DNA of 64,000 bases, taken from assembly GCA_951813535.1 (NCBI GenBank), contig OX638345.1:1253029-1317028 (forward strand). Direction: 5' to 3'. Shown piece after piece: positions 1 to 64,000 of the stretch (position 1 is the first letter of the stretch; the number at the start of each line of letters is the position of its first letter). Under the pieces are notes generated by a model. That model did no database searches and was not told the origin of the DNA. It saw only the letters and a list, made by a program, of their open reading frames with translations. A program made the translations under genes and the position numbers. Source of the stretch: an uncultured Dehalococcoidia bacterium (lineage in GTDB: Bacteria; Chloroflexota; Dehalococcoidia; Lucifugimonadales; UBA3495).

Positions 1-82
1 GGCGCGACTTCCGCGATCGACCATTGTCGAACCGGGGCGTCCACCATGGGCGCCCCAACTCAAAACCGAAAGGAGGCTTGCC

Positions 83-1231
83 ATGGAGCCCTTTGAGATT
101 GCGATCAGCGACGAGGTGCTGGAGGATCTGCGCCGGCGCCTGCAACACACCCGGTGGCCCGACGAGATGCCAGGCACAGGGTGGGAGTACGGCTCCAACC
201 TTGATTACATCAAGGAGTTGGTGGAGTACTGGCGGACGGATTTCGACTGGCGGGCGCAGGAAAAGAAGCTCAACGCCTTCCACCACTACAAGTCGGAAGT
301 CGACGGGTTGAGCATCCATTTCATCAAGGAGAACGGCACGGGGCCGAACCCGATGCCGCTGGTGATCACCCACGGCTGGCCCAGCACCTTCTTCGAGATG
401 ACCAAGATCATCCCGCTGCTGGCGGACCCAGGCGGACACGGCGGAGATCCGGTGGACTCCTTCGACGTGGTTGCGCCGTCGCTGCCGGGGTTCGGGTTCT
501 CGCAGGCGTCACAGGAGCCGGGAATGCAGGTGCAGAAGGTGGCGGACCTGTGGGCCAAGCTGATGACGGAGAACCTGGGGTATCCGAAGTTTGCCGCCCA
601 GGGCGGGGACATCGGCGCGGGCGTCACGTCGCGGTTGGGGTATGCCCACTCCGACAAGATGATCGGGGTGCATCTGACGTCCATCACGCGGCCGACACCC
701 TACCTCGGGCCGGGATCGCAGCCGCTGACCGAGGCCGAGCAGGCGCACTCGGACCAGCGCGAGCGATGGCAGCAGAGCGAAGGCGGTTACAGCCACATCC
801 AGGGCACCAAGCCGCAGACCCTGTCCTACGGGCTCAACGACTCCCCGGTCGGCCTGGCCGCGTGGATCGTGGAGAAGTACCGGACGTGGAGCGACTGCAA
901 CGGAGACGTGGAGAGCACCTACACCAAGGACGAACTGCTGACCACGGTGACCATCTACTGGGTGACCAACACCATCGGGTCGTCGGTGCGGATGTACAAG
1001 GAGAACCAGAGTGCGGTGTGGGAGATGGCGGAAGGGGAGAAGGTGCCCACGCCGGCCGGGCTGGCGATGTTCCCCCAGGAGATCGCCAAGCCGCCGCGGG
1101 AGTGGGCGGAGCGGTCATGGGACGTGCGCCGCTGGGTGCAGATGCCCCGGGGCGGCCACTTCGCCGCGCTGGAGGAGCCGGAACTGCTGGCCCACGAGGT
1201 GCGGGAGTTCTTCCGGCCGTTCCGAGGTTAG
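83..1231 (+). CDS. Epoxide hydrolase, EHN-domain type (alpha/beta hydrolase)
   Basis: Predicted soluble epoxide hydrolase of 382 residues, the usual size for microsomal-type bacterial enzymes. The N-terminal hundred residues match the EHN domain that precedes the alpha/beta hydrolase core. The core carries the oxyanion-hole motif HGWPSTFFEM, the nucleophile elbow GGDIGAG with Asp176 as nucleophile, and a late catalytic His in PRGGHFAALEEP (His359). An Asp nucleophile rather than Ser fits hydrolysis of epoxides through an ester intermediate. The ATG at 83 has a clear AGGAGG six bases upstream. The next gene is convergent and is also an Asp-nucleophile hydrolase, so both may serve breakdown of epoxide or halogenated organics; the substrate is unknown. 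Confidence 0.9.
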   Translation: MEPFEIAISDEVLEDLRRRLQHTRWPDEMPGTGWEYGSNLDYIKELVEYWRTDFDWRAQEKKLNAFHHYKSEVDGLSIHFIKENGTGPNPMPLVITHGWPSTFFEMTKIIPLLADPGGHGGDPVDSFDVVAPSLPGFGFSQASQEPGMQVQKVADLWAKLMTENLGYPKFAAQGGDIGAGVTSRLGYAHSDKMIGVHLTSITRPTPYLGPGSQPLTEAEQAHSDQRERWQQSEGGYSHIQGTKPQTLSYGLNDSPVGLAAWIVEKYRTWSDCNGDVESTYTKDELLTTVTIYWVTNTIGSSVRMYKENQSAVWEMAEGEKVPTPAGLAMFPQEIAKPPREWAERSWDVRRWVQMPRGGHFAALEEPELLAHEVREFFRPFRG

Positions 1232-1261
1232 CCCGGGAGCGACATCTCAGGTGAAAAAGCG

Positions 1262-1290
1262 GGGGCGGATGAATGTCCGCCCCTGTGTTT
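1262..1290. terminator. Bidirectional terminator between convergent hydrolase genes
   Basis: An 8-bp perfect stem (GGGGCGGA at 1262-1269, TCCGCCCC at 1276-1283) with loop TGAATG is followed by TGTGTTTTT on the plus strand. On the minus strand it is followed by a GCTTTTTC tract. It lies between two convergent stops, so it can end both transcripts. The stem sequence belongs to the GGGGCG palindrome family seen elsewhere in the window. Confidence 0.7.
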
Positions 1291-1299
1291 TTCTGCCGT

Positions 1300-2175
1300 T
1301 CAGCGGGTCAGGAACTTGATGATTTTCGGGTTGACCTCTTCGGGCCGTTCCTGGTGCATGAAGTGGCCGGTGCCGGGGATGATGACTTTTTCCAGGCCGC
1401 CGGAGAAGTAAGAGTACATGCCCGAACTGAGGAAGGACTCCAGGCGCTTGGGGCGGTCGCGGGTGCCGTGGAGCGCCAGCGTCGGCACGCGAATGGGGCC
1501 GGCCGCGATGACAGCCTGGTCGGCGCGCACCTGGTCGTCCACCTGGGAGGCGTCGTAGCGGGCGCGATAGTAGCCGAGGGCGGCCTGGACGACGCCGGGC
1601 TTGCGGAAGGTCGACCGTATGCTCTCCAGGGACTCGGCGGGAATGTCCCACTCCGGCGAGGCCCAGCGCCACCACTCCTCCACGAAGGCGTAGTCGTTAT
1701 GGGCAACGACTTCCTCGGCGTGGGGCATCTGGAAGAAGAACCCATGCCAGGTGCCCTGCAGGTATTGGAATTCCATGGATAGCTCGCGGTCGACGCGACC
1801 GGAGGCGATGGTCACCAGCTTGATGACCCTTTCCGGCGCGAGGGCGGTGGCTCCGACCACGGCGCCGGCGCCCCAGTCGTTGCCGATCAGGTAGGCGCGG
1901 TCGGCTCCCAGCGCGCCGATGAGTTCCACCGCGTCGCGGGCCATGAGAGCGGAATGGTAACGCCCGTCGCCCGGAGCTTCGGTGGGCGCGTAGCCGCGCA
2001 TGAAGGGGGCCACGGCACGGAACCCGGCGGCCGCCAGATCGGGCAGGAGGTGGCGGAATGACCAGGCGTGGTCGGGGAATCCGTGGAGGCAGATGGCCAG
2101 AGGGCCATCGCCCATCTCGAGGTAGTGGAAGTTGATGCCGTTGGCGCTAACTCTGCCGGTATTGAAGTCAGCCAT
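1300..2175 (-). CDS. Alpha/beta hydrolase, epoxide hydrolase/haloalkane dehalogenase type
   Basis: A 291-residue alpha/beta hydrolase without an EHN domain. HGFPDHAW forms the oxyanion region. The nucleophile elbow is GNDWGA with Asp100, and His271 in GTGHFMHQERP is the probable general base. Asp as nucleophile followed by Trp is typical of epoxide hydrolases, haloalkane dehalogenases and fluoroacetate dehalogenases; sequence alone does not separate these. A hypothetical gene ends 13 bp upstream on the same strand, so the two may be co-transcribed. Confidence 0.85.
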   Translation of the reverse strand: MADFNTGRVSANGINFHYLEMGDGPLAICLHGFPDHAWSFRHLLPDLAAAGFRAVAPFMRGYAPTEAPGDGRYHSALMARDAVELIGALGADRAYLIGNDWGAGAVVGATALAPERVIKLVTIASGRVDRELSMEFQYLQGTWHGFFFQMPHAEEVVAHNDYAFVEEWWRWASPEWDIPAESLESIRSTFRKPGVVQAALGYYRARYDASQVDDQVRADQAVIAAGPIRVPTLALHGTRDRPKRLESFLSSGMYSYFSGGLEKVIIPGTGHFMHQERPEEVNPKIIKFLTR

Positions 2176-2188
2176 GATGTTCTCCGGG

Positions 2189-2662
2189 TTATTGGGTCCT
2201 GAACATGGAGGGTATCACCACTCTTACACCCCGTTCCTGTGCTCGGCGGCGCTGCTGAGGTTCTGCGGCACCACCGATCACTGCGGCCACGACTTCACCC
2301 TCTGTAACTGCGGATAATACCCGCCCCCGCTGGTAGGCGCGGTCGACGTCGCGGTTGCTGATGGTAAGAGACACCTCAAGCACAGCGTGAACTGGCCGCC
2401 GGTCTCTGGATCTCTGGGCGCGAATAATGACGTCGGAGACCCACAGGTCATCCACTTCTTCCTCGCTGACCGCGCCGCGAGCTTCTGCTCGCTCGACTGC
2501 CTCGAGCAACTCCGGGCGAATCCCCTCGTGGCGGCTGTTCAATCGGATCGCCCGGACCAGCCCTAATTCTTCAGCAATGATGCTAAAGAGCCTGTACCGG
2601 ATTCTGTCTGTCTCAGCCGAGGCCACCAGCGATGATGAGATGGAACTTGAGGAGGATGTCAT
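2189..2662 (-). CDS. Hypothetical protein with Ser-rich start
   Basis: About 157 residues from ATG 2662; an in-frame TTG at 2671 is an alternative and neither has a strong ribosome site. After a Ser-rich start the protein is largely charged and helical. It ends in a compact segment with alternating hydrophobics (VLSAVTEGEVVAAVIGG) and a final GVRVVIPS strand. The middle, with VDDLWVSDVIIRAQR, suggests a regulatory or nuclease-like accessory fold, but I do not recognise the family. It sits directly upstream of the alpha/beta hydrolase gene on the same strand. Confidence 0.6.
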   Translation of the reverse strand: MTSSSSSISSSLVASAETDRIRYRLFSIIAEELGLVRAIRLNSRHEGIRPELLEAVERAEARGAVSEEEVDDLWVSDVIIRAQRSRDRRPVHAVLEVSLTISNRDVDRAYQRGRVLSAVTEGEVVAAVIGGAAEPQQRRRAQERGVRVVIPSMFRTQ

Positions 2663-2848
2663 ATCGATCAACTCTGGAAGTTCAACCTAAGGTGCCGCAT
2701 GGACAGGCGTTTGCCGGCACTGCAATTTCGGGCCAAGCCCGCTTGAGTTGGCGGTACTTCTCCCGTTCTCACTTATTATAAGCGCGCGGATTCCTATCGC
2801 AACTTGACGCCGACACTTTGACGCTCGGACTTGTGGTGCGCTCTGACG

Positions 2849-3949
2849 TCAGAATTCATGGATGCGGGGAAGAACCTCGCGGCCGAAGAGTTCGATTTCG
2901 GCCATCACGTCCTTGTGGTTGAGACCGGGTTGCTGGAAAGCCAGGTCGACGACACCGACCCCGCACTGTGCGTGGTACGCGCGGAGCTGTTCCGCAACGG
3001 TGTCGGGGCTGCCGACGAAGTTGAGCTGGGTTCGTGGGGCGCCGCCGGAAGGCGGGTTGGGTGCCGAGACGTCGGTAATCGTGGGCGGTCGTCCGGAGCG
3101 GGCGGCCTGCACGGCCTGGGCGAGGGAGCGGCCGATGTTCATGCCGCGCCCACCGCCGGCGGCGTGCACGCGGTCGCGCAGGGCGTGAGCCTTCTCGTCA
3201 GTCTCGGCCAGGCATATCCCGCCGCGATAGACAATGTCATCAGCGCTGGGTTGCCAGCCGGCCTCGCTAGACCATTTCCGGTAATCTTCTACGATGCCGG
3301 CCATGTCGTCGGGGTGTTCGTAGGAAATGCCCAGGCCGAGGCGGCGGGACGCGGCGAACTGGACGGTGTCGGCGCTGCGGGTTGCCACGATCAGCGGCGG
3401 CAGGGGTCGCTGCACCGGCCACGGCCAGACCGACACGGTGCGGTACTGGTAGTAGCGGCCCTCCCAGGAAAAAGGCTCGGGCTCAGTGAGGGCCTTGAGA
3501 ACGAGGTCCATGGCTTCGATCAACCGACCGCGGCCCTCGGATGGGTTGAGATCGTACACCTGGTCCTCGCTGGGGGTGCCGCGCATGAACGCTGCAACCA
3601 GCCGACCGCGGGTGAGATTGTCCAGCATGCCGATTTCCTCGGCGACGCGGACCGGGTTGTTGATGGGAAGCAACTGGCCCAGCAGCGCGATCTTTGCCGT
3701 CCGGCAACGCTCGGCAACGGCGGCTGCCATCACCGCGGGGTTGGGCGTGGTGCGATTGCCCGAGTAGTGGTGCTCGGACAGGCTGATCCAGTCGAAACCC
3801 AGTTCCTCCGCGAGTTCGCACTCGTCCATGCCTTCCTGGTAGGAACGGAGCGAGACCTCAGGGTCGTGAAACGCTGGCGGCACCGGCCATCCGGTAGGAA
3901 ACCGGTCCCGTTCAGCGTAGCCCATGCAGCCGAAATACGAAGCTTTCAC
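2849..3949 (-). CDS. LLM-class flavin-dependent oxidoreductase (luciferase-like monooxygenase)
   Basis: A 366-residue bacterial-luciferase-like protein with a TIM-barrel pattern. It begins with MKASYFGCMGYAER, then ELGFDWISLSEHHYSG (the His-rich strand typical of the family), NPVRVAEEIGMLD, and GRLVAAFMRGTP. Family members use reduced FMN and O2 to oxidise organic substrates such as sulfonates, alkanes or heterocycles. This gene is alone on its strand with about 400 bp of non-coding DNA on its upstream side. Such enzymes are strongly expanded in SAR202 Chloroflexota, which fits the window. The substrate cannot be inferred. Confidence 0.9.
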   Translation of the reverse strand: MKASYFGCMGYAERDRFPTGWPVPPAFHDPEVSLRSYQEGMDECELAEELGFDWISLSEHHYSGNRTTPNPAVMAAAVAERCRTAKIALLGQLLPINNPVRVAEEIGMLDNLTRGRLVAAFMRGTPSEDQVYDLNPSEGRGRLIEAMDLVLKALTEPEPFSWEGRYYQYRTVSVWPWPVQRPLPPLIVATRSADTVQFAASRRLGLGISYEHPDDMAGIVEDYRKWSSEAGWQPSADDIVYRGGICLAETDEKAHALRDRVHAAGGGRGMNIGRSLAQAVQAARSGRPPTITDVSAPNPPSGGAPRTQLNFVGSPDTVAEQLRAYHAQCGVGVVDLAFQQPGLNHKDVMAEIELFGREVLPRIHEF

Positions 3950-4056
3950 GTCACTCCCGCAGCGGAGGAAGGGTGTCCGGATAGGGCGATGTTAGGGGGC
4001 GGCATCGGGCTTGTCAACGCGGAGCGCCGTGCGGACCCGGTTTGCGTCAGGAAGTT

Positions 4057-4165
4057 GTCAGAATCCGGATTATCCGGATTCACGGATTGGCCGGATTGAA
4101 ACCGCCCGAAGTGAGCGCGCTGTCGATCCGGGGAATTCTGCCATCATATAAATCCAAATTCTGTC
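4057..4165. repeat. AATCCGG-type inverted-repeat element in the 3950-4354 gap
   Basis: The 405-bp gap between the flavin monooxygenase and the ThDP enzyme holds direct copies of a GGATT/CCGGATT motif from 4057 to 4097. A degenerate right arm, AATCCAAATTCTGTC, lies at 4151-4165. The left arm GTCAGAATC matches the better preserved element at 55780-55858. No protein-coding signal is seen in the gap. Confidence 0.5.
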
Positions 4166-4354
4166 GATCTCCGAAAGCGGGTACGGGCGGGGCTGGCCGT
4201 TTGCTTGACCGTGTGCCGGGCAAGGCTGTACTGTCGCATCGAACGGGTGAACGTGGCAGCAGAGCCGCAGGACTCTGGAGTGTCGCGGCGCCGGGATTCC
4301 CGTGTTCAACTGATTTCCTGCCCAGCCGGGCATTACATAACCAGGAGAGGCATC

Positions 4355-6079
4355 ATGCAGACCAGAGAGATGACCGCCAGCGCGTCGCGCCTGATGGTCG
4401 AACAGATGGTGGCGTCGGGCGTCAAGTACGTTTTCAACAACTCGGGATCGCGCGAGGCGCTGTTCTTCAACGAGCTGCACGCGCGGTCGGACATCCACGG
4501 GATACTCGGCCTGCATGAGGGCGCCGTGACGGCGATGGCCGGCGGTTACACCCAGGCGAACCTGGCTCCCGGAGTCATGGTGGTGCACCTGGGCGCGGGC
4601 CTGGCGCAGGCGATGGGCCAACTGATCAACATTTGGACCGGAAGCCTGCCGGTGGTGGTGATCACCTTCGCCGGGGACACGGGAAGCTTCGCCGGCAAGA
4701 TCACCCTGGACGTGAGCCACAACGCCGGCCCGACGGCGATTGCCGCGCCGATGATGAAGGCGAACTGGACGGTGATAGAGCCGGAGGGACTGCCGGCGGC
4801 CCTGGAGAGGGCGCTGAGGGTGGCGATGACGCCGCCGGTGGGTCCGGTGCACCTCGCGGTGTACGACCGGCTGCTGGGGCCGGCCGAACACACGGCGAAT
4901 ATCATCGATGGCCAGCTTCCCGAGATCCACGCCGGCTACCCGTCGGACGCCGACCTTGAGGCGGTGGCGCGGGCCCTGCGGGAGGCCAAGCGTCCGCTGA
5001 TGTACGTGGGCGACGGCGTTTGGAAGAGCGGCGCCATCGCCGAGGTCACCGCGCTGGCGGAGCGTTTCGGGGTACCGGTGGTAGGAGACCCGCGGGCGGT
5101 TTCGATCAAGCACCCGCTGCACGCCGGCGGCCGGCGACTGGAGCAGGCCCCCGACATCGATCCGGACCTGATCCTGTGTATCGGCGTGACGCACAACGGC
5201 GCCGGCAACGCCAGCGACTACACCGCGTTCTACAACGCCGAGCGGACCATCGCCATCGGCGCGGACGCCGAGAACCTGGAGAACATTCCCGGACTGGACC
5301 TGGCGGTGCTGGCCGACGAGAGGCGGGCGGCGCAGGGGTTGCTCGACGCCACTGATGGCACGGCAGACGATCTGTCCGACCGCCGCAGCCGAGCCCGTGA
5401 AGAGGTGGCTGCGCTGCGGGCCCAGCGTCGGGACGCCGCCTGGCGGGTGCCCGCCGAAGAGGGCAAGGTCCGCGCGGTGGCGGTGGGCGATGCCCTGGAC
5501 CGCGCGCTGGAGAGCCGTGGCGGCGGACTGGTGACGATTGAGCAGTTTGCCGTCGCGCAGGACATCCTGGCCAACAACGGCGACGCGGGCCGCAACCAGT
5601 ACATCCGGCCGGCCGGCGGGTCGGAAGGATACGGCGTGGGCATGGCGATCGGCGCGAAGCTGGGAGCGCCTGACACGCCGGTGGTCGGCCTGGTCGGCGA
5701 CGGGTCGCTGTACTACTCGGACCACGCGCTGTGGACGGCGGCGAGCCATGACGTGCCCGTGCTTTACGTCATCTCCAACAACGGCGCCTACGGTATCGTT
5801 GCCAGCTCGTTTGCCAATGCCAACGCCGACATGCGGGAGACCGGAGAATACCGAGGCGTGGTGCTGGACAACATCGATCCAGTGAAGCTGGCCGAGGGAT
5901 TTGGCGTCGAAGCGATGGACGCGACGGATGAGGCCAGCATCGGCGACGCAATCGAGCACGGGTTGGGTGTCGTTGAGCGTGAAAAGCGGCCGTTCCTGTT
6001 GAACGTGCACATGCCGCTTGGACTGCCGGAAGGTGGGCGGCCAGGGGAGATTTACAGTCTCAGCGCAGAGCTTGGATAA
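4355..6079 (+). CDS. Thiamine-diphosphate-dependent enzyme (acetolactate synthase/benzoylformate decarboxylase-like)
   Basis: A 574-residue ThDP enzyme with the usual three-domain order: PYR domain, central domain, PP domain. Glu55 in LHEGAVTAMAGGY is the conserved Glu that activates the cofactor. GDGS at 448-451 followed by a downstream NN is the Mg-ThDP binding motif. The start at 4355 is chosen because AGGAGAGG lies four bases upstream; 50 further in-frame codons upstream have no family likeness. Whether it is a decarboxylase, a carboligase or an acetolactate-synthase paralogue cannot be settled. No ilvN-type small subunit is adjacent, which argues against a housekeeping acetolactate synthase. 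Confidence 0.85.
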   Translation: MQTREMTASASRLMVEQMVASGVKYVFNNSGSREALFFNELHARSDIHGILGLHEGAVTAMAGGYTQANLAPGVMVVHLGAGLAQAMGQLINIWTGSLPVVVITFAGDTGSFAGKITLDVSHNAGPTAIAAPMMKANWTVIEPEGLPAALERALRVAMTPPVGPVHLAVYDRLLGPAEHTANIIDGQLPEIHAGYPSDADLEAVARALREAKRPLMYVGDGVWKSGAIAEVTALAERFGVPVVGDPRAVSIKHPLHAGGRRLEQAPDIDPDLILCIGVTHNGAGNASDYTAFYNAERTIAIGADAENLENIPGLDLAVLADERRAAQGLLDATDGTADDLSDRRSRAREEVAALRAQRRDAAWRVPAEEGKVRAVAVGDALDRALESRGGGLVTIEQFAVAQDILANNGDAGRNQYIRPAGGSEGYGVGMAIGAKLGAPDTPVVGLVGDGSLYYSDHALWTAASHDVPVLYVISNNGAYGIVASSFANANADMRETGEYRGVVLDNIDPVKLAEGFGVEAMDATDEASIGDAIEHGLGVVEREKRPFLLNVHMPLGLPEGGRPGEIYSLSAELG

Positions 6080-6087
6080 TCCGGAGG

Positions 6088-6120
6088 GATGGGCGGGAAT
6101 TTTCCCGCCCATCGACTTTA
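6088..6120 (+). terminator. Intrinsic terminator after the ThDP enzyme gene
   Basis: A near-perfect 12-bp inverted repeat (GATGGGCGGGAA / TTCCCGCCCATC, two-base centre) starts nine bases after the stop codon and is followed by GACTTTACG. The U-tract is short, so termination may be partial. Confidence 0.65.
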
Positions 6121-6206
6121 CGGGTAGCGCGGTCGTGAGGGCCGAGTGCGCTAAAATAGGCGCAACTTCAGGCTGAATATTGGGATGGCCAGAGCAGGTT
6201 GGGTTT

Positions 6207-6968
6207 ATGCCACACAATTTCTGGATGATCAATTGCAACGAGGCGAACTATAACATCACGCGACGAATGGGGTTCACCGGACAGGGTCTAAAGGCGGAAT
6301 ACCGGCGCAAGGTGCAGCGAGTCGAACCGGGCGACCGGGTTATCTACTACGTAACGGGGTCTCGCGTTTTCACGGCAACGGCCACCGTCACCCAGGGGTA
6401 CGAAGAGGTGGAATCCAGCCCGTGGCTCAAGGAGGGCAAGGCCGCGTGGCCTTACCGCATCAGTATCAAACCGGATGTAATACTGGAAGGCGACCAATAC
6501 ATCGACGCGGGGCTGATCGCCTACCGACTGGAATACGTGCGAAAGTGGGCTCCCGAAGACTGGTACATGGCGTTCCAGGGTAACCTGCACCTGTTGTCAA
6601 AGAGCGATTTTTTCCTGCTGGAAGGCGAGATGCTGAAACTGCGCGACGGTCGGGAAAAGGCGTTGCAACAGATCGACGCTGCGTTGGCGGCGGAAGAGGA
6701 GAGGGCAGGCGCACAGCGGGAGCGTCGCCGGCGGAGCGCGAACCGAAGCAACGCTCGACCGCAACCGCCCCGGAGCGGGATAGAGGCAGTTGTGCCGCCC
6801 GCAACGGTGACCAATCCTCAACCGACCGATGATGCAGAGACGGCGGCGGATCCGGAAACCCCTGCCGACAAGAGCGGCGGCAATAGTAGCGCACGCAGGA
6901 ATCCGCGGAGCCGTGGAAACAACCGGAGATCGGCTCCCAGGCAGTCCCCGCGTTTCGATAGCGACTAG
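6207..6968 (+). CDS. EVE-domain protein with long disordered basic tail
   Basis: The first 150 or so residues form an EVE domain (NFWMINCNEANYNITRRMGFTG, then EPGDRVIYYVTG, AWPYRISI, and a WAPEDW segment). EVE domains belong to the PUA-like fold and are thought to read modified nucleic-acid bases. The remaining hundred residues are Arg-, Asn- and Pro-rich with low complexity, probably disordered and RNA- or DNA-binding. I chose ATG 6207, just before the domain, over an in-frame TTG at 6180. Its 3' end overlaps the convergent queG by four bases, so neither gene has room for a separate terminator. Confidence 0.8.
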   Translation: MPHNFWMINCNEANYNITRRMGFTGQGLKAEYRRKVQRVEPGDRVIYYVTGSRVFTATATVTQGYEEVESSPWLKEGKAAWPYRISIKPDVILEGDQYIDAGLIAYRLEYVRKWAPEDWYMAFQGNLHLLSKSDFFLLEGEMLKLRDGREKALQQIDAALAAEEERAGAQRERRRRSANRSNARPQPPRSGIEAVVPPATVTNPQPTDDAETAADPETPADKSGGNSSARRNPRSRGNNRRSAPRQSPRFDSD

Positions 6969-8122
6969 GTATCGTCGCCGGCGGTTAGCGCCTGCCTGAT
7001 TTCTGAGAGTACTTCGGGATCCGATTCGTCGCGCAGTGCGTCCCTGAGGGAGGTGCGGGCGGTGCGGCCTCCAATGCGGCCCAGGGCCCAGGCGGCGTGA
7101 CGTCGGACCAGACGGGGGGCGGACTGCAGCGAGTGGGTCAAAGCCGGCACGGCGGAAGCATTGCCACAGTTGCCCAGCGCGACGCAGGCGTTGCGCTGCA
7201 TTCCCTCGCGCTTGGCCCGCATGATGGGCGAGCCGGCGAAGCGCTGCCGGAATTGGTCGTCGTTCATGGCGAGGAGTTCGATCAGGTCAACGGATGAGAG
7301 GTCGGTACGACCGAAGTTGGGGTCCCCGGTCGATTTCGCCTTGCGGTTGACCGGGCACACTTCCTGGCAGATGTCACACCCGAAAACCCAGTTGCCCATC
7401 GACGCGCGAAGTTCGATTGGTATTGCCCCCTTGTGCTCGATGGTCAGGTAGCTGATGCAGCGTCGATTGTCCACGACATAGGGGGCGACGATGGCGTCGG
7501 TGGGGCACGCCGGCATGCAGCGGGAGCATTGGCCGCAGGTTTTGGCGAGAGGGGCATCAGCCGCCAGCGGCAGATCGGTGATGATCTGCCCCAACAGGAG
7601 CCACGAGCCATAGACGGGATTGAGGATGTTGCCGTTCTTGCCGAACCAGCCGAGGCCGGCGCGAGCGGCGGCAGCGCGGTCGAGCATCGGTCCGTCGTCG
7701 ACATACCAGCGGGCGGCAAACCGGTCGCCCAGCCGCTCGGTGAGGTCCAGCACCATGCGACGCATGCGTCGTTTCATGACGCGATGGTAGTCCCGGCCCC
7801 GGGCGTACCGGGCGACGAGACCCCGATCATTGGGAGCGTCGGGATCCTCGGGTGGATAGTAGTTCCAGCCGAGGGAAATGATCGAGCGGGCGCCCGGCAG
7901 CAGGGCTTCGGGATCCGTGCCGCGCTGCACGCGCTGGGCGTTGAACCAGGGCAGGCCATCCATAAGTCCGGCGTCGATGCGGCGGAGGGCTTCCTCGCGG
8001 TCGGTAGCAAAGGAGTCTGCTGACGCTACGGCGACCAGGTCGAAACCCGCATCGTACGCTGCCTGGTCAACCCATTGGCGCAGCTGCGCGGGGTCCGCGG
8101 CGTTGATGGGAATGGTGCTCAC
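6965..8122 (-). CDS. queG: Epoxyqueuosine reductase QueG
   Basis: Catalyses the last step of tRNA queuosine synthesis, reducing epoxyqueuosine with cobalamin and two [4Fe-4S] clusters. The 385-residue protein has the catalytic-domain segment WYVDDGPMLDRAAA, the GKNGNILNPVYGSW stretch, two ferredoxin-type clusters (CGQCSRCMPACP and CDICQEVCP) and C-terminal HEAT-like repeats (ACVALGNCGNASAVPAL, HAAWALGRIGG). The start overlaps the stop of the upstream dCTP deaminase-family gene in an ATGA, so the pair is translationally coupled. queA lies about 4 kb away, so two steps of the same pathway are in this window. Confidence 0.95.
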   Translation of the reverse strand: MSTIPINAADPAQLRQWVDQAAYDAGFDLVAVASADSFATDREEALRRIDAGLMDGLPWFNAQRVQRGTDPEALLPGARSIISLGWNYYPPEDPDAPNDRGLVARYARGRDYHRVMKRRMRRMVLDLTERLGDRFAARWYVDDGPMLDRAAAARAGLGWFGKNGNILNPVYGSWLLLGQIITDLPLAADAPLAKTCGQCSRCMPACPTDAIVAPYVVDNRRCISYLTIEHKGAIPIELRASMGNWVFGCDICQEVCPVNRKAKSTGDPNFGRTDLSSVDLIELLAMNDDQFRQRFAGSPIMRAKREGMQRNACVALGNCGNASAVPALTHSLQSAPRLVRRHAAWALGRIGGRTARTSLRDALRDESDPEVLSEIRQALTAGDDT

Positions 8123-8664
8123 AGGTTCTCGCGCTGGTAGCGCCCGTCGTAGCCGCGGTCATCCGCCGCGCTCAGGGGGAAAAACACCAGCTGGGCGATA
8201 CGGGCATCCCGCTGCAAGCGGAAGCCGTCCGCGTTGTGGACGACGAGCAACGCCTGGGAGCGGCCGCTGTAGCCGGCGTCCCACACTGCGGTGTGCAAGG
8301 TGACGCCCATGCGCAACAGGCTGGAGCGCGGCCGGCCCAGAGCCATGAGCCAGCGGGGCAGGTTGACCACCTCGTTGAAGGTGACCAGGTATTGGCCGGG
8401 CGGCAGGGCCAGCCAGCCGTCGCGTCCGAAATCGAGTTCGGCGAATTCGGGCAGCACCCGGTCGGCATCGGAAACGCCGATGGCGCCAGCGCGATCCCCT
8501 GGAGAATACGACGCGACCGAGCGAACGGTGACGTCAATTCCGTTGGGCTGAAGCTGGTTGCTCAGGTCCGGACACTCTTCCAGCAAGGGAGGACGGCCCG
8601 CGATTAACGACGCGATGGCCTCTCGATTGAGCGCGCCGCGTAATGTTGTCTGGTCGCTGGTCAT
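8119..8664 (-). CDS. dCTP deaminase/dUTPase-family protein
   Basis: A 181-residue trimeric dCTP deaminase/dUTPase-family protein. LQPNGIDVTV, the GRPRSSLLRMGV loop and TAVWDAGYSGRSQ are the family motifs that line the nucleotide site. In true dCTP deaminases the last motif is followed by a catalytic Glu in a TLE sequence; here that place reads SQALLVV. I therefore lean to an archaeal-type dUTP diphosphatase rather than a deaminase. ATG 8664 is preferred to an upstream GTG at 8706, which would place the 8681-8718 inverted repeat inside the coding region. Confidence 0.75.
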   Translation of the reverse strand: MTSDQTTLRGALNREAIASLIAGRPPLLEECPDLSNQLQPNGIDVTVRSVASYSPGDRAGAIGVSDADRVLPEFAELDFGRDGWLALPPGQYLVTFNEVVNLPRWLMALGRPRSSLLRMGVTLHTAVWDAGYSGRSQALLVVHNADGFRLQRDARIAQLVFFPLSAADDRGYDGRYQRENL

Positions 8665-8680
8665 GGCGCTGAAAGCAATC

Positions 8681-8718
8681 CACCCGCCGGTGGCGCTGAG
8701 AAGCACGCCCGGCGGGTG
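8681..8718. other. Intergenic inverted repeat between groEL and the dCTP deaminase-family gene
   Basis: A perfect 10-bp inverted repeat (CACCCGCCGG / CCGGCGGGTG) with an 18-base loop follows the groEL stop. No clear T-run follows on the minus strand. It could be a weak terminator or an mRNA-stabilising hairpin separating the abundant groEL message from the downstream genes. Confidence 0.4.
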
Positions 8719-8740
8719 GGTTTGCGTGGCAGAGGGGAGG

Positions 8741-10366
<1,626 letters not shown>

Positions 10367-10946
10367 GGCGGGGATCCTCCGCTAATGGGGGTATTGTAGT
10401 TGCAAACAGGAATAGTGACACTGAAAAACGCTTCACGCACGGGTTTCCGGGCGCGGCATTCAGCAGGACAATTTTCGGGCAACATGGCCGAAATTGTCAA
10501 CCTGGACCGTTGGCGTCTGCAAACCCGCTCTTTTCGGGTCGGCTGGAGCGGACACGACGAGGCGGCTGGCCATCGTGTGTGCCGACTGTGAGTTACTGTG
10601 CGCTGCTGCTGGGCGCCGTTGCGCAGTGGTGCAAACGCCGGTCGGGCAGCGACGGCTGACTGGGGTGGAAGGTGGGTCGCACATGGGTTGGCGCAGGAGG
10701 TGGCCTCTAAATCGAGAAAAGTTGCCTTGGTTAGCTGCGCCAGGCCCCTTGGCCTTCACATCGTTCAACGGTTCATGGAACGTTAGCGCGTTTCTAACAA
10801 TCCCATTGCGACGCGATTGCTCGGGCGATCAGCGAGAGCCGCAACCGCCGGCGAGTCCGAATGGTATGATTAGACGTGCCGCAAAACGGTCCCACCGGCG
10901 CGGCGCTCATCACCGGTGATTGCCGGTTCTTGCCAGCCATAACGCA
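10367..10946. other. Gene-free stretch between divergent groEL and folD
   Basis: About 580 bp between divergent genes. Possible -10 elements are TACAAT (minus, 10393-10398) for groEL and TATGAT (plus, 10865-10870) for folD, both without convincing -35 partners. Short open frames here have no ribosome sites or family likeness. No RNA gene was recognised. Confidence 0.5.
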
Positions 10947-11831
10947 ATGCCCGCCCGAGTTCTCAAAGGCAACGAAATCGCCGCTGACCTCCGCTCGGAG
11001 GTAACGGCCGGCGTGGCCGATCTCGTCGCGGCCGGCGGGCCCACTCCCGGTCTGGCCGCCGTCCTTGTGGGCAGTGACCCGGCTTCCGGCGTGTATGTGC
11101 GGAACAAAGGCCGGGCGTGTGAGGAAGCCGGCATATTCTCCGAGATATTCTACATGCCAGCGGACGTGTCCCAAGCCAACCTCCTGAGCCTGATCGACCA
11201 GTTGAACCAGGACACCAGGTTCCACGGCATCCTGGTCCAGCTCCCGCTGCCGGACGGCATGGACGAACACGCGGTCATCGAGCGCGTTGACCCCAGCAAG
11301 GATGTGGATGGCCTGCATCCCATCAGCCAGGGTCGAATGCTCCAGGGAGAGCCCGCCTTCCTGCCCTGCACTCCCTCTGGAGTACAGCAGGTCCTGCTGC
11401 GATCCGGCTACGACCCGGCCGGCCAGCACGTGGTGATCGTGGGCCGCAGCAATATCGTGGGGAAACCCCTGGCGGCCCTGCTGATGCAGCGCAAGGCCGG
11501 CGGCAACGCCACCGTCACCGTCTGCCATACGCGCACCCGCGACCTGCCCGAAATCACCCGACAGGCGGACATCCTGATCGCCGCCATGGGAGTTCCCGGC
11601 GCCATCGGCGCGGACATGGTGCGCGACGGCGCCGTCGTGATCGACGTCGGGATCAACCGGGTCGATGACGCAACCCGCCGCCGTGGCTATCGCCTGGTGG
11701 GCGATGTGGACTACGAGCCGGTCGCCGCCAAAGCCGAGGCCATCACTCCCGTGCCCGGTGGCATTGGCCCGATGACGATAGCCGTGCTCCTCAGCAACAC
11801 GCTGGAGGCTGCCCGTCTCAGCAAGGATTGA
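10947..11831 (+). CDS. folD: Bifunctional methylene-THF dehydrogenase/cyclohydrolase FolD
   Basis: Interconverts 5,10-methylene-, methenyl- and 10-formyl-tetrahydrofolate using NADP. The protein has 294 residues, the normal length. The catalytic Lys54 lies in YVRNKGRACEEAGI, followed by VDGLHP, PCTPSGV, the dinucleotide loop VGRSNIVGKPLA and the terminal PVPGGIGPMTIAVLL. ATG 10947 is chosen because family proteins start close to the LKGNEIA segment; an in-frame TTG lies nine codons upstream. queA begins three bases after the stop, so the two form an operon. Confidence 0.96.
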   Translation: MPARVLKGNEIAADLRSEVTAGVADLVAAGGPTPGLAAVLVGSDPASGVYVRNKGRACEEAGIFSEIFYMPADVSQANLLSLIDQLNQDTRFHGILVQLPLPDGMDEHAVIERVDPSKDVDGLHPISQGRMLQGEPAFLPCTPSGVQQVLLRSGYDPAGQHVVIVGRSNIVGKPLAALLMQRKAGGNATVTVCHTRTRDLPEITRQADILIAAMGVPGAIGADMVRDGAVVIDVGINRVDDATRRRGYRLVGDVDYEPVAAKAEAITPVPGGIGPMTIAVLLSNTLEAARLSKD

Positions 11832-11834
11832 TTT

Positions 11835-12890
11835 ATGGAGTCCTGGCGAACCGGTGACTTCGATTACGCCCTGCCCGAGGAGCGCATCGCGCAGACGCCG
11901 GTCGAGCCCCGGGACGCCTCTCGCCTGATGGTCCTCCATCGTGACCGGCCTGACGGCGGGCTCGAACATCGCACCTTCCGGGAGCTGATCGAATACCTGC
12001 GTCCCGGCGACCTCATGGTCTTCAACCGGAGCCGAGTGATACCGGCCCGGCTGTACGGTACCGAAAGCCAATCCGGGGCCCGGGTCGAGGTGCTGTTGGT
12101 TCGCCGCCAGGAACCGGGGGTCTGGCAGGCCCTGGGACGCCCCGGCCGGCGGCTCCGGGTGGGCGCTCGGGTTGCGGTCGGAGGGCACGACGGAACCAGC
12201 TCGGCTCAGGTCGAGATACTCGAGGCCAGGGAGAACGGGCTGCGCATGGTGCGGGTCAGCGACGAAACCGCCCTGGATGGGCTGGGCGAACTGCCGCTTC
12301 CTCCCTATATCAAGCAGACACCGGACGACCCTGACCGCTATCAGACCGTCTACGCTGACGCACCCGGCAGCGTGGCCGCTCCGACGGCGGGACTGCACTT
12401 CACGGAACCGTTGCTCGATCAAATTCGCTCAAAAGGCGTGTCCACCGCATGGGTGACTCTACACGTGGGCCTGGATACCTTCCGCCCGGTCCACGGCGAG
12501 GACATCTCCGAGCACAAGATCCATACGGAATGGTTCGAACTACCCGAGGACACGGCGGCGGCCATCAATGAGACGCGCCGGCGCGGCGACCGCATCATCG
12601 CCGTCGGAACCACCACTGTCCGTACCCTGGAGCACGTCGCGCGAGATACCCATGCCAACGGAGCGCGCGAGATTCCTGCGTCCGCGGGCGATGCCGACCT
12701 GTTCATCCTGCCCGGGCACCGGTTCCGGCTGGTGGACGCCATGGTCACCAACTTCCACCTGCCGCGGTCGACCTTGCTGATGCTGGTGTCCGCTTTTGCC
12801 GACCGGGAGCGCATCCTTGCCGCCTACGAAGAAGCGATCCAACGCGAGTACCGGTTTTATTCATTCGGCGACGCCATGCTGCTGCTGTAG
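11835..12890 (+). CDS. queA: S-adenosylmethionine:tRNA ribosyltransferase-isomerase QueA
   Basis: Transfers and isomerises the ribosyl moiety of SAM onto preQ1-modified tRNA, giving epoxyqueuosine, which QueG then reduces. The 351 residues include the start FDYALPEERIAQTPVEPRDASRL (in part), PGDLMVFNRSRVIPARL, PTAGLHFTEPLLD, TLHVGLDTFRPV and NFHLPRSTLLMLVSAFA. Length and all blocks are normal. The start lies three bases after folD. No tgt or preQ1-synthesis gene is in the window. An 8-bp inverted repeat (12866-12873 / 12891-12898) spans the stop codon. Confidence 0.96.
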   Translation: MESWRTGDFDYALPEERIAQTPVEPRDASRLMVLHRDRPDGGLEHRTFRELIEYLRPGDLMVFNRSRVIPARLYGTESQSGARVEVLLVRRQEPGVWQALGRPGRRLRVGARVAVGGHDGTSSAQVEILEARENGLRMVRVSDETALDGLGELPLPPYIKQTPDDPDRYQTVYADAPGSVAAPTAGLHFTEPLLDQIRSKGVSTAWVTLHVGLDTFRPVHGEDISEHKIHTEWFELPEDTAAAINETRRRGDRIIAVGTTTVRTLEHVARDTHANGAREIPASAGDADLFILPGHRFRLVDAMVTNFHLPRSTLLMLVSAFADRERILAAYEEAIQREYRFYSFGDAMLLL

Positions 12891-12962
12891 CGTCGCCGAA
12901 AACCTTGTCCGGGAAAATTCAGCAATCCCCGGTTCCATGGCCCAGATTGCCGGGATGGCAGT

Positions 12963-13553
12963 CTAGTCTGCTCGGTCGTGTCCCAGAAGGGCGGCCACAA
13001 TTTCCGGCGCCACCGCGTCCACCCGCGACTCGATCGCCGCCGTGTCGAGAGCCGCCACCGGATGTTGCAGGTACACCGACCCTGGGTAGTCGGGCCGACC
13101 CAGCGACACAATATGCTGCTCGGCTGCTGAACGAAACGCCTTCGTGTGCACCACCACCGTCCGCACCCCCCGGTCTTCCAGTTCCACCGCATCGCGCAAA
13201 CTGCGCGCCACGCAACTCCCTCAATCCCCGACCGCGGTCACCACGAAGTCGCACTCTGCGAGTTCGTCAATGATTTCAGGCGCCGCGGGAGCCGAGAACA
13301 CCCACTTGGAACGCACCAGGGAGTCGGTCATCCCGTAACCGTCCGCCAGCCGCGAGCGGATCGCTTCCAGGATCACGTCGGCGTTGCCCTTGCGATTGTC
13401 CAGGAACCCGCCTTTGAGGCCCTCGAGGGTTTCCAGCGGAGCCGCCGGCCGGCGCTCTGGTTCTTCCTGTCGGTCCGTCGGATCCACCAATCCCAATGCC
13501 GCTATTCGGGCCGACAAGTCAGTATTGTCCATCATCTTTTCCATCCTGTGCAT
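12963..13553 (-). CDS. UGSC-family selenoprotein (in-frame UGA read as selenocysteine)
   Basis: A gene of 196 codons if the TGA at 13221-13223 is decoded as Sec111. The upstream part ends DFVVTAVGD; the next codons in the same frame are TGA-GGG-AGT-TGC, giving the UGSC motif. The frame then continues for more than 80 residues (RDAVELEDRGVRTVVVHTKAF, then GRPDYPGSVYLQHP) to a TAG. This fits the known UGSC (seleno)protein family, in which U or C begins the motif and a helix with DAVxLExRG follows. The reaction is unknown; the motif suggests redox chemistry. A hairpin fitting a bacterial SECIS follows the UGA. The first ATG is 13553; ATG 13544 and 13535 are also possible. It lies 9 bp after the neighbour at 13563 and is probably co-transcribed. 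No selA, selB or selD is in the window. Confidence 0.88.
13188..13223 (-). promoter_or_regulatory. Putative bacterial SECIS element
   Basis: On the coding (minus) strand the UGA at 13223-13221 is followed by 18 nt and then the loop AGUUU (13202-13198). The loop is closed by five G-C pairs (CGCGC 13207-13203 with GCGCG 13197-13193). Four further pairs (two Watson-Crick, two G-U) lie beyond a G-A mismatch. Bacterial SECIS elements sit just 3' of the UGA, with the apical loop about 16-37 nt away and a G in the first loop positions; both conditions are met. Confidence 0.65.
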
Positions 13554-13562
13554 CCATGCAAA

Positions 13563-14603
13563 TTAGGCTATCGGAGCCGACGTGATCCGCGAGCCCCAAC
13601 CCGGGATGTACACCGAGTGCCGGCCCGGGCCGCCGGCCACCATTATATGGATGTCCTCCGGTCGCCGCACCACCGGTACCATCGCCTCGTCGTCGCCGCG
13701 ATCAATCCAGCGCGGCCACAGGGTGTTGCGATGGGCGTGCCGGCCGTGGATGCCGCCCAGCTTCAGAACCGACAGGGGTTGCCGGGCCAATTCGTAAAGG
13801 TACGACCTCACGTCGTTCTTGCTCCAACCCGCGCTGGCGATAATGTCGGCGTGCTCCGGCCCCAGCACCAGCAGCACATCGCCCATGACGTGGATGTTGT
13901 TGCAGCCGGGGATGGCCATGGACATCGCGAAGGTGGTCAGCAGGTCTCGTGGGTTATCCGCGCCGTGGTTGTTCAGGTTGTGAGGCGCCTCCGCCGGATG
14001 CACCGTCACCACCGATTCGTTGGGTCGGTAACCCCGCTCCACATGGTAGGGTTGCCATGGATTTTCCGCCTCGTTCTCGGCGATGCAGTAGGTGTACTTG
14101 CCGGGATGGCCGAAGGTCGCGCGGTCCTCGTCGCCGGGCAGCGCGCCGCCCAGGTTGGTCAGCGCCAGTTTGACAGCCCGGCCTATGGTGGCGTTGGCCC
14201 GGTTCCCCTGACCGAAACAGTTCCCGCCGCTGTTCATGCCCAACTCTGCGGCTGCCGGTCCGTTCACCACCACGAGCGGCGTGGCGATGTGGGTCGAGCA
14301 TTGCACCGACGCCAGGTTGAACCGGGGCAGCAGCAGCGCCTCAATGGCCGCGATGACCACCGGGAAGTACTCCGGCAAACACCCCGCCATCACCGCGTTG
14401 GCCGCCAGCTTCTCGACGGTCGCCCGCCCCCCGCGCGGCGGCACCTCTCCGACCAACTCCAGCGCCGACCGCCCCGACGCCTCCACAAACTCCCGCACCC
14501 GCTCCGCCGTGGGCGGCACGACGGGCAGGCCGTCGGTCCAGCCGGCCTCGTGGGCTAGAGCGAGGGCTTCTCCGTAGTGGCCATCGTCAGCAAACGTCGT
14601 CAT
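13563..14603 (-). CDS. Conserved hypothetical protein beside the UGSC selenoprotein gene
   Basis: About 346 residues from ATG 14603 (two in-frame GTG codons lie just upstream). No named domain is recognised. The sequence is Gly/Asn-rich with likely turn or ligand motifs: GWTDGLPVVPPTAERV near the start, NSGGNCFGQGNRANATIGRA in the middle, and VAGGPGRHSVYIPGWG at the end. Cysteines and His are scattered, without a clear metal site. The end lies nine bases before the selenoprotein start and the beginning overlaps a retropepsin-like gene, so it is in the same transcript. The tight pairing suggests it acts with the UGSC protein, perhaps as the other half of one enzyme; that is inference. Confidence 0.85.
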   Translation of the reverse strand: MTTFADDGHYGEALALAHEAGWTDGLPVVPPTAERVREFVEASGRSALELVGEVPPRGGRATVEKLAANAVMAGCLPEYFPVVIAAIEALLLPRFNLASVQCSTHIATPLVVVNGPAAAELGMNSGGNCFGQGNRANATIGRAVKLALTNLGGALPGDEDRATFGHPGKYTYCIAENEAENPWQPYHVERGYRPNESVVTVHPAEAPHNLNNHGADNPRDLLTTFAMSMAIPGCNNIHVMGDVLLVLGPEHADIIASAGWSKNDVRSYLYELARQPLSVLKLGGIHGRHAHRNTLWPRWIDRGDDEAMVPVVRRPEDIHIMVAGGPGRHSVYIPGWGSRITSAPIA

Positions 14604-14964
14604 CACCACCCTGCATCAGCAGACCAACTTCAGGAACAAGTTGCTTGTTTATCGGATCAACAACAAGCAACAGAACCTCCAGGGTAGTCGCTCCCAATAA
14701 GTAAAGGTTCTCCGGGCCAAAGACGACCATCGCTTCACCGTCAATGCCATCAACCTCAAAGAAAGCCATTCCAGTTTGACGTTCTTCTACCTGTCCGTTG
14801 GCCAAGCGGAGCCTTCGCGTCCTGGTCGGTTCAATACCCAGACGACGCAACAGGCTGGACGGCATCACCGAAAATGTGGCGCCCGTATCCACAAGCGCGT
14901 CAACCGTCTCCCGGGCCGCAAAACTCGGGTTGCCCACCGTCAACTGTACGCTGAAAGTTCCCAT
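14587..14964 (-). CDS. Retropepsin-like aspartic protease (clan AA), copy A
   Basis: A 125-residue single-domain retropepsin-like protein. VDALVDTGATFSVMP holds the DTG active-site triad, with LGIEPTRTRRLRLANGQ and LLGATTLEVLLL as the later strands and loop. Members of this bacterial group act as homodimers, one Asp per subunit; their targets are unknown. It is clearly paralogous to the gene at 16709 (both start MGTFSV and share VDTGAT and LGIEP). Its 3' end overlaps the next gene by 17 bases. Confidence 0.85.
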   Translation of the reverse strand: MGTFSVQLTVGNPSFAARETVDALVDTGATFSVMPSSLLRRLGIEPTRTRRLRLANGQVEERQTGMAFFEVDGIDGEAMVVFGPENLYLLGATTLEVLLLVVDPINKQLVPEVGLLMQGGDDDVC

Positions 14965-15014
14965 GCCAAACGTTACCCCGTGATCATAATTGCCGGGAGG
15001 CAGTGTACCAGCCG

Positions 15015-15980
15015 CTACTCCCCCAGTTCCGCGAGATGCGGCTCAAACACTCGCTTGAACTTCAGCAGGCGGTCCACCATCCAGTGCTGTAATTCCGCCA
15101 GCGTTTCGGGATCATCGTCAATTTTACCGTTCCGCACCTGGGAAATGCGGCACGCCGAGCGGTTGTCCAGCCGTTCCCATTCCCACCAACCCGAACCCGT
15201 TGCTTGCGATTCGATGCTTTCCTTGCGTTCGAACAACCGATCGAATAGCAGTTTGTTCTCCTCACGGTCACTGCGGCTGATATAGACCTCAACCCTGGCT
15301 ATATTTCGGCCGTAAACAAAGCAAAGATTGTATCGGATTCCGCTAAACCCAGAAGCGAAGGGAGCCCAATGTTCGATCCTTGCTTGGGTGCGGTTGGTAA
15401 ATTTATGCTCTTCACGCAGAGTATCGACAATGGATTGAAAGAAAGCCCGGTAACGTTCACCTCGCTCGGAACCGGCTCCTCCACCTCTAACCGTTCTACC
15501 TTTCGCTGAGCTCTTCGACCAAGTGTTGGGAGCAGCAACGATCCTGAAATGCGGAGCGGCACGAGAACCGTCAATCTTCCAGGCTTCCATCGCCACACCA
15601 AAAAACTCCGTACCTTCTCCAGTGCGTTGGTTGAGCCAATCCAGCGCCGCCCGATGCTCGTCCTGAAAATCGCCGGTGAGCCAGATAACCACGCCGGCGT
15701 CATAGCCCGCCGCGTAGGTAAGCAACTGTCCCAAATGGGTGTGATTAGTGGCCTCCAACTGGTTTTCAATTATCACCGGTCGGTCATTGCCCCGGTCGTA
15801 AGCCAGCACGTCCAGGAAAAACGGCCCTACCCGGGCCTCCTGTTCCTGAAATTCCAAATCCAATCCCAGCGCCTCTCCCAGCACATCAAGATTTTCAGCG
15901 AGCCAAGGCGTAAAATCCTGCGCCTCGTGAGGCCAAACCTCACGCAGGTCAACGCGCTCAATCGTTCCCAAATCCACCAT
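15015..15980 (-). CDS. PD-(D/E)XK nuclease-like protein with DUF4268 C-terminus
   Basis: About 321 residues from ATG 15980. The N-terminal half carries a PD-(D/E)XK-type core: FFLDVLAYDRG supplies the Asp, IIENQLE supplies the E-x-Q variant, and HLGQLLTYAAGYDAGVVIWL is the following helix and strand. The C-terminal half (NLCFVYGRNIARVEVYISR, then FERKESIESQATGSGWWEWERLD) matches DUF4268. Such proteins are thought to be nucleic-acid-cleaving or defence-related, without a defined role. It lies between retropepsin-like genes on the same strand, 14 bp downstream of the one ending at 15995. Confidence 0.85.
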   Translation of the reverse strand: MVDLGTIERVDLREVWPHEAQDFTPWLAENLDVLGEALGLDLEFQEQEARVGPFFLDVLAYDRGNDRPVIIENQLEATNHTHLGQLLTYAAGYDAGVVIWLTGDFQDEHRAALDWLNQRTGEGTEFFGVAMEAWKIDGSRAAPHFRIVAAPNTWSKSSAKGRTVRGGGAGSERGERYRAFFQSIVDTLREEHKFTNRTQARIEHWAPFASGFSGIRYNLCFVYGRNIARVEVYISRSDREENKLLFDRLFERKESIESQATGSGWWEWERLDNRSACRISQVRNGKIDDDPETLAELQHWMVDRLLKFKRVFEPHLAELGE

Positions 15981-15994
15981 CGCAAAACTCCACA

Positions 15995-16393
15995 CTATGC
16001 CGCCGGCATTCGTTCCTCAATGACAACCTCGCCGCCGTCCCACCAGTCGATGGTGAGGCGGCAGTCGGCCAACAGGGTAGTACCAATCATCGGCTTGTTG
16101 CCCATCACGTACGCTCGCGCGTCCACGGGCAGCCCGTGCCAGAGCAAGCGCGCGACACAAGTGTCTGTTCGGATAGTCTGACCACTGGCAAGGGTGAGGG
16201 GCCGGGTTCCTGTGCGGTGTAAGCCCAGTTCCCGGGCAATCCATTCAGGAAGGGTGAAGGCCCCCTCGAATCCTGTATCTACGACAGATTCTAACGTCTG
16301 GAAAATCTGGTTAGCGGCGACAATCTCAACACTAATCCGCGCTTCCAGACCCGTGCTGTTATCTTGTGACGGCCTTACTTGGCCCCTAATCAT
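15995..16393 (-). CDS. Clan AA aspartic protease (retropepsin-like), copy B
   Basis: A 132-residue retropepsin-like protein of a different subgroup from the two flanking copies: SVVDTGFEGAFTLPEWIARELGL carries DTGF instead of DTGAT, and IGTTLLADCRLTIDW is the C-terminal strand region. This matches the small clan AA proteases found in cyanobacteria and Chloroflexota. The start overlaps the end of the 103-residue gene upstream by eight bases, and that partner is probably its functional companion. Confidence 0.8.
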   Translation of the reverse strand: MIRGQVRPSQDNSTGLEARISVEIVAANQIFQTLESVVDTGFEGAFTLPEWIARELGLHRTGTRPLTLASGQTIRTDTCVARLLWHGLPVDARAYVMGNKPMIGTTLLADCRLTIDWWDGGEVVIEERMPAA

Positions 16394-16697
16394 GGACGTC
16401 CCTCTCTTGCGATGCCAAGTATTCCAAAGTTTGCCTAGTGGACAGCCGCGCAGCGATGTATTGCTTACTGCCTACCAATTCGGCCCAGGTGAAGGCGTCA
16501 GGACGCCGCTTCATCAACCGTTTAGTAAGTTCCACATCGCTGCGCTCCCCTTGGTACTCGCCAACCTCGTAGTCCCCGCTGTGAACGTCGATGACCACCA
16601 ACTCGCCCCAATGGTGTGCTTCCATTTCCTCCCGGATGCCTTCGTAGATTTTGCGCCCGAGGGCGGCAGTTTCTGAACCGTTCAGTTCTTCGGCCAT
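16386..16697 (-). CDS. Small hypothetical protein coupled to a clan AA protease
   Basis: A 103-residue acidic, mostly helical protein. GELVVIDVHSGDYEVGEY is a beta-strand region followed by RLMKRRPDAFTWAELVGSKQYIAARL. A similar pattern (an R-x-P-D-A turn before an aromatic and V-G) is, as I recall, common in small proteins encoded just before clan AA aspartic proteases; this should be checked. It overlaps the downstream protease gene by eight bases. The layout resembles a toxin-antitoxin or inhibitor-protease pair, but no function is established. Confidence 0.7.
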   Translation of the reverse strand: MAEELNGSETAALGRKIYEGIREEMEAHHWGELVVIDVHSGDYEVGEYQGERSDVELTKRLMKRRPDAFTWAELVGSKQYIAARLSTRQTLEYLASQERDVHD

Positions 16698-16708
16698 CGT
16701 TCCTCACC

Positions 16709-17062
16709 TCACATGAGAAGGTCATCTTGCACGAGCAGGCGCTCATCCACCGGATCGATTACCATACCCAGGTCTTCCAAAGTTGTCGCGCCCATCAGGT
16801 ACTGACCTTCTGGTCCGAACGCTACTCGCGCCACCGCGTTGCGCCCTTGCACGGAAAACCGCGCCCACGCTGTTTGCAGTTCGACGCGGCGCCCGTCGGC
16901 AACACGAGCGAACCTGGTTTCCACGGGTTCGATGCCCAGTTCGTGTAATAAGCTAGCCGGCAGCATCGTGTTGGTGGCTCCCGTGTCTACCAGGGCTGAA
17001 ACGGTGGCGCCCGCTTCCGCGAAAAGGTTGCCCACCCATAGATCGACGCTGAAAGTTCCCAT
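16709..17062 (-). CDS. Retropepsin-like aspartic protease (clan AA), copy C
   Basis: A 117-residue retropepsin-like protein paralogous to copy A: MGTFSVDLWVGN, VSALVDTGATNTMLP with the catalytic DTG, LGIEP, and YLMGATTLEDLGM. ATG 17062 is chosen because it aligns with the start of copy A; the open frame upstream lies in the end of the enolase-superfamily gene region and is unrelated. It lies 11 bp upstream of the 103-residue gene and 44 bp downstream of the enolase-superfamily gene. Confidence 0.83.
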   Translation of the reverse strand: MGTFSVDLWVGNLFAEAGATVSALVDTGATNTMLPASLLHELGIEPVETRFARVADGRRVELQTAWARFSVQGRNAVARVAFGPEGQYLMGATTLEDLGMVIDPVDERLLVQDDLLM

Positions 17063-17106
17063 GCCAACTTGCCTGTCCCTGATGCCAATCGTGCCAGACA
17101 GCAGGT

Positions 17107-18210
17107 CTAATACACCTTGTACTCTTCCAGCACCGCCGCATCCAGGTGCAGGCCCATGCCGGGCTCCGTGGGCGCGATGATTTCGCCGTTGTCCCACTCC
17201 GGGAGCACGCTGTTGAGCTGGTAGTACACCGGGTCGCGCTCCTCCTCGAACACCTCGACGAACAGGCCGTGGGCGTGGGCCGGTAACAGTTGCACCGCCA
17301 GCTGCGGCTCTTCGTGGTGGGCCATCCGGATGCCGCGCATCTGCGCCGCGCCAGCCACCCGCCGCCATTCCGAGATGCCGCCGCAGATGGCCGCGTCGAT
17401 GTTCAGGATGTCCACGGCCTCGGTGTCCATGAGCCGCTGCCCGCCCCACGAGCTGCTCTCGCCCTGGCCGGCGGCCACCGGGATGCCGGTGCGCAGCCGC
17501 ACCTGGCGCATGTCGTTGTCCGCGTTCTGCCAGCGGCACGGCTCTTCAAGCCAGGCGAGCCCCATCTCCTTCGCCGGCCCGGCGAACTGCAGCGCCTCCT
17601 CAAGAGTCCAGGCCTGGTTCGAATCGCACACGATGATGAAGTCGTCGCCCAGCGTGTCCCGTATGGCCCTCACCCGGAGCAGGTCATCCGCGACTGCGAC
17701 GCCGCCTGTCTTCAGCTTGACGCCGCCGATGCCGCGCTCGCGCTGGTGCAGCAGGTCTTCCACCATGTACGCCGTGTCCCGTCCCTGCACGTAGTAGGCG
17801 AACCGCACCACCGGCGACCGGTCGGCGTAGCCGCCCAAAAGCGTTCGCACCGGAACGCCCAACGCCTTGCCGGTGATGTCCCATAGCGCCACGTCGATGG
17901 CCGCGATGGCGCGCATGGCGATCGCCTTGTTTCCGATGTGCGGCGTGAGCGCGAACATCTTCTGCCAGCACCGCTCGATGGCCATGGGATCCTCGCCCTT
18001 CACGGCCTCCGCCATTGGCCCTACGACCAGGTCCTTCAGCAACTCGTAGCCCGTCCGCTCGTCCCCCGAATAGATCTCGCTCACCAATCCCTCGTCGGTG
18101 TGAACCCGAACCACGATGGTGCACCGCGATTCGATCTGGTACACGCTGCCGCTGAACCGCGTGTTCAGTGGGATCCGAACGATGTCCGCCTCTACATTGG
18201 TGATACGCAT
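17107..18210 (-). CDS. Enolase-superfamily enzyme (mandelate racemase/muconate-lactonizing type)
   Basis: A 367-residue enolase-superfamily protein with an N-terminal capping domain and a (beta/alpha)7-beta barrel. The KxK pair is Lys165/Lys167 in GVKLKTG. Metal ligands are Asp196 (CDSNQAW), Glu222 or Glu223 (WLEEP) and Glu251 (GQGES). A His at 298-299 in AHHEEP is a likely second catalytic base. These fit a mandelate-racemase-like sugar-acid dehydratase or racemase; the substrate is unknown. Start ATG 18210 has GGAGGCGG ten bases upstream. A divergent MqnA-like gene begins 232 bp away. Confidence 0.9.
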   Translation of the reverse strand: MRITNVEADIVRIPLNTRFSGSVYQIESRCTIVVRVHTDEGLVSEIYSGDERTGYELLKDLVVGPMAEAVKGEDPMAIERCWQKMFALTPHIGNKAIAMRAIAAIDVALWDITGKALGVPVRTLLGGYADRSPVVRFAYYVQGRDTAYMVEDLLHQRERGIGGVKLKTGGVAVADDLLRVRAIRDTLGDDFIIVCDSNQAWTLEEALQFAGPAKEMGLAWLEEPCRWQNADNDMRQVRLRTGIPVAAGQGESSSWGGQRLMDTEAVDILNIDAAICGGISEWRRVAGAAQMRGIRMAHHEEPQLAVQLLPAHAHGLFVEVFEEERDPVYYQLNSVLPEWDNGEIIAPTEPGMGLHLDAAVLEEYKVY

Positions 18211-18442
18211 GAACGGGCCGCCTCCAATCCTTCCAAAACTGCGACCAATTATACCCGCCGCCATCCCGGTACGAGGTTCCGGATCGTCGCTCCCGCGCTG
18301 GAGCGGCTGTACCGGACGCCCCGCTCGTTCCTTGACCCGTATCGCGGCCCGCCCTACAATCCTGCTGGCCGCCGGCTGGGCGTTGGTTCAACTCCGACCC
18401 TTGCTGCTGCGGATCATCCCAAGATACGTTGGTGACTGGAAG

Positions 18443-19213
18443 ATGCCCGTTAGAGTAGGCCGTGTGCCGTATCTGGAAGCTGAACCCTTCTACTTCGACA
18501 TGGCGCGTCGCGGCTTCGAACTGCGCGAGACCACCCCGCGTCAACTGGGCGACGCCCTGGACGCCGGTGACCTCGACGCCGGCCCAGCCCACCTCTCCGA
18601 CGTGTTCCGCCTGGAAGACCGCTTCGAACCCGTCGGCGGGTTTTGCTTTTCCACATTGAGCCGCGCGGTCAGCGTGTGTCTCTACTCTCAGTATCCGATG
18701 GAAGAGCTCGGCGGTGTGACCATCGGCGTGTCCGACGAGGACGTCACCGCCGCCAAATTGCTCGAAATCCTGCTGCGTCGCAAGTACAACCTGGAGCCGG
18801 GCGAGTTTGTTGCCAGGCCCGGTGACGTTGTTCGTCCTGACGAGACCTTCGACGCCTTCGTGCTGATCGGCAACCGTGCCCTTCGCCGTCGTCGCGGCGT
18901 CCGCGGCTTCGCCCACCGCTTCGACCTGGGAGCAGAATGGACCCAGTGGACCAACCTGCCCTTCGTGTTCAGCCGGTGGGTGATGCGCAAGGACCTGGAG
19001 GACCGGGAAAAGGCCACGCTGGAGGACACCCTCTACGTTGGGCTTGAAGAGGGCGTGGACGGCCTGTACCACCTGAACGAGCCCCGCGACGAGCTACTCA
19101 TGCTGCCCCGTGACGTCGTCGAATACGTCCAGGGTATCCGCTACTACGTGGGCCGCTCCGAGCAGCAGGCCATTTCCCGCTTCCGCGAACTGCTTGACGG
19201 TTTGCCCGGCTAG
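18443..19213 (+). CDS. MqnA/MqnD-family protein (futalosine-pathway type)
   Basis: A 256-residue periplasmic-binding-fold enzyme of the MqnA/MqnD family. Motifs include VGRVPYLEAEPFY at the N-terminus, DAGPAHLSDVF, LSRAVSVCLYSQYP and WTNLPFVFSRWVMR. MqnA dehydrates chorismate in the futalosine route to menaquinone. No other mqn gene is in the window, so assignment to that step rests on family likeness alone. ATG 18443 aligns with the family start; earlier in-frame codons overlap the divergent promoter region. An MTHFR-like gene follows after 47 bp. Confidence 0.8.
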   Translation: MPVRVGRVPYLEAEPFYFDMARRGFELRETTPRQLGDALDAGDLDAGPAHLSDVFRLEDRFEPVGGFCFSTLSRAVSVCLYSQYPMEELGGVTIGVSDEDVTAAKLLEILLRRKYNLEPGEFVARPGDVVRPDETFDAFVLIGNRALRRRRGVRGFAHRFDLGAEWTQWTNLPFVFSRWVMRKDLEDREKATLEDTLYVGLEEGVDGLYHLNEPRDELLMLPRDVVEYVQGIRYYVGRSEQQAISRFRELLDGLPG

Positions 19214-19260
19214 CCGCCGGATCCACGGAACACCGGGCGCAACGGTTTCTGGCCCATCCG

Positions 19261-20133
19261 ATGGCGAAAGTCGTCGACCGCATCCATGCGCAGACCGGCC
19301 GGCCCGCGTTCATCTGCGACTATTCGCCGCCTCGCTCCGGCCGATCCGAGGATGTGCCGGCCCCGCCCGAGTCGGCCGATTTCATCTCGGCGGCATACAA
19401 CCCCGGCCGCGCGGTTCGCATGAACCCGGTCGCGACCGCCGTAGTCCTGCGCGATCGGTACGGCGCGGACGCTGTCTTCACGCTAGCCACGCGAGATATG
19501 AACCGCCTGGCGTTGGAATCCCTGTTGCTGGGAGCGCAGGCCCTGGGCCTGGAGAACGTAGTCGTCGTGGCCGGAGACTCGTTCGGAAACCGGGACACTG
19601 CGTCGCCTGTCTACGACTACCGCCCCACCGAACTCATTGCCGCCGTTGCCAGCCTGAACGCGGGTTCGGACCATCGTGGCAGCAGTCTCCGTTCACCGAC
19701 GGATTTCTGCATCGGCGCAACCGTAGATCTGGGACGCGGCATCGATTCCGAAGCCATGCTGGCCGTCCGGAAGGTAGCGGCCGGCGCTCACTTCCTGATC
19801 ACTCAGCCGATTTTCGACCCGGCTGACGTCGGCGGTTTCGTCGACGCTTACGCAACCAGCCACGGAGCCGCGCTGTCGGTTCCCGTTTTCTACGGTGTTG
19901 GCCTGATGGAGCCCGACGGGGTGTCCTTCGCCAACGTACCGCAATGGGTCACCGACGATCTGGCCGCCGGCCGGTCCGGCGTGGATATAGGGCTTCAGGT
20001 GTGGGACTCGTTACGTGGCGCCGGAGCCACCGACTGCTACCTGGTCCCGCCCATCCGGCGCAGCGGGGCCAGGAATTACGATGACGCCTGCAAGTTCCTG
20101 GACATGGCTTTGGATTGGCCTGCGGCTGATTAG
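19261..20133 (+). CDS. Methylenetetrahydrofolate reductase-family protein
   Basis: A 290-residue MTHFR-like TIM barrel: FICDYSPPRSG near the start, the central GLENVVVVAGDSFGN (flavin-binding strand), FCIGATVDLG, and AGAHFLITQPIFDPADV, a hallmark of the family. It would reduce methylene-THF to methyl-THF or handle a related C1 folate. The canonical N-terminal EFFPPK motif is altered to DYSPPRSG, so it may be a paralogue. It probably shares a transcript with the MqnA-like gene. Its end overlaps the convergent membrane-protein gene by four bases. Confidence 0.83.
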   Translation: MAKVVDRIHAQTGRPAFICDYSPPRSGRSEDVPAPPESADFISAAYNPGRAVRMNPVATAVVLRDRYGADAVFTLATRDMNRLALESLLLGAQALGLENVVVVAGDSFGNRDTASPVYDYRPTELIAAVASLNAGSDHRGSSLRSPTDFCIGATVDLGRGIDSEAMLAVRKVAAGAHFLITQPIFDPADVGGFVDAYATSHGAALSVPVFYGVGLMEPDGVSFANVPQWVTDDLAAGRSGVDIGLQVWDSLRGAGATDCYLVPPIRRSGARNYDDACKFLDMALDWPAAD

Positions 20134-20531
20134 TTCGAATCTCCGTTGCCGTTCATTCTCCGGAGGACTTCCGGCGGGAGTTGCACGTTATGCTCCTCCA
20201 GCAGCGCGACAATTTCCCTCCGTGCTTCCTCGCGGCCTCGGGCTTCTGCCTTCGCGTCTTTGGCCGCGGCCCATCGCTCAACTGTTTCTTTGGCGGCGAA
20301 GAACATTGTGATACCTCCGTACAACAGCGCGGTGGTGGGAAACAGGAGCGCGGTGGCTACTATTATAACGCCGGTCGGATTGGCGGCCAGACCAGATAGA
20401 AAGTCCACTGCCGGCCACCCGGTGCAGATGGCACATTGGTTGAGCGCAATCGCGACCCACATGCTTCCGCTGATCGACATTGACCCATCGACGAACCGCC
20501 AATACGACCGCCGATCTTTCTGATCAGCCAC
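20130..20531 (-). CDS. Small membrane protein with C-terminal coiled coil
   Basis: A 133-residue protein of unknown function. Two hydrophobic segments (about 20-45 and 52-77, including GVIIVATALLFPTTALLYGG) are followed by a charged helix, AAAKDAKAEARGREEARRE, likely a coiled coil, and a short tail with LPPEVLRRM. It overlaps the convergent MTHFR-like gene by four bases. No family name is recognised. Confidence 0.7.
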   Translation of the reverse strand: MADQKDRRSYWRFVDGSMSISGSMWVAIALNQCAICTGWPAVDFLSGLAANPTGVIIVATALLFPTTALLYGGITMFFAAKETVERWAAAKDAKAEARGREEARREIVALLEEHNVQLPPEVLRRMNGNGDSN

Positions 20532-20555
20532 ATTGACTTGTTCGGCCTGACAACG

Positions 20556-22229
20556 CTACGGCCCCCACGGAGGCGCGGCTGCCACCTCGCCATCGCTGAC
20601 GATGTCCACTACTGCCGGCCGGTTGGCGCTTACCGCCTGGTCCAGCGCGGAGTTGATCTGGTTGGGATCGGTCACCCGGATGCCCAGCGCGCCCATCGAC
20701 TCCGCAATCTGCGCGAAGTCGGTGTCGTTGAACCGCCACAGCTCGCCGGAGTTGCCGCCCTCGCGGCCCTCGTAGGCCGCCTCATCGCCGCGCCGGTCCT
20801 GGTTCAGCCCGCCGTTGTTGTGCACCACGATCACCGCGTTGATGCCGTAGCGAACCGCGGTTTCCAGTTCGCCGATGTGGTACCACATGCCGCCGTCGCC
20901 GGTCCAGCACACCACCGGTCGGTCGGGCACACCGCACTTGGCGCCCAGGGCCGCCGGCAATCCCCAACCAAGGGAACCGGCCGCACGCAGGTACGACTGC
21001 CCCTCGTGGTTGAGGTCAACCATGCTGCCCGTCCAGATCCCGGCATGACCGGTATCCGCCATCAGGACGGCGTCCGAAGGCAGGAAGTCCGTCAGTTCCT
21101 GGCAGAGTCGCTCCGGTCTTATCGGAACCGCATTGGACGTGAGTACCGGTTCGTGTTCGTCGCGCCAGTTCTGCACATGCTCCTGCGCCCGGGCGACCCA
21201 GCTGGCGTTGCCGCCGGTCGGCTCCAGCACGTCCAGCATGGCCTCCAGCGTCCGCTTGGCGTCGCCCTGCAGCCCGTAGGCCCCCTGGTAAGACCGCCCC
21301 AGCTCGCTGGCGTCGATGTCGATCTGGATCACCGGCGTCCCTTCGGCGGGTATGCGCCAGTCCAGCGTGATCTGGCTGCCCGTGTGACTTCCGACAAACA
21401 GCACCAGGTCCGCCTCCGACACCACCCGGTTCGCCGACCAGCGGGAATAGCTGCCAACCACGCCCACCGACAGCGGATGGTTTTCCGGAATGCATCCCTT
21501 GGCGTTCAGTCCGGTGGCCACGGGGATATTCAGCATTTCCGCCAGCCGCACGACCTCGGCCTCGGCGCCCGAGGCAGTCACGCCGCCGCCGGCCACGATC
21601 ACCGGCCGCTCGGTCTGGGACAGTATCCGCGCCGCCTCCCGTACCCGTTCCGGTTCCGGCGCCGGGCGGAACGCCGGCCGCTGCGTGAACGGTTCTTCGA
21701 CGATAACGTCGGTGTCCAGCATCCCGTCGGTGATGACGTCGCCGGAGATACCGGAGAAGTCCAGGTGCGCCGGCAGCGTCTGTCCGGTGGTCACCTCCCG
21801 GAAAGCCTGTCGCAGCAGGTGCGGCAGCTGCTCCGCCGTCTCCACTTCCGCGCTGTACTTGGTAACCGAAGCGAACGGCTTGGAGTGCTCGACCTCCTGG
21901 TAGGAGTTCCGGTGCCGGTGCATCGGAGGCCGGTGCCCCGTGATCGCGATCACCGGCGACACTCCCAGGTAGGCGTCCTGCAGGCCGGCGGCCAGGTTCA
22001 CCGCTCCAACCGACTGCGCGAAGCACAGCCCCGGCTTGCCGGTGACCCGGGCGTAGGCATCCGCCATGTACGCCGCCGACTTCTCACCGTGGCTGATGAT
22101 CCGCTTGATGCCAACATCCTCCATCTCCACGAGGGCGCGTCGGATGATCGCGGGAACGAAAAACACGTGGGTTACACCGTACTCGCGCAGTGTCTCGGCG
22201 AGAAAGCGGGCGCCGGTCATGGTGGGCAT
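20556..22229 (-). CDS. Thiamine-diphosphate-dependent enzyme (acetolactate synthase-like)
   Basis: A 557-residue ThDP enzyme with all three domains. SHGEKSAAYMADAYAR carries the catalytic Glu, QSVGAVNLAAGLQDAYLG follows, and WTGDGGMWYHIGELETA with HNNGG gives the Mg-ThDP motif. It differs from the copy at 4355 and is nearer to acetolactate-synthase-like decarboxylases or sulfo- and oxalyl-type enzymes. An AGGAGG precedes the ATG. The CMD and DUF35 genes lie immediately upstream on the same strand, so the three may form a catabolic operon; the substrate is unknown. Confidence 0.87.
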   Translation of the reverse strand: MPTMTGARFLAETLREYGVTHVFFVPAIIRRALVEMEDVGIKRIISHGEKSAAYMADAYARVTGKPGLCFAQSVGAVNLAAGLQDAYLGVSPVIAITGHRPPMHRHRNSYQEVEHSKPFASVTKYSAEVETAEQLPHLLRQAFREVTTGQTLPAHLDFSGISGDVITDGMLDTDVIVEEPFTQRPAFRPAPEPERVREAARILSQTERPVIVAGGGVTASGAEAEVVRLAEMLNIPVATGLNAKGCIPENHPLSVGVVGSYSRWSANRVVSEADLVLFVGSHTGSQITLDWRIPAEGTPVIQIDIDASELGRSYQGAYGLQGDAKRTLEAMLDVLEPTGGNASWVARAQEHVQNWRDEHEPVLTSNAVPIRPERLCQELTDFLPSDAVLMADTGHAGIWTGSMVDLNHEGQSYLRAAGSLGWGLPAALGAKCGVPDRPVVCWTGDGGMWYHIGELETAVRYGINAVIVVHNNGGLNQDRRGDEAAYEGREGGNSGELWRFNDTDFAQIAESMGALGIRVTDPNQINSALDQAVSANRPAVVDIVSDGEVAAAPPWGP

Positions 22230-22258
22230 CTGGTGGCCTCCTGTTTAACAGTGACCGC

Positions 22259-22280
22259 CATTCCGGCTTGCGCTGGAATG
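22259..22280. repeat. Short CATTCC/GGAATG palindrome
   Basis: Inverted repeat CATTCCGGC / GCTGGAATG with a four-base loop, lying between the ThDP enzyme and CMD genes. It resembles the dispersed CATTCC-type REP palindromes common in many bacterial genomes. Confidence 0.45.
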
Positions 22281-22310
22281 ACGGCTTCGGGGTTCGCGCT
22301 GATGTTTCGG

Positions 22311-22631
22311 CTAGACGCCGCGTTCGTCAAAGACTTCCTTGGCCACGCGCACCGCGTTGGCCGCCACCGGCCAGCCGGCGTAGAAGGCCATGTGCGCGAT
22401 CACTTCAGAGATTTCTTCTCGGGTCACGCCGTTGTCCAGCGCGCGACCGATGTGGCCCCGCAACTGGTCGGTGCGGTACAGCGCGGTGAGCGTGGCGACC
22501 GTGATCAGGCTGCGGTCCCTCTTGGACAGTTCCGGCCGCTCCCAAACGTCCCCGAAGAGGACGTCGGCGGAAAGCTCGGCCAGCTTGGGCGATACTTCTT
22601 GCATTACGGTTCGGGCTGCGGGCTGCGTCAT
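22311..22631 (-). CDS. Carboxymuconolactone decarboxylase (CMD) family protein
   Basis: A 106-residue all-helical CMD-family protein: ELSKRDRSLITVATLTAL, then HIGRALDNGVTREEISEVIAHMAFYAGWP, the family signature. The redox CxxC of AhpD-type members is absent, so it is closer to the decarboxylase branch acting on aromatic ring-cleavage products. ATG 22631 has AGGAGG eight bases upstream. It is encoded between the DUF35 protein and the ThDP enzyme. Confidence 0.88.
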   Translation of the reverse strand: MTQPAARTVMQEVSPKLAELSADVLFGDVWERPELSKRDRSLITVATLTALYRTDQLRGHIGRALDNGVTREEISEVIAHMAFYAGWPVAANAVRVAKEVFDERGV

Positions 22632-22696
22632 AAGGCCTCCTATGTTTTGGGCCGGGGTTTTCGCTACAGGTGTCTCGTGTTTGCAACGCCCGGGCG

Positions 22697-23137
22697 TTAC
22701 GCTGCCCGGAACATCGGCAGGCTGATGTTCTCGTCGATCTCCTCGAACATCACCTCTACCGCCATGCCGCATTGCACGGCGTCCGGCCGGATCTCGCCCT
22801 CGGCGAAGTCGATGCCCACCAGCCAGGAAGGTATCCGCGCCCCCTCTTCCAGCTCCACCACCGCCGCAATGTAGGGCACCTTGTCGCGGAACGCCGGCGT
22901 CGGTCCCCGGTGCACTATCGCAAAGGTGTGCAAAGTGCCGCGCCCGCTGCTCTGGATCCAGTCCGTATCCCTGGAGAAGCACTCCGGGAATGGGCAGATG
23001 TCGCGGGGGTAGAAATACGCCCGGTCGCACGCCTTGCAGTGGCGCAGCCAAAGCTCGCCGGCCTTGCACTTCTCCCAGTAGAAGTCGGATTCCGGCTGCG
23101 GCGCGGGCAGCGGTATCTGAGGAGCAGCCTGTGTCAT
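22697..23137 (-). CDS. Zn-ribbon/OB-fold protein (DUF35 type)
   Basis: A 146-residue DUF35 protein: an N-terminal helix (ESDFYWEKCKAGELWLRHC), a zinc ribbon with CKAC and a second Cys pair (C-x5-C spacing in DICPFPEC), and an OB fold (GTLHTFAIVHRG, YIAAVVELEEG). DUF35 proteins usually partner a thiolase-like acyltransferase in CoA metabolism, but none is adjacent. ATG 23137 has GGAGA nine bases upstream. The CMD gene follows after 65 bp. Confidence 0.87.
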   Translation of the reverse strand: MTQAAPQIPLPAPQPESDFYWEKCKAGELWLRHCKACDRAYFYPRDICPFPECFSRDTDWIQSSGRGTLHTFAIVHRGPTPAFRDKVPYIAAVVELEEGARIPSWLVGIDFAEGEIRPDAVQCGMAVEVMFEEIDENISLPMFRAA

Positions 23138-23283
23138 CTCGTCAATCTCCGGTGCGGAAAATAAGCCGTGTCGGCTCGCCTGAGCCAACCGACGGTAAGC
23201 ATAGCGACGGAATGTGCCTGGCGCAAGCGAATCCTCGCCTATGGGACTGCTTGTCGCTGCTGATGGGTACTGCCCTGCAACCG

Positions 23284-24183
23284 TCAATTCAGCACTAGCA
23301 CCGCACCGGCCACGACCATCCACGCCGCAATCGCCATTAGCAGCGGCACGTCTCGCAGCATCAGCAACTCCGGTGATTCGGCGTCTCTGCTGTGGTTCAG
23401 CAGGTACAGGTAGCGGAACAGCCCGAATATCACCAGCGGCACGGTCACCAGCATCGTGTTGTTTGCCGGCAGGTTGTCCGCCTCCACCGCGTACAGCGTG
23501 TAGCTCACCAGCGCCGCCGTCGCCGACAGGATCAGCAGTTGGCCCCCCAGCGGCGGCGCGTAGTGCGATAACGTCGCCCGCTGCGCCTCGGGTTCCTCTC
23601 CGGCCAGCCGCGCCTCGGCGTAACGCCGGCCGATCACGATGAACAGCGCGCCCGCGGCGGTGACCGCGTAGAGCCAGGGTGACGGCGCCGCGCCCACCGC
23701 CACTGCGCCGGCCACGGCCCGAAGCACGTAGCCGCCGGCCACGATCATCACGTCAACCAGGGCCACCCGCTTCAACCGCAAGGAGTAGCCCACGTTGGCG
23801 ATCAGGTAGATCCCTCCGATAAGGGGCAGCGTCAACGGCGATATGACATACAGCCCCAGCATCCCGACGACTGCCAACACCGCCAGCGCCGAGACCGCCA
23901 GCCAAACCGGAACTACACCCGACGCGATGGGCCGCGCCCGCTTAGTGGGATGCCGTCGGTCCGCCTCCCGGTCCGCCACGTCGTTGAGCAGGTAGACCGC
24001 CGACGACAGCGCGCAGAACGCGGCGAACAGTCCCGCCAGCCTCGGGATATACGGCAGCAGGGTCGCCACGTCCGCGGGTTCCCACACCAGATCCACCGCG
24101 AAGAGCAGTGGCAGGAACACCAGCAGGTTCTTCACCCACTGCAGCGGACGGGCCGTCATGAACAGCCCTGCCAGCCGGCTCAT
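23284..24183 (-). CDS. UbiA-family prenyltransferase
   Basis: A 299-residue integral membrane protein with about eight to nine helices. LSSAVYLLNDVADREADRRHP supplies the first Asp-rich (N-D-x-x-D) prenyl-diphosphate motif, and YSLRLKRVALVDVMIVAGGYVLRA is the second conserved region. The arrangement, with RPLQWVKNLLVFLPLLF at the start, resembles decaprenyl-phosphate phosphoribosyltransferases of the UbiA group more than quinone prenyltransferases. ATG 24183 overlaps the upstream stop in an ATGA, showing translational coupling. The acceptor is not known. Confidence 0.88.
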   Translation of the reverse strand: MSRLAGLFMTARPLQWVKNLLVFLPLLFAVDLVWEPADVATLLPYIPRLAGLFAAFCALSSAVYLLNDVADREADRRHPTKRARPIASGVVPVWLAVSALAVLAVVGMLGLYVISPLTLPLIGGIYLIANVGYSLRLKRVALVDVMIVAGGYVLRAVAGAVAVGAAPSPWLYAVTAAGALFIVIGRRYAEARLAGEEPEAQRATLSHYAPPLGGQLLILSATAALVSYTLYAVEADNLPANNTMLVTVPLVIFGLFRYLYLLNHSRDAESPELLMLRDVPLLMAIAAWMVVAGAVLVLN

Positions 24184-25145
24184 GATTCTCGCGTAACCCC
24201 GGTTTCGCTCGCCAGTGCGGTTACGCGATTGCGGCCAGTTCGGACCAGCCACAGCCAGGCCAGCCCGCCGACGATCACCGCCAGCCAGAGGGTGGCCAGG
24301 CGGGTCAGCAGGGTGGCCAACGCCGCCGTGGCCGCCGGGAGTCCGGCCTGGCCCAGGAGCGCCACCATGCTGCCCTCGAATCCAACCAACCCTCCCGGCA
24401 ACGCCGTGATCGCTCCAACCAGCGCTGCCGCCGCCGATACCGGCAGGGCGATGCCCAGGCCAATCGGGTCGCCCAGCGCGATGAGGATGACCCACAGAGC
24501 CAACCCCTCGGCGGCCCACGCCAGGAAACCCAGCGCCACCGCCGGCGCCAGCATCCGGGGTGACATCAGACGACGCAACCCTTCCTGCGACTGCGCCAAC
24601 GGTTCCCGCCATCGCCGCAACACTGGCAGATCCAACGCCTTCTCCCCGTACCTTGACGCGGCCAGCAGCCCCACTGCGAGTCCGATGACCAGCAGCCCGC
24701 CAACCATCAACGCTATCGTCGCCGGCAACAGGAGTACCCCAGTCAGCCCCAACAGGGCTACGGATATGACGTCCGTCAGCCGCTCCATCACCACCGCTGG
24801 CGCTGATGCCGCCACCGGCACGCCGGCACGTTGATTGAGCCACACGCTCTTCAGCAGCTCGCCGACCTTGCCCGGCGTGATGGACAGCGCCAACCCGGCC
24901 ACGAAAACGGGCGCGCTGACCGACGCCGGCACGCTGATCCCGAGCGCTCGCAGATACATCGACCAGCGGAGGTATCGCAATCCGTAGTTGACCACGGCCA
25001 GGCCTGCCGCCGCCGCGAACCCGACGTATGCGGCCGGAGAGTCAAACAGCGCCCGGCCGACTTGCCGCAAGTCCCCATACGCCAACAGCCCGCCGAAGAC
25101 CGCCACCGTCAGCAGTCCCACCAGCAGCCATCTGCGCCCGTTCAA
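24180..25145 (-). CDS. Lysylphosphatidylglycerol-synthase-type membrane protein (flippase-like)
   Basis: A 321-residue polytopic membrane protein of the LPG_synthase_TM/UPF0104 group: LRYLRWSMYLRALG, then ALSITPGKVGELLKSVWL, the family signature, and LPGGLVGFEGSMVALL late on. Stand-alone members lack the transferase domain and are thought to move or act on polyprenyl-linked lipids. The TTG start at 25145 overlaps the larB stop as TTGA. Together with UbiA directly downstream this suggests polyprenyl-linked glycolipid work. Confidence 0.85.
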   Translation of the reverse strand: MNGRRWLLVGLLTVAVFGGLLAYGDLRQVGRALFDSPAAYVGFAAAAGLAVVNYGLRYLRWSMYLRALGISVPASVSAPVFVAGLALSITPGKVGELLKSVWLNQRAGVPVAASAPAVVMERLTDVISVALLGLTGVLLLPATIALMVGGLLVIGLAVGLLAASRYGEKALDLPVLRRWREPLAQSQEGLRRLMSPRMLAPAVALGFLAWAAEGLALWVILIALGDPIGLGIALPVSAAAALVGAITALPGGLVGFEGSMVALLGQAGLPAATAALATLLTRLATLWLAVIVGGLAWLWLVRTGRNRVTALASETGVTRES

Positions 25146-25942
25146 GCCGACCCCTCGCTGGCCATCGGCGCGGCGGAGTCCGAGCCGGGCGCGGCCATCC
25201 GGCATATCTGCGCCGCCAGGTAGCCCGCTCCAAACCCGTTGTCGATGTTCACGACCCCGATCCCGGGAGCGCAGGAATTCAGCATTCCCAAAAGCGCCGC
25301 CAGACCCTGGAAGCTCGCCCCGTAACCGACACTGGTGGGCACCGCGACGACCGGCGCGGAGACCATCCCCGACACCACGCTGGCCAGCGCCGCCTCCATC
25401 CCCGCAACCACGATGATGACCCGCGCTTGCTGCAGGCGTTCCCGCTGCGCCAGCAGGCGATGCAGGCCCGCCACGCCAACGTCGTTCACCCGGCCTGCCC
25501 TGCATCCCATCAGTTCTGCCGTGAGAGCCGCCTCCTCCGCGACCGGCAGGTCGGCGGTGCCGCCCGTGACGATCAGCAGTCCAAGGTCCTCCGGCGGCGC
25601 CATCCCTTCGTCAGGCACCACGATGCAGCGAGCCAAATCATGGTACTGGGCGGTCGCGACCTCCGTGACCACAGCTTGGTACACATCGGGAGCGGCGCGA
25701 GTGACCAGCACGGGATGCCCCCGTCCGCTCATCGCCGCCACGATCCCGGCCACCTGCTCTCTGGTCTTTCCTTCGGCCAGCACCACCTCCGGCCAACCCG
25801 TACGCAACGGACGGTGGTGGTCCAGTCTGGCGTACCCCAGGTCCTGGTAGGGCAGGTCGCGCAGGGCCTCCACCGCTCGGGACACTGTCACGCTGCCGTC
25901 CCGAACGCCCTCCAGCAGGGTTTGGAGCGCCTCCGCGTCCAA
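25142..25942 (-). CDS. larB: LarB-family protein (nickel-pincer cofactor synthesis, AIR-carboxylase-like)
   Basis: LarB carboxylates and hydrolyses nicotinic acid adenine dinucleotide to start synthesis of the nickel-pincer nucleotide. The 266-residue protein has the LarB N-terminal part (DLGYARLDHHRPLRTGWPEV in pieces, VLAEGKT) and a PurE-like C-terminal core (VTGGTADLPVAEEA, VAGMEAALASVVSGM, PVVAVPTSVGYGASFQGLAALL). A TTG start follows GAGGCGAG. larC, larE and larA are not in the window, so either they lie elsewhere or the protein has another role here. The gene lies two bases after the membrane-protein gene stop. Confidence 0.88.
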   Translation of the reverse strand: MDAEALQTLLEGVRDGSVTVSRAVEALRDLPYQDLGYARLDHHRPLRTGWPEVVLAEGKTREQVAGIVAAMSGRGHPVLVTRAAPDVYQAVVTEVATAQYHDLARCIVVPDEGMAPPEDLGLLIVTGGTADLPVAEEAALTAELMGCRAGRVNDVGVAGLHRLLAQRERLQQARVIIVVAGMEAALASVVSGMVSAPVVAVPTSVGYGASFQGLAALLGMLNSCAPGIGVVNIDNGFGAGYLAAQICRMAAPGSDSAAPMASEGSA

Positions 25943-25944
25943 CG

Positions 25945-26325
25945 CTAGCTCGCCTCTGCCGGCGTCGCAAGCGCAGCCGATCTAACTTTCATCAGTCGAT
26001 ACAGCCCGCCCAACGTGCTCATCCCGGCCACGTACGTCGCGAAAACGGCCACCGCGATCCAGGTCAGGACGACGAACCTCCCCGGCATGGGCAGGACGGC
26101 GGTCAGGATCACCGCAATCACCACCAGGATGATCCCCGATACGGTTCCCACCACGGCGCCGAATTTGGCCGCCGCAACCAGCGGCGTCGAACCCGTGGTA
26201 TCCACCGACCGGATACCGAAATAGGCCCCGAGAAATGGACCGAAAGGAGCCAGCAGGAATTGCGCCACGGGGATTATGGTGCACACCAGCATTACGCCAA
26301 GAGCGGTCAGCAATCCTCTAGCCAT
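25945..26325 (-). CDS. Small membrane protein at the head of the larB operon
   Basis: About 126 residues from ATG 26325 (an in-frame GTG lies three codons upstream). Three hydrophobic segments are visible (about 5-35, 55-80 and 87-107), including GTVSGIILVVIAVILTAVLP. No enzymatic motif is seen. It ends two bases before larB and begins the four-gene operon of membrane protein, larB, flippase-like protein and UbiA. The family is not recognised. Confidence 0.75.
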   Translation of the reverse strand: MARGLLTALGVMLVCTIIPVAQFLLAPFGPFLGAYFGIRSVDTTGSTPLVAAAKFGAVVGTVSGIILVVIAVILTAVLPMPGRFVVLTWIAVAVFATYVAGMSTLGGLYRLMKVRSAALATPAEAS

Positions 26326-26471
26326 CGTTGCCACGCGGTGTGGTTCGATATTCCCACCCTGTCAACATTAGTGACTCAGTATATCCGGTGGCTCCTGCGG
26401 CTGCACCGTGGGGCATCGTTATAATTATCCGCTCAACCAGATGACCACACTTGGAATTGGAGATGATTGCC

Positions 26472-26900
26472 ATGAGCAATCCCGAATCGCTGACGGGGCA
26501 GGACGGGCCCTTCGCCGAACTCCTGGGCATCCGGCCGGGCATATCCGCCGACGGCGTGGGCACCGCGTTCATGACCGTGGCGGACAAGCACCGTCAACGC
26601 GCCGGCGTCGTCCAGGGCGGCCTGCTGGTGACTCTGGCTGACTATGCCTTCTTCCGCGCCTGCCGATCCGTACTTCGGGAGGGCGAGCACGCCGTGACCA
26701 TCGAGCTGAAGCTGAACTTCATCGCGCCGGCCCGCGACGGCGAGCTCACCGCCCGCAGCTCGATCAAGAGCCGAGGCGGGCGGATCATCGTTGGCGACAT
26801 GGAAATCCACGGCGACGAGGGCCAACTGATTGCCACCGGGATCGGGACGTATATGACGGTTTACGAACGTCGCGAACCTTCGGCTGAGGCGAACGCCTGA
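26472..26900 (+). CDS. PaaI-type hotdog thioesterase
   Basis: A 142-residue hotdog-fold acyl-CoA thioesterase: ADKHRQRAGVVQGGLLVTLADYAFFRAC holds the Gly-Gly and Asp of the PaaI active region, and TIELKLNFIAPARDG is the adjoining strand. It probably hydrolyses aromatic or medium-chain acyl-CoA. ATG 26472 is preferred because GGAG lies nine bases upstream; two earlier in-frame starts lack this. A TATAAT at 26420-26425 may be the -10. Confidence 0.87.
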   Translation: MSNPESLTGQDGPFAELLGIRPGISADGVGTAFMTVADKHRQRAGVVQGGLLVTLADYAFFRACRSVLREGEHAVTIELKLNFIAPARDGELTARSSIKSRGGRIIVGDMEIHGDEGQLIATGIGTYMTVYERREPSAEANA

Positions 26901-26905
26901 TGCAG

Positions 26906-26935
26906 TTGGCATTTGCCGCCGCCTTTGGGTATAAT
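26906..26935 (+). promoter_or_regulatory. Sigma70-type promoter for the Rrf2 regulator
   Basis: TTGGCA at 26906-26911 and TATAAT at 26930-26935 with an 18-base spacer, just upstream of the Rrf2 gene and its GGAGG. Confidence 0.65.
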
Positions 26936-26958
26936 CAGCGCAGGACGGAGGTTTCGTT

Positions 26959-27429
26959 TTGCGCATCCCGATGAAAGTTGACTACGGCGTGCGCGCGCTG
27001 GTGGAACTGGCCATGCGCTACGGTGACGGCCCGGTTCAGACCGCCGCCATCGCCTACCGGCAGGGCATACCGGAACCGTACCTCGAACGGTTGATGTCCA
27101 CCCTCAACAAGAGCGGCTTCGTCCACAGTCGTCGCGGTCCCCAGGGAGGCCACCTTCTGGCTCGGGACCCGCAGGACGTCAACCTGTACGACATCATGCA
27201 GGAGCTTGACGGCAACGCATCTCCGCTTGACTGCCTGACCCTGCCCACCGACTGCATGTTCGCCGACTCGTGCGCCCAGAAGGAAATCTGGCAGACCGTC
27301 GAGGATTCCATACAGCAGGTGCTTCAGTCCACTACGCTGGCTCATCTGGCGGACCGGCAAAGCGTGCTCATCGCCGAGGGTGATCGCGGCCATCATATTT
27401 CGCAGCCGGCGCCCGTGGCTTCGGTTTGA
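26959..27429 (+). CDS. Rrf2-family transcriptional regulator (IscR/CymR-like)
   Basis: A 156-residue Rrf2 protein. The N-terminal winged helix has the family pattern VDYGVRALVELAMRYG, then AAIAYRQGIPEPYLERLMSTLNKSGFVHSRRGPQGG (in parts). Cys92, Cys99 and Cys105 are placed almost as in IscR, so an Fe-S cluster is likely. The start is TTG 26959, with GGAGG seven bases upstream; ATG 26971 would be too far. It precedes the MoeB/ThiF-cysM operon, so control of sulfur or cysteine genes, as CymR and IscR do, is a reasonable inference. Confidence 0.9.
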   Translation: MRIPMKVDYGVRALVELAMRYGDGPVQTAAIAYRQGIPEPYLERLMSTLNKSGFVHSRRGPQGGHLLARDPQDVNLYDIMQELDGNASPLDCLTLPTDCMFADSCAQKEIWQTVEDSIQQVLQSTTLAHLADRQSVLIAEGDRGHHISQPAPVASV

Positions 27430-27445
27430 CCGGCCACCGCGCTGC

Positions 27446-27475
27446 TTGACAACTTTCCCGGCCCGACAATACACT
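27446..27475 (+). promoter_or_regulatory. Promoter of the cysteine leader-MoeB-cysM transcript
   Basis: TTGACA at 27446-27451 (perfect -35) and TACACT at 27470-27475 with an 18-base spacer. The predicted start site is near 27482, only about three bases before the leader-peptide ATG. Confidence 0.65.
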
Positions 27476-27484
27476 CCCCGCACG

Positions 27485-27535
27485 ATGTCACCCGCTCAAA
27501 TTGTGCTGGCCTGCTGCGCTTGTCCCCGCACATAG
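27485..27535 (+). CDS. Cysteine-rich leader peptide, probably leaderless (16 residues)
   Basis: The frame ATG...TAG encodes MSPAQIVLACCACPRT, with Cys at 10, 11 and 13. It has no ribosome site, but the predicted transcription start lies almost at its ATG, so it could be read from a leaderless mRNA. It is followed by a hairpin with a T-run and then by a MoeB/ThiF-like gene and cysM. Leaderless polycysteine peptides that act as cysteine-responsive attenuators upstream of sulfur genes are known in mycobacteria; that this is one is inferred from position, composition and context. Confidence 0.6.
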   Translation: MSPAQIVLACCACPRT

Positions 27536-27564
27536 GGGGTGGGCCGACTAAAAGACACTTCGAG

Positions 27565-27610
27565 CCTGCGTCCGCCGAATTCACCGCCAGACGGTTCGGG
27601 CGCAGGTTTT
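27565..27610 (+). terminator. Attenuator-like hairpin in the MoeB-cysM leader
   Basis: A 10-bp stem (CCTGCGTCCG 27565-27574 with CGGGCGCAGG 27597-27606, one G-U pair) is followed by TTTTC and lies about 45 bp before the MoeB/ThiF ATG. The 3' arm (27600-27605) could alternatively pair with CTGCGC at 27514-27519 within the Cys codons of the leader, a possible switch. Confidence 0.55.
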
Positions 27611-27650
27611 CAGTTGAATCCGTATCACCGCCAACCGGGAGGAACACAAA

Positions 27651-28499
27651 ATGGTCCAGCCCCTACGCTTGACCCCCGATCAGGTCAAACGCTACAGCCG
27701 CCACATCATCATGCAGGACGTCGGAAGCGCCGGACAGCGCAAGATGATGGAAGCCAGCGCGCTGATAATCGGGGCCGGCGGCCTGGGTTCCCCGTCTGCG
27801 GTATATCTGTCACTGGCCGGCGTGGGCAAGATCGGCATCGTCGACTTCGACGTGGTCGAGTTGTCCAACCTGCAGCGCCAGATCCTGCACCACACTCCGG
27901 ACGTCGGACGTCCGAAGGTCCAGTCGGCCAAGGACAATATCATGTCCTACAACCCGGAAGTGGACGTGGTGCTCCACGAGACCTGGCTCACTTCGGAAAA
28001 CGCTTTCGACATCATCAGCCAGTACGACATCGTCATCAACGGGGCCGACAACTTCGCCACCCGTTACCTGGTGAACGACGCCTGTTACCTGCTGAACAAG
28101 CCGCTCATCGACGGCAGCATCCTGATCTTCGACGGTCAGGCCACCGTATTTCTCCCCGGCCAGGGCTGCTACCGTTGCCTTTTCCCGGCTCCGCCGCCTC
28201 CGGGCATGGTGCCCAACTGCGCCGAGGCTGGCGTACTGGGCGCTCTCACCGGACTGGTCGGATCCATTCAGGCTACCGAAGCTCTGAAGCATATTCTCGG
28301 CATCGGTGAAAGCCTGGCCTCCCGACTGATGGTGATTGACGCGCTGAGCATGCAGTTCCGCGAAGTCCGGCTGCGTCGGAACCCCAATTGTCCGCTCTGC
28401 GGCGACCACCCGACCGTGACCGAACTCATCGACTACGAGGTGTTCTGCGGAGTGGCCGAAGCGCCCGAACCGGCAGCCATCGGCGCCGGCGCGATCTAG
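27651..28499 (+). CDS. MoeB/ThiF-family adenylyltransferase (E1-like)
   Basis: Adenylates the C-terminus of a ubiquitin-like sulfur carrier so that it can receive sulfur. The 282 residues include the ATP-binding loop GAGGLGS at 41-47, DFDVVELSNLQRQ, the CYRC and CPLC zinc pairs and the C-terminal helix region; there is no rhodanese domain. GGGAGG precedes the ATG. With cysM 45 bp downstream and an Rrf2 regulator upstream, it probably activates a CysO-like carrier for cysteine synthesis, as in actinobacteria. No carrier protein or Mec protease is encoded here. Confidence 0.9.
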   Translation: MVQPLRLTPDQVKRYSRHIIMQDVGSAGQRKMMEASALIIGAGGLGSPSAVYLSLAGVGKIGIVDFDVVELSNLQRQILHHTPDVGRPKVQSAKDNIMSYNPEVDVVLHETWLTSENAFDIISQYDIVINGADNFATRYLVNDACYLLNKPLIDGSILIFDGQATVFLPGQGCYRCLFPAPPPPGMVPNCAEAGVLGALTGLVGSIQATEALKHILGIGESLASRLMVIDALSMQFREVRLRRNPNCPLCGDHPTVTELIDYEVFCGVAEAPEPAAIGAGAI

Positions 28500-28544
28500 T
28501 CACCGCATCACGTATTTCCAGAGGCGATCCGGAGCCCGGAACCA

Positions 28545-29492
28545 ATGACGCTCCCCACGTACAAAGGACTCATTGCCACCATCGGCAACACTCCTCTGGT
28601 GGAGTTGCAGAACCTCAGCCCAAACCCCGAGGTGCGCATCTACGCCAAGCTGGAAGGGCAGAATCCCACCGGCAGCGTCAAGGACCGCATCGGCCTCAAG
28701 ATGATCGAACGGGCCGAAGCCGACGGCGAGGTTTCGCCAAACCGCACCATCCTGGAGCCCACCTCGGGCAACACGGGCATCTCCCTGGCGATGATAGGCC
28801 GCCTCAAGGGCTACAAGGTCAAGGTGGTGATGCCGGAGAACGTCTCCGTGGAGCGCACCCAACTCCTGGAAGCCTACGGCGCGGAGATCGTCTACTCGGA
28901 CGGGACCCTGGGCACCAACGGCAGCGTTGTCATGGCCCAGGAAATGGTGGAGAAGAACCCCCACGACTACCTGATGCTCTACCAGTACGGCAACGACGGC
29001 AATCCCGACGCGCACTACGAGGGCACCGGCCAGGAGATCGTTGAAGCGCTGCCCGAAGTGGACGTGTTCGTGGCCGGCCTGGGGACCGGCGGCACGCTGA
29101 TGGGCAATGCCCGCCGCCTCAAGGAGCACCGCAGCGATATCAAGATCATCGCGGTGGCCCCGGAGCCGGATGATTTCATCTCCGGCCTCCGCCGCCTTGA
29201 AGACGGGTTCATCCCGCCGATCCTCGACATCAACCTGCTGGACAACCGCCTGCTGGTCAACAGCTTCGACTCCTTCTACATGACCAAAGCGCTGATGGAC
29301 AAGGAGGGAATCTTCGCCGGAATTTCCTCGGGGTCGGTTATTGCCGGCGCTCTGAAACACGCCGAGCGAATGGAAAGCGGAAACGTCGTATGCCTGCTCG
29401 CGGACGGTGGGTGGAAGTACCTCAGCAGCCAGTTGTGGACCCGCGATTACGAAACACTTGCCCAGGAGGCCCAGGGCAAGATCTGGTGGTAG
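28545..29492 (+). CDS. cysM: Cysteine synthase (CysM/CysK type)
   Basis: A PLP-dependent cysteine synthase of 315 residues. The Schiff-base Lys46 lies in NPTGSVKDR, the substrate loop is TSGNTGISLAM, the phosphate loop is GLGTGGTLMG, and the C-terminal LADGGWKYLSSQLW resembles actinobacterial CysM, which uses O-phosphoserine and a thiocarboxylated carrier. The adjoining MoeB/ThiF gene supports carrier-dependent synthesis, but use of O-acetylserine is not excluded. The gene is the last of the leader-MoeB-cysM operon. Confidence 0.92.
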   Translation: MTLPTYKGLIATIGNTPLVELQNLSPNPEVRIYAKLEGQNPTGSVKDRIGLKMIERAEADGEVSPNRTILEPTSGNTGISLAMIGRLKGYKVKVVMPENVSVERTQLLEAYGAEIVYSDGTLGTNGSVVMAQEMVEKNPHDYLMLYQYGNDGNPDAHYEGTGQEIVEALPEVDVFVAGLGTGGTLMGNARRLKEHRSDIKIIAVAPEPDDFISGLRRLEDGFIPPILDINLLDNRLLVNSFDSFYMTKALMDKEGIFAGISSGSVIAGALKHAERMESGNVVCLLADGGWKYLSSQLWTRDYETLAQEAQGKIWW

Positions 29493-29541
29493 CGCCGGTC
29501 AGGGAAGGATTTCCCGGAAGAATGAACCCCCATTCCCACCC

Positions 29542-29570
29542 TTGCCCGAACCTTGCGCCGATGCTATAAT
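29542..29570 (+). promoter_or_regulatory. Sigma70 promoter of the nusA-infB operon
   Basis: TTGCCC at 29542-29547, a 17-base spacer and a perfect TATAAT at 29565-29570. The predicted start near 29577 gives a leader of about 150 nt before nusA. Confidence 0.8.
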
Positions 29571-29600
29571 GCGCCCACATCACGCCCCGCTGCCGGGCAA

Positions 29601-29681
29601 AGTGAGGAAGTCTCACTATCCTTGCAGCGAGCGGTTCACGGGATCACGAAGCGGGCGGATACCCGCTTTATTTCTGTGAAC
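29601..29681 (+). promoter_or_regulatory. Structured nusA leader RNA
   Basis: Three nested or adjacent stems are visible: AGTGAG/CTCACT (29601-29606 / 29612-29617, loop GAAGT); AAGCGGG/CCCGCTT (29649-29655 / 29662-29668) followed by TATTTCT, which could terminate; and an outer GTTCAC/GTGAAC (29634-29639 / 29676-29681) enclosing the latter. This may be an attenuator for nusA autoregulation; no known riboswitch class is recognised. Confidence 0.45.
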
Positions 29682-29730
29682 GCGGTGCACATCAGATCAC
29701 TGTCGGCAGCGCGGCCGGCGGAGGACAACC

Positions 29731-31539
29731 ATGAAAAGCGATTTCATGATGGCGTTGAATCAACTATCCGCCGAGCGGGGCCTGCGCAAAGAGCTGGTCC
29801 TCGATAAGGTGGAGGTCGCGCTGGCCACCGCATTCCGACGAGACCGGGTCGCCGGCGCGCAAAACCTGACCGTCAAGCTGAACCCGAATACCGGCGACAT
29901 CAGCATTTTCCCGCTGCGCAGCGTAGTCGAGGAAATCGAGGACCCCGAGACCCAGATCGCCCTCGCGGAAGCCTTGCGGATACAGCCCTCAGCCGAAATC
30001 GGCAGCGAGATATCCGAGGCCGAGGAAGTCGCCTACGACACCAGCCGCATCTCCGCCCAGACCGCCCGCCAGGTGCTCATGCAGGGCCTGCGGGAAGCCG
30101 AGCGGGAAAAGATCTTTGAAGAGTACTCCGCTTATCAGGGTGAGATCATCAGCGGCAGCGTGGAAAGCATCGAGAAAGGCCCCACCGTATTCATCAACCT
30201 CAACCCCCACCAGGCCCAGAGTCAGAACCGCGCCCGGGGCGTGATGCGGCCGGACAACCAGGTTGGCAGCGAACGGTATCGCAAGAACCAGTCGTTGAAA
30301 GTACTCCTGGTTGAGGTTCAGCAAACCACCCGCGGCCCGGAGGTCGTGGTCAGCCGCGCTCATCGCGACCTGCTGCGCCGCCTGATGGAATCCGAAGTAC
30401 CCGAAATCGGAAACGGCACCGTCGAAATTCGTGCCATAGCCCGGGACCCCGGCATCCGCAGCAAGGTAGCCGTATCTTCCCACCAGGATGGCGTGGATCC
30501 CGTGGGCTCCTGCATCGGCCTGCGGGGCAACCGCATCCAGAGCGTGGTCAACGAGCTGCAGGGCGAAAAGATCGACGTGATTGAGTGGGATCCAAATCCC
30601 CGCACCCTGATCTCCCGCGCCCTCAGCCCCGCCGACGTCGGAGGCGTAGAACTGGACTCCGACGAGAACACCGCCTACGTGGTCGTCCCGGAGAGCCAGA
30701 TGTCACTGGCCATCGGCCGCGATGGGCAAAACGCCCGGTTGGCCGCCCGGCTGTCGGGCTGGCGATTGGACATCAAGAACGTCGAGCAATGGGAGGCTCT
30801 GCGGTCGGCTCGGGCTGCCGAGGCCGCCCGCATCGCTGCCGCCGAAGCTGCTGCCGCCGAGGTAGCCGCTCGTATCGCAGCGGCCGAAGCTGCTGCTGCC
30901 GAGGCGGCCGCGGCGGTGGCTCCGGAAACTGAACCGGTCGAATTGGCGCCCGTCGCAGAAGTCGTCGCCGAGGCCGAAGCGCTGGTTGACGTGCCGCCGG
31001 TTTCTGAAGCTATTCAGGCGGAGATTGAAAGCCTCGTCACTGAAGACGTCGCCACACCGGCGCAGGCCGAGCCGCAACCTGTCATGGAGCCCGTGGCTGC
31101 CGAAACGCAGGATGTCGTCGTCGAAACGCCGCCGGAACCCGCAGAAGTCGCGGATCCCGAACTCGACGAGGACGCGTTGCTGGAGGCTCTGATGGCCGAA
31201 GAAGAAGCCGCCGCTGCGGTTGCTCCCGAACCTATAGAGGCGGACGACGGCGTCGGCCTCAGCGTCGACGCCCTGGAAACTCTGACCATCGACGATGTGG
31301 TGGACGAGGCGGAGGAAGACGAAGAAGAATTCGAGGAGGAAGAGGAAGAGGCGGATCCCGCAATGGCCGATCTCCTGGCCGGTCTTCCCAACCTCGCCCC
31401 GGATGCCGGCAAGATCAGGTTTGCGGAAGACATCGTCGGTGACTTCAGGGGCGGCGACCGTCGTCGTCGTCGGGGCGGCGGCAACCGTCGCGGCGGCAAC
31501 GTTCCGGGCGCCCGCGGACCCGGACCCCGCCGAAGGTAA
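29731..31539 (+). CDS. nusA: Transcription termination/antitermination protein NusA with long acidic and RG-rich tail
   Basis: NusA binds RNA polymerase and nascent RNA to control pausing and termination. The normal part covers residues 1 to about 355: N-terminal domain, S1 domain ([19 protein letters not shown] in part), and two KH domains ([30 protein letters not shown]). After this come some 245 extra residues: Ala/Glu repeats, a strongly acidic stretch ([16 protein letters not shown]) and a final Arg/Gly-rich end ([14 protein letters not shown]). The whole is 602 residues, far above the 350-500 typical. rimP, usually upstream, is missing here. Confidence 0.93.
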
Positions 31540-31553
31540 GCCCGGGCGTTTCG

Positions 31554-31931
31554 TTGACCGAACCTGCCCGACATCCCCCATCTCAGGTAATCCTAATTCC
31601 GAAACAGCGCCACATCCCTGAACGCAGTTGTATCGCCTGCGGTCACAAGCGACCGAAAGGCGATCTGATCAGGCTGGTGCGCACGCCTGACGACGAAGTG
31701 CGGCCCGATACCACCGGACGCGCCAACGGCAGGGGCGTCTACCTGTGCCGTCAGGCCACCTGTTGGGAAAAGGGTCTCGTCCGTCGCTCTCTGGAGCGGG
31801 GACTTCGCAATCCCGTCTCCAACACGGACCTGGACGCTCTGAAACGGTATTTCATTGAAACTGTCGCGCCCGGTGTCTACCACACCGGGTCCGGGACCGC
31901 TCCTGCTGCGGTTCGGGAAGCGGAAGGCTGA
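31554..31931 (+). CDS. ylxR: YlxR-family RNA-binding protein (DUF448)
   Basis: A 125-residue YlxR protein between nusA and infB, its conserved place. RSCIACGHKRPKGDLIRLVR is the family signature, followed by GRGVYLCRQATCWEKGLVRRSLERGL. YlxR is a small nucleic-acid-binding regulator, also linked to RNase P in some bacteria. TTG 31554 is the only plausible start ahead of the domain. The C-terminal 25 residues are extra and unstructured. Confidence 0.9.
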   Translation: MTEPARHPPSQVILIPKQRHIPERSCIACGHKRPKGDLIRLVRTPDDEVRPDTTGRANGRGVYLCRQATCWEKGLVRRSLERGLRNPVSNTDLDALKRYFIETVAPGVYHTGSGTAPAAVREAEG

Positions 31932-31988
31932 TCTCCCGCGGGGCAATACCCTGCGTGAACGGCAATTCCGCTGGAGGAGGTGCTATTC

Positions 31989-33797
31989 ATGACTACATCG
32001 ACCGATCAACGCTCCGGAGCCCGCCGACCTCGGCGCAACGAGCCGCGCCGCAGCGGATCGCGCGCGTTGGTCCTGCCCGATTCCATGACCGTCAAGGACC
32101 TGGCCGAACTCCTGGACCAGTCGCCTATTGACGTCATCAAGCAACTGATGCGTCACGGGATCATGGTCAACGTCAACCAGGTTGTCGACCATCAGGTCGC
32201 CGCCGTGGCTGCTGCTGCTTATGGAGTCCGCACTCGACTGGCGGAACAAAAGGCGGACACGGCCTCCATCAACGCCGCCTCGCAGGAAGCAGGTGAGGCG
32301 CTCCAGCCACGCCCACCGGTCATCACCATCCTGGGCCACGTTGATCATGGCAAGACCAGTCTCCTCGACTATATACGCCGATCCGCGGTGGTCGAAAAAG
32401 AGGCAGGTGGCATTACCCAGCATATCGGCGCTTACCAGGTCGATCACGCCGGGCAGCCCATCACCTTCTTGGATACGCCAGGCCACGCCGCGTTCACCGC
32501 GATCCGCTCACGGGGGGCACGGGTTACCGACATCGCCGTCCTGGTCGTCGCCGCCGACGATGGCATCATGCCGCAGACCGATGAGGCCATCGATCACATC
32601 CGCGCGGCTGACGTGCCCATCGTCATCGCCATCAACAAGATGGACCTTCCCACCGCTCAGCCCGATGTGGTCAAGCGACAGCTGAGCGAACGCAACCTGC
32701 TGGTTGAAGAATGGGGCGGCGAGGTCATCGCCGTGCCCGTTTCCGCCCAGACCGGCGACGGGGTCGACGACCTGCTGGAGAACCTCTCGGTACTCTCGGA
32801 GATTCTTGAGCTCAGAGCCAATCCTGACCGCGCTGCCGCCGGCGTGATAGTCGAAGCCACGCTCGACCGCCGCCGTGGGCCTTCCGCCACCGTCCTGATC
32901 CAGGCCGGCACCCTGCGCGTGGGCGACTACATAGTCGCCGGTACGGCCTGGGGACGTGTCCGGGCCATGGCCAACGAACAGGGAGAGAGTATCGACTCCA
33001 TCACGCCGGGCTCACCGGGGGTGGTGATGGGGCTGAACGCGGTACCGGAAGCCGGTGACATCCTGACCGTCGTCACCAGTGAGCGCGCCGCCCGCCAGAT
33101 GGCCGGCCGTCGCGAACAGCGATCCAGCACCGGCAACCTGGAACCGGTTCTGACCCTGGACAGCGTTGTGAAGCAAATCGACGCTGGCGACGTGAAGGAG
33201 CTGGTGTTGGTTCTCAAGGCCGACGTCCAGGGAAGCGTTGAAGCCGCCGTCCACTCGATTGAGCAGTTGTCGGAAGGCGACGTCAAAGCCCGCGTCATTC
33301 ACTCCGGTTCCGGATCGGTCAGCGATTCGGACGTGCAGTTGGCCGCCGCCTCCGGCGGCATCGTGCTGGCTTTCAACGTCGGTTTCGAAGTCGGAGCCGA
33401 GCGCACCGCCGAGCGCCTGGGTGTCGAGGTCCGCGAATACCGGATCATCTATCGGCTGCTGGAAGACGTGGAAGCCGCGCTCCAGGGGTTGCTGGAACCC
33501 GAGTACGCCGAGGTGGTCGTGGGCCGCGCCGAAATCCGGGAAATCTTCCCCGGTCGTCGCGGTGTCCGTATCGCCGGTTGCCGCGTCCTCGATGGCCGCA
33601 TCGTCCGGCAGGGCAATATCCGCGTCATGCGCGATGATGAGGTGGTCACGGAAACCCAGATCGGCAGCCTCCGCCACTTCCGCGACGAGGTGAACCAGGC
33701 CACCGCCGGAACCGATTGCGGTATCGTCCTGGGCGACTTCAACGAATTCGAGGAAGGCGACCTGATCGTGGCCTACCGCATGGAGCGAGCCAACTAG
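31989..33797 (+). CDS. infB: Translation initiation factor IF-2 (short form)
   Basis: A GTPase that places initiator tRNA on the ribosome. The 602-residue protein keeps a short IF2-N region ([21 protein letters not shown]), the P-loop GHVDHGKT at 116-123, [12 protein letters not shown] and the C-terminal tRNA-binding domains. The long, variable N-terminal extension of many IF-2 proteins is missing. ATG 31989 has GGAGGAGG eight bases upstream. It is followed by rbfA after 29 bp. Confidence 0.96.
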
Positions 33798-33826
33798 CAC
33801 AGCGGCGCACACCGCGAGGTTCACCC

Positions 33827-34219
33827 ATGGCTGACCGCAGACGAATGGAGCGGGTCAATGGTCTGCTCCGTGAGGAGATCGCGGGCCTGCTGGCTTCGCA
33901 GGTCAACGACCCCCGCCTGAAAGGGATCATCACCATCACGCAGGTGCGTACCGCCTCCGACCTGCGGAGCGCTCGGGTCTACGTCAGCGTGATGGGTACC
34001 GAGGTCGCCCGCCAGGAAGCCCTGGCCGGCATCCAATCCTCCGCATCGTACCTGCGGAGGGAGTTGCGCAGTCGCGTCTCGTTGCGCCACGTGCCGTTCC
34101 TCACCTTCCAGTTGGACGACGCCATGCTGGAAGCGGATCGCCTGATGAGTATCATCGACGATCTGGAGGTCGCGGACGGGACGGGGGATAACGCCCAGGC
34201 GCCGGCGGAGCGTGCGTGA
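33827..34219 (+). CDS. rbfA: Ribosome-binding factor A
   Basis: A cold-shock 30S maturation factor with a KH-like fold. The 130 residues carry MERVNGLLREEIAGLL, DPRLKGIITITQV, LRSARVYVSVMG and LRRELRSRVSLRHVPFLTF, all in normal order. It starts at ATG 33827 with GAGGT upstream and ends just before or within truB, showing coupling within the infB cluster. Confidence 0.94.
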   Translation: MADRRRMERVNGLLREEIAGLLASQVNDPRLKGIITITQVRTASDLRSARVYVSVMGTEVARQEALAGIQSSASYLRRELRSRVSLRHVPFLTFQLDDAMLEADRLMSIIDDLEVADGTGDNAQAPAERA

Positions 34220-34223
34220 GCCC

Positions 34224-35186
34224 ATGCCTGCTGGTGAACGTGGGCGGCCGGCGATAAACGGATTCCTCAACCTGCACAAGCCCGCCGGCATCACTTCGAT
34301 GGACGCCGTGCGCCGCGTGAAACGCGTCACCGGGCAGCGCCGGAAGGTAGGTCACGCCGGAACCCTGGACCCTCTAGCGGAGGGTGTCCTCCCCATCTGC
34401 TTCGGCCAAGCCACACGGCTGATGGAGATGGTAGTGTCGGGGTGGAAACGTTATCGCATGACGGTCCGGTTGGGCGCGGCCAGCAACACCTACGACGCCG
34501 AAGGCAACATCGACGAAATAGCCGATCCGTCGTCGCTTACGCGCCGGGACATCGCCGCAATCCTCCACAATTTCGTCGGCGAAATCGACCAACTTCCCCC
34601 CATGTACAGCGCGATCAAGGTTGACGGCCACCGGCTCTATGACCTGGCCCGCGCCGGCCGTCAAATCGAACGCTCCCCTCGGCGCGTGTCCGTGCGCTCG
34701 ATTGCCATCGAAGAGATCCGGCTGCCTTTCGTCACGCTCACCGTGGATTGCGGCAAGGGCACCTATCTCCGTTCCATTGCCCATGACCTCGGTCAATCCC
34801 TCGGATGCGGGGCGTATGTAACCGAGCTGATCCGTCTGTCATGCGGGCTTTTCGAACACTCCGACGGAATAACTCCAGACGACCTGGAGCAGGCTGTGGT
34901 CGCCGGGGATTGGATGAGCCATCTGCATCCCATCGATTGGGCCCTGCAACAACTTCCCGCCATACAGGTCGACTCGGCCGGCGCTTGGGCCGTGCAACAC
35001 GGTCAGATTGTGGTGGTCGGGCCCCGGCAGATTGATCCTTCGGATACGCGATTGTGGCGCATCTACGGGCCGGACGACGTTTTCCTCGCGCTGGCTCGGC
35101 CCGAGCGCGAGGCCCGTTTTGCCCCCACTCGCGTGTTTGACCTGCCGGAACCATCACCATACGCCCCGGCCGTCGTCCAAGCCTGA
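34224..35186 (+). CDS. truB: tRNA pseudouridine-55 synthase TruB
   Basis: Makes pseudouridine 55 in the T-loop of tRNAs. The protein has 320 residues: GFLNLHKPAGITSMDAVRRV, the catalytic loop GHAGTLDPLAEGVLPIC with the Asp nucleophile, RLGAASNTYDAEGN, QLPPMYSAIKVDG, YLRSIAHDLGQSLGCGAYV and a C-terminal PUA-like region. ATG 34224 is used; a GTG at 34212 would overlap the end of rbfA. It closes the nusA-infB cluster. Confidence 0.95.
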   Translation: MPAGERGRPAINGFLNLHKPAGITSMDAVRRVKRVTGQRRKVGHAGTLDPLAEGVLPICFGQATRLMEMVVSGWKRYRMTVRLGAASNTYDAEGNIDEIADPSSLTRRDIAAILHNFVGEIDQLPPMYSAIKVDGHRLYDLARAGRQIERSPRRVSVRSIAIEEIRLPFVTLTVDCGKGTYLRSIAHDLGQSLGCGAYVTELIRLSCGLFEHSDGITPDDLEQAVVAGDWMSHLHPIDWALQQLPAIQVDSAGAWAVQHGQIVVVGPRQIDPSDTRLWRIYGPDDVFLALARPEREARFAPTRVFDLPEPSPYAPAVVQA

Positions 35187-35199
35187 CCCGAGGAACCCA

Positions 35200-35511
35200 A
35201 TGGAGGCCACCGACCGCCCTTGCCAAAAGTGCGGACGACCCACGGGCGTTAGCGCCAGTTTCACGTTCCGCCCGCGCGGTGGGGCCACGGGCATAACGAA
35301 GTGCCTGCGCTGCGCACTGCGTCACTGGCCGATGCTGCGCCGGTCGTTAATCGCCAGCGCCGTGGTGGGCACCGCCCTCACGGCGCTGAATCAGGGTGAC
35401 GCGATCCTGGCCGGCGATTTTGCCGGCGCGTTGGCCTGGAAAATCCCGCTGACCTACTGCGTTCCCTTCCTGGTGGCCACCTACGGAGCTTTGGCCAACA
35501 GCCGAAACTGA
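35200..35511 (+). CDS. NrtS-like membrane protein with N-terminal zinc-ribbon motif
   Basis: A 103-residue protein. The first 40 residues hold CQKC and CLRC (Cys8, 11, 35, 38), a likely zinc ribbon. The rest has two membrane helices with SLIASAVVGTALTALNQGD and LTYCVPFLVATYGAL, the pattern of NrtS nitrate/nitrite transporters, as I recall it from cyanobacterial and proteobacterial examples. GAGGA precedes ATG 35200. It lies 13 bp after truB. Transport activity is an inference from likeness; most NrtS proteins I know of lack the zinc ribbon. Confidence 0.65.
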   Translation: MEATDRPCQKCGRPTGVSASFTFRPRGGATGITKCLRCALRHWPMLRRSLIASAVVGTALTALNQGDAILAGDFAGALAWKIPLTYCVPFLVATYGALANSRN

Positions 35512-35524
35512 AGGGGATTGGCAA

Positions 35525-36178
35525 TCAGAACTGTCGCAGCACTTCCACCACGCGACCTTTCACCTCGACATTGTCCGCAGCCACGTAGATGGGGTCCATG
35601 GTACTGTTGGCTGGTTGCAGCCGTACCTGGTCGCCTTCACGGAAGAACTTCTTGAGGGTCGCCTCTTCTTCCGCTTTTAGCCACGCCACCACCATCTCGC
35701 CATTGCGCGCCGTGTTGGTCGGCTTGATCACCACCACGTCGCCATCGTCGATCAGTGCGTCAATCATCGACGTGCCCTTGACCGATAGCGCGTACAGCGT
35801 CCCATGCCGCTTTTTGAGGTCCGGGCGCACCTCGACGATGTCGAATTCCGCGGCCGAGTCCACCCCTTCCGAGGAGAATGCCGGTATCGGCTCGCCGGCG
35901 GCGATGCTGCCCACGATCTGGACGCGGGCGGCTCCATTGGCTACCGGCAGGCCCGTTTCGTCCAGGAGTTCGATGCCCCGGGCGACTTCCGAGCGTCGCT
36001 TCAGGTACCCGTCCCGCTCCATGAGCCGCAGGTTGTAGTCAACAACCGACGTGCTGCTGATGCTGCAGCCGCGCTGAATGTCGCGCACCGTCGGCGGGAT
36101 ACCGTTTTCGTCCAGGAACTGCCCGATGAAATCCAGGATTTGCTGTTGTCGTGGCCTCAGGTTCTTCTTCGGTGGCAT
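35525..36178 (-). CDS. lexA: LexA repressor
   Basis: The SOS regulator, self-cleaving when RecA is active. Its 217 residues have an N-terminal winged helix (RQQQILDFIGQFLDENGIPPTVRDI in part), the cleavage site Ala94-Gly95 in SIAAGEPIPAF, Ser137 in SVKGTSM, and Lys176 in ATLKK as the catalytic dyad. ATG 36178 with a GGAGG upstream is the start. An 11-bp palindrome, CACACCGTGTG, lies just upstream (36191-36201) and could be an operator, though I know no such SOS box for this group. Confidence 0.95.
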   Translation of the reverse strand: MPPKKNLRPRQQQILDFIGQFLDENGIPPTVRDIQRGCSISSTSVVDYNLRLMERDGYLKRRSEVARGIELLDETGLPVANGAARVQIVGSIAAGEPIPAFSSEGVDSAAEFDIVEVRPDLKKRHGTLYALSVKGTSMIDALIDDGDVVVIKPTNTARNGEMVVAWLKAEEEATLKKFFREGDQVRLQPANSTMDPIYVAADNVEVKGRVVEVLRQF

Positions 36179-36237
36179 ACAGGCTACCTCCACACCGTGT
36201 GTATTCTCCGCCCCACAAACTAATGTTCGGCACCAAT

Positions 36238-36266
36238 ATGCTAATTAAATGCGGCCGATATGTCAA
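36238..36266 (-). promoter_or_regulatory. Promoter of lexA
   Basis: On the minus strand TTGACA (36266-36261) and TAGCAT (36243-36238) are 17 bases apart, upstream of lexA. The predicted transcription start lies near 36230, giving a leader of about 50 nt that includes the CACACCGTGTG palindrome. Confidence 0.7.
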
Positions 36267-36441
36267 CACGCACGGGTCATGAAATTGCCGGCTGTTGGGC
36301 AGGTGCGGGGCACCATACGCCGGCGTCCGCGATTCACGCTGGCTACGGCTGCTCGGCGAAAGGGCAAATCAGGCCAATTCACACGCCCGAAAGTTACCGC
36401 GTTCACTCGCGGGTGGAACGCCGCTCCGTTGTGACTCGGAG

Positions 36442-36696
36442 TTAGCCGGCCCGGGATCGGTTGAGGGCCGCGGCCAGGCGGCCCTTCCGCCGGGATGCGT
36501 TGTTCTTGTGGAGTATTCCCTTCCGGACCGCCACGTCGAGCATGCTCATGGCATTGCGCACCGCTTCTTCGGAGTCGGGATCGGCGGCTGCCACGGCGCG
36601 GCGGGCGCGACTGAGGGCAGTACGGGTGGCACGACGCGCGCTCATATTGCGCGCGTTGCGCTTTTCGGATTGGCGGTGGGCTTTCTGAGCCGGCAA
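36442..36696 (-). CDS. rpsT: 30S ribosomal protein S20
   Basis: An 84-residue, very basic protein binding 16S rRNA. SARRATRTALSRARRAVAAADPD, then MLDVAVRKGILHKNNASRRKGRLAAAL, is characteristic of S20 throughout. It uses a TTG start at 36696 preceded by AGGAG. It is alone, as is common for rpsT. The IS insertion lies about 80 bp upstream of its start and may have altered its promoter region. Confidence 0.95.
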   Translation of the reverse strand: MPAQKAHRQSEKRNARNMSARRATRTALSRARRAVAAADPDSEEAVRNAMSMLDVAVRKGILHKNNASRRKGRLAAALNRSRAG

Positions 36697-36779
36697 CGTT
36701 CTTACTCCTAGGGTCCGATTTCAGGGCCTACGATGTTACCAAACCCCCGTCCAGTTTGTCATCCGGTCTATTACCGGCC

Positions 36780-38012
36780 CAGGGCAATCGCGTCTTAATA
36801 TGATTTTTAGAAATGTGCTAATGTCCCATGATCTGGTAAAAGTCGTGGAGGTAGGAGGGCATGGCACAACCACCAAAGCCAACAGTGCTCGATCATTTCG
36901 CTCAGTTGGACGATCCCCGAGTAGAACGTACGCGACGCCACAAACTGGTGGACATCCTGGCCATCGCCATCTGCGCCACCATCTGCGGAGCCGATTCCTG
37001 GGTCCATATCGAGCTCTTCGGCAGGAGCAAGCTGACCTGGTTTCAGAGTTTCCTGGAACTGCCCCACGGCATTCCGTCCCACGACACCTTCGGCGATGTC
37101 TTCGCCCGCCTCGACCCAGTGCAGTTGCAGAATTGCTTCGTGTCCTGGACCCAGGCTATCGCTGAGTTGCTGCCCGGCGAGGTGGTGGCCATTGACGGCA
37201 AGACCGCGCGACGCTCCTACGACCGGGCGGGTAAGAAAGGAGCGATCCACATGGTCAGCGCCTGGGCCACCCAGCAGAGCCTGACCCTGGGTCAGGTCAA
37301 GACTGACGAGAAATCCAACGAGATCACCGCGATTCCTCAACTGCTGGAGTTGCTGGACCTGAATGGCTGCATCGTCACCATTGACGCCATGGGCTGCCAG
37401 CGGGAGATCGCTCAGCAGATCACAGAGGGCGGCGCCGATTACGTGCTGGCGGTGAAGGAGAACCAGGGTAGACTGCACGAGGGTATTCAAGACCTGTTCG
37501 AGGGCGCCGCGGCATTGGGCTTTGACGGAGTGCCCCATGACCACGCTGAGACGGTGGACAAGGGACACGGGCGGGTGGAACGCCGGGAATGCTGGGTAAT
37601 CACCGATCCGGACTGCCTGGATTACCTGGACCCCCAGGGACAATGGCCACAACTGAAGGCCGCCGTCAGGGTGGTGGGCCACCGGACCACCGAAGCCGGC
37701 GACACCCGCCAGCCTCGCTACTACATCAGCAGCCTGGCCGGCTCAGCGGAACAACTGCTGGCCGCCATCAGAAGCCACTGGGGCATCGAAAACTCATTGC
37801 ACTGGACCCTGGACGTGACCTTTCGAGAAGACCATTGCCGAATCCGCAAGGATCACGGGCCACAGAATATCAACACCCTGCGCCAGATCGGACACAACCT
37901 CCTGAAAAACGAGACAACCCTGAAAGTGGGCATCCAGGGCAAACGGCTCAACGCCGGTTGGGACGAGGACTACCTCCTCAAAGTCCTCCTCGGATAAGAC
38001 GCGATTGCCCTG
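36780..38012 (+). mobile_element. ISAs1-family insertion sequence, copy 1 (1233 bp, intact)
   Basis: Both ends carry the perfect 18-bp inverted repeat CAGGGCAATCGCGTCTTA. The element is flanked by the 10-bp direct repeat ATTACCGGCC at 36770-36779 and 38013-38022. It holds one transposase gene. Its sequence, length and ends match the copy at 57378-58610. The intact flanking repeats and identical copies indicate recent transposition. Confidence 0.97.
36861..37997 (+). CDS. ISAs1-family transposase, copy 1
   Basis: A 378-residue DDE transposase. The N-terminal helper domain (LDHFAQLDDPRVERTRRHKL, then ICATICGADSW) is the DDE_Tnp_1-associated domain of ISAs1 elements. The catalytic core includes VAIDGKTARRSYD, TIDAMGCQREIA, VKENQGRL and a late HWGIENSLHWTLDV with the final Glu. 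RBS GGAGGTAGGAGG precedes the ATG. The protein is identical to the minus-strand copy at 57393. It looks fully functional. Confidence 0.96.
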   Translation: MAQPPKPTVLDHFAQLDDPRVERTRRHKLVDILAIAICATICGADSWVHIELFGRSKLTWFQSFLELPHGIPSHDTFGDVFARLDPVQLQNCFVSWTQAIAELLPGEVVAIDGKTARRSYDRAGKKGAIHMVSAWATQQSLTLGQVKTDEKSNEITAIPQLLELLDLNGCIVTIDAMGCQREIAQQITEGGADYVLAVKENQGRLHEGIQDLFEGAAALGFDGVPHDHAETVDKGHGRVERRECWVITDPDCLDYLDPQGQWPQLKAAVRVVGHRTTEAGDTRQPRYYISSLAGSAEQLLAAIRSHWGIENSLHWTLDVTFREDHCRIRKDHGPQNINTLRQIGHNLLKNETTLKVGIQGKRLNAGWDEDYLLKVLLG

Positions 38013-38059
38013 ATTACCGGCCACCGGGCGATAGCATCGTAATGGAACTGCGGGCGGCA

Positions 38060-38420
38060 TACCATCCCATGAGCAGTCGGGCCATGGGCTGCCAGCGGGC
38101 GGTCGCCCAGCAGATCACCGACGGCGGGTCCGACTGCGCGCTGGCGGTGAAGGAGAACCAGGGCCGGCTGAATGAGGGCATTCGAGACCTGTGCGAAGGG
38201 ACTGATGCATTGGGTTTTGGCGGGGTGTCCCACGACTACGCTGGGAGTGTGGACCAGGGACACGCAGGGGGTGGAACGGCCGGAATGCTGGACCATCACG
38301 GCGGCGGACTGCAAAACGAAAGCGCCTTGAAAGTCGGCATCCCAGGCAAGCGGCTCAACGCCGGATGGGACGAGGACTGCCTACGCATAGTCCCGCTCGG
38401 ATCAGACGCCATTGTCCGGT
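38060..38420 (+). pseudogene. Decayed ISAs1-type transposase remnant
   Basis: Directly right of IS copy 1 lies a degenerate relative of the same element. Segments AMGCQRAVAQQITDGGSD, KENQGRLNEGIRDL and KRLNAGWDEDCLRIV align to the C-terminal half of the intact transposase but with many substitutions, and about 160 codons are missing between the second and third. The last bases (TCAGACGCCATTGTCCGG) resemble a decayed copy of the right terminal repeat. The left end is gone. Confidence 0.8.
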
Positions 38421-38424
38421 CTGT

Positions 38425-38453
38425 TTGCCAAGCGTGTTGCGTGGGCCTACAAT
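38425..38453 (+). promoter_or_regulatory. Promoter for a probably leaderless BtuF-like transcript
   Basis: TTGCCA at 38425-38430 and TACAAT at 38448-38453 with exactly 17 bases between. The predicted start site coincides with the ATG at 38461, which has no ribosome site, so the mRNA is probably leaderless. Confidence 0.65.
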
Positions 38454-38460
38454 GCCCGCC

Positions 38461-39396
38461 ATGCGCATCGTTTCATTGCTGCCCAGCGCCACGGAGATTG
38501 TGTTTGCCCTGGGGTTGGGGGATTCCCTGGTCGGCGTTTCGCATATGTGCGACTATCCGGCGGCGGCCCGGGGGCTGCCCATCGTGAGCCGGAGTGTACG
38601 CAGCAAGTCCCACCTCTCCAGCGCGGAGATCGACGCGATCATCCAGCAGGCACGGGCGGCGGGCAATCCCGTGTACGTCATCGACGGCGACCTGTTGCGC
38701 CGTTTGCAGCCCGACCTGATCCTGACCCAGGAACTCTGCGAAGTGTGCGCGGTTGGCGCCGGGTCGGTCTTCGAAACGGCCGGCAAAGTGCTGGACTATC
38801 AACCGGAGATTTTGAGCATTCGCCCGGCCAGTCTCGACGACATATATGGCAACATTCAGCGCATCGGCGATGCCGCGGGCGTAACGGACGTAGCCAGTAC
38901 GGTGGTCGGCGAACTGCGGGACCGCGCCGGCTACGTCGCGGAACGCGCCCGGGACGGCAACCGTCCCAAAGTTTTCTGCATCGACTGGTTGGAGCCGCTG
39001 CGCAACACGGGGCAGTGGACGCCGGAGTTGGTGGAGCTGGCAGGTGGGGAGGAAGGACTGGCCGAGAAATGGGGCAAGTCCCGGGAAGTGGGATGGGACG
39101 AAGTGCTCGACTACCAACCCGACTACGTGATGGCGATGCCCTGCGCGTTCAACATGGACCGCACCATCCTGGAAACGGCGCGACTGGCGGAGCGGGAAGA
39201 GTGGAATTCGCTGAACGCCGTGCGGGAGGGCAGGCTGTACCTGTTCGACGGTCAGATACCCAGCAGGCACGGGCCACGGGTGATCGACGTGCTGGAAGGG
39301 CTGGCCGAGGCGATGCGTCCGGACCGATTCGAAGGCCTGGCGCGGCCGGGCATATTCAGACCCGCCTCGGTGCGACAGCCGGTGTTCCCGGCGTAG
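38461..39396 (+). CDS. BtuF-like cobalamin-binding (ABC substrate-binding fold) protein
   Basis: A 311-residue class III binding-protein fold: MRIVSLLPSATEIVFALGLGDSLVGVSHMCDYP (in parts), then LQPDLILTQELCEVC, and DVLEGLAEAMRPD at the end. Close relatives are annotated as cobalamin-binding proteins. No signal peptide or lipobox is seen, so it seems cytoplasmic rather than a transporter part, and no ABC permease is adjacent. The ATG at 38461 matches a leaderless start; another ATG lies three codons upstream. It heads a run of three plus-strand genes ending with the Rieske protein. Confidence 0.83.
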   Translation: MRIVSLLPSATEIVFALGLGDSLVGVSHMCDYPAAARGLPIVSRSVRSKSHLSSAEIDAIIQQARAAGNPVYVIDGDLLRRLQPDLILTQELCEVCAVGAGSVFETAGKVLDYQPEILSIRPASLDDIYGNIQRIGDAAGVTDVASTVVGELRDRAGYVAERARDGNRPKVFCIDWLEPLRNTGQWTPELVELAGGEEGLAEKWGKSREVGWDEVLDYQPDYVMAMPCAFNMDRTILETARLAEREEWNSLNAVREGRLYLFDGQIPSRHGPRVIDVLEGLAEAMRPDRFEGLARPGIFRPASVRQPVFPA

Positions 39397-39438
39397 GCTG
39401 CTTACCCCAGCCCGCCTCGACCACATAAGGAAGCGCGT

Positions 39439-39744
39439 ATGGCTTTGTATATGATTTCTCTGGAACACGCTCCGGAGCGGTGCCCCGGAGTCGACCTGGG
39501 CGTGCGCGACCGGATCCTGCGGATGTCGGCCGAGATGACCGACACGCTGGCGAGCCGGGGTTGCCAATACCGCGGAGGCTGGGTGGGCAAGTCGTCGCAT
39601 CAGACGTGGCTGGTCCTGGACGGGCCTGACGCCCATGCGGTGGATGACGCCGTGATCGACATGGGCCTGGCCACCTGGAACCGCACCGAGATTTTCCCGA
39701 TCATCACCATGGAAGAAGCCTTCGGCGGGCTGCCCACGGATTGA
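39439..39744 (+). CDS. Small hypothetical protein (ferredoxin-like fold suspected)
   Basis: A 101-residue protein with a beta-alpha-beta pattern (YMISLEHAPERCPG, then SSHQTWLVLDGPDAHAVDDAV, and TEIFPIITMEEAF) like DUF3303-type or dimeric alpha-beta barrel proteins. AAGGAAG precedes the ATG. It lies 42 bp after the BtuF-like gene and 73 bp before the Rieske gene and is probably co-transcribed. Function unknown. Confidence 0.75.
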   Translation: MALYMISLEHAPERCPGVDLGVRDRILRMSAEMTDTLASRGCQYRGGWVGKSSHQTWLVLDGPDAHAVDDAVIDMGLATWNRTEIFPIITMEEAFGGLPTD

Positions 39745-39817
39745 GCACCGCCGGTCAACCGCAAACCTCGCCTGGACGCCGACCGGCGATCGGGCGACGC
39801 GCTACAGGAGAACGGCC

Positions 39818-40252
39818 ATGAGCGAAAACATCTACCACCGGCGCCGGCGCATGTACACGGATCCCGCCGACATCGGGAAGAACAAGATGGCCCCGGCGCG
39901 CCAGGTTGACCTGGGAGCGGTTGGCGATTTCAAGGAACTGCCGGCGCGGGTGCGATTGGAAAACGGCGAGGAGCACTGGCTGGCCAAGGCCCGGGATGGG
40001 CAATACCGGCTGCTGTCGATGGTGTGCCCGCACGCTTTTGGGCGAGTGGTGAAGTGGGACAAGAGCTTTCTGTGTCCTGACCACGGCTGGCGCTTCGAAG
40101 AGGGTCAGGGAGTGTGCGTCAACGGGCCGCGCGCCCAACTTTTCTACCACGATGTGAAGGTCGAGAACGGCCGGCTGATCGCGCAGATTCCGGCGGACAA
40201 CGACCCTGCGGTTACCCATGCCCCGCCGCCGGCATGGGCGGTGCCGAAGTAG
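39818..40252 (+). CDS. Rieske [2Fe-2S] domain protein
   Basis: A 144-residue single Rieske domain. Cys70-Pro-His72 and Cys86-Pro-Asp-His89 are the two cluster-binding boxes (CPH and CPDH spacing), and the surrounding LLSMVCPHAFGRVVKWDKSFLCPDHGWRF (in parts) is typical of ring-hydroxylating oxygenase ferredoxins. No signal peptide or oxygenase alpha subunit is adjacent. AGGAG precedes the ATG. It probably transfers electrons in oxidative catabolism. Confidence 0.9.
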   Translation: MSENIYHRRRRMYTDPADIGKNKMAPARQVDLGAVGDFKELPARVRLENGEEHWLAKARDGQYRLLSMVCPHAFGRVVKWDKSFLCPDHGWRFEEGQGVCVNGPRAQLFYHDVKVENGRLIAQIPADNDPAVTHAPPPAWAVPK

Positions 40253-40308
40253 CGACCAACGATCCGGCAATAAACTGTCAATAGGACATTCCCAGGCATG
40301 CGAGGACG

Positions 40309-42156
40309 ATGACAGGCAATCTCAAGATAGTGGCGACGCTATTTGTCGCCGTCATGCTGGCGGTAAGCATCGGTAACGCCACATCGGTCGAAGCCGAGAA
40401 TGATTTTCCAGCCGTCGGCAAACTGAAGGTGACGCCGGGTCCCAATGAAGGCGAGGTCACACTTTCTTGGGAGGGAATCGATCGAGCGGACTTCTACGTC
40501 ATCGGCTGGATAGCGTTTGAGGATTACCAGGCGGACAACGAGGCTGGCCGGAATTGGCGGGACTCGGTCACTCACCGCAGCATAAACAATAGTGGACAAA
40601 GCTCATACACGGTCACGCGTCTAACTCCGGGTGAGCTTTACGCATTCAAGATTGGCAACAGTTCAGGGCGTTATGGAGCCCCGGAGTGGCTGCCCTGGTC
40701 CGGCCCGGTTCGTCTGAGCGGCGGCCCCGCCGCTTGCGCAGGTGACCGCAGCGCCCTCACGGCGTTGTACAACGCTACCGACGGGGCCAATTGGGCGAAT
40801 GACGTCAATTGGCTCGACGACACCGCTCCTCTTGACGAATGGTTCGGCGTGTCCACCGACAACGACGGATGCGTGCTCGTGCTTTTTCTGGAAAGAAACG
40901 ACCTGGCAGGAGAGATCCCTGCTGAGTTGGCGAATATGCCCAGATTGCGCTCATTGTTCCTGGGCAGCAACGAATTGACCGGGGAGATTCCGGTCGAGCT
41001 AGCCGGGCTCAGCAACTTGCGTTTGCTCCATCTTCGTGGCAACGAACTGAGCGGTGAGATCCCGCCGGAATTGGGCATGTTGACCAAATTGAGCACGCTG
41101 AACCTGGATTACAACGAACTCGACGGGCAGATACCCGTTGAGTTGACCCAACTGACAGAGCTGCGAGTGTTGTCCCTCAGCAACAACATGCTGAGCGGTG
41201 ATATACCCCCTGAATTGGGTACCATGACCAATTTGACCAGTCTCGTCCTATGGGCGAACGAACTGACCGGCCAGATACCGTCCGAGTTGGGCAACCTGGT
41301 TAATCTCAGGAACCTGGACCTCGACGATAACGAGCTGACCGGGGCGATACCTCCCGAAATAGGCAATCTGACCAGTCTGAAATTCCTCTGGCTCCCCAAC
41401 AATGAACTCAGCGGTGCGATACCGGCTGCGTTGAACAACCTGTCCAATCTCAAGTTGTTGTCATTGAGCGGCAACCAGTTGACCGGCAACATACCCGCCG
41501 CGTATGGCAGTTTCGCCAAACTGGAATATCTATACCTCCAGGACAACCAGCTCACGGCAGCGATACCTTCCGAGCTGGGCAACCTGACCGATCTGAAGCG
41601 TCTGCGCCTGTATGGAAATCGACTGACCGGCGCGATACCGGCCCAGTTGGGCAGCCTGGCCGACCTGGAGGTCCTGCAGCTCCACCGGAACGAGTTGAGC
41701 GGCGACATACCGTCCGAACTGGGCAACCTCGCCAGTCTGGAAACCCTGGTCCTTGACGGGAATGATCTCAGTGGGGCGATCCCCTCCACATTCGGCGACC
41801 TGGAAGAGCTGACTTATCTGAGCGTGAACCGCAACCAGCTTGGCGGCGCGATACCCGCTGAGCTGGGCGACCTGTCCGAATTGGAACAACTGCGCCTGGA
41901 CAACAACCAGTTCAGTGGCTCCATACCTGCCGAGCTGGGCAACCTGGCCGAACTGGAGCAGTTGCACCTGGACGGCAACCAGTTGACCGGCGCGATACCT
42001 GCCGAGTTGGCCGAACTGACCAAGCTCGTGCTTCTGTTCCTCAGCGGCAACTCCCTGACCGGTTGCATCCCCATCGGGCTGGAGGACATCGCGGACAATG
42101 ACCTGGACGAGCTCGGCCTGGCCACCTGCACGGCGACGCCGACCACGTCGAATTGA
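40309..42156 (+). CDS. Secreted leucine-rich-repeat protein (plant-type LRR) with fibronectin-like domain
   Basis: A 615-residue exported protein. A signal peptide covers about residues 1-29 (hydrophobic core IVATLFVAVMLAVSIG). Residues about 35-135 look like a fibronectin type III domain (GEVTLSWEGIDRADFYVIGW, YTVTRLTPGELYAFKI). From about 190 on there are some 17 tandem 24-residue repeats of the plant/SDS22-like form LxxLxxLxLxxNxLSGxIPxxLGxL. It ends in a short Thr-rich tail without an anchor. It probably binds protein or glycan outside the cell. No neighbour clarifies its role. Confidence 0.88.
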   Translation: MTGNLKIVATLFVAVMLAVSIGNATSVEAENDFPAVGKLKVTPGPNEGEVTLSWEGIDRADFYVIGWIAFEDYQADNEAGRNWRDSVTHRSINNSGQSSYTVTRLTPGELYAFKIGNSSGRYGAPEWLPWSGPVRLSGGPAACAGDRSALTALYNATDGANWANDVNWLDDTAPLDEWFGVSTDNDGCVLVLFLERNDLAGEIPAELANMPRLRSLFLGSNELTGEIPVELAGLSNLRLLHLRGNELSGEIPPELGMLTKLSTLNLDYNELDGQIPVELTQLTELRVLSLSNNMLSGDIPPELGTMTNLTSLVLWANELTGQIPSELGNLVNLRNLDLDDNELTGAIPPEIGNLTSLKFLWLPNNELSGAIPAALNNLSNLKLLSLSGNQLTGNIPAAYGSFAKLEYLYLQDNQLTAAIPSELGNLTDLKRLRLYGNRLTGAIPAQLGSLADLEVLQLHRNELSGDIPSELGNLASLETLVLDGNDLSGAIPSTFGDLEELTYLSVNRNQLGGAIPAELGDLSELEQLRLDNNQFSGSIPAELGNLAELEQLHLDGNQLTGAIPAELAELTKLVLLFLSGNSLTGCIPIGLEDIADNDLDELGLATCTATPTTSN

Positions 42157-42213
42157 CCGTCGAGGCGGTCACCCGGCCGCTCCGGGCTGTGCCCAGCGTT
42201 GGGTTGGTTACCA

Positions 42214-42222
42214 TGTTATAAT
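42214..42222 (+). promoter_or_regulatory. Extended -10 promoter upstream of the DUF1800/DUF1501/NHL genes
   Basis: TGTTATAAT at 42214-42222 is an extended -10 (TGnTATAAT). No good -35 is seen. A leader of about 135 nt runs to the DUF1800 start. Confidence 0.55.
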
Positions 42223-42364
42223 CATTATCAATTTAGAGCCAACCCCCCACAAGGGTTGACAGGGTGTGGCGGCTAAATTACACTACCGCCAACCGTCGTA
42301 AGGCCGGGAACGAAGTATGGAATCCCGGCAAAAACGGCATCAAATCGAAGGAAGGAGGCACAGG

Positions 42365-43765
42365 ATGTCACACAAGGATGACCTGGCATTGATGGCCCAC
42401 CTGATGCGGCGTGCCGGTTTTGGCGCCAACCGCGCAGAGTTGGAGCGATGCGTTGCGCAGGGTTACGAAGCCACTGTGGAAGAGCTGATCGATCCGCCCA
42501 CGGACCGCGAAGGCGGGAAGATGGCTCTGCTGCTCCGGTACCACCCCAGCTTCTTGCTCCCCGGGGGCGTGCCCTTCTCGGGCCAGGCGAACTGGATGTA
42601 CAACATGGTATCCAGCGACAAGCCGTTGGAAGAGAAGATGACGCTGTTCTGGCACCATGTGTTTGCGACCGGCAACTCCAAGGTTGACAACTGCGACCAG
42701 TTGCTCGAGCAGATCGACATGCTCCGGGAACGTGGCATGGGGAACTATCGGGACATTCTGATTGAACTGTCCAGGAACCCAGCCATGATTTTCTGGCTGG
42801 ACAACAACGAGAATCACCGGGACGCCGTGAACGAGAACTGGGGCCGCGAGCTGCTGGAACTGTTCTCCATGGGCGTTTCCAACTACACCGAGGTCGACGT
42901 TCGCGAGTGCTCGCGGGCCTTCACCGGCTGGACCATCCAGGCCAAGTTGCCGCGCGCTCCGTACGGCCGCTATCCCTGGAAGTTCGCTTACAACGAAGCG
43001 GACCACGACTTCAGCGAAAAGACCTTCCTGGGTCGCACCGGCAACTTCGACGGTGAGGACATCATCGACATCATCCTGGAAGAGCCGGCAACCTCCCGCT
43101 TCATCTGCCGCCACCTCTACAACTTCTTCGTCGCCGACGAGCCGCAGGTTCCGGCCTGGACCATCGAGCCGGCCCGCGACGAGGACGCCCTGGACGAGAT
43201 GATGCAGGTGTTCGAGGACTCCGGCTTTGAGATGAAGCCCGTGCTCCGCCACATGCTCAACTCCCAGTGGTTCAAGGACGCCCGCTTCCAGAAGATCAAG
43301 AGCCCGACCGAAGTGGTCGCCGGCACGCTGCGGATGGTGGGCCTCTTCGAGAACCCCGATCCCGGCGTTCTCAACATCGGCAAGGAACCCACCTACATGG
43401 GCCAGTCCATCCTGGACCCGCCGTCGGTGGAAGGCTGGCACACCGGCCTGGAGTGGATCAACTCCGGCGCCCTGCTGGCGCGCATCAACTTCGTGGCCGA
43501 CCGGGTCTCGAACTCGGAACTGCCCGGAATGCGGGACATCATTGACCGGATGCAGGATGAAGGCGTGACCACGCCTGACCATCTGCTGAACGCCTGCACC
43601 GATTACATGGGCTTCGTCGAGCTGAGCGAAGAGACTCGCGGCCAGCTGGCCGAGCACGTCCGCGCCGGCGGTAACGTCAACTGGGACGACCGCGCGGGTA
43701 CCGCCACCCGGATCGGCGAGACCATGTCTCTCATCAGCGCCACTACTGAGTACCAGTTCGGCTAA
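42365..43765 (+). CDS. DUF1800 family protein
   Basis: A 466-residue DUF1800 protein: MRRAGFGANRAELERCVAQGYEATVEELID (in parts), MTLFWHHVFATGNSKV, NWGRELLELFSMGVSNYTEVDV, and PSVEGWHTGLEWI are family landmarks. Most family members are exported and are encoded next to DUF1501 proteins, as here. This one lacks a signal peptide. AAGGAGG precedes ATG 42365. Codon use is strongly biased to C-ending codons, suggesting high expression. The biochemical role of the family is unknown. Confidence 0.92.
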   Translation: MSHKDDLALMAHLMRRAGFGANRAELERCVAQGYEATVEELIDPPTDREGGKMALLLRYHPSFLLPGGVPFSGQANWMYNMVSSDKPLEEKMTLFWHHVFATGNSKVDNCDQLLEQIDMLRERGMGNYRDILIELSRNPAMIFWLDNNENHRDAVNENWGRELLELFSMGVSNYTEVDVRECSRAFTGWTIQAKLPRAPYGRYPWKFAYNEADHDFSEKTFLGRTGNFDGEDIIDIILEEPATSRFICRHLYNFFVADEPQVPAWTIEPARDEDALDEMMQVFEDSGFEMKPVLRHMLNSQWFKDARFQKIKSPTEVVAGTLRMVGLFENPDPGVLNIGKEPTYMGQSILDPPSVEGWHTGLEWINSGALLARINFVADRVSNSELPGMRDIIDRMQDEGVTTPDHLLNACTDYMGFVELSEETRGQLAEHVRAGGNVNWDDRAGTATRIGETMSLISATTEYQFG

Positions 43766-43774
43766 TCGGAAACT

Positions 43775-43798
43775 CGCCGGGCCGCCTCCGGCCCGGCG
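43775..43798 (+). other. Intercistronic hairpin, DUF1800-DUF1501
   Basis: Perfect 9-bp stem CGCCGGGCC / GGCCCGGCG with loop GCCTCC, not followed by T residues. It probably affects mRNA processing or stability rather than terminating. Confidence 0.5.
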
Positions 43799-43846
43799 AC
43801 AATATCGATCCGACTGTCTGGACCAAGACAACAAGGAGCATAGGCA

Positions 43847-44980
43847 ATGACCTCCACAAAGAAAGACCCGGTCATCGTGGTCTTGCAGCTCACCGGCGGC
43901 AACGACTATTTCAATACGGTGATCCCCTACAACGATTCGTCGTACTATGACAACCGCCCCGCGGTTCGGTACGAACGCGAGAGCATCATCCCCGTCAACG
44001 ACGAGTTGGGTTTCGCGCCCACCATGGGCCCTCTCAAGGAAATGTTTGACGCGGGCAAGGTTGCGGTGATCCACGGGATCGGCTACGCCGACAGCCCCCG
44101 CTCCCACTTCCGCAGCATGGACATCTGGCACACCTGTGAGCCGGACAAGGTTGGCACCGAAGGCTGGGCCGGCCGCGTCGCTCGCGAGATGGACCCGAAC
44201 AAAGAGAACGTGCTGTCGGCCATTAACTTTGGCCACGGCCTGCCCCGTGCTTTGGCGGTTCCCGGCGTCCCCGTCGCGGCCATCGCCGATCTGGAGACCT
44301 ACGGCCTGCTGACCGGCATCGAAAATGCTGACCAGCGTGCCAAGGCGTTGGACCTCTTCTCGAAGATGTATTCCCCCACCGTGGGTGGCAGCTTCGTGAA
44401 CGACTACCTGCGCTCCACCGGCACCGACGCCATGATTGGCGCCGATATCGTCAAGGTTGCGCCGCAGCAGTACTCCAGCAACGTTGAGTACCCCAACAGT
44501 CCTATCGCCCACCACCTGCGCGACATCGCCCAGGTGTACATGGCCGATCTGGGCACCAAGATTTTCTACACCCAGCACGCCAGCTTCGACACCCACGCCG
44601 GTGAGGCTGCTGCCCACCCGCAGCTGTGGAAGGAAATCTCCGAGGGCGTCAGCGCCTTCTTCCAGGACATGAAGGAGCACAACACCGGCGAGAACATCGT
44701 CATGTACATGTTCTCCGAGTTCGGCCGCCGCGTCCGCGACAACGGCTCCGGCACCGACCACGGCGCAGCCGGCGCTGCCTTCCTCATTGGCGATCCGATC
44801 CAGGGTGGCTTCTACGGCGAGTACCCGTCCCGGAAGAACGAAGACCTGGAACAGGGCGACCTGGTTCCCAACTACGACTTCCGCGGCGCGTACACCAGCA
44901 TCGTTGAGGACTGGCTCGGCATGGACGCCAACCCCATCGTCAACGGTACGTTCCCCAAGATGGACGTCATCAAGAAGTAA
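43847..44980 (+). CDS. DUF1501 family protein
   Basis: A 377-residue member of the alkaline-phosphatase-like DUF1501 family: QLTGGNDYFNTVIPYND near the start, HFRSMDIWHTCEPD, QHASFDTHAG and MFSEFGRRVRDNGSGTDHGAAGAAFLIG, the metal-site-like regions. Family members usually have a Tat signal; here the protein starts directly with MTSTKKDPVIVVLQ, so it looks cytoplasmic unless carried by a partner. AAGGAG precedes the ATG. Its strong C-ending codon bias matches DUF1800. Confidence 0.92.
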   Translation: MTSTKKDPVIVVLQLTGGNDYFNTVIPYNDSSYYDNRPAVRYERESIIPVNDELGFAPTMGPLKEMFDAGKVAVIHGIGYADSPRSHFRSMDIWHTCEPDKVGTEGWAGRVAREMDPNKENVLSAINFGHGLPRALAVPGVPVAAIADLETYGLLTGIENADQRAKALDLFSKMYSPTVGGSFVNDYLRSTGTDAMIGADIVKVAPQQYSSNVEYPNSPIAHHLRDIAQVYMADLGTKIFYTQHASFDTHAGEAAAHPQLWKEISEGVSAFFQDMKEHNTGENIVMYMFSEFGRRVRDNGSGTDHGAAGAAFLIGDPIQGGFYGEYPSRKNEDLEQGDLVPNYDFRGAYTSIVEDWLGMDANPIVNGTFPKMDVIKK

Positions 44981-45000
44981 ACCCACCGGCCCAGCATACA

Positions 45001-45027
45001 GGCGGCGTACCCTAACGGGGCGCCGCC
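45001..45027 (+). other. Intercistronic hairpin, DUF1501-NHL
   Basis: A 7-bp stem GGCGGCG / CGCCGCC (45001-45007 / 45021-45027) encloses a further CCC...GGG pairing. No T-run follows; like the hairpin at 43775, it may shape relative transcript levels. Confidence 0.45.
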
Positions 45028-45062
45028 GCTCCGGCCAACGCATATAAAGTGGAGGATAAACT

Positions 45063-46112
45063 ATGCCTCAGAATACCGTAGCAAGCGGTCGGGCATGGCT
45101 GTACGTCAAGAACGTCGGTCGCCAGGGGCAGGTGGGCATGGGCTTCAGCCAGCCCGTAAGCGTAGCTGCGCTGCCCGACGGGACGATGTACGTCGCCAAT
45201 CGCGGCGGTGAGCAGAACCCCAGCGCCCGGATCACCAAGTGCACCATCGGCAACACCGACGGTAAGGGTGGCGAGGAATTCCTGGGCGAATTTGGCCGGG
45301 AAGGTATCGCCTACCAGGCCAGTTCGAGGGGTCTGTTCGAGTGGATTACCGGTATCGCCCTCGACGCCGCCGGTAATGTTTACGCTTCCGACGAGTGGAA
45401 GGACATGGTCGCCGTGTTCGACGCCGACGGAAACTTTGTTAAGCAATGGGGCGAGAGTGGAGATGGCGAAGGCCAACTCAGCGGTGCCGCCGGAATGGCT
45501 ATGGACGCCGACGACAACCTCTGGGTGGTTTCGGCCAAGAGCAGCCGCGTCCAGAAGTTCACCAAGGATGGCGAGTACCTGGGCGGCTTCGGCACCAAGG
45601 GCGATGGCCCTGAGGACCTGGAAATGCCCTCCGGGATCGGCATCGACAACGCCGGCGATCTGTACATCGCCGACTGGGGCAACCACCGCGTGCAGAAGTT
45701 CACGGCAGGCGGTACCCACCTGCGCACCTTCGGCAGCCGCGGCACCCGCTCCGGTGAACTCAACCACCCGTTGGGCGTCGACATCGACAACGAAGGCGAC
45801 GTGTACGTGGCGGACTGGCTCAACGAACGCGTGGTGATCTACGACGCGGACGCGCGCCCGCTAGCCTACCTGGAAGGCGACGCCACCGAGGTCTCGGAGT
45901 GGGGCGACCTGTCGCTCAACGCCAACCCCGACATGGTGAAGGCTCGCCGTCGGGTTCCCGACCTGGAGCAGCAGCAGCGCACCTTCCGGATGCCCATGGG
46001 CGTCAGCTTCGATCGGGCCAACAACCGGCTGCTGGTGTGTGACACCCTGCGATCCCGCCTTCAGGTTTACGAAAAGGACGACAACTACCTGGACCCGCAG
46101 TTCAACCTGTAA
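45063..46112 (+). CDS. NHL-repeat beta-propeller protein
   Basis: A 349-residue protein made mostly of NHL repeats: SQPVSVAALPDGTMYVANRG, ITGIALDAAGNVYASDEWKDMVAVFD (in parts), MPSGIGIDNAGDLYIADWGNHRVQKF and HPLGVDIDNEGDVYVADWLNERV. It probably forms a six-bladed propeller. No signal peptide is visible. GGAGG precedes the ATG. It is the third gene of the DUF1800/DUF1501 run and ends with a strong terminator, so the trio is one transcription unit. Confidence 0.9.
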   Translation: MPQNTVASGRAWLYVKNVGRQGQVGMGFSQPVSVAALPDGTMYVANRGGEQNPSARITKCTIGNTDGKGGEEFLGEFGREGIAYQASSRGLFEWITGIALDAAGNVYASDEWKDMVAVFDADGNFVKQWGESGDGEGQLSGAAGMAMDADDNLWVVSAKSSRVQKFTKDGEYLGGFGTKGDGPEDLEMPSGIGIDNAGDLYIADWGNHRVQKFTAGGTHLRTFGSRGTRSGELNHPLGVDIDNEGDVYVADWLNERVVIYDADARPLAYLEGDATEVSEWGDLSLNANPDMVKARRRVPDLEQQQRTFRMPMGVSFDRANNRLLVCDTLRSRLQVYEKDDNYLDPQFNL

Positions 46113-46155
46113 CCAGGCGGTCGCTCTCTGAAGAGGTTAGACGCCTCTTCGCAAT

Positions 46156-46191
46156 GACCGGCGTTGGCTCATCCCAGCGCCGGTCGCTTTT
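46156..46191 (+). terminator. Intrinsic terminator after the NHL gene
   Basis: A 12-bp stem (GACCGGCGTTGG 46156-46167 with CCAGCGCCGGTC 46174-46185, one G-U pair) and six-base loop is followed by GCTTTTG. A weaker hairpin, GAAGAGG/CCTCTTC, lies just before it. Confidence 0.8.
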
Positions 46192-46208
46192 GTCCGTGGG
46201 ACAACCAG

Positions 46209-46233
46209 AGGGGCGGGTTTTGCATCCGCCCCT
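46209..46233. repeat. GGGGCG-family palindrome
   Basis: AGGGGCGG / CCGCCCCT with a nine-base centre, between the NHL terminator and the convergent thioesterase gene. One of the dispersed GC palindromes of this window. Confidence 0.55.
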
Positions 46234-46259
46234 GTTGCGTCACTCAATGGCGGGGATGG

Positions 46260-46679
46260 TCACAGCTCGTGGGTGTGGCTGTCGTTGCCACCTCCACGGT
46301 TCGTGGCGTCGGGTGGCAGGGTGATGATGGCTCTGCGGTGAGTGCCGACGCCGATGGTGCGGTCACCGTCCAGCGCTTCCACTTTGAAATAGAGCCACCG
46401 GCCGTCGATGCGTTCCAACTCGGCGACGGCCACGACCGTGGCGCCGATATCCGCGCCGGCCACGTGGCGGACGTTGACCTCGAACCCGACGGTGGATTGT
46501 TCCGGCGGGAGGCGATCCAGGATGGCTCGCTGCGAAGCCTGCTCCATGGCCCGGATCATGGATGGCGTGCTGAGTTTGGCGACATGAGGCGCGACGTTGT
46601 GCTCGCACACCAACATTTCCCGCCGGCCGATCAGGCCCGGGCACAGTTCGGTTTCCTGGTTACCAGTCTGTTCAGTCAT
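46260..46679 (-). CDS. Hotdog-fold thioesterase, fluoroacetyl-CoA thioesterase-like
   Basis: A 139-residue protein with the FlK-like pattern: LVCEHNVAPHVAKLSTPSMIRAMEQAS (in parts), TVGFEVNVRHVAGADIG and VEALDGDRTIGVGTHRRAII. The family hydrolyses acyl-CoA esters with Thr, Glu and His in the site; here Thr and Glu lie in the STPSMIRAMEQ helix and His in RHVAGADIG. ATG 46679 has AGGAG upstream. argF is divergent from it. Confidence 0.82.
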   Translation of the reverse strand: MTEQTGNQETELCPGLIGRREMLVCEHNVAPHVAKLSTPSMIRAMEQASQRAILDRLPPEQSTVGFEVNVRHVAGADIGATVVAVAELERIDGRWLYFKVEALDGDRTIGVGTHRRAIITLPPDATNRGGGNDSHTHEL

Positions 46680-46855
46680 TGTTGCTCCTGCGACACGTCG
46701 TCCGTTCTCGGTTTGGGCGGGCCGTATGCTATCATATCGGCACCGCCTATCCGGCGGCGCTGAACCGACCCTCGTGTTGCGGGCGTGGCCGATGGTGGAT
46801 CGTCCATAACGGTACAGAACCTGGCCCACCTTTCAAGTTCCACGGGACGCGCAAT

Positions 46856-47788
46856 ATGAACGCCAAGCGGGATTTCCTTTCCATTACCGACGTATCTCCT
46901 GACGAAACGCGTCGACTGATCGAACGGGCGCAGGAGTTGAAAGCGGCGCCCCCGGGAAGCGCCAAGCCGCTGGCCGGCAAACGGGTGGCGCTGCTATTCG
47001 AAAAGCCCTCGCTGCGTACGCGGGTCAGTTTCCAGATAGGAATAGCGGAGTTGGGCGGGTTCAGTCTGTACATGGGCCAGGACGAAGTGGGCCTGGGCCA
47101 GCGGGAGCCGGTGTCCGACGTGGCACGGGTATTGAGCGGGTACGTGGACTGCATCGTGGCTCGGGTCAACTCCCACGATGCGCTGGTGGGACTGGCCGAG
47201 TATGGCAACGTACCCGTCATCAATGCCCTCTCGGACTTCGAACATCCTTGTCAGACTATGGCCGACCTGCTCACCATCACCGAAACCCACGGGGGCACCG
47301 ACGGGCTGAACTTGGCCTACATCGGCGACGGGAACAATGTGGCCCGCAGCCTTTGTCTGGGAGCGCCGGCCGTGGGCATGAACTTCACCATCGCCGCGCC
47401 CCACGGTTACCAATTGGCGGAAACGGTGTTCGCCGCCGCCAGCGAGCGAGGCATTCGCGCCGACGGCGGACCGCGGCCTACGGTGCATCCCCTGGTGCAG
47501 CCATCCGACGCGGTGGTTGACGCCAACGTGGTGTACACCGACGTTTGGACCAGTATGGGCGACGAAGCCGAGGCGGAAGAGCGGCGACAGGCGTTCCAGG
47601 GTTACACGGTGGATTACCCCCTGATGGAACTGGCCGCGTCGGGGGCCTGTTTCATGCACGATATGCCGGCGCATTACGGTGAAGAGGTGCCGCCCGGGAT
47701 GCTTGAACATCCACAGTCGGTCGCGTACCAGCAGGCGCACAACCGATTACACGCGCAGAAGGCGGTGCTGGAGCTTCTGCTGGCATGA
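46856..47788 (+). CDS. argF: Ornithine carbamoyltransferase
   Basis: Forms citrulline from ornithine and carbamoyl phosphate. The 310 residues have the carbamoyl-phosphate loop EKPSLRTRVSF (Ser52-Arg56), FEHPCQTMADLLT and the DVWTSMGDEAE ornithine motif. The usual HCLP near the C-terminus reads His268-Asp-Met-Pro (FMHDMPAHYGEEV), so the ornithine-binding Cys is replaced by Asp. The rest is normal. ATG 46856 aligns with the family start. der follows within about 110 bp. Confidence 0.92.
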   Translation: MNAKRDFLSITDVSPDETRRLIERAQELKAAPPGSAKPLAGKRVALLFEKPSLRTRVSFQIGIAELGGFSLYMGQDEVGLGQREPVSDVARVLSGYVDCIVARVNSHDALVGLAEYGNVPVINALSDFEHPCQTMADLLTITETHGGTDGLNLAYIGDGNNVARSLCLGAPAVGMNFTIAAPHGYQLAETVFAAASERGIRADGGPRPTVHPLVQPSDAVVDANVVYTDVWTSMGDEAEAEERRQAFQGYTVDYPLMELAASGACFMHDMPAHYGEEVPPGMLEHPQSVAYQQAHNRLHAQKAVLELLLA

Positions 47789-47901
47789 GGTGAGCGTCCG
47801 GCTTCATTATGGGAAGGCCGCGACAGCTCCTCTACAGGGATCAATTTGAAGCGGCTGGAATTCGGCCGGCAGGGACGACAGATGGGGACGGACGTTATTC
47901 G

Positions 47902-49641
47902 ATGACCAACACAGAAAATAGCCATGAGACGCCAGTCGCAGACGAGCAGGTGGAAGAATCGCCGGACCCGGGCGCTCCGACCGCCGCAGTTGACCCGGTG
48001 GTGGAGATCATAGGCGACCCCAACGAAATGCCAGTCGACGGCGAGCAGATGGAGGAAACGCCGGACCCGGGCGCTCCGACCGCCGCCGTCGACCCGATTG
48101 TGGAGATCATAGGCGACCCCAACGAAACGCCATTCGAAGACGAGCCGTTGGAGGAAACGCCGGCCGGCCGCGCCCCGATCTCCACCATAGACCCGATGGT
48201 CGCGATCATAGGCCGCCCCAACGTGGGCAAGTCTTCGCTGTTCAACCGGGTGCTCTCGCGTCGGCACGCCATCGTATCCGAGGTGGCCGGGACAACCCGT
48301 GACCGCCTGATCGCCCGCGCCTCTTGGAAAGGCCGGCCGTTCCTGCTGATTGACACCGGGGGCCTGGAAGACGACCCGGACGGACACATTCCCCAGCGGG
48401 TCCAGCAGCAGGCCGACATGGCGATGGGCGCCGCTGACGTCATCGTGTTCCTCACCGACGCCATCCAGGGGGTTACGGCCACAGACGAAGCGGTAGCGCA
48501 GAGGCTCCGACGCACGGACAAGCCGATACTGCTAGCGGTCAATAAGGTGGACAACGACAACCGTGAACTTGCCGCAGCGGAATTCTACGGACTGGGGATC
48601 AACGAAACGGCGTTCATCTCGGCGTACCACAACTACGGCGTGTACGATCTGTTGGAGCGGATCGTTGAGCTGCTGCCCCGGCCTGAGTTCGCGGATCTCT
48701 GGGAGGATGGCCTCGAAGGGGAGCTGCCCACCGACGATGACTGGTGGGAAGACGACGATGCTGAGGGGCCGGTGGCGGAAGCGGAATGGACCCCGCCGAT
48801 GGAACTGAGCCTGTCCATTGTTGGCCGCACCAACGTGGGCAAGTCGATGCTCACCAACGCCATTATCGGAGAGGAGCGCAGCATCGTCAGTCCGGTCGCC
48901 GGGACCACGCGGGACGCGCTGGATACGGCGATATCCTATCGGGACCACACCATCACGCTGGTTGATACCGCCGGTATTCGCCGGCCGGGGCAGGTGCAGC
49001 GCGGGATCGAACGCTACAGCGTGCTGCGGGCGGTGAACGCCGTCCATCGCAGCGACATCACGCTGCTGATCACCGATGCGACCGAGTTGGCAACGGCGCA
49101 GGACGCGCACATCGCGGGGTTGTCGTGGGACACCAACCGGGGCCTGATCGTGGTGGTGAACAAATGGGACCTGGTTAACCCCAACCGCTTCCGCATGGAA
49201 CGGTGCCTGCACCGCATCCAGGAGCGGCTTCACTTCATGCCGTACGTACCGGTGTGTTTCACGTCGGCGCTCACCGGCGAGGGCATCGATGACCTGCTGG
49301 ATACCGCGCTGTCGCTGTGGCAGGAGCGGCAGAAACGGGTCCCATACCGCGATCTGCAATACCTGTTGGCTGACGCAGTGTCCGCCCACAGTCCGCCCTC
49401 GCAGCGGGGCAATATCCGGAACCGACTGCGTATCCGCAGGGTGCGGCAGGTTGGCGTCAACCCGCCGACCTTCGTGTTTTCGGTGAACGATCCCAAGCTG
49501 CTCCATTTTTCATACCAGCGATATCTTGAAAATCAAATCCGCGACCGGTTCGGTTTTGACCGAACGCATCTGAGATTGATTTTCCGGCCGGAGCGCGCGG
49601 AAAGAACCACCCGGTCCGGAATTCGCAACCGCACCAGGTAG
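47902..49641 (+). CDS. der: GTPase Der (EngA) with repeated N-terminal extension
   Basis: A ribosome-assembly GTPase with two G domains and a KH-like end. G1 starts AIIGRPNVGKSSLFNR near residue 102; G2 has VGRTNVGKSMLTNAI; NKVD and NKWD are the G4 motifs. Before G1 lie about 95 extra residues built from two 33-residue copies (PDPGAPTAAVDPVVEIIGDP and a near-identical repeat) that mimic the first strand of G1 but lack GKS. ATG 47902 is used; ATG 47809, with 31 more codons, is possible. Length 579 against about 440-490 for typical Der. Confidence 0.93.
   Translation: MTNTENSHETPVADEQVEESPDPGAPTAAVDPVVEIIGDPNEMPVDGEQMEETPDPGAPTAAVDPIVEIIGDPNETPFEDEPLEETPAGRAPISTIDPMVAIIGRPNVGKSSLFNRVLSRRHAIVSEVAGTTRDRLIARASWKGRPFLLIDTGGLEDDPDGHIPQRVQQQADMAMGAADVIVFLTDAIQGVTATDEAVAQRLRRTDKPILLAVNKVDNDNRELAAAEFYGLGINETAFISAYHNYGVYDLLERIVELLPRPEFADLWEDGLEGELPTDDDWWEDDDAEGPVAEAEWTPPMELSLSIVGRTNVGKSMLTNAIIGEERSIVSPVAGTTRDALDTAISYRDHTITLVDTAGIRRPGQVQRGIERYSVLRAVNAVHRSDITLLITDATELATAQDAHIAGLSWDTNRGLIVVVNKWDLVNPNRFRMERCLHRIQERLHFMPYVPVCFTSALTGEGIDDLLDTALSLWQERQKRVPYRDLQYLLADAVSAHSPPSQRGNIRNRLRIRRVRQVGVNPPTFVFSVNDPKLLHFSYQRYLENQIRDRFGFDRTHLRLIFRPERAERTTRSGIRNRTR
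47944..48240 (+). repeat. Tandem 99-bp repeat within der
   Basis: Two units with period 99 bp, starting at 47944 and 48043, are about 90 percent alike by eye. A third, more diverged unit from 48142 runs into the true G1 P-loop. The repeat therefore copies the beginning of the GTPase domain itself. Confidence 0.8.
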
Positions 49642-49651
49642 CCGGTTGGCC

Positions 49652-50383
49652 ATGATCCTGCTACGCCAAGCATCGTATGCCACCATGGCGATGCTGGTCG
49701 CCCTGCCGGTTCTGGCGGTGGCCGGCGTTGCTCTGGTTGGAATCGGCGATCAGGCGTTGCCGCCGCTGCTACTGTATATCGCCGTGTGCGTTATCGCATA
49801 TCTGACTGGCTCGATCTCCTGGGGCTACATCTTCGTCAACCTGACCATGGGGGAGGACATCCGCGATTTCGGCAGCGGCCGCACGGGGATGTCCAACATA
49901 CTGCGTACCTCCGGCGGCAAAGCTGCGGCGGTGGTGTTCCTGCTTGACGCGGGCAAAGGCGTCGTCTGCGTGATCCTGGCGAGGGCAGTGATCGGACTGG
50001 GAGAGGCGGAAGTAGTCGCGGCGCTGCTGGCGTTGTGCGGGCACAATTGGCCGGTCTTCCTCCGGTTCCGCGGAGGACGCGGAATTCTGCCGGGGCTGGG
50101 CGCGCTATCCGTGATGGCTCCCTGGGTTGCCCTGGCTGGCGCGTTGCTGTTTCTGGTTATCACGCTGTCCAGCCGGATTTTGTCGTTGGGCAGCATCGCC
50201 GGAACGCTGACGGTCGCGGTCCTGAGCATCGCGCTGATGCTGCTCACCGGACACAGTCAACTGTACACGCTGTACGCGTGCGTCGGCGGCGCGGTGATCA
50301 TCTGGCAGCATCGGGACAACATACGGCGCATCGCCAACGGCACTGAGCGCAGACTGGGCATGCCGGCGGCACGGAATCGCTAG
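49652..50383 (+). CDS. plsY: Glycerol-3-phosphate acyltransferase PlsY
   Basis: Transfers acyl groups from acyl-phosphate to glycerol-3-phosphate in the membrane. The 243-residue protein has TGSISWGYIFVNL, the GSGRTGMSNILRT loop (GSGN-GATN type), GHNWPVFLRFRGGRG and HRDNIRRIANGTE, the family's conserved loops. An extra N-terminal helix makes it slightly longer than usual. It follows der by ten bases and is probably co-transcribed with it. Confidence 0.9.
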   Translation: MILLRQASYATMAMLVALPVLAVAGVALVGIGDQALPPLLLYIAVCVIAYLTGSISWGYIFVNLTMGEDIRDFGSGRTGMSNILRTSGGKAAAVVFLLDAGKGVVCVILARAVIGLGEAEVVAALLALCGHNWPVFLRFRGGRGILPGLGALSVMAPWVALAGALLFLVITLSSRILSLGSIAGTLTVAVLSIALMLLTGHSQLYTLYACVGGAVIIWQHRDNIRRIANGTERRLGMPAARNR

Positions 50384-50459
50384 GCGCCCCGCGGGGAATG
50401 TAAGGGTCAAGCGTACCAGCGATCTCCGTTTCCGCAGGCGCAGTTCAGGCGTTGCCGGT

Positions 50460-51620
50460 TCAGCCGGACCGGATGACTTGACCCAATCTGGACAACGCTT
50501 CAGCCAGGTCACCGACTTCATACAGGGAGAAGCTGACCCGGAGGCTATCTCGGAAACCACCCACCGAAGAGAAGGCCGTGCCGGGACGATAGGATACGCC
50601 GGCCTCTTGGGCCGTTGGCAGCAGGCCGTCGGCATCCTTTCCATCCAGCAGCGTCAACCAGAAAAAGTATCCCCCGTCCGGTTGATTGAAATCGACGTGA
50701 CCGGCCAGATCGGTGGTCAATAGCCGGGAAACAGCGTCCCGCCTCGTGGCATAGACCCGCCGCAACTCGGCGACATTCTTCTGCAGGAGTCCCATTTCCA
50801 AAGTGGCCTGCGCCATGGCCGCGGCAAAATGGCTCAGGCCCCCGCCGCTGGCTGCGACCCCGGAGTCGACGAAGCGCTGGACGATGTCCGGCGAAGCGTG
50901 AACCCACCCTAATCGCAATCCGGGCGCCAGGATCTTGGAGAAGGAGCCCAGCGAAACTACGCTACCTTCTTCCGTATCGTCCATGGTGGCCAGCGGTGGT
51001 GGAGGCGGCGGGCCATAGTGGAGCAGCTGGTAAACCTCGTCGGCCAGGATGGTGAAGCCATACTCCTGAGCCAACTGGACCAGTTTCCGGCGACGGTCCG
51101 GCGACAAAGTGGCGCCGGTGGGGTTCTGATATGCCGGTATGACGTAAAGAAGGCGAGGTCGGTGACCGTCGCGCAACATGGCTTCAAGGGCTTCGGTGTC
51201 GAGTCCGTTGGCGTCGGTGGGTATGCCGACGACATTCAGGCCGTGGTCCAGGAAGATGCGGCCGATCAGATAGTAGGTCGGTTCTTCCACGAACACCGTA
51301 TCGCCCGATTGGGCGCAGATCGTCGTGGCCAGGTCGATACCCTGGGAAGCCCCGGCCGTGAGGAAAAGCGAGCCGGGGTCCACGGGCTGGTTTCCATAGG
51401 CATCCTGCGACGATAGGAAGTCTGCCAGCGCTTCGAGAAGGGGACCGAATCCCTGGACGGCGCCGTACTGCAATGGGACGGCGGACTGTTGGCTGAGGAC
51501 ACGCTCGCTGGCAATTCGCAGAGCTTCTGTCGGGTGTAGATCCGGGGAAGGATGACCCCAGCCCAGGTCCAGGACGCCTTCGGGGATGGAGATGAGCAGG
51601 GAAGGGAGCGCAGAAGTCAT
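50460..51620 (-). CDS. PLP-dependent aminotransferase (class I/II)
   Basis: A 386-residue fold-type I aminotransferase: GWGHPSPDLHP, LTAGASQGIDLATTI, VEEPTYYLIGRI, YVIPAYQNPTGATLS and SLGSFSKILAPGLRLGW with the Schiff-base Lys. These fit the 2-aminoadipate/aromatic aminotransferase-like group (as in MocR-type catalytic domains), but without a DNA-binding domain. ATG 51620 aligns to the family start. The convergent neighbour is plsY. The substrate is not known. Confidence 0.9.
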   Translation of the reverse strand: MTSALPSLLISIPEGVLDLGWGHPSPDLHPTEALRIASERVLSQQSAVPLQYGAVQGFGPLLEALADFLSSQDAYGNQPVDPGSLFLTAGASQGIDLATTICAQSGDTVFVEEPTYYLIGRIFLDHGLNVVGIPTDANGLDTEALEAMLRDGHRPRLLYVIPAYQNPTGATLSPDRRRKLVQLAQEYGFTILADEVYQLLHYGPPPPPPLATMDDTEEGSVVSLGSFSKILAPGLRLGWVHASPDIVQRFVDSGVAASGGGLSHFAAAMAQATLEMGLLQKNVAELRRVYATRRDAVSRLLTTDLAGHVDFNQPDGGYFFWLTLLDGKDADGLLPTAQEAGVSYRPGTAFSSVGGFRDSLRVSFSLYEVGDLAEALSRLGQVIRSG

Positions 51621-52025
51621 GGCTACTCGTTTGGCGAAGGAATAGGCGCACGGTCGGGGTTTATAGGGTTCGCAGCCAGCGGAGGCGACACTGGCGCTGC
51701 CGACGACGGGATGATGGTTCCTGGAACGGCGCCTTCGGCCTACACCGGTTGTGCGGGTGGCAACGTTCCTCTGGGTTCTCGGCCAAAGCACCAACGATAT
51801 GGGACCCTGCGCACTGGGCAGCCGGGATCGGCGATCGGACGGGGCTGATTATCCCGGCGGCGCGGATGGCGTGAAGTAGTCCGCCGGCGAGGCCGGTGGC
51901 TCGCTCCGATTTTGCTTACTGCCGCGTATCTTTCAAACTGTGGCCCGTATGAGACGTAAATCCGTGGTTGTGGGGGTCGAAGGAGCCGATTGACCGTCGG
52001 GAGCTTTCTTCATGGCTAAGGCATG
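51621..52025. other. Gene-free stretch upstream of the aminotransferase gene
   Basis: About 400 bp without a supported gene, RNA or repeat. It holds the aminotransferase upstream region on one side and the reductive-dehalogenase terminator on the other. Open frames here lack ribosome sites and family likeness. Confidence 0.5.
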
Positions 52026-52056
52026 AAAAGGCCGGCGGGTACGATACCCGCCGGCC
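52026..52056 (-). terminator. Intrinsic terminator of the reductive-dehalogenase-like gene
   Basis: A perfect 12-bp stem (GGCCGGCGGGTA / TACCCGCCGGCC) with a three-base loop is followed on the minus strand by TTTT (plus-strand AAAA at 52026-52029). It lies 34 bp beyond the stop codon at 52090. Confidence 0.85.
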
Positions 52057-52089
52057 GATTGCCGGTGTGGCGAGATGTGGGACTGGCTA

Positions 52090-53367
52090 CTAGATGTAGT
52101 CCTGGTCCTCAGCCATCATCTGCAGGACGTCGCCGGACTGCAACTGAATGGCGCGCTGGATCTGGAGCTTGAGGTCGTCCAGCATCTCGTCGGGGATCTC
52201 GCCGTCGTTGTCGCGAGCAGCGTCCTTCATGGACTCGAAAGCCCACTCGTCGGAGTTGCCGTGCGGCATGTCGAAGAAGCCGCGCTCGAAGACGGGGAGT
52301 TCGCCGGGGCCGAAGTAGCCCTTGCCTTCCAGGTTGTAACCTTCGAGGTCGTGGGTGCCCTTGCCGAGGACCTGGCCGGTGCTGGCGTAGTGCTCCATGA
52401 CGTTCTTGAGGCCATACTTCTGGATCGGGCAAACCTTCATGCACACGCCACAACCGAGGTAGCGAGCCATGACGGGGCGGCAGCGCTTGAAGTAGAGCTT
52501 GTTCTTCTCAATTCCACGCCACCAGATCTTGTCGCGCATCAGGGCGCGGCCCGGGCAGCGGTTCACGCAGACCTGACAAACCTGGCAGAAGGCGTGGATG
52601 CCGTAGTCGACGGGCGAGTCATAGGTGACGTTGGCGTCGGTGGTGATCATCATCAGCCGCATGCGGTTGCCGGTGTGCGGGGACAGCAGGTAGCCGCAGG
52701 CACCCAACGAACCGAGGCCGGCAGCCACGAACATGGGGATGACCGGGCCGGTGGCGTCGCTGGAGTGGACCACGTGGGCCTTGTAGCCCAGGGAGCGGAT
52801 GAAGTTACCCAGTTCCAGACCGGCAGCAGCTTGGGTCCGATAGGTGCTGGAGTGCACGATCTCGGCGTCGACGCTGGGGATGGTCTGGGTGGGCTCGAAG
52901 TCCTGCTCGTAGGCCAAACAGATGGCGTGGGGCAGAATGGTGAAGCCGCGCTTGCTCTTGTAGTCGTAGCGCGGGTCGTAGGACGTGATGCCGACTTCGA
53001 GGTAACCGAGCTGGCGGGCCTTGTCCTTGACCAGCTGCGAGATGTCCTCGCCGGTGGGCTCAGCAGTGGCGTCCATCTCGGCGGTCGAACGAGCGGCCAT
53101 GATGAGGTTGCTGTTGAGCTTGTCGTGCTCCTTGCGGATCTCACGCATCTCGGCGTGGAGGTCGCGCAGGGTGTTCGACCAGTCGCGGGATGCACGCTCG
53201 GTGATGTTCATGGTTTCCAGCGGATACTCGCGGGCGTACCAGTCAACCTCACGGCCGGTCATCGGAATACCGGGAACGGTTTCCAGTTCTTCCGGAACCG
53301 GAATCGTAACTTCGGAGTCCCCCCAGTGCCTTCCGGGACGGACTACTTCGTGCCCAATCGTTAGCAT
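52090..53367 (-). CDS. Reductive-dehalogenase-like protein, cytosolic (cobalamin/2x[4Fe-4S])
   Basis: A 425-residue homologue of RdhA and QueG. CQVCQVCVNRCP and CGVCMKVCP bind two [4Fe-4S] clusters; the central part (SVDAEIVHSSTYRT, LGNFIRSLGYKAHVV, PMFVAAGLGSLGACGYLLSPHTGNRMRL in parts) is the cobalamin-binding nitroreductase-like fold with the Tyr and Arg-Leu motif. There is no Tat signal and no rdhB anchor gene, so it is not a classical respiratory enzyme; catabolic dehalogenation with a soluble donor is more likely. GAGGAGG precedes the ATG. Strong C-ending codon bias, a near-consensus promoter and a strong terminator suggest high expression. Confidence 0.88.
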   Translation of the reverse strand: MLTIGHEVVRPGRHWGDSEVTIPVPEELETVPGIPMTGREVDWYAREYPLETMNITERASRDWSNTLRDLHAEMREIRKEHDKLNSNLIMAARSTAEMDATAEPTGEDISQLVKDKARQLGYLEVGITSYDPRYDYKSKRGFTILPHAICLAYEQDFEPTQTIPSVDAEIVHSSTYRTQAAAGLELGNFIRSLGYKAHVVHSSDATGPVIPMFVAAGLGSLGACGYLLSPHTGNRMRLMMITTDANVTYDSPVDYGIHAFCQVCQVCVNRCPGRALMRDKIWWRGIEKNKLYFKRCRPVMARYLGCGVCMKVCPIQKYGLKNVMEHYASTGQVLGKGTHDLEGYNLEGKGYFGPGELPVFERGFFDMPHGNSDEWAFESMKDAARDNDGEIPDEMLDDLKLQIQRAIQLQSGDVLQMMAEDQDYI

Positions 53368-53422
53368 ATTAGCCTCCTCGCTGGTTGGCTTGGCCGCAGG
53401 ATTGCGGCGGCATTTGGGGCAA

Positions 53423-53449
53423 TTTATACCCTAGTTACCCCTTTGTCAA
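53423..53449 (-). promoter_or_regulatory. Promoter of the reductive-dehalogenase-like gene
   Basis: TTGACA (53449-53444) and TATAAA (53428-53423) on the minus strand with a 15-base spacer, about 60 bp before the start codon. The spacer is two short of optimal; an overlapping TTGTTG gives 18. Confidence 0.65.
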
Positions 53450-53619
53450 CAACTAGCGCCAAGTTCCCACTGCAAATCGCTTTTGATTGCGAATCGCGCC
53501 GTAGGGGGTGGTTTCGATGCCGTTTTGCGGCGTGGCAATCCGGGCAGTCAGGACCGCTCCCCGGATTTCGTCGCGAGCCCAAAAAGTCCCCGGAATGACC
53601 AGCGACTATGGAATGGCGG

Positions 53620-53802
53620 CTAACGATGCATCCACCAGGTCCACGCTCCGATCCCCGCCATCAGGATGCCCACGACAACCAGCGTCTAGCCCACTGCTTT
53701 CAACAGGAGGACGGCCGGCGGCGTGAGCAGGAACAGGCCCAGGCAAAAGACCGGCAGGCCGCAGCCGATAGCCCCGGCGGCCCCGGTTGCTCGGTAAAAC
53801 AT
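53620..53802 (-). pseudogene. Possible two-helix small membrane protein with in-frame amber codon
   Basis: From ATG 53802 a frame encodes a hydrophobic peptide (GCGLPVFCLGLFLLTPPAVL), meets TAG at 53688-53686 (codon 39), and continues with a second hydrophobic segment (TLVVVGILMAGIGAWTWW) to a TAG at 53620. The two helices make a plausible 60-residue membrane protein split by one stop. It lies 25 bp downstream of the MBL-fold gene on the same strand. The remainder of the gap to 53450 holds nothing recognised. It may be a pseudogene or chance. Confidence 0.35.
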
Positions 53803-53827
53803 CGCGCCGTAAGGCGTTTCGGCGGCG

Positions 53828-54658
53828 TTAGTCCGGCAGGGTGTAGGTGGCTTCGCGCTCGATGACGCGGTTTTCCAGGCGCAGCTTTTCCAGGTGGGTA
53901 CGCACGTTGCGTCCGGCGGCGGCGCGCAGGGATCTGCGCAGGTTGCGCGGGTACACGGCGGTGACGATTTCGTCGACGGTGGTTGCGCCGGAGTCCAGCG
54001 CGGCCAGAACCTGGTCCTCGCGGCTGAGGCGGTGCGCGATCTGCTGCTGGATGCGCTGCTGGCCCCGGATGATGGTGTTGCCGTGTCCGGGGCAGACTAC
54101 CAGCGGTCGGGTTCCCGCCATTCTCCCCAGGGAGGTCATGTACTGCTTCAGGTTGCGTACGCTGGACGACGAATTGCCCAGCAGGTTGTCGCCGCTGAAG
54201 AGGACCCGGTCCGGGCGCAGGAAGTAGCAGACGTGGTCGTCCTCGTGGCCGGGCGTAAACAGCGGGCGCAGCGTCACGCCGCCGCCAGAGGTCAGAGTTT
54301 CATTGGCTCGAAGCGCATCGACCGATTCGCCGCCCAGAGTGTGCTGCAAGCGGGGCGCGAGCTTGGGATGGCAGCGCACCGGGCAGCCGAACGCCTCCTG
54401 CAGCCGGTCCAGGCCGCCGGTGTGGTCGCCGTGGCCGTGGGTGATCAGGATGGCGTCGATGCGCGGGCTGCCCAGTTCCAGCCAGTAGTCCATGATCTGT
54501 CGGGTCCAGAACCGGTAGGGCTCGCCCGAGTCGATCATGACCATGCTTTCCGAGGGATTACCCACGAAATAGATCTGGGTCCCGCCGGGATGCATCGCCC
54601 CGAAGGTGTTGGGGTCTTCCTGGATATGGGTGCTGTAAACGTGCTCGGTGATCTGCAT
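53828..54658 (-). CDS. Metallo-beta-lactamase-fold hydrolase (LACTB2-like)
   Basis: A 276-residue MBL-fold protein. His74-x-His76-x-Asp78-His79 in THGHGDHTGG, the later His in FTPGHEDDHVCYFL, SGDNLLG and CPGHGNTI complete a two-zinc site. The C-terminal 80 residues form a winged-helix-like domain (REDQVLAALDSGATTVDEIV), as in LACTB2/glyoxalase-II-like nucleases and hydrolases. It starts ten bases after the thioredoxin reductase stop. Substrate unknown. Confidence 0.88.
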   Translation of the reverse strand: MQITEHVYSTHIQEDPNTFGAMHPGGTQIYFVGNPSESMVMIDSGEPYRFWTRQIMDYWLELGSPRIDAILITHGHGDHTGGLDRLQEAFGCPVRCHPKLAPRLQHTLGGESVDALRANETLTSGGGVTLRPLFTPGHEDDHVCYFLRPDRVLFSGDNLLGNSSSSVRNLKQYMTSLGRMAGTRPLVVCPGHGNTIIRGQQRIQQQIAHRLSREDQVLAALDSGATTVDEIVTAVYPRNLRRSLRAAAGRNVRTHLEKLRLENRVIEREATYTLPD

Positions 54659-54668
54659 GGCGGGAACC

Positions 54669-55595
54669 TCACCATTCACGGGAGCGAATGTAACGGTGGG
54701 CGGCAATGGCGGCGGTGGCGCCGTCGCCGGCCGAGGCGACCAATTGGGCCGCGGACTGCTGACGGATGTCGCCGGCGGCGAACAGTCCGGGTTGTGGTGT
54801 GTCCATGGCAAGACCCACCGGGATGTGGCCGGCATTATCGAGTGGGACCAGGTCGGAAACCGGGGACGAGTTGGGCTCCAGGCCCACGTACACGAAGAGG
54901 CCGCCGACCGGTTCGACGTTCTCGCCGTCGGCGCTGCGAACGCGCACGCCGGTGACGGTGTCTTCACCTACGACCTCTACCACCTCGGAGTTGTACCGAA
55001 CCTCGATTTTTGGATTGGCAGTGATGCGATCCTGGAGGACCTGCTGGGCGTCCAGGTCGTCGCCCCGGTGGAACAGGATGACGCGCTCGGTGTACTCCGT
55101 GAGAGTCAGCGCCTCGTCGGCCGCGGAGTCGCCGCCGCCGACCACGGCAACGGTCTGGCCCATGTACAGCGGGCCGTCGCAGGACGCGCAGTGGGAGACG
55201 CCCCGTCCAAAGAACTCTTCTTCGCCCGGGATGCCCAGGGTGCGCAGAGTCGAGCCGGCGGCCATGATGACTGCTTTGCCGAGGTAGGAACCCCCGCCCT
55301 CGCCGGCGACGCGGAGTAAATCGCCATCGGAGGAAACGCTGGCGACGGTGTCCATCAGGATTTCGACGCCGGCGTTCATCGCCTGCTCCTGGGTCGCAGG
55401 ACCGAGTTCGTAGCCGGCGATGCCCTGGGGAAAGCCGGGGAAATTCTCGATGCGCTCGAGGTTGATGATCTGGGCGCCGGCCATCATCTGCTCGACGACG
55501 GCGGTGCTCAGGCCCTGGCGAGCGGCGTAGATTCCGGCGGTCAGGCCGGCCATGCCGCCGCCGATGATGATGACGTCGAAGTTCTGGTCGGGCAC
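54669..55595 (-). CDS. trxB: Thioredoxin-disulfide reductase-family flavoprotein
   Basis: A 308-residue FAD/NAD(P)H oxidoreductase: IIIGGGMAGLTAGIYAARQG (FAD), the redox pair Cys136-Ala-Ser-Cys139 in SHCASCDGPLYMG, VAVVGGGDSAADEALTL (NAD(P)H), and a terminal LFAAGDIRQQSAAQLV. The GTG start at 55595 has GAGAGGT upstream. No thioredoxin gene is adjacent, so the partner may lie elsewhere. It is probably co-transcribed with the MBL gene, ten bases apart. Confidence 0.92.
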   Translation of the reverse strand: MPDQNFDVIIIGGGMAGLTAGIYAARQGLSTAVVEQMMAGAQIINLERIENFPGFPQGIAGYELGPATQEQAMNAGVEILMDTVASVSSDGDLLRVAGEGGGSYLGKAVIMAAGSTLRTLGIPGEEEFFGRGVSHCASCDGPLYMGQTVAVVGGGDSAADEALTLTEYTERVILFHRGDDLDAQQVLQDRITANPKIEVRYNSEVVEVVGEDTVTGVRVRSADGENVEPVGGLFVYVGLEPNSSPVSDLVPLDNAGHIPVGLAMDTPQPGLFAAGDIRQQSAAQLVASAGDGATAAIAAHRYIRSREW

Positions 55596-55779
55596 AGGAT
55601 TACCTCTCTAATGTTCAATTGGATGCTGGATCTGATACCGACGCGGAGAGTTTGTTGCGTGGATGCGAGGCGCCTGAGTTTCAAACCCGATGGATGATTT
55701 CCGATTGTACCATCCGACGATTCTACGTTGGATGGGCCGGTGGGGTAGGGCCTGCGCAAAGCCTATACCGGCGGAAAAC

Positions 55780-55858
55780 GTCAGAATCAGGATTTGCCGG
55801 ATTTTCAGGATATGCGTAAATCCCAAAATCCTACAATCCGGATAATCCTGATTCTAAC
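55780..55858. repeat. Long inverted-repeat element in the 55596-55974 gap
   Basis: GTCAGAATCAGGATT (55780-55794) pairs with AATCCTGATTCTAAC (55844-55858) with one mismatch. The interior holds further copies of a GGATT/AATCC motif. Part of the same family as the element at 4057. The rest of the 379-bp gap between trxB and the first LigB-type gene holds nothing recognised. Confidence 0.65.
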
Positions 55859-55974
55859 AATGATGGCACCAGCCCAGGGGGCGCCGCACGCGCTCGGTTG
55901 ACACATCCCGGCGGGATACAGAAAATGACGCCACTAATACCGGCAACGCGGCACTGAACACGGAAGGTGACGAA

Positions 55975-57009
55975 ATGGCAGAGATCCTGGGGCTTGGCCT
56001 CACGCACTATCCACCCCTGATATCACCCGACGAAGACAAGGCGATACCCCTTAAAAGGACGCTGCGCGGGAACCAGCAGATCCCGGAGGAGATGAAGAAC
56101 CCCAGCAGTTGGCCCGAGCCGATGCGGATCGAGTACGGCGAGGACGAAGGGTATGCTTCCTCGCTGGAACACCGGGCGCGGCTGGTGGCCGGCTTCCGGC
56201 GCATCCGCGAGGAGCTGGACGCGTTCAACCCCGACTTCGTGGTGATCTGGGGCGATGACCAGTACGAGAACTTCCGCGAGGACATCATTCCTCCCTTCTG
56301 CGTGCTGGCCTACGACGATTTCGAGTGCCAGCCCTTTGCTAATCGCCAGCGGAACTTCTGGGGCGAGCCCCAGGACAAGGTGTTCAAGTACAAGGGGAAC
56401 AAGGAGGCCGCGCGCACGCTGGTCTCCGGAATGATCAACCGGGGCGTCGACATGGCCTATGCCTATCAGGGGCTGCACGAGTCGGGGCTGGGTCACGCCA
56501 TCCTGAACACGCTGCTCTACCTGGACTATGACCGGAAGGGGTTTGACTACCCCGTGGTTCCGATGCTGGTGAACTGCTACGGCAGCAAGGTGATTCGCAA
56601 CCGCGGCGGCACCGTGGAGTACCTGCCCGATCCGGACCCGCCCGGACCGTCGCCCAAGCGGTGTTTGCAGGTCGGCGCGGCGGCCGCCGAGACGCTGAAG
56701 GACTCGCCGTATCGGGTGGCGCTGATCGCGTCGTCGTCGTGGTCCCACGCCTTCCTGGTGGAGAAGAACCACTGGCTGTGGCCGGACATCGAGTCCGACC
56801 GGGCGCGCTTTGAGGAGCTGAAAGCCGGCGACTACCAGGCCTGGGCGCGGATATCCACCGATCAGGTCGAGGACGCCGGCCAGCAGGAAATGCTGAACTG
56901 GATGTGCCTCGCCGGCGCGATGGACACGCTGGACTACAAGCCGGAAATCCTGGACTACGTGGAGACGTACGTTTTCAACTCCAACAAGTGCCTGGCGATT
57001 TTCAAGTAG
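55975..57009 (+). CDS. LigB-type extradiol dioxygenase-like protein, copy 1
   Basis: A 344-residue member of the class III extradiol dioxygenase (LigB/DODA/MEMO-like) fold. GLGLTHYP near residue 10 supplies a first His; LHESGLGHAILNTLLYLDYD and SSSWSHAFLVEK hold further conserved His residues, and FVVIWGDDQYENF an acidic pair. Members open catechol-type rings with Fe(II). It is about three-quarters identical, judged by eye, to the gene at 59064, so the two arose by tandem duplication. No small LigA-type subunit is seen. Confidence 0.88.
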   Translation: MAEILGLGLTHYPPLISPDEDKAIPLKRTLRGNQQIPEEMKNPSSWPEPMRIEYGEDEGYASSLEHRARLVAGFRRIREELDAFNPDFVVIWGDDQYENFREDIIPPFCVLAYDDFECQPFANRQRNFWGEPQDKVFKYKGNKEAARTLVSGMINRGVDMAYAYQGLHESGLGHAILNTLLYLDYDRKGFDYPVVPMLVNCYGSKVIRNRGGTVEYLPDPDPPGPSPKRCLQVGAAAAETLKDSPYRVALIASSSWSHAFLVEKNHWLWPDIESDRARFEELKAGDYQAWARISTDQVEDAGQQEMLNWMCLAGAMDTLDYKPEILDYVETYVFNSNKCLAIFK

Positions 57010-57377
57010 CAGGGCCGGCCGGGCTTCTTGGCGAGCATCGGGGGCGATCTAAACGTATTTCCCTCAGCAGGGCCAGCGGGCAATTGTACGCCGTAATCCC
57101 ACACCGGGAACTCACCTTAGGTCGAACCCGAGCTTACCGTAATCTACTCACGGCAGACGCCCAATGACTCGACAACCCCCAACCTAATCCACGCTTCACG
57201 GCCGATCTGAATGCCCGGCTGGATCAGTTCACTGTTGCGACGCGTTCCAAAGTGGCCGACCTCGCTGAACAACCCGGCCTCAAGCGAGAGAGAGATCCGC
57301 AGCGAATCATCGACACGATTTTAAATAATTGGGATGACAAGATGGAAGTTGCGCTGGCTCCCAAAGGCATATCGTAC

Positions 57378-58610
57378 CAGGGCAATCGCGTCTTATCCGA
57401 GGAGGACTTTGAGGAGGTAGTCCTCGTCCCAACCGGCGTTGAGCCGTTTGCCCTGGATGCCCACTTTCAGGGTTGTCTCGTTTTTCAGGAGGTTGTGTCC
57501 GATCTGGCGCAGGGTGTTGATATTCTGTGGCCCGTGATCCTTGCGGATTCGGCAATGGTCTTCTCGAAAGGTCACGTCCAGGGTCCAGTGCAATGAGTTT
57601 TCGATGCCCCAGTGGCTTCTGATGGCGGCCAGCAGTTGTTCCGCTGAGCCGGCCAGGCTGCTGATGTAGTAGCGAGGCTGGCGGGTGTCGCCGGCTTCGG
57701 TGGTCCGGTGGCCCACCACCCTGACGGCGGCCTTCAGTTGTGGCCATTGTCCCTGGGGGTCCAGGTAATCCAGGCAGTCCGGATCGGTGATTACCCAGCA
57801 TTCCCGGCGTTCCACCCGCCCGTGTCCCTTGTCCACCGTCTCAGCGTGGTCATGGGGCACTCCGTCAAAGCCCAATGCCGCGGCGCCCTCGAACAGGTCT
57901 TGAATACCCTCGTGCAGTCTACCCTGGTTCTCCTTCACCGCCAGCACGTAATCGGCGCCGCCCTCTGTGATCTGCTGAGCGATCTCCCGCTGGCAGCCCA
58001 TGGCGTCAATGGTGACGATGCAGCCATTCAGGTCCAGCAACTCCAGCAGTTGAGGAATCGCGGTGATCTCGTTGGATTTCTCGTCAGTCTTGACCTGACC
58101 CAGGGTCAGGCTCTGCTGGGTGGCCCAGGCGCTGACCATGTGGATCGCTCCTTTCTTACCCGCCCGGTCGTAGGAGCGTCGCGCGGTCTTGCCGTCAATG
58201 GCCACCACCTCGCCGGGCAGCAACTCAGCGATAGCCTGGGTCCAGGACACGAAGCAATTCTGCAACTGCACTGGGTCGAGGCGGGCGAAGACATCGCCGA
58301 AGGTGTCGTGGGACGGAATGCCGTGGGGCAGTTCCAGGAAACTCTGAAACCAGGTCAGCTTGCTCCTGCCGAAGAGCTCGATATGGACCCAGGAATCGGC
58401 TCCGCAGATGGTGGCGCAGATGGCGATGGCCAGGATGTCCACCAGTTTGTGGCGTCGCGTACGTTCTACTCGGGGATCGTCCAACTGAGCGAAATGATCG
58501 AGCACTGTTGGCTTTGGTGGTTGTGCCATGCCCTCCTACCTCCACGACTTTTACCAGATCATGGGACATTAGCACATTTCTAAAAATCATATTAAGACGC
58601 GATTGCCCTG
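57378..58610 (-). mobile_element. ISAs1-family insertion sequence, copy 2 (1233 bp, intact)
   Basis: Same 1233-bp length and 18-bp terminal repeats as copy 1, in the opposite orientation, flanked by the 10-bp direct repeat CATATCGTAC at 57368-57377 and 58611-58620. The two flanking repeats differ between copies, so each is an independent insertion. It interrupts the gene described at 57164-59046. Confidence 0.97.
57393..58529 (-). CDS. ISAs1-family transposase, copy 2
   Basis: Encodes the same 378-residue DDE transposase as copy 1 at 36861, residue for residue in the translated sequence, with the same RBS. Both the DDE_Tnp_1-associated N-terminal domain and the catalytic core are complete. 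Identity between two copies 20 kb apart in opposite orientation implies recent transposition, and recombination between them would invert the intervening 19 kb. Confidence 0.96.
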   Translation of the reverse strand: MAQPPKPTVLDHFAQLDDPRVERTRRHKLVDILAIAICATICGADSWVHIELFGRSKLTWFQSFLELPHGIPSHDTFGDVFARLDPVQLQNCFVSWTQAIAELLPGEVVAIDGKTARRSYDRAGKKGAIHMVSAWATQQSLTLGQVKTDEKSNEITAIPQLLELLDLNGCIVTIDAMGCQREIAQQITEGGADYVLAVKENQGRLHEGIQDLFEGAAALGFDGVPHDHAETVDKGHGRVERRECWVITDPDCLDYLDPQGQWPQLKAAVRVVGHRTTEAGDTRQPRYYISSLAGSAEQLLAAIRSHWGIENSLHWTLDVTFREDHCRIRKDHGPQNINTLRQIGHNLLKNETTLKVGIQGKRLNAGWDEDYLLKVLLG

Positions 58611-59063
58611 CATATCGTACCAATTAGTTGACAAAGTACGATATATCCGAAACGACGTGACCCATCGAGAGGGGCGATACACCTGTAACGCCGCCGCGTG
58701 CCAAGAAGCAAAGTCCGCTATTGATGCGCTTGAGGCTGGTATCAACGGGGTTAATGTTCGAGGCAACAGAACGAGACCAAATCGTCGGCAATCATCCGCA
58801 GCATATGTAGGGAATCGTACTGATCGTAATGCAAGGGTTAAGCGGCCTGATGATGTTCCGGCAAGGCTGATCCCAAATTTGTCGACCAGCTTTATTGTTG
58901 TAGGCATTTTGGTGGCTGTTATTGGCTTAGCAGGTACACTTGCGCTAGACGCCGAAACGGCGATCCAGGGTTATTGTCAGCGTGCATTGATTGCCGGCAT
59001 AGCAATCGCCGCGGCCGGTTTTCTCCTGAAAAAAATTCTCAGATAGGTTAACGGAGGTTTCAA

Positions 59064-60110
59064 ATGGCCGAAATACTGGGGCTCGGACTGACGCATTCCC
59101 CGTCGTTCATCAGACCCGACGAGGATGGCGAGTCGTCGCTGAAGCGGACCCTGAGGACCAACGACCGGATACCCGCCGAGATGAAGAACCCGCTGAATTG
59201 GCCGGAGCCCATGCGGGTCGAATTCGGTGAAGACGAAGGCTATGCGTCGGCGGTGCGCCTGCGGGAGCGCATGGTTGCCGGCTTTCGGGAGCTGCGAAAG
59301 GAACTGGACGCGTTCAACCCCGATTTCGTGGTGATCTGGGGCGACGACCAGTACGAGAACTTCAAGGAAGACATCATTCCTCCGTTCTGCGTGCTGGCCT
59401 ACGACGAATTCAACTGCCAGCCCTTTGACAACGGCAACGGATCGGCGCGTCGGAACGTCTGGGACGAAGGCGCGGACACGGTCTTCAATTTCAAGGGGCA
59501 CAAGCATGGCGCGCGAGCGCTGGTGTCGGGCATGATCGACCGGGGTGTGGACATGTCCTACGCCTATCAGCCGCTGCACGAGCCCGGGCTGGGACACGCC
59601 ATCCTGAACACGATCCTGTACCTCGATTACGACCGCAAGGGGTTCGACTATCCGGTGGTTCCGATGCTGGTGAACTGCTACGGCAGCCGGGTGATCCGGA
59701 ACCAGGGCGGCAGCGAGGAACGTTCGCCGGACCCGGACCCGCCCGGGCCATCGCCGAAGCGGTGCATGCAGATCGGAGCGGCGGCGGCGCAGGCGCTGCA
59801 GGAATCGCCGTATCGGGTGGCGCTGATCGCCTCGTCGTCGTGGTCTCACGCGTTCCTGACCGAGAAGAACTGGTGGCTCTACCCCGACATCGAATCTGAC
59901 CGGGCGCGGTTTGAGGAAATGAAGGCGGGCGAGTACCAGGCGTGGGCAGGAATCTCAACCGCGCAGATTGAAGACGCTGGACAGCAGGAACTGCTCAACT
60001 GGGCGTGCCTGGTGGGCGCGGTGGACGAACTTGGCTACAAGGCGGAGATTGTCGACTGGTACGAGACGTACATCTTCAACTCCACCAAGTGCCTGGCAGT
60101 GTTCAGGTAA
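59064..60110 (+). CDS. LigB-type extradiol dioxygenase-like protein, copy 2
   Basis: A 348-residue paralogue of the gene at 55975. GLGLTHSP replaces GLGLTHYP; LHEPGLGHAILNTILYLDYD and SSSWSHAFLTEK keep the same His positions. It has a few extra residues (NGNGSARRN) after the FNCQPF segment. GGAGG precedes the ATG. The interrupted HEPN-like gene separates it from copy 1, so the original order was dioxygenase, HEPN-like protein, dioxygenase. Differences near the first His suggest different substrates. Confidence 0.88.
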   Translation: MAEILGLGLTHSPSFIRPDEDGESSLKRTLRTNDRIPAEMKNPLNWPEPMRVEFGEDEGYASAVRLRERMVAGFRELRKELDAFNPDFVVIWGDDQYENFKEDIIPPFCVLAYDEFNCQPFDNGNGSARRNVWDEGADTVFNFKGHKHGARALVSGMIDRGVDMSYAYQPLHEPGLGHAILNTILYLDYDRKGFDYPVVPMLVNCYGSRVIRNQGGSEERSPDPDPPGPSPKRCMQIGAAAAQALQESPYRVALIASSSWSHAFLTEKNWWLYPDIESDRARFEEMKAGEYQAWAGISTAQIEDAGQQELLNWACLVGAVDELGYKAEIVDWYETYIFNSTKCLAVFR

Positions 60111-60136
60111 AAGCTCTCCGCGACATAGTTAAAGAG

Positions 60137-60164
60137 GTAGGGGCGAATGATTATTCGCCCCTAC
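60137..60164. repeat. GGGGCGAAT palindrome (best preserved copy)
   Basis: GTAGGGGCGAAT and ATTCGCCCCTAC form a perfect 12-bp stem around GATT, between convergent genes. This is the clearest member of the GGGGCG palindrome family in the window and could also act as a terminator for the dioxygenase gene. Confidence 0.75.
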
Positions 60165-60171
60165 GCGATTT

Positions 60172-60573
60172 TCAGGTGAGGAAGCCGAAGCCGGCCGCCA
60201 CCTCGTGCTGGTTATTGTCCAGGGTGATAAAGGCCAGGTTAGAACGTTGGAACCCGACAGCATACAGCGCAGTGGCGATGTGCAAAAGATCACCGCTGCG
60301 AAGGTAGCCCGCTTGCAGAGTGGCGGATATTTCCGCGCTGAGGGGTCGGATGGGGTAAATCCAGACGATGTTTGATAACCAACGTGGGTCGTAATCCTGT
60401 CCTGCTCGATACAAGGCAGCGCGTACTTCTGCCTCCAGCAGGGTTGAGGAAATCAGCCGGGAGAACTGCGCCAACCGCCGCGCGGTGAGTGGGCTAGCGC
60501 TCTCTTCAAAAATGATAGACAGCAACGCCGACCCGTCAACGTAAGCGATTGACGGCTGCGGTATATGCAGCAT
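60172..60573 (-). CDS. PIN-domain toxin (VapC-like)
   Basis: A 133-residue PIN-domain protein: AYVDGSALLSIIFEE with the first Asp, STLLEAEVRAALYRAG with the Glu, and LRSGDLLHIATALYAV plus FITLDNNQ with the later acidic residues. These form the Mg-dependent RNase site of VapC toxins. The start codon follows the stop of the upstream gene without a gap, typical of toxin-antitoxin pairs. Confidence 0.88.
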   Translation of the reverse strand: MLHIPQPSIAYVDGSALLSIIFEESASPLTARRLAQFSRLISSTLLEAEVRAALYRAGQDYDPRWLSNIVWIYPIRPLSAEISATLQAGYLRSGDLLHIATALYAVGFQRSNLAFITLDNNQHEVAAGFGFLT

Positions 60574-61017
60574 TTACGCCTCCCCGCGGCGTTCCTTCAA
60601 AAAGTGCTCCAACGCTCCGGGGACGCGGGCTACCGGCTTGATCGACAGTTGCCCGGGCTTTTTAGTATTGCGACTGATCACGCCGCGAGATTCCAGTTCA
60701 GCGAACCACTCTTCGGAGGTGAGCTCTTCCACTTCCCGTAGTTCGTCAACGGTTAGGTGGGCGTAGGGGCGGGGTTTCTGCGCGGCGGCTATCACATCCC
60801 GTTGCTGCGCCCAGGCATAGGCCTCTGCCGGAACGTCTGCGGCGGGCGTTAACACGATGCGACCGGCATCGTCGCAGTCCACGTCAAACCACTCCGCATC
60901 CGGCAAGTTGGCCGTGGCCCGGTTGAAAATGGCAATTTGATTGCCGTCGGTCAAGCGGGCGAGAATCGGGGCGCTGTAGGATGGCTGGGATGCGTCGGAT
61001 TTGAGCGGTTCCGCCAT
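60574..61017 (-). CDS. Putative antitoxin partner of the PIN toxin
   Basis: A 147-residue protein directly upstream of the PIN gene with zero gap. An AbrB/VapB-like strand region is possible at WFDVDCDDAGRIVLTPAA. The helical middle AHLTVDELREVEELTSEEWFAELESRG resembles toxin-wrapping helices. It is longer than most VapB antitoxins (70-90 residues); the extra C-terminal part (KKPGQLSIKPVARVPGALEHFL) is of unknown use. Assignment rests mainly on position. Confidence 0.65.
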   Translation of the reverse strand: MAEPLKSDASQPSYSAPILARLTDGNQIAIFNRATANLPDAEWFDVDCDDAGRIVLTPAADVPAEAYAWAQQRDVIAAAQKPRPYAHLTVDELREVEELTSEEWFAELESRGVISRNTKKPGQLSIKPVARVPGALEHFLKERRGEA

Positions 61018-61069
61018 TGTCGGCCCTCCTGGCAGGGAAGTATATGTCGATTGTACCGCACGGGGCCGA

Positions 61070-61097
61070 GGGCGAACCCGCGGCTGCGGATTCGCCC
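61070..61097. repeat. GGGCGAA palindrome downstream of thiC
   Basis: GGGCGAA / TTCGCCC with an inner CCGC/GCGG pairing lies 24 bp beyond the thiC stop on its 3' side. It may act as a transcription or mRNA end signal and belongs to the GGGGCG family. Confidence 0.5.
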
Positions 61098-61120
61098 CTG
61101 CAAATCGCGGATACCGCCGC

Positions 61121-63068
<1,948 letters not shown>

Positions 63069-63088
63069 TACGGATATTGCGGTTGGGA

Positions 63089-64000
63089 TCAGTCGTCTGC
63101 TACGGAAGGTTCGTCGATGAGTTGGACGTCGGCGTCGAGGATGGCGAAGTCGTACTCGTTGTCGGGAGCCACGAGGCGCTGGCCCAACACCACGACCGCC
63201 GAGATGACGGACGAAACGACCAGGGCCGACGCGAAGGCCCAGAACATCTGCCCGCCAGGAGGGGCGGTCAGCGCCCAGGGCGAGAGCAGGTCCGGCTTCG
63301 GGTAGAACAGGGCGCCGATCACGATTCCGACGGCTCCGGCCAGAATCACTCCCCAACCGGGCATCCGGCTGGAATACAGACCCACCAGCATGGGAACGGC
63401 GATGGCTGCGCCCAGCAGGTCGGCGATGAGGAAGACGTAGAGCACGCTGTGTCCCTGGGACGCCACGATGATGGCGGGGATGGCCACGATCACCGTGACG
63501 GCGCGGGCCAAACGCAGGAGCATGCCTCGTTCCAGTCCGATGCCGGCGAGGTCGGCGGCCATCCCGCTGGCGAGGCCGTTCATGAGTGTGTCCAGGGTGC
63601 TCATGGCCAGCATGAGGGCGCAGATGAGGATCAGGAAGTGCATCCACAGCGGGAAGACGTCTGCCGCCAGGGTGAACAGCGCGGCAGCGACCTCGGGGTA
63701 CTGGAACGGACCAACCGACCCATTGCCGACGGCGGCGATGCCGGCCATTCCCATGAGGAAGGTCAACGGAATGGCGATGGCGGTAGCGCCCCAGAGGCTG
63801 CGGTTCAGGGCGGCCTGGCTCTCCACGGTGTACACCCGCTGCCACATTCCGGGGTGGAAGGCGTTGGAGGCGACGATGCCGATGATCAGAACGATGCCGA
63901 AGAAGTAACTGCCGGGCGTCGTGACGGACAGGAGGCCGGCCTGCTTCGCAGCGCCCCAGGCACCTGAGCCGCCGACCAGAACGGCGGCGACGATGACCAG
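63089..64000 (-). CDS. Sodium:solute symporter family transporter (5'-truncated by window end)
   Basis: The C-terminal 303 residues of an SSF transporter; the frame stays open to the window edge, so the N-terminal half lies outside. SNAFHPGMWQRVYTVESQ is the conserved loop, LICALMLAMSTLDTLMNGLASGM (in parts) is the sodium-site helix with the Ser-Thr, and at least six membrane helices follow. It is directly upstream of thiC on the same strand. In some genomes symporters beside thiamine genes are predicted to import the pyrimidine precursor or thiamine; that role here is an inference. Confidence 0.88.
   Translation of the reverse strand: MVIVAAVLVGGSGAWGAAKQAGLLSVTTPGSYFFGIVLIIGIVASNAFHPGMWQRVYTVESQAALNRSLWGATAIAIPLTFLMGMAGIAAVGNGSVGPFQYPEVAAALFTLAADVFPLWMHFLILICALMLAMSTLDTLMNGLASGMAADLAGIGLERGMLLRLARAVTVIVAIPAIIVASQGHSVLYVFLIADLLGAAIAVPMLVGLYSSRMPGWGVILAGAVGIVIGALFYPKPDLLSPWALTAPPGGQMFWAFASALVVSSVISAVVVLGQRLVAPDNEYDFAILDADVQLIDEPSVADD

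Follow-up and report, generated by a model that had tools for sequence, protein, structure and literature searches.

A UGSC-family gene with an in-frame UGA predicted to be read as selenocysteine, and its paired upstream gene, in a Dehalococcoidia genome

The window (the whole 64,000-nucleotide stretch that was analysed) contains a gene which almost certainly encodes a selenoprotein of the UGSC family, its in-frame UGA being recoded as selenocysteine (Sec). Sequence comparison indicates that recoding is directed by a hairpin downstream of that codon and would use the organism's own SelA, SelB, SelD and tRNA-Sec. In this genome UGSC genes have a copy of the gene that lies directly upstream as their partner in 8/8 cases, and the two proteins presumably form one enzyme. 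The best overall explanation, which we hold to be rather better than an even bet, is that the UGSC selenoprotein acts together with its partner as a selenoenzyme pair which is fed by thioredoxin and resembles glycine reductase. The UGSC family has been known since the 2000s (PMC2398784), so the window gene itself is not new. What is new here is the set of eight UGA-bearing UGSC genes, every one of which has a paralogue of the gene at 13563-14609 next to it or fused to it. The features concerned are:

12963..13553, minus strand: predicted UGSC-family selenoprotein gene, 196 codons plus a TAG stop, Sec being residue 111 counted from the ATG at 13553.
13221..13223, minus strand: in-frame UGA, almost certainly decoded as Sec, on the reading of the frame and the conservation of the column in UGSC loci.
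13212..13214, minus strand: Cys114, putative resolving cysteine of the U-x-x-C motif, in a nearly invariant column of a 60-sequence alignment.
13193..13207, minus strand: predicted bacterial SECIS-type hairpin with a 5-bp stem, CGCGC/GCGCG, and loop AGUUU, nucleotides 17-31 counted from the U of UGA.
13563..14609, minus strand: partner gene, 348 aa, of an uncharacterised family, paired 1:1 with UGSC in the genome and with an invariant Cys77 in NAxMAGC.

The minus-strand frame from 13553 to 12966 holds 196 codons, and its sole interruption is the TGA at 13223-13221. From the ATG at 13553 there are 110 codons to the TGA and then 85 to the TAG at 12965-12963, the stop on which the span given in the initial annotation (12963-13553) ends. 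The start codon is uncertain, and could be the ATG at 13553, 13544, 13535 or 13532. Joined across the UGA the product reads ...ECDFVVTAVGDUGSCVARSLRDAVELEDRGV..., and the frame, the TGA and the GD-U-GSC context are exactly as the initial annotation described them. Its assignment to the UGSC family was also correct. In a Pfam scan the joined protein matched PF24696 (UGSC) at 2.8e-44, with 151.7 bits compared to a cut-off of 25, over profile positions 2-171 of 172. The match is unbroken across the UGA and the family is conserved at full length on both its sides. The score with NCBIfam NF041046 was 116 bits, slightly below the 125-bit cut-off, which suggests that the window copy is a somewhat divergent member of the family.

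Could the UGA be a true stop or a nonsense mutation, and the locus a pseudogene or two separate small ORFs? A gene caller run with table 11 does return two ORFs, of 110 aa and 82 aa, the fragmentation that had been foreseen from the letters alone, and the record of a Paracoccus ferrooxidans plasmid splits its UGSC gene at the UGA into two hypothetical proteins. However, all eight UGSC genes of this genome have exactly one in-frame TGA each, at the motif, and a single TGA at the same place in 8/8 paralogues means that the one in the window is not there by chance. It had been proposed that this column should contain U or C in homologues, and among 96 UGSC loci with the motif, from relatives and named genomes, it is TGA in 92 and Cys in 4, with no other in-frame TGA in 16,304 codons. 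Cys forms were seen in haloarchaea, Sphingomonas, Binatia, Roseovarius, Variovorax, Arthrobacter and Embleya. The conservation data, together with the intact family match on either side of the codon and the covariation of the hairpin after it, already refute the reading as a stop, and we give it next to no credence.

The genome is a single contig of 4.38 Mb, 99.8% complete, on which the window is located. The bacterial Sec-decoding trait is complete, as selA, selB, selC and selD, the genes by which the prediction of Sec decoding was to be judged, are all present on that contig: tRNA-Sec (66.4 bits, anticodon TCA), SelB (354.8 bits, full model covered), SelA (542 bits) and SelD (370 bits). SelD (L043:2762-3700, C1:1105770) is itself a selenoprotein, with one in-frame TGA in the motif HCAGU. 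That UGA is read as some other amino acid, eg Trp, through a variant code or a suppressor is the least probable reading of all, having nothing specific in its favour except that readthrough in one gene would look alike, whereas the full Sec machinery is on the same contig, haloarchaea, Sphingomonas and others have Cys at the homologous position, where Trp is never seen among the classified loci, and the recoding is confined to this codon in these genes, with a SECIS-type hairpin after it.

On comparative grounds the hairpin is a bacterial SECIS, and binding of the C-terminal domain of SelB to it is predicted. All registers within 48 nt from the UGA were searched, and the best five-pair helix is formed by nucleotides 17-21 with 27-31 (99% paired in 94 distinct sequences). 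With 40 distinct sequences the covariation score was 0.366, compared to 0.142 for shuffled data; none of 500 shuffles reached the observed value, which was also far above those of slid registers. Double changes in the stem in this set include C-G to G-C. The window stem is kept by a double change from CGUGC/GCACG to CGCGC/GCGCG, the effect on the protein being the change of Cys and His to Arg. The Ser codon in the loop is AGT in 84/84 cases, against 48/896 Ser codons elsewhere in the same domains, and AGT is not kept at this position in the four Cys-form genes examined. The region thus has the attributes of a bSECIS, ie a stem-loop within about 40 nt 3' of the UGA, compensatory changes and a conserved loop G. 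Single-sequence folding of the 53 nt after the UGA gave an energy which was not significant (z -0.42), only the comparative test being informative, and curated Rfam families gave no match anywhere in the window. The machinery and the covarying hairpin together agree with the earlier prediction that this organism decodes Sec. The accompanying remark that few Chloroflexota do so was mistaken, as tRNA-Sec was found in 231/301 sampled Chloroflexota genomes, and selenoproteins of Chloroflexi were counted as early as 2006 (PMC1794560).

Identity of the IF-2 encoded in the window is 56-63% with its counterparts in four named genomes of Dehalococcoidia or Chloroflexi and does not exceed 50% with those of the more distant genomes compared, a short archaeal fragment excepted, and these values support a probable position of the genome among SAR202-like Dehalococcoidia. 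UGSC genes were found in 35/35 genomes sampled from the same genus and family and in 47/60 relatives overall, with up to 13 copies per relative genome and one TGA in every match listed. Their distribution is patchy phylum-wide (14/151). In a tree the paralogues are interspersed among UGSC sequences from other genomes and phyla, implying that the copies are old or transferred and not recent duplications.

The partner gene lies directly upstream of the window UGSC gene, and a Pfam scan of its 348-aa product gave no match. The genome contains eight of each, every pair being adjacent or fused. In one case (L039) the UGSC and partner paralogues are fused in one gene, which supports a functional link between them; in another (L036) the two are apparently separated by an open frame of about 270 aa. 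When 80 partner loci from many phyla were inspected, UGSC was adjacent in most, and several of those without it were contig ends or Poribacteria with a shorter form. The shorter partner (about 270 aa matched), with no detectable UGSC neighbour, is seen in Poribacteria at L120, L122, L129, L140 and L148. At alphaproteobacterial loci L108, L111, L125, L136 and L142 the order is UGSC, partner and a second partner copy (three copies in L136), with TrxB directly upstream in most. In Blastococcus (L134:2490-3902) a TrxB-like gene is followed by UGSC-like sequence in two pieces and then by the partner. Within the window, a small aspartyl protease-like ORF at 14587-14964, with a PF13650 match, shares 23 bp with the start of the partner gene, and the C-terminal part of a second such ORF, at 16709-17539, is similar to it by eye.

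The AlphaFold model of the UGSC protein (pLDDT 93.4) is a Rossmann-like alpha/beta sandwich in which Sec comes directly after strand 103-109, at the N-terminus of helix 112-127; the model of the partner has a pLDDT of 94.4. The Foldseek matches found with the UGSC model, such as ribosome-processing proteins and lumazine synthase, had TM values of about 0.3-0.5 and were rejected as reflecting only the common Rossmann-like arrangement. Thioredoxin was not among the structural matches listed, which does not by itself disprove such a fold. Candidate folds for the partner (class I fumarase, chorismate mutase, encapsulin) were unconvincing, with Z no higher than 5.3 and TM about 0.27. PDB sequence searches with both proteins found nothing.

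Alignment of the UGSC profile with the Sec domain of GrdB/PrdB by hhalign gave a score of 45.3 (E 2.6e-6), with Sec placed on Sec, over about 60-95 columns. Scores for 200 column-shuffled profiles did not exceed 26.5, and that of the reversed profile was 17.5. The family profile was required, as the 60-sequence UGSC alignment was too weak when set against a single PrdB-like sequence. The match is evidence for a Sec domain in UGSC related to that of GrdB/PrdB, and not for membership of GrdB; the Pfam scan of the window protein returned UGSC only, with PF07355 (GRDB) absent. The similarity could instead reflect a shared Rossmann-like core and a convergent UxxC motif. The partner gave no profile match to GrdE-like proteins, and PF09338 (GrdE/PrdA pyruvoyl proprotein) was absent from it by Pfam. 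A GrdE-like pyruvoyl role for the partner gains no support from this comparison, and with no convincing fold match either, a pyruvoyl-type mechanism is not supported.

Thioredoxin genes occur beside some of the UGSC copies of relatives, which suggests a reductase. A TrxB-like gene lies within 1 kb of the partner in 5/80 genome loci (L108, L111, L125, L134 and L142), compared to about 0.1 by chance on our own estimate, which assumes 1-3 such genes per genome. On plasmids, thioredoxin reductase is encoded within 2 kb of the pair in Roseovarius, Variovorax and Arthrobacter, the last with trxA as well, and a TrxB-like flavoprotein gene lies within 2 kb of it on a Haloterrigena plasmid. In this genome trxB is next to none of the eight UGSC loci, and most partner loci in other genomes have no adjacent trxB. 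The window does contain a thioredoxin reductase-like gene (54681-55583, 3e-92), which at 40 kb from the UGSC pair is not linked to it. Recurrent neighbours of partner loci are TctC receptors (13/130 flanking ORFs), CoA-transferases III and TPP enzymes, and TRAP transporters also occur near the pair. As TctC genes abound in Betaproteobacteria, their presence in this context may be partly background. The eight UGSC loci of this genome have mixed neighbours (SDR, NHL-repeat, luciferase-like, acetyl esterase). On the Paracoccus ferrooxidans plasmid the UGSC gene (L202:7387-7956) is about 4.5 kb from selB, possibly a mobile Sec-plus-selenoprotein unit.

A mechanism for the pair can be proposed, and we would put its chances at about even. 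The UGSC subunit would be Rossmann-like rather than thioredoxin-like, with its selenolate at the N-terminus of a helix after the central strand, cf. the GrdB/PrdB Sec domain. The partner, with its invariant Cys, would bind or activate a substrate of the organic-acid type, which the UGSC selenolate would attack, leading to reduction or bond cleavage. Cys114 would then resolve the adduct by closing a selenenylsulfide, and the enzyme would be reset by thioredoxin, via thioredoxin reductase, in the way that glycine reductase receives its electrons (PMC3091704, PMC10298544). The numerous old paralogues in a genome would serve different substrates. More tentatively, and with the balance somewhat against us, UGSC and partner may constitute an unrecognised class of two-component, thioredoxin-fed selenoenzyme, in which a GrdB-like Sec domain is combined with an unrelated substrate-activating protein for the reductive cleavage of organic acids, in organisms beyond the anaerobes, and which has multiplied in SAR202-like Chloroflexota for many substrates.

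An older reading makes UGSC a general thiol/selenol oxidoreductase with an antioxidant role and a thioredoxin-like fold, and not a substrate-specific catabolic reductase. A thioredoxin-like oxidoreductase was first suggested in the 2008 ocean metagenome survey, which assumed the Trx-like fold (PMC2398784), and the UxxC motif and the adjacency of trxB/trxA in some lineages are consistent with it. However, the model is a Rossmann-like sandwich whose best matches are not thioredoxins, the 348-aa partner is obligate, and up to 13 divergent copies per genome, with transporter and CoA-transferase neighbours, are better accommodated by substrate specificity; we consider an antioxidant role unlikely. 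Less likely again is action of the pair on sulfur or selenium compounds, eg C-S bond cleavage. Genes annotated as phosphosulfolactate synthase are found near the pair in Natrinema and Arthrobacter, and dsrE, tusA and cysteine desulfurase genes in Paracoccus, but the loci are few and most contexts point to carboxylic-acid transport and CoA chemistry.

UGSC ranks with the most abundant selenoprotein families of ocean metagenomes, and its role is uncharacterised (PMC2398784, PMC13188914); a 2016 survey covering more than 5200 bacteria gives the numbers 26 and 33 for it (PMC5029168). What makes its function testable is an invariant partner, linkage with thioredoxin genes, a Sec domain resembling that of glycine reductase, and natural Cys versions. 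The Cys versions occur in culturable Roseovarius, Variovorax, Arthrobacter and haloarchaea, and their expression needs no Sec machinery. Stop-based annotation breaks UGSC genes into fragments. Enzyme families are reported to have expanded in SAR202-type bacteria, and the eight UGSC copies would add a selenium-dependent branch to that pattern; the SAR202 genome papers PMC6946804 and PMC10444878 do not mention selenium. The interest of the locus lies in the eight-fold expansion of UGSC, coupled with a concrete, testable proposal for a functionally uncharacterised family.

Compared to the UGSC family as previously described (PF24696/NF041046, and the ocean survey, PMC2398784), the window protein matches the profile at full length, has U where the family has it and carries the UxxC motif, but eight paralogues are present in this one genome and the window copy is divergent, below the NCBIfam cut-off. 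Fusion of UGSC with a conserved but unknown domain was recorded in the 2008 survey (PMC2398784), and the fused paralogue described above has that kind of architecture. A PrdB-like selenoprotein of the same genome (L153:1435-2634, C1:4347088; motif UPLC), close homologues of which, with the same TGA, are found across the genus, resembles UGSC in its in-frame TGA and, by sequence alignment, in a UxxC at a strand-helix junction; it is matched by PF07355, and differs in being 400 aa long and of another family. In family- and order-level relatives (L162, L163, L164, L165 and L189) there are full GrdB genes in which UGTS replaces UGTC; these adjoin GrdE-like (PF09338) genes and are of the glycine/betaine-type reductase, the second Cys having become Ser. 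With GrdB/PrdB of the glycine/betaine/sarcosine and D-proline reductases (PF07355), UGSC shows a partial similarity in the Sec domain and shares the UxxC motif and, at some loci, thioredoxin genes nearby. Unlike GrdB it is missing the N-terminal region (PF07355), profile comparison shows no relation between its partner and GrdE, no grdA, grdC or grdD was seen beside it, and it occurs also in haloarchaea and other presumably aerobic organisms.

Follow-up and report, generated by a model that had tools for sequence, protein, structure and literature searches.

Positions 27446-27610 of the window, by which is meant the whole 64,000-nt stretch of Dehalococcoidia DNA that was analysed, very likely form a cysteine-responsive, ribosome-mediated transcription attenuator with a near-leaderless leader peptide that controls moeB-cysM. 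A related element precedes the sulfite reductase gene (sir), giving this genome two predicted Cys attenuators. A candidate cysteine attenuator had been the original prediction for this site, and its central idea was supported by the conservation of the Cys codons, their frame, the distance from the -10 box to the ATG and the hairpins in related genomes, a comparison that the original prediction had itself called for.

Anatomy of the Leader and Its Operon

The features of the locus, all on the + strand, are as follows.

26959-27429, +, Rrf2-family regulator gene, directly upstream (Pfam Rrf2, 4e-38)
27446-27451, +, -35 box TTGACA, a perfect match, kept in the leaders of relatives
27470-27475, +, -10 box TACACT, a 4/6 match after a spacer of 18 nt; relatives have TAnnnT at 17-18 nt
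27485-27535, +, leader peptide frame MSPAQIVLACCACPRT, 16 codons, from ATG 27485 to stop TAG 27533-27535
27512-27523, +, Cys codons TGC TGC (GCT) TGT, at 27512, 27515 and 27521, peptide positions 10, 11 and 13
27518-27527, +, region 1, 5' arm of hairpin 1, across the last Cys codon (1:2 partner-swap test)
27535-27547, +, region 2, predicted partner of region 1 (via 27535-27544) or of region 3 (antiterminator)
27564-27577, +, region 3, 5' arm of the terminator (folding of leaders)
27597-27606, +, region 4, 3' arm of the terminator (3:4 partner-swap test)
27607-27610, +, T-run TTTT of the intrinsic terminator, at least TTT in 29/29 rows of the moeB leader alignment A1
27637-27643, +, Shine-Dalgarno GGGAGGA of moeB, outside the hairpins and about 27 nt beyond the T-run
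27651-28499, +, moeB/thiF-type adenylyltransferase gene (Pfam ThiF, 2e-83; NCBIfam MoeB subfamily PRK05690, over cut-off)
28545-29492, +, cysteine synthase (cysK/cysM) gene (NCBIfam cysKM subfamily, 4.7e-105, over cut-off)

Most of these parts had been anticipated: the TTGACA promoter, the 16-codon frame ending around Cys-Cys-Ala-Cys, the 10-bp hairpin with its T-run (27565-27610) and the MoeB/ThiF and cysM genes behind it were all found as described, the last two by profile matches, with nusA following the cysteine synthase. The terminator hairpin pairs CCTGCGTCCG (27565-27574) with CGGGCGCAGG (27597-27606) over 10 bp including one G-U. Hairpin 1, which had not been part of the original prediction, pairs GCTTGTCCCC (27518-27527) with GGGGGTGGGC (27535-27544), and so takes in the codons for the last Cys and the Pro and, on its 3' side, the sequence that begins with the final base of the stop. 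Transcription usually starts 6-8 nt past a -10 box, and since the leader ATG lies 9 nt past this one, the predicted 5' UTR is about 0-4 nt long; it contains no ribosome-binding site. The same gap is 6-12 nt in the leaders of relatives, a near-leaderless start being predicted from sequence there as well.

Folding the single sequence was of little help. The whole 161-nt leader was as stable as its shuffles (z 0.08), and a simple terminator scan of the window did not list the terminator at 27565-27610 because its loop exceeds 8 nt, so that single-sequence folding alone gives the attenuator no support and comparative tests were used instead. Hairpin 1 of the window stood out modestly from its shuffles, 14/200 of which were equally stable, and 37/62 leaders had at most 2/200. 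An Rfam search of the window, covering T-box, SAM riboswitches and others, gave 0 matches at gathering score.

A CysO/ThiS gene was sought between moeB and cysM in the 10 relatives with gaps there, and no convincing ORF was seen; the window's genome has five ThiS-family matches at other places, and a CysO-type pathway in this genome is possible. Ahead of nusA, at window 29542-29730, there is a promoter-like TTGCCC-17-TATAAT together with inverted repeats, one of them terminator-like (29648-29669), possibly a structured nusA leader.

The moeB Leaders of Relatives

Sixty genomes, the window's own and its relatives, were searched; a moeB match was found in 57, and 50 moeB loci were read. The leader layout, i.e., TTGACA, 17 or 18 nt, TAnnnT, 6 to 12 nt, a start codon, a short Cys ORF, a hairpin and a terminator, was present upstream of moeB in 31/50 loci. 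All 29 leaders with a full promoter (L008 left aside) keep these distances. Their peptides vary freely in sequence and length over the first half (15 to 29 codons in all) and retain a Cys cluster near the end, as in CACP.T, CTCPPT, CTCTCPPT and CCNCPSK, each running to the stop codon; most alternate as (Cys-x)n-Cys instead of forming an uninterrupted poly-Cys stretch, and a C-terminal C-x-C-P-x-T is very constant within the family. The cysteines belong to the reading frame: the Cys fraction in frames 0, 1 and 2 of the 29 leaders was 0.129, 0.045 and 0.014, and at two aligned Cys codons the T and G were invariant in all 29 rows, with C or T as the third base.

Some leaders depart from the pattern. 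L035 has the peptide and hairpins with no TTGACA match, and L028 (in genome G024) is A+T-rich with the same layout. In L008, from genome G007 of the same genus, the frame is shifted and one Cys is left, while the promoter and some hairpin sequence persist; this locus is, to judge by its sequence, an attenuator in decay within the genus. The moeB tests were run without L008, as degenerate, and without L030, a near-copy of L029.

In the other 19/50 moeB loci the leader is absent or the locus truncated, as in L017. No leader precedes moeB in L004 (same genus), L021 (same family), L034 or L036-L050, the sole exception among the last group being L050, whose longer CACS frame is a possible leader. 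Most other families of the order retain moeB, mostly with cysM, and lack the leader. Relatives that keep the operon with neither Cys codons nor hairpin had been named beforehand as evidence against the attenuator, and this evidence is present in part, in L004, L021 and most other families; the genomes of L004 and L021 retain the sir leader (L108 and L110).

A Second Copy before Sulfite Reductase

A covariance model, R1, was built from 29 moeB leaders, and in this genome it returned the window element (4e-23) and one further convincing site (2.7e-8), which sits before a gene for a nitrite/sulfite reductase, with a HemD gene next in line. The predicted leader peptide there is MHSTCKSICICTCTCPPTAGAGKT. 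Across the same 60 genomes, a promoter with a near-leaderless Cys frame preceded sir in 40/50 loci (L135 was counted spurious), and L130, L132 and L146 have a sir Cys frame with a weaker promoter. The Cys fraction in frames 0, 1 and 2 of the 40 sir leaders was 0.188, 0.039 and 0.007.

The sir leaders bear on the proposal that the Rrf2 regulator encoded upstream of moeB, CymR/IscR-like, is the true cysteine or Fe-S sensor, with the peptide a bystander and the hairpin no more than a normal terminator. Its gene lies directly upstream and adjoins moeB in many relatives, and the promoter spacer is conserved inside the genus, although upstream of sir in this genome there are PhoU and ABC-transporter genes and no Rrf2 gene. 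The proposal leaves the sir leader unexplained, as it does hairpin 1 over the Cys codons and the retention of in-frame Cys while other residues vary, and we consider it quite improbable. The regulator, which matched the NCBIfam CymR and IscR profiles with both scores far under cut-off, is possibly a second control layer at the moeB promoter, and it and the attenuator could act jointly.

The sir leaders also speak to a function of the peptide itself, for instance in translational arrest or, being Cys-rich, in metal binding; the near-constant C-terminus in the family would favour such a role. The nucleotides encoding that stretch also supply hairpin 1 with its 5' arm and loop, and in sir leaders of the same genus the stop has shifted downstream (the peptide ending CPPTAGAGKT) with the hairpin unmoved. 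Some other families of the order have plain CCC or CCCC runs and no CPPT, and the N-terminal half is free to vary, all of which makes an active peptide very improbable.

In a class-wide sample of 59 sir loci (a set from which L226, of 61 nt, was omitted), a strict scan for the promoter, a near-leaderless ATG and Cys codons was positive in seven, six of which belong to the window's order. The seventh, L172, is doubtful, as its 42-aa frame lies about 450 nt from the stretch end. From another order, L074 (R1 E 2.6e-6) has a Cys leader in which all four regions differ in sequence and still pair by eye, and it was retained because the peptide, the four regions and the sir gene fit. Of the 20 weaker class-wide R1 matches, L075-L094 (E 4e-6 to 1e-2), 12 were inspected and judged to be chance.

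Specificity

The strict scan found its pattern in 28/50 moeB loci and 36/49 sir loci (one short sir locus being left out), and the means for dinucleotide-shuffled sequences were 0.01 and 0.02. On both strands of the 64-kb window, the strict promoter and near-leaderless ATG followed by C.?C occurred at the leader site only; 19 of 20 shuffled windows gave 0 matches and one gave 2, and 260,072 bases from other loci had no site by the strict scan. An exact motif, TGYRCCTGTCCNNNNACATAGGG, was found in 21 stretches among the genomes of 84,980 species. All 21 carried titles of MAGs from Chloroflexi/Chloroflexota, Dehalococcoidia or SAR202; moeB or sir follows 19 of them, and the 2 cut short by contig ends match known moeB or sir leaders. 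A further model, R2, matched 53/250 genomes of the order at one or two sites each, with 48/50 genomes listed in the window's family and 5/200 others, and its two misses in the family (G024 and G034) are of genus g12, and both have sir Cys frames (L132 and L130).

Evidence for a Switch

If the four regions form a switch, each should fit its own partner better than that of another leader. In a partner-swap test of 62 leaders (L107, L113, L134, L137 and L138 omitted), with 5000 permutations within operon type, all three expected pairings behaved in this way. For 1:2, own and swapped partners gave -16.11 and -14.12 kcal/mol (z -8.0); for 2:3, -16.82 and -15.79 kcal/mol (z -4.0); and for 3:4, -19.34 and -15.62 kcal/mol (z -12.9), with 0/5000 in each case. 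The control pairs in the same 62 leaders had no signal (1:3, z 1.2; 2:4, z -0.2). By operon type, the 2:3 pairing was equalled in 4/5000 permutations for moeB leaders and 43/5000 for sir leaders, and with cruder regions in 30 moeB leaders the figure was 131/5000.

Folding with a ribosome in place was modelled on a transcript reaching no further than region 3, the ribosome being absent, on the last Cys codon or at the stop. The expected numbers of 2:3 pairs in these three states were 2.25, 10.58 and 1.83 for moeB leaders (n=29) and 2.45, 8.37 and 0.69 for sir leaders (n=34), and for the window leader 0.1, 11.9 and 0.0. The sir folding tests omitted L135 (spurious) and L136 and L139 (GTG/TTG starts), and ribosome-state folding omitted L113, L134, L137 and L138, in which no terminator was recognised; region 3 was misassigned there for L107, L109 and L110, which were kept in the means. 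When region 2 alone was shuffled, 8.33 of 10.59 expected pairs (moeB) and 7.06 of 8.37 (sir) remained in the stalled state, so that much of the 2:3 signal reflects G-richness. On the fixed alignment A2, 88.7% of cells of the 2:3 helix were paired, vs 42-60% when it was slid, and covariation in this helix was not above shuffles; for the 1:2 helix it was 0.184 vs 0.157 shuffled (0/500).

An intrinsic terminator stands, as sequence and predicted fold, between moeB and a leader ORF that codes for the amino acid of its operon, with in-frame Cys codons and cysteine synthase downstream, and computation predicts an exclusive antiterminator chosen by ribosome position. The attenuator resembles a four-region terminator/antiterminator switch of the classical type and not the translational kind. 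The alternative, control in the mycobacterial style, holds that a stalled ribosome frees the moeB ribosome-binding site and that termination is irrelevant, and the similar target genes and leaderless Cys-rich peptide type of the mycobacterial systems, as far as PMC13236596 and PMC9031893 describe them, lend it some appeal. It is improbable, given that the T-run terminator is kept in the 29 aligned moeB leaders, that each arm pairs better with its own partner than with a swapped one, and that the moeB Shine-Dalgarno lies beyond the hairpins.

Under transcription attenuation, for which we infer the leader start site, its translation and the cysteine response from sequence, transcription would begin at the ATG or a few bases before it, and a 70S ribosome would load directly onto the 5' end, with no Shine-Dalgarno to guide it. 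With ample Cys-tRNA, the ribosome would clear the Cys codons and reach the stop, covering region 2; were it released, or had it never bound, region 1 would pair with region 2. Region 2 being occupied either way, 3:4 pairing would follow and transcription would end at the T-run. With charged tRNA-Cys scarce, the ribosome would stall on the Cys codons and cover region 1, leaving region 2 to pair with nascent region 3, which would block the terminator and allow moeB-cysM to be transcribed. The sister element would exert the same control on sulfite reductase.

Relation to Known Attenuators

The closest parallels, those of the mycobacteria, were part of the original prediction. Their leaderless Cys-rich sORFs are reported to be cysteine-responsive and to act by translational attenuation (Canestrari et al. 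2020, Mol Microbiol 114:93, as related in parts of PMC13236596, PMC9031893 and PMC9094748), and Seliverstov 2005 (PMC1262725), in the portion available, found no conserved terminator hairpins at mycobacterial Cys leaders. The parallel holds for the predicted leaderless Cys-rich short ORF ahead of cysteine/sulfur genes, and fails for translational control: unlike the mycobacterial sORFs, the leaders described here combine an intrinsic terminator that is conserved with a predicted antiterminator that competes with it, their peptides are mostly of the (Cys-x)n type, the last Cys codon is covered by a hairpin, and the phylum is a different one.

Terminator-type Cys attenuation has its own precedent in the uORFC-8-2 motif before cysS in Rhodobacterales, which, in the sections of PMC8632094 available, has two Cys codons in the first of two stems and a U-run terminator last, with read-through proposed under Cys-tRNA shortage. 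The Cys uORF in the first stem is common to both; uORFC-8-2 precedes cysS in Alphaproteobacteria, its leaderless status unstated in those sections, whereas here the operons are moeB-cysM and sir in Chloroflexota. Leaderless leader peptides are described, in the excerpts available, for trpL, ilvL and leuL, among others, of Streptomyces lividans (PMC8079986) and trpL of Sinorhizobium meliloti (PMC7298713). As predicted here, the peptide frame begins at the 5' end and holds regulatory codons, and the leader also has hairpins and, in many cases, a terminator, although these leaders, in Actinobacteria and Alphaproteobacteria, respectively, serve amino acids other than cysteine. Leaderless genes averaged 4.7% in 4/12 Chloroflexi genomes, according to the part of PMC3160421 available.

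The classical enteric trp/his/phe attenuators share the four-region terminator/antiterminator logic, unlike the present leaders in that their peptides are Shine-Dalgarno-led and serve other amino acids.

Within the accessible portion of the open-licence literature, no report was found of leader-peptide attenuation in Chloroflexota or of sulfite reductase. The kind of mechanism has precedents, in leaderless attenuators on the one hand and in Cys leader peptides on the other; the combination of a near-leaderless start, cysteine, an intrinsic terminator, two sulfur operons and Chloroflexota did not turn up in that literature and would be a new variation.

Other Near-Leaderless Frames

The pattern TTGACA-17/18-TAnnnT-6..10-ATG matched the whole genome 6 times, including the leader site (reversed control, 1), and 24 times with the sixth -35 base relaxed (reversed control, 7). 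Some matches lie at the beginning of complete genes (purF, ruvB, a MoeA-like gene and a PHP-domain gene). Another is a Tyr/Phe-rich near-leaderless frame, MNTACRKIVPGYYRPFYFYAYRNTASVIPAWEAR, followed by a terminator-like hairpin with a T-run and then a DAHP synthase gene.

G000:C1:2025868-2027190, Tyr/Phe leader and DAHP synthase (L237, L258), from the whole-genome pattern search

Near-leaderless frames with a Tyr/Phe cluster preceded DAHP synthase in 23/30 loci of this genome and its relatives (shuffled mean 0.04). The same test was positive in 0/50 loci before moeB and 1/49 before sir, and the Cys test in 1/30 before DAHP synthase; the design therefore appears for a second amino-acid class, the codons of each frame suiting its operon, and the Tyr/Phe frame is a candidate third near-leaderless attenuator of the genome.

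Two other frames were seen. On the - strand of the window, at 53411-53449 (L235), a frame of 14 codons, MPPQSCGQANQRGG, stands near-leaderless behind a consensus promoter. It overlaps the Shine-Dalgarno of a gene whose reductive-dehalogenase-like match is weak (TIGR02486, 1e-29, under cut-off), an arrangement that looks like translational coupling. A near-leaderless 22-codon frame lies before infC (IF-3) at G000:C1:2897375-2897412 (L254).

Implications

Near-leaderless peptides probably represent a general attenuation toolkit in this SAR202-type Dehalococcoidia order, with Cys leaders before sir (order-wide and probably older) and before moeB-cysM (mainly in one family), Tyr/Phe leaders before DAHP synthase, and 70S initiation at the 5' end as the sensor step for several amino acids. 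Since the design recurs for cysteine and aromatic amino acids, it may offer a simple search key for regulated operons where expression data are lacking. The short, defined leaders would also be test material for asking whether leaderless 70S initiation is coupled tightly enough for classical attenuation. For a widespread and mostly uncultured lineage, the attenuator would provide a concrete mechanism of amino-acid control, one in which sulfite reduction and cysteine synthesis would be joined under one RNA logic.
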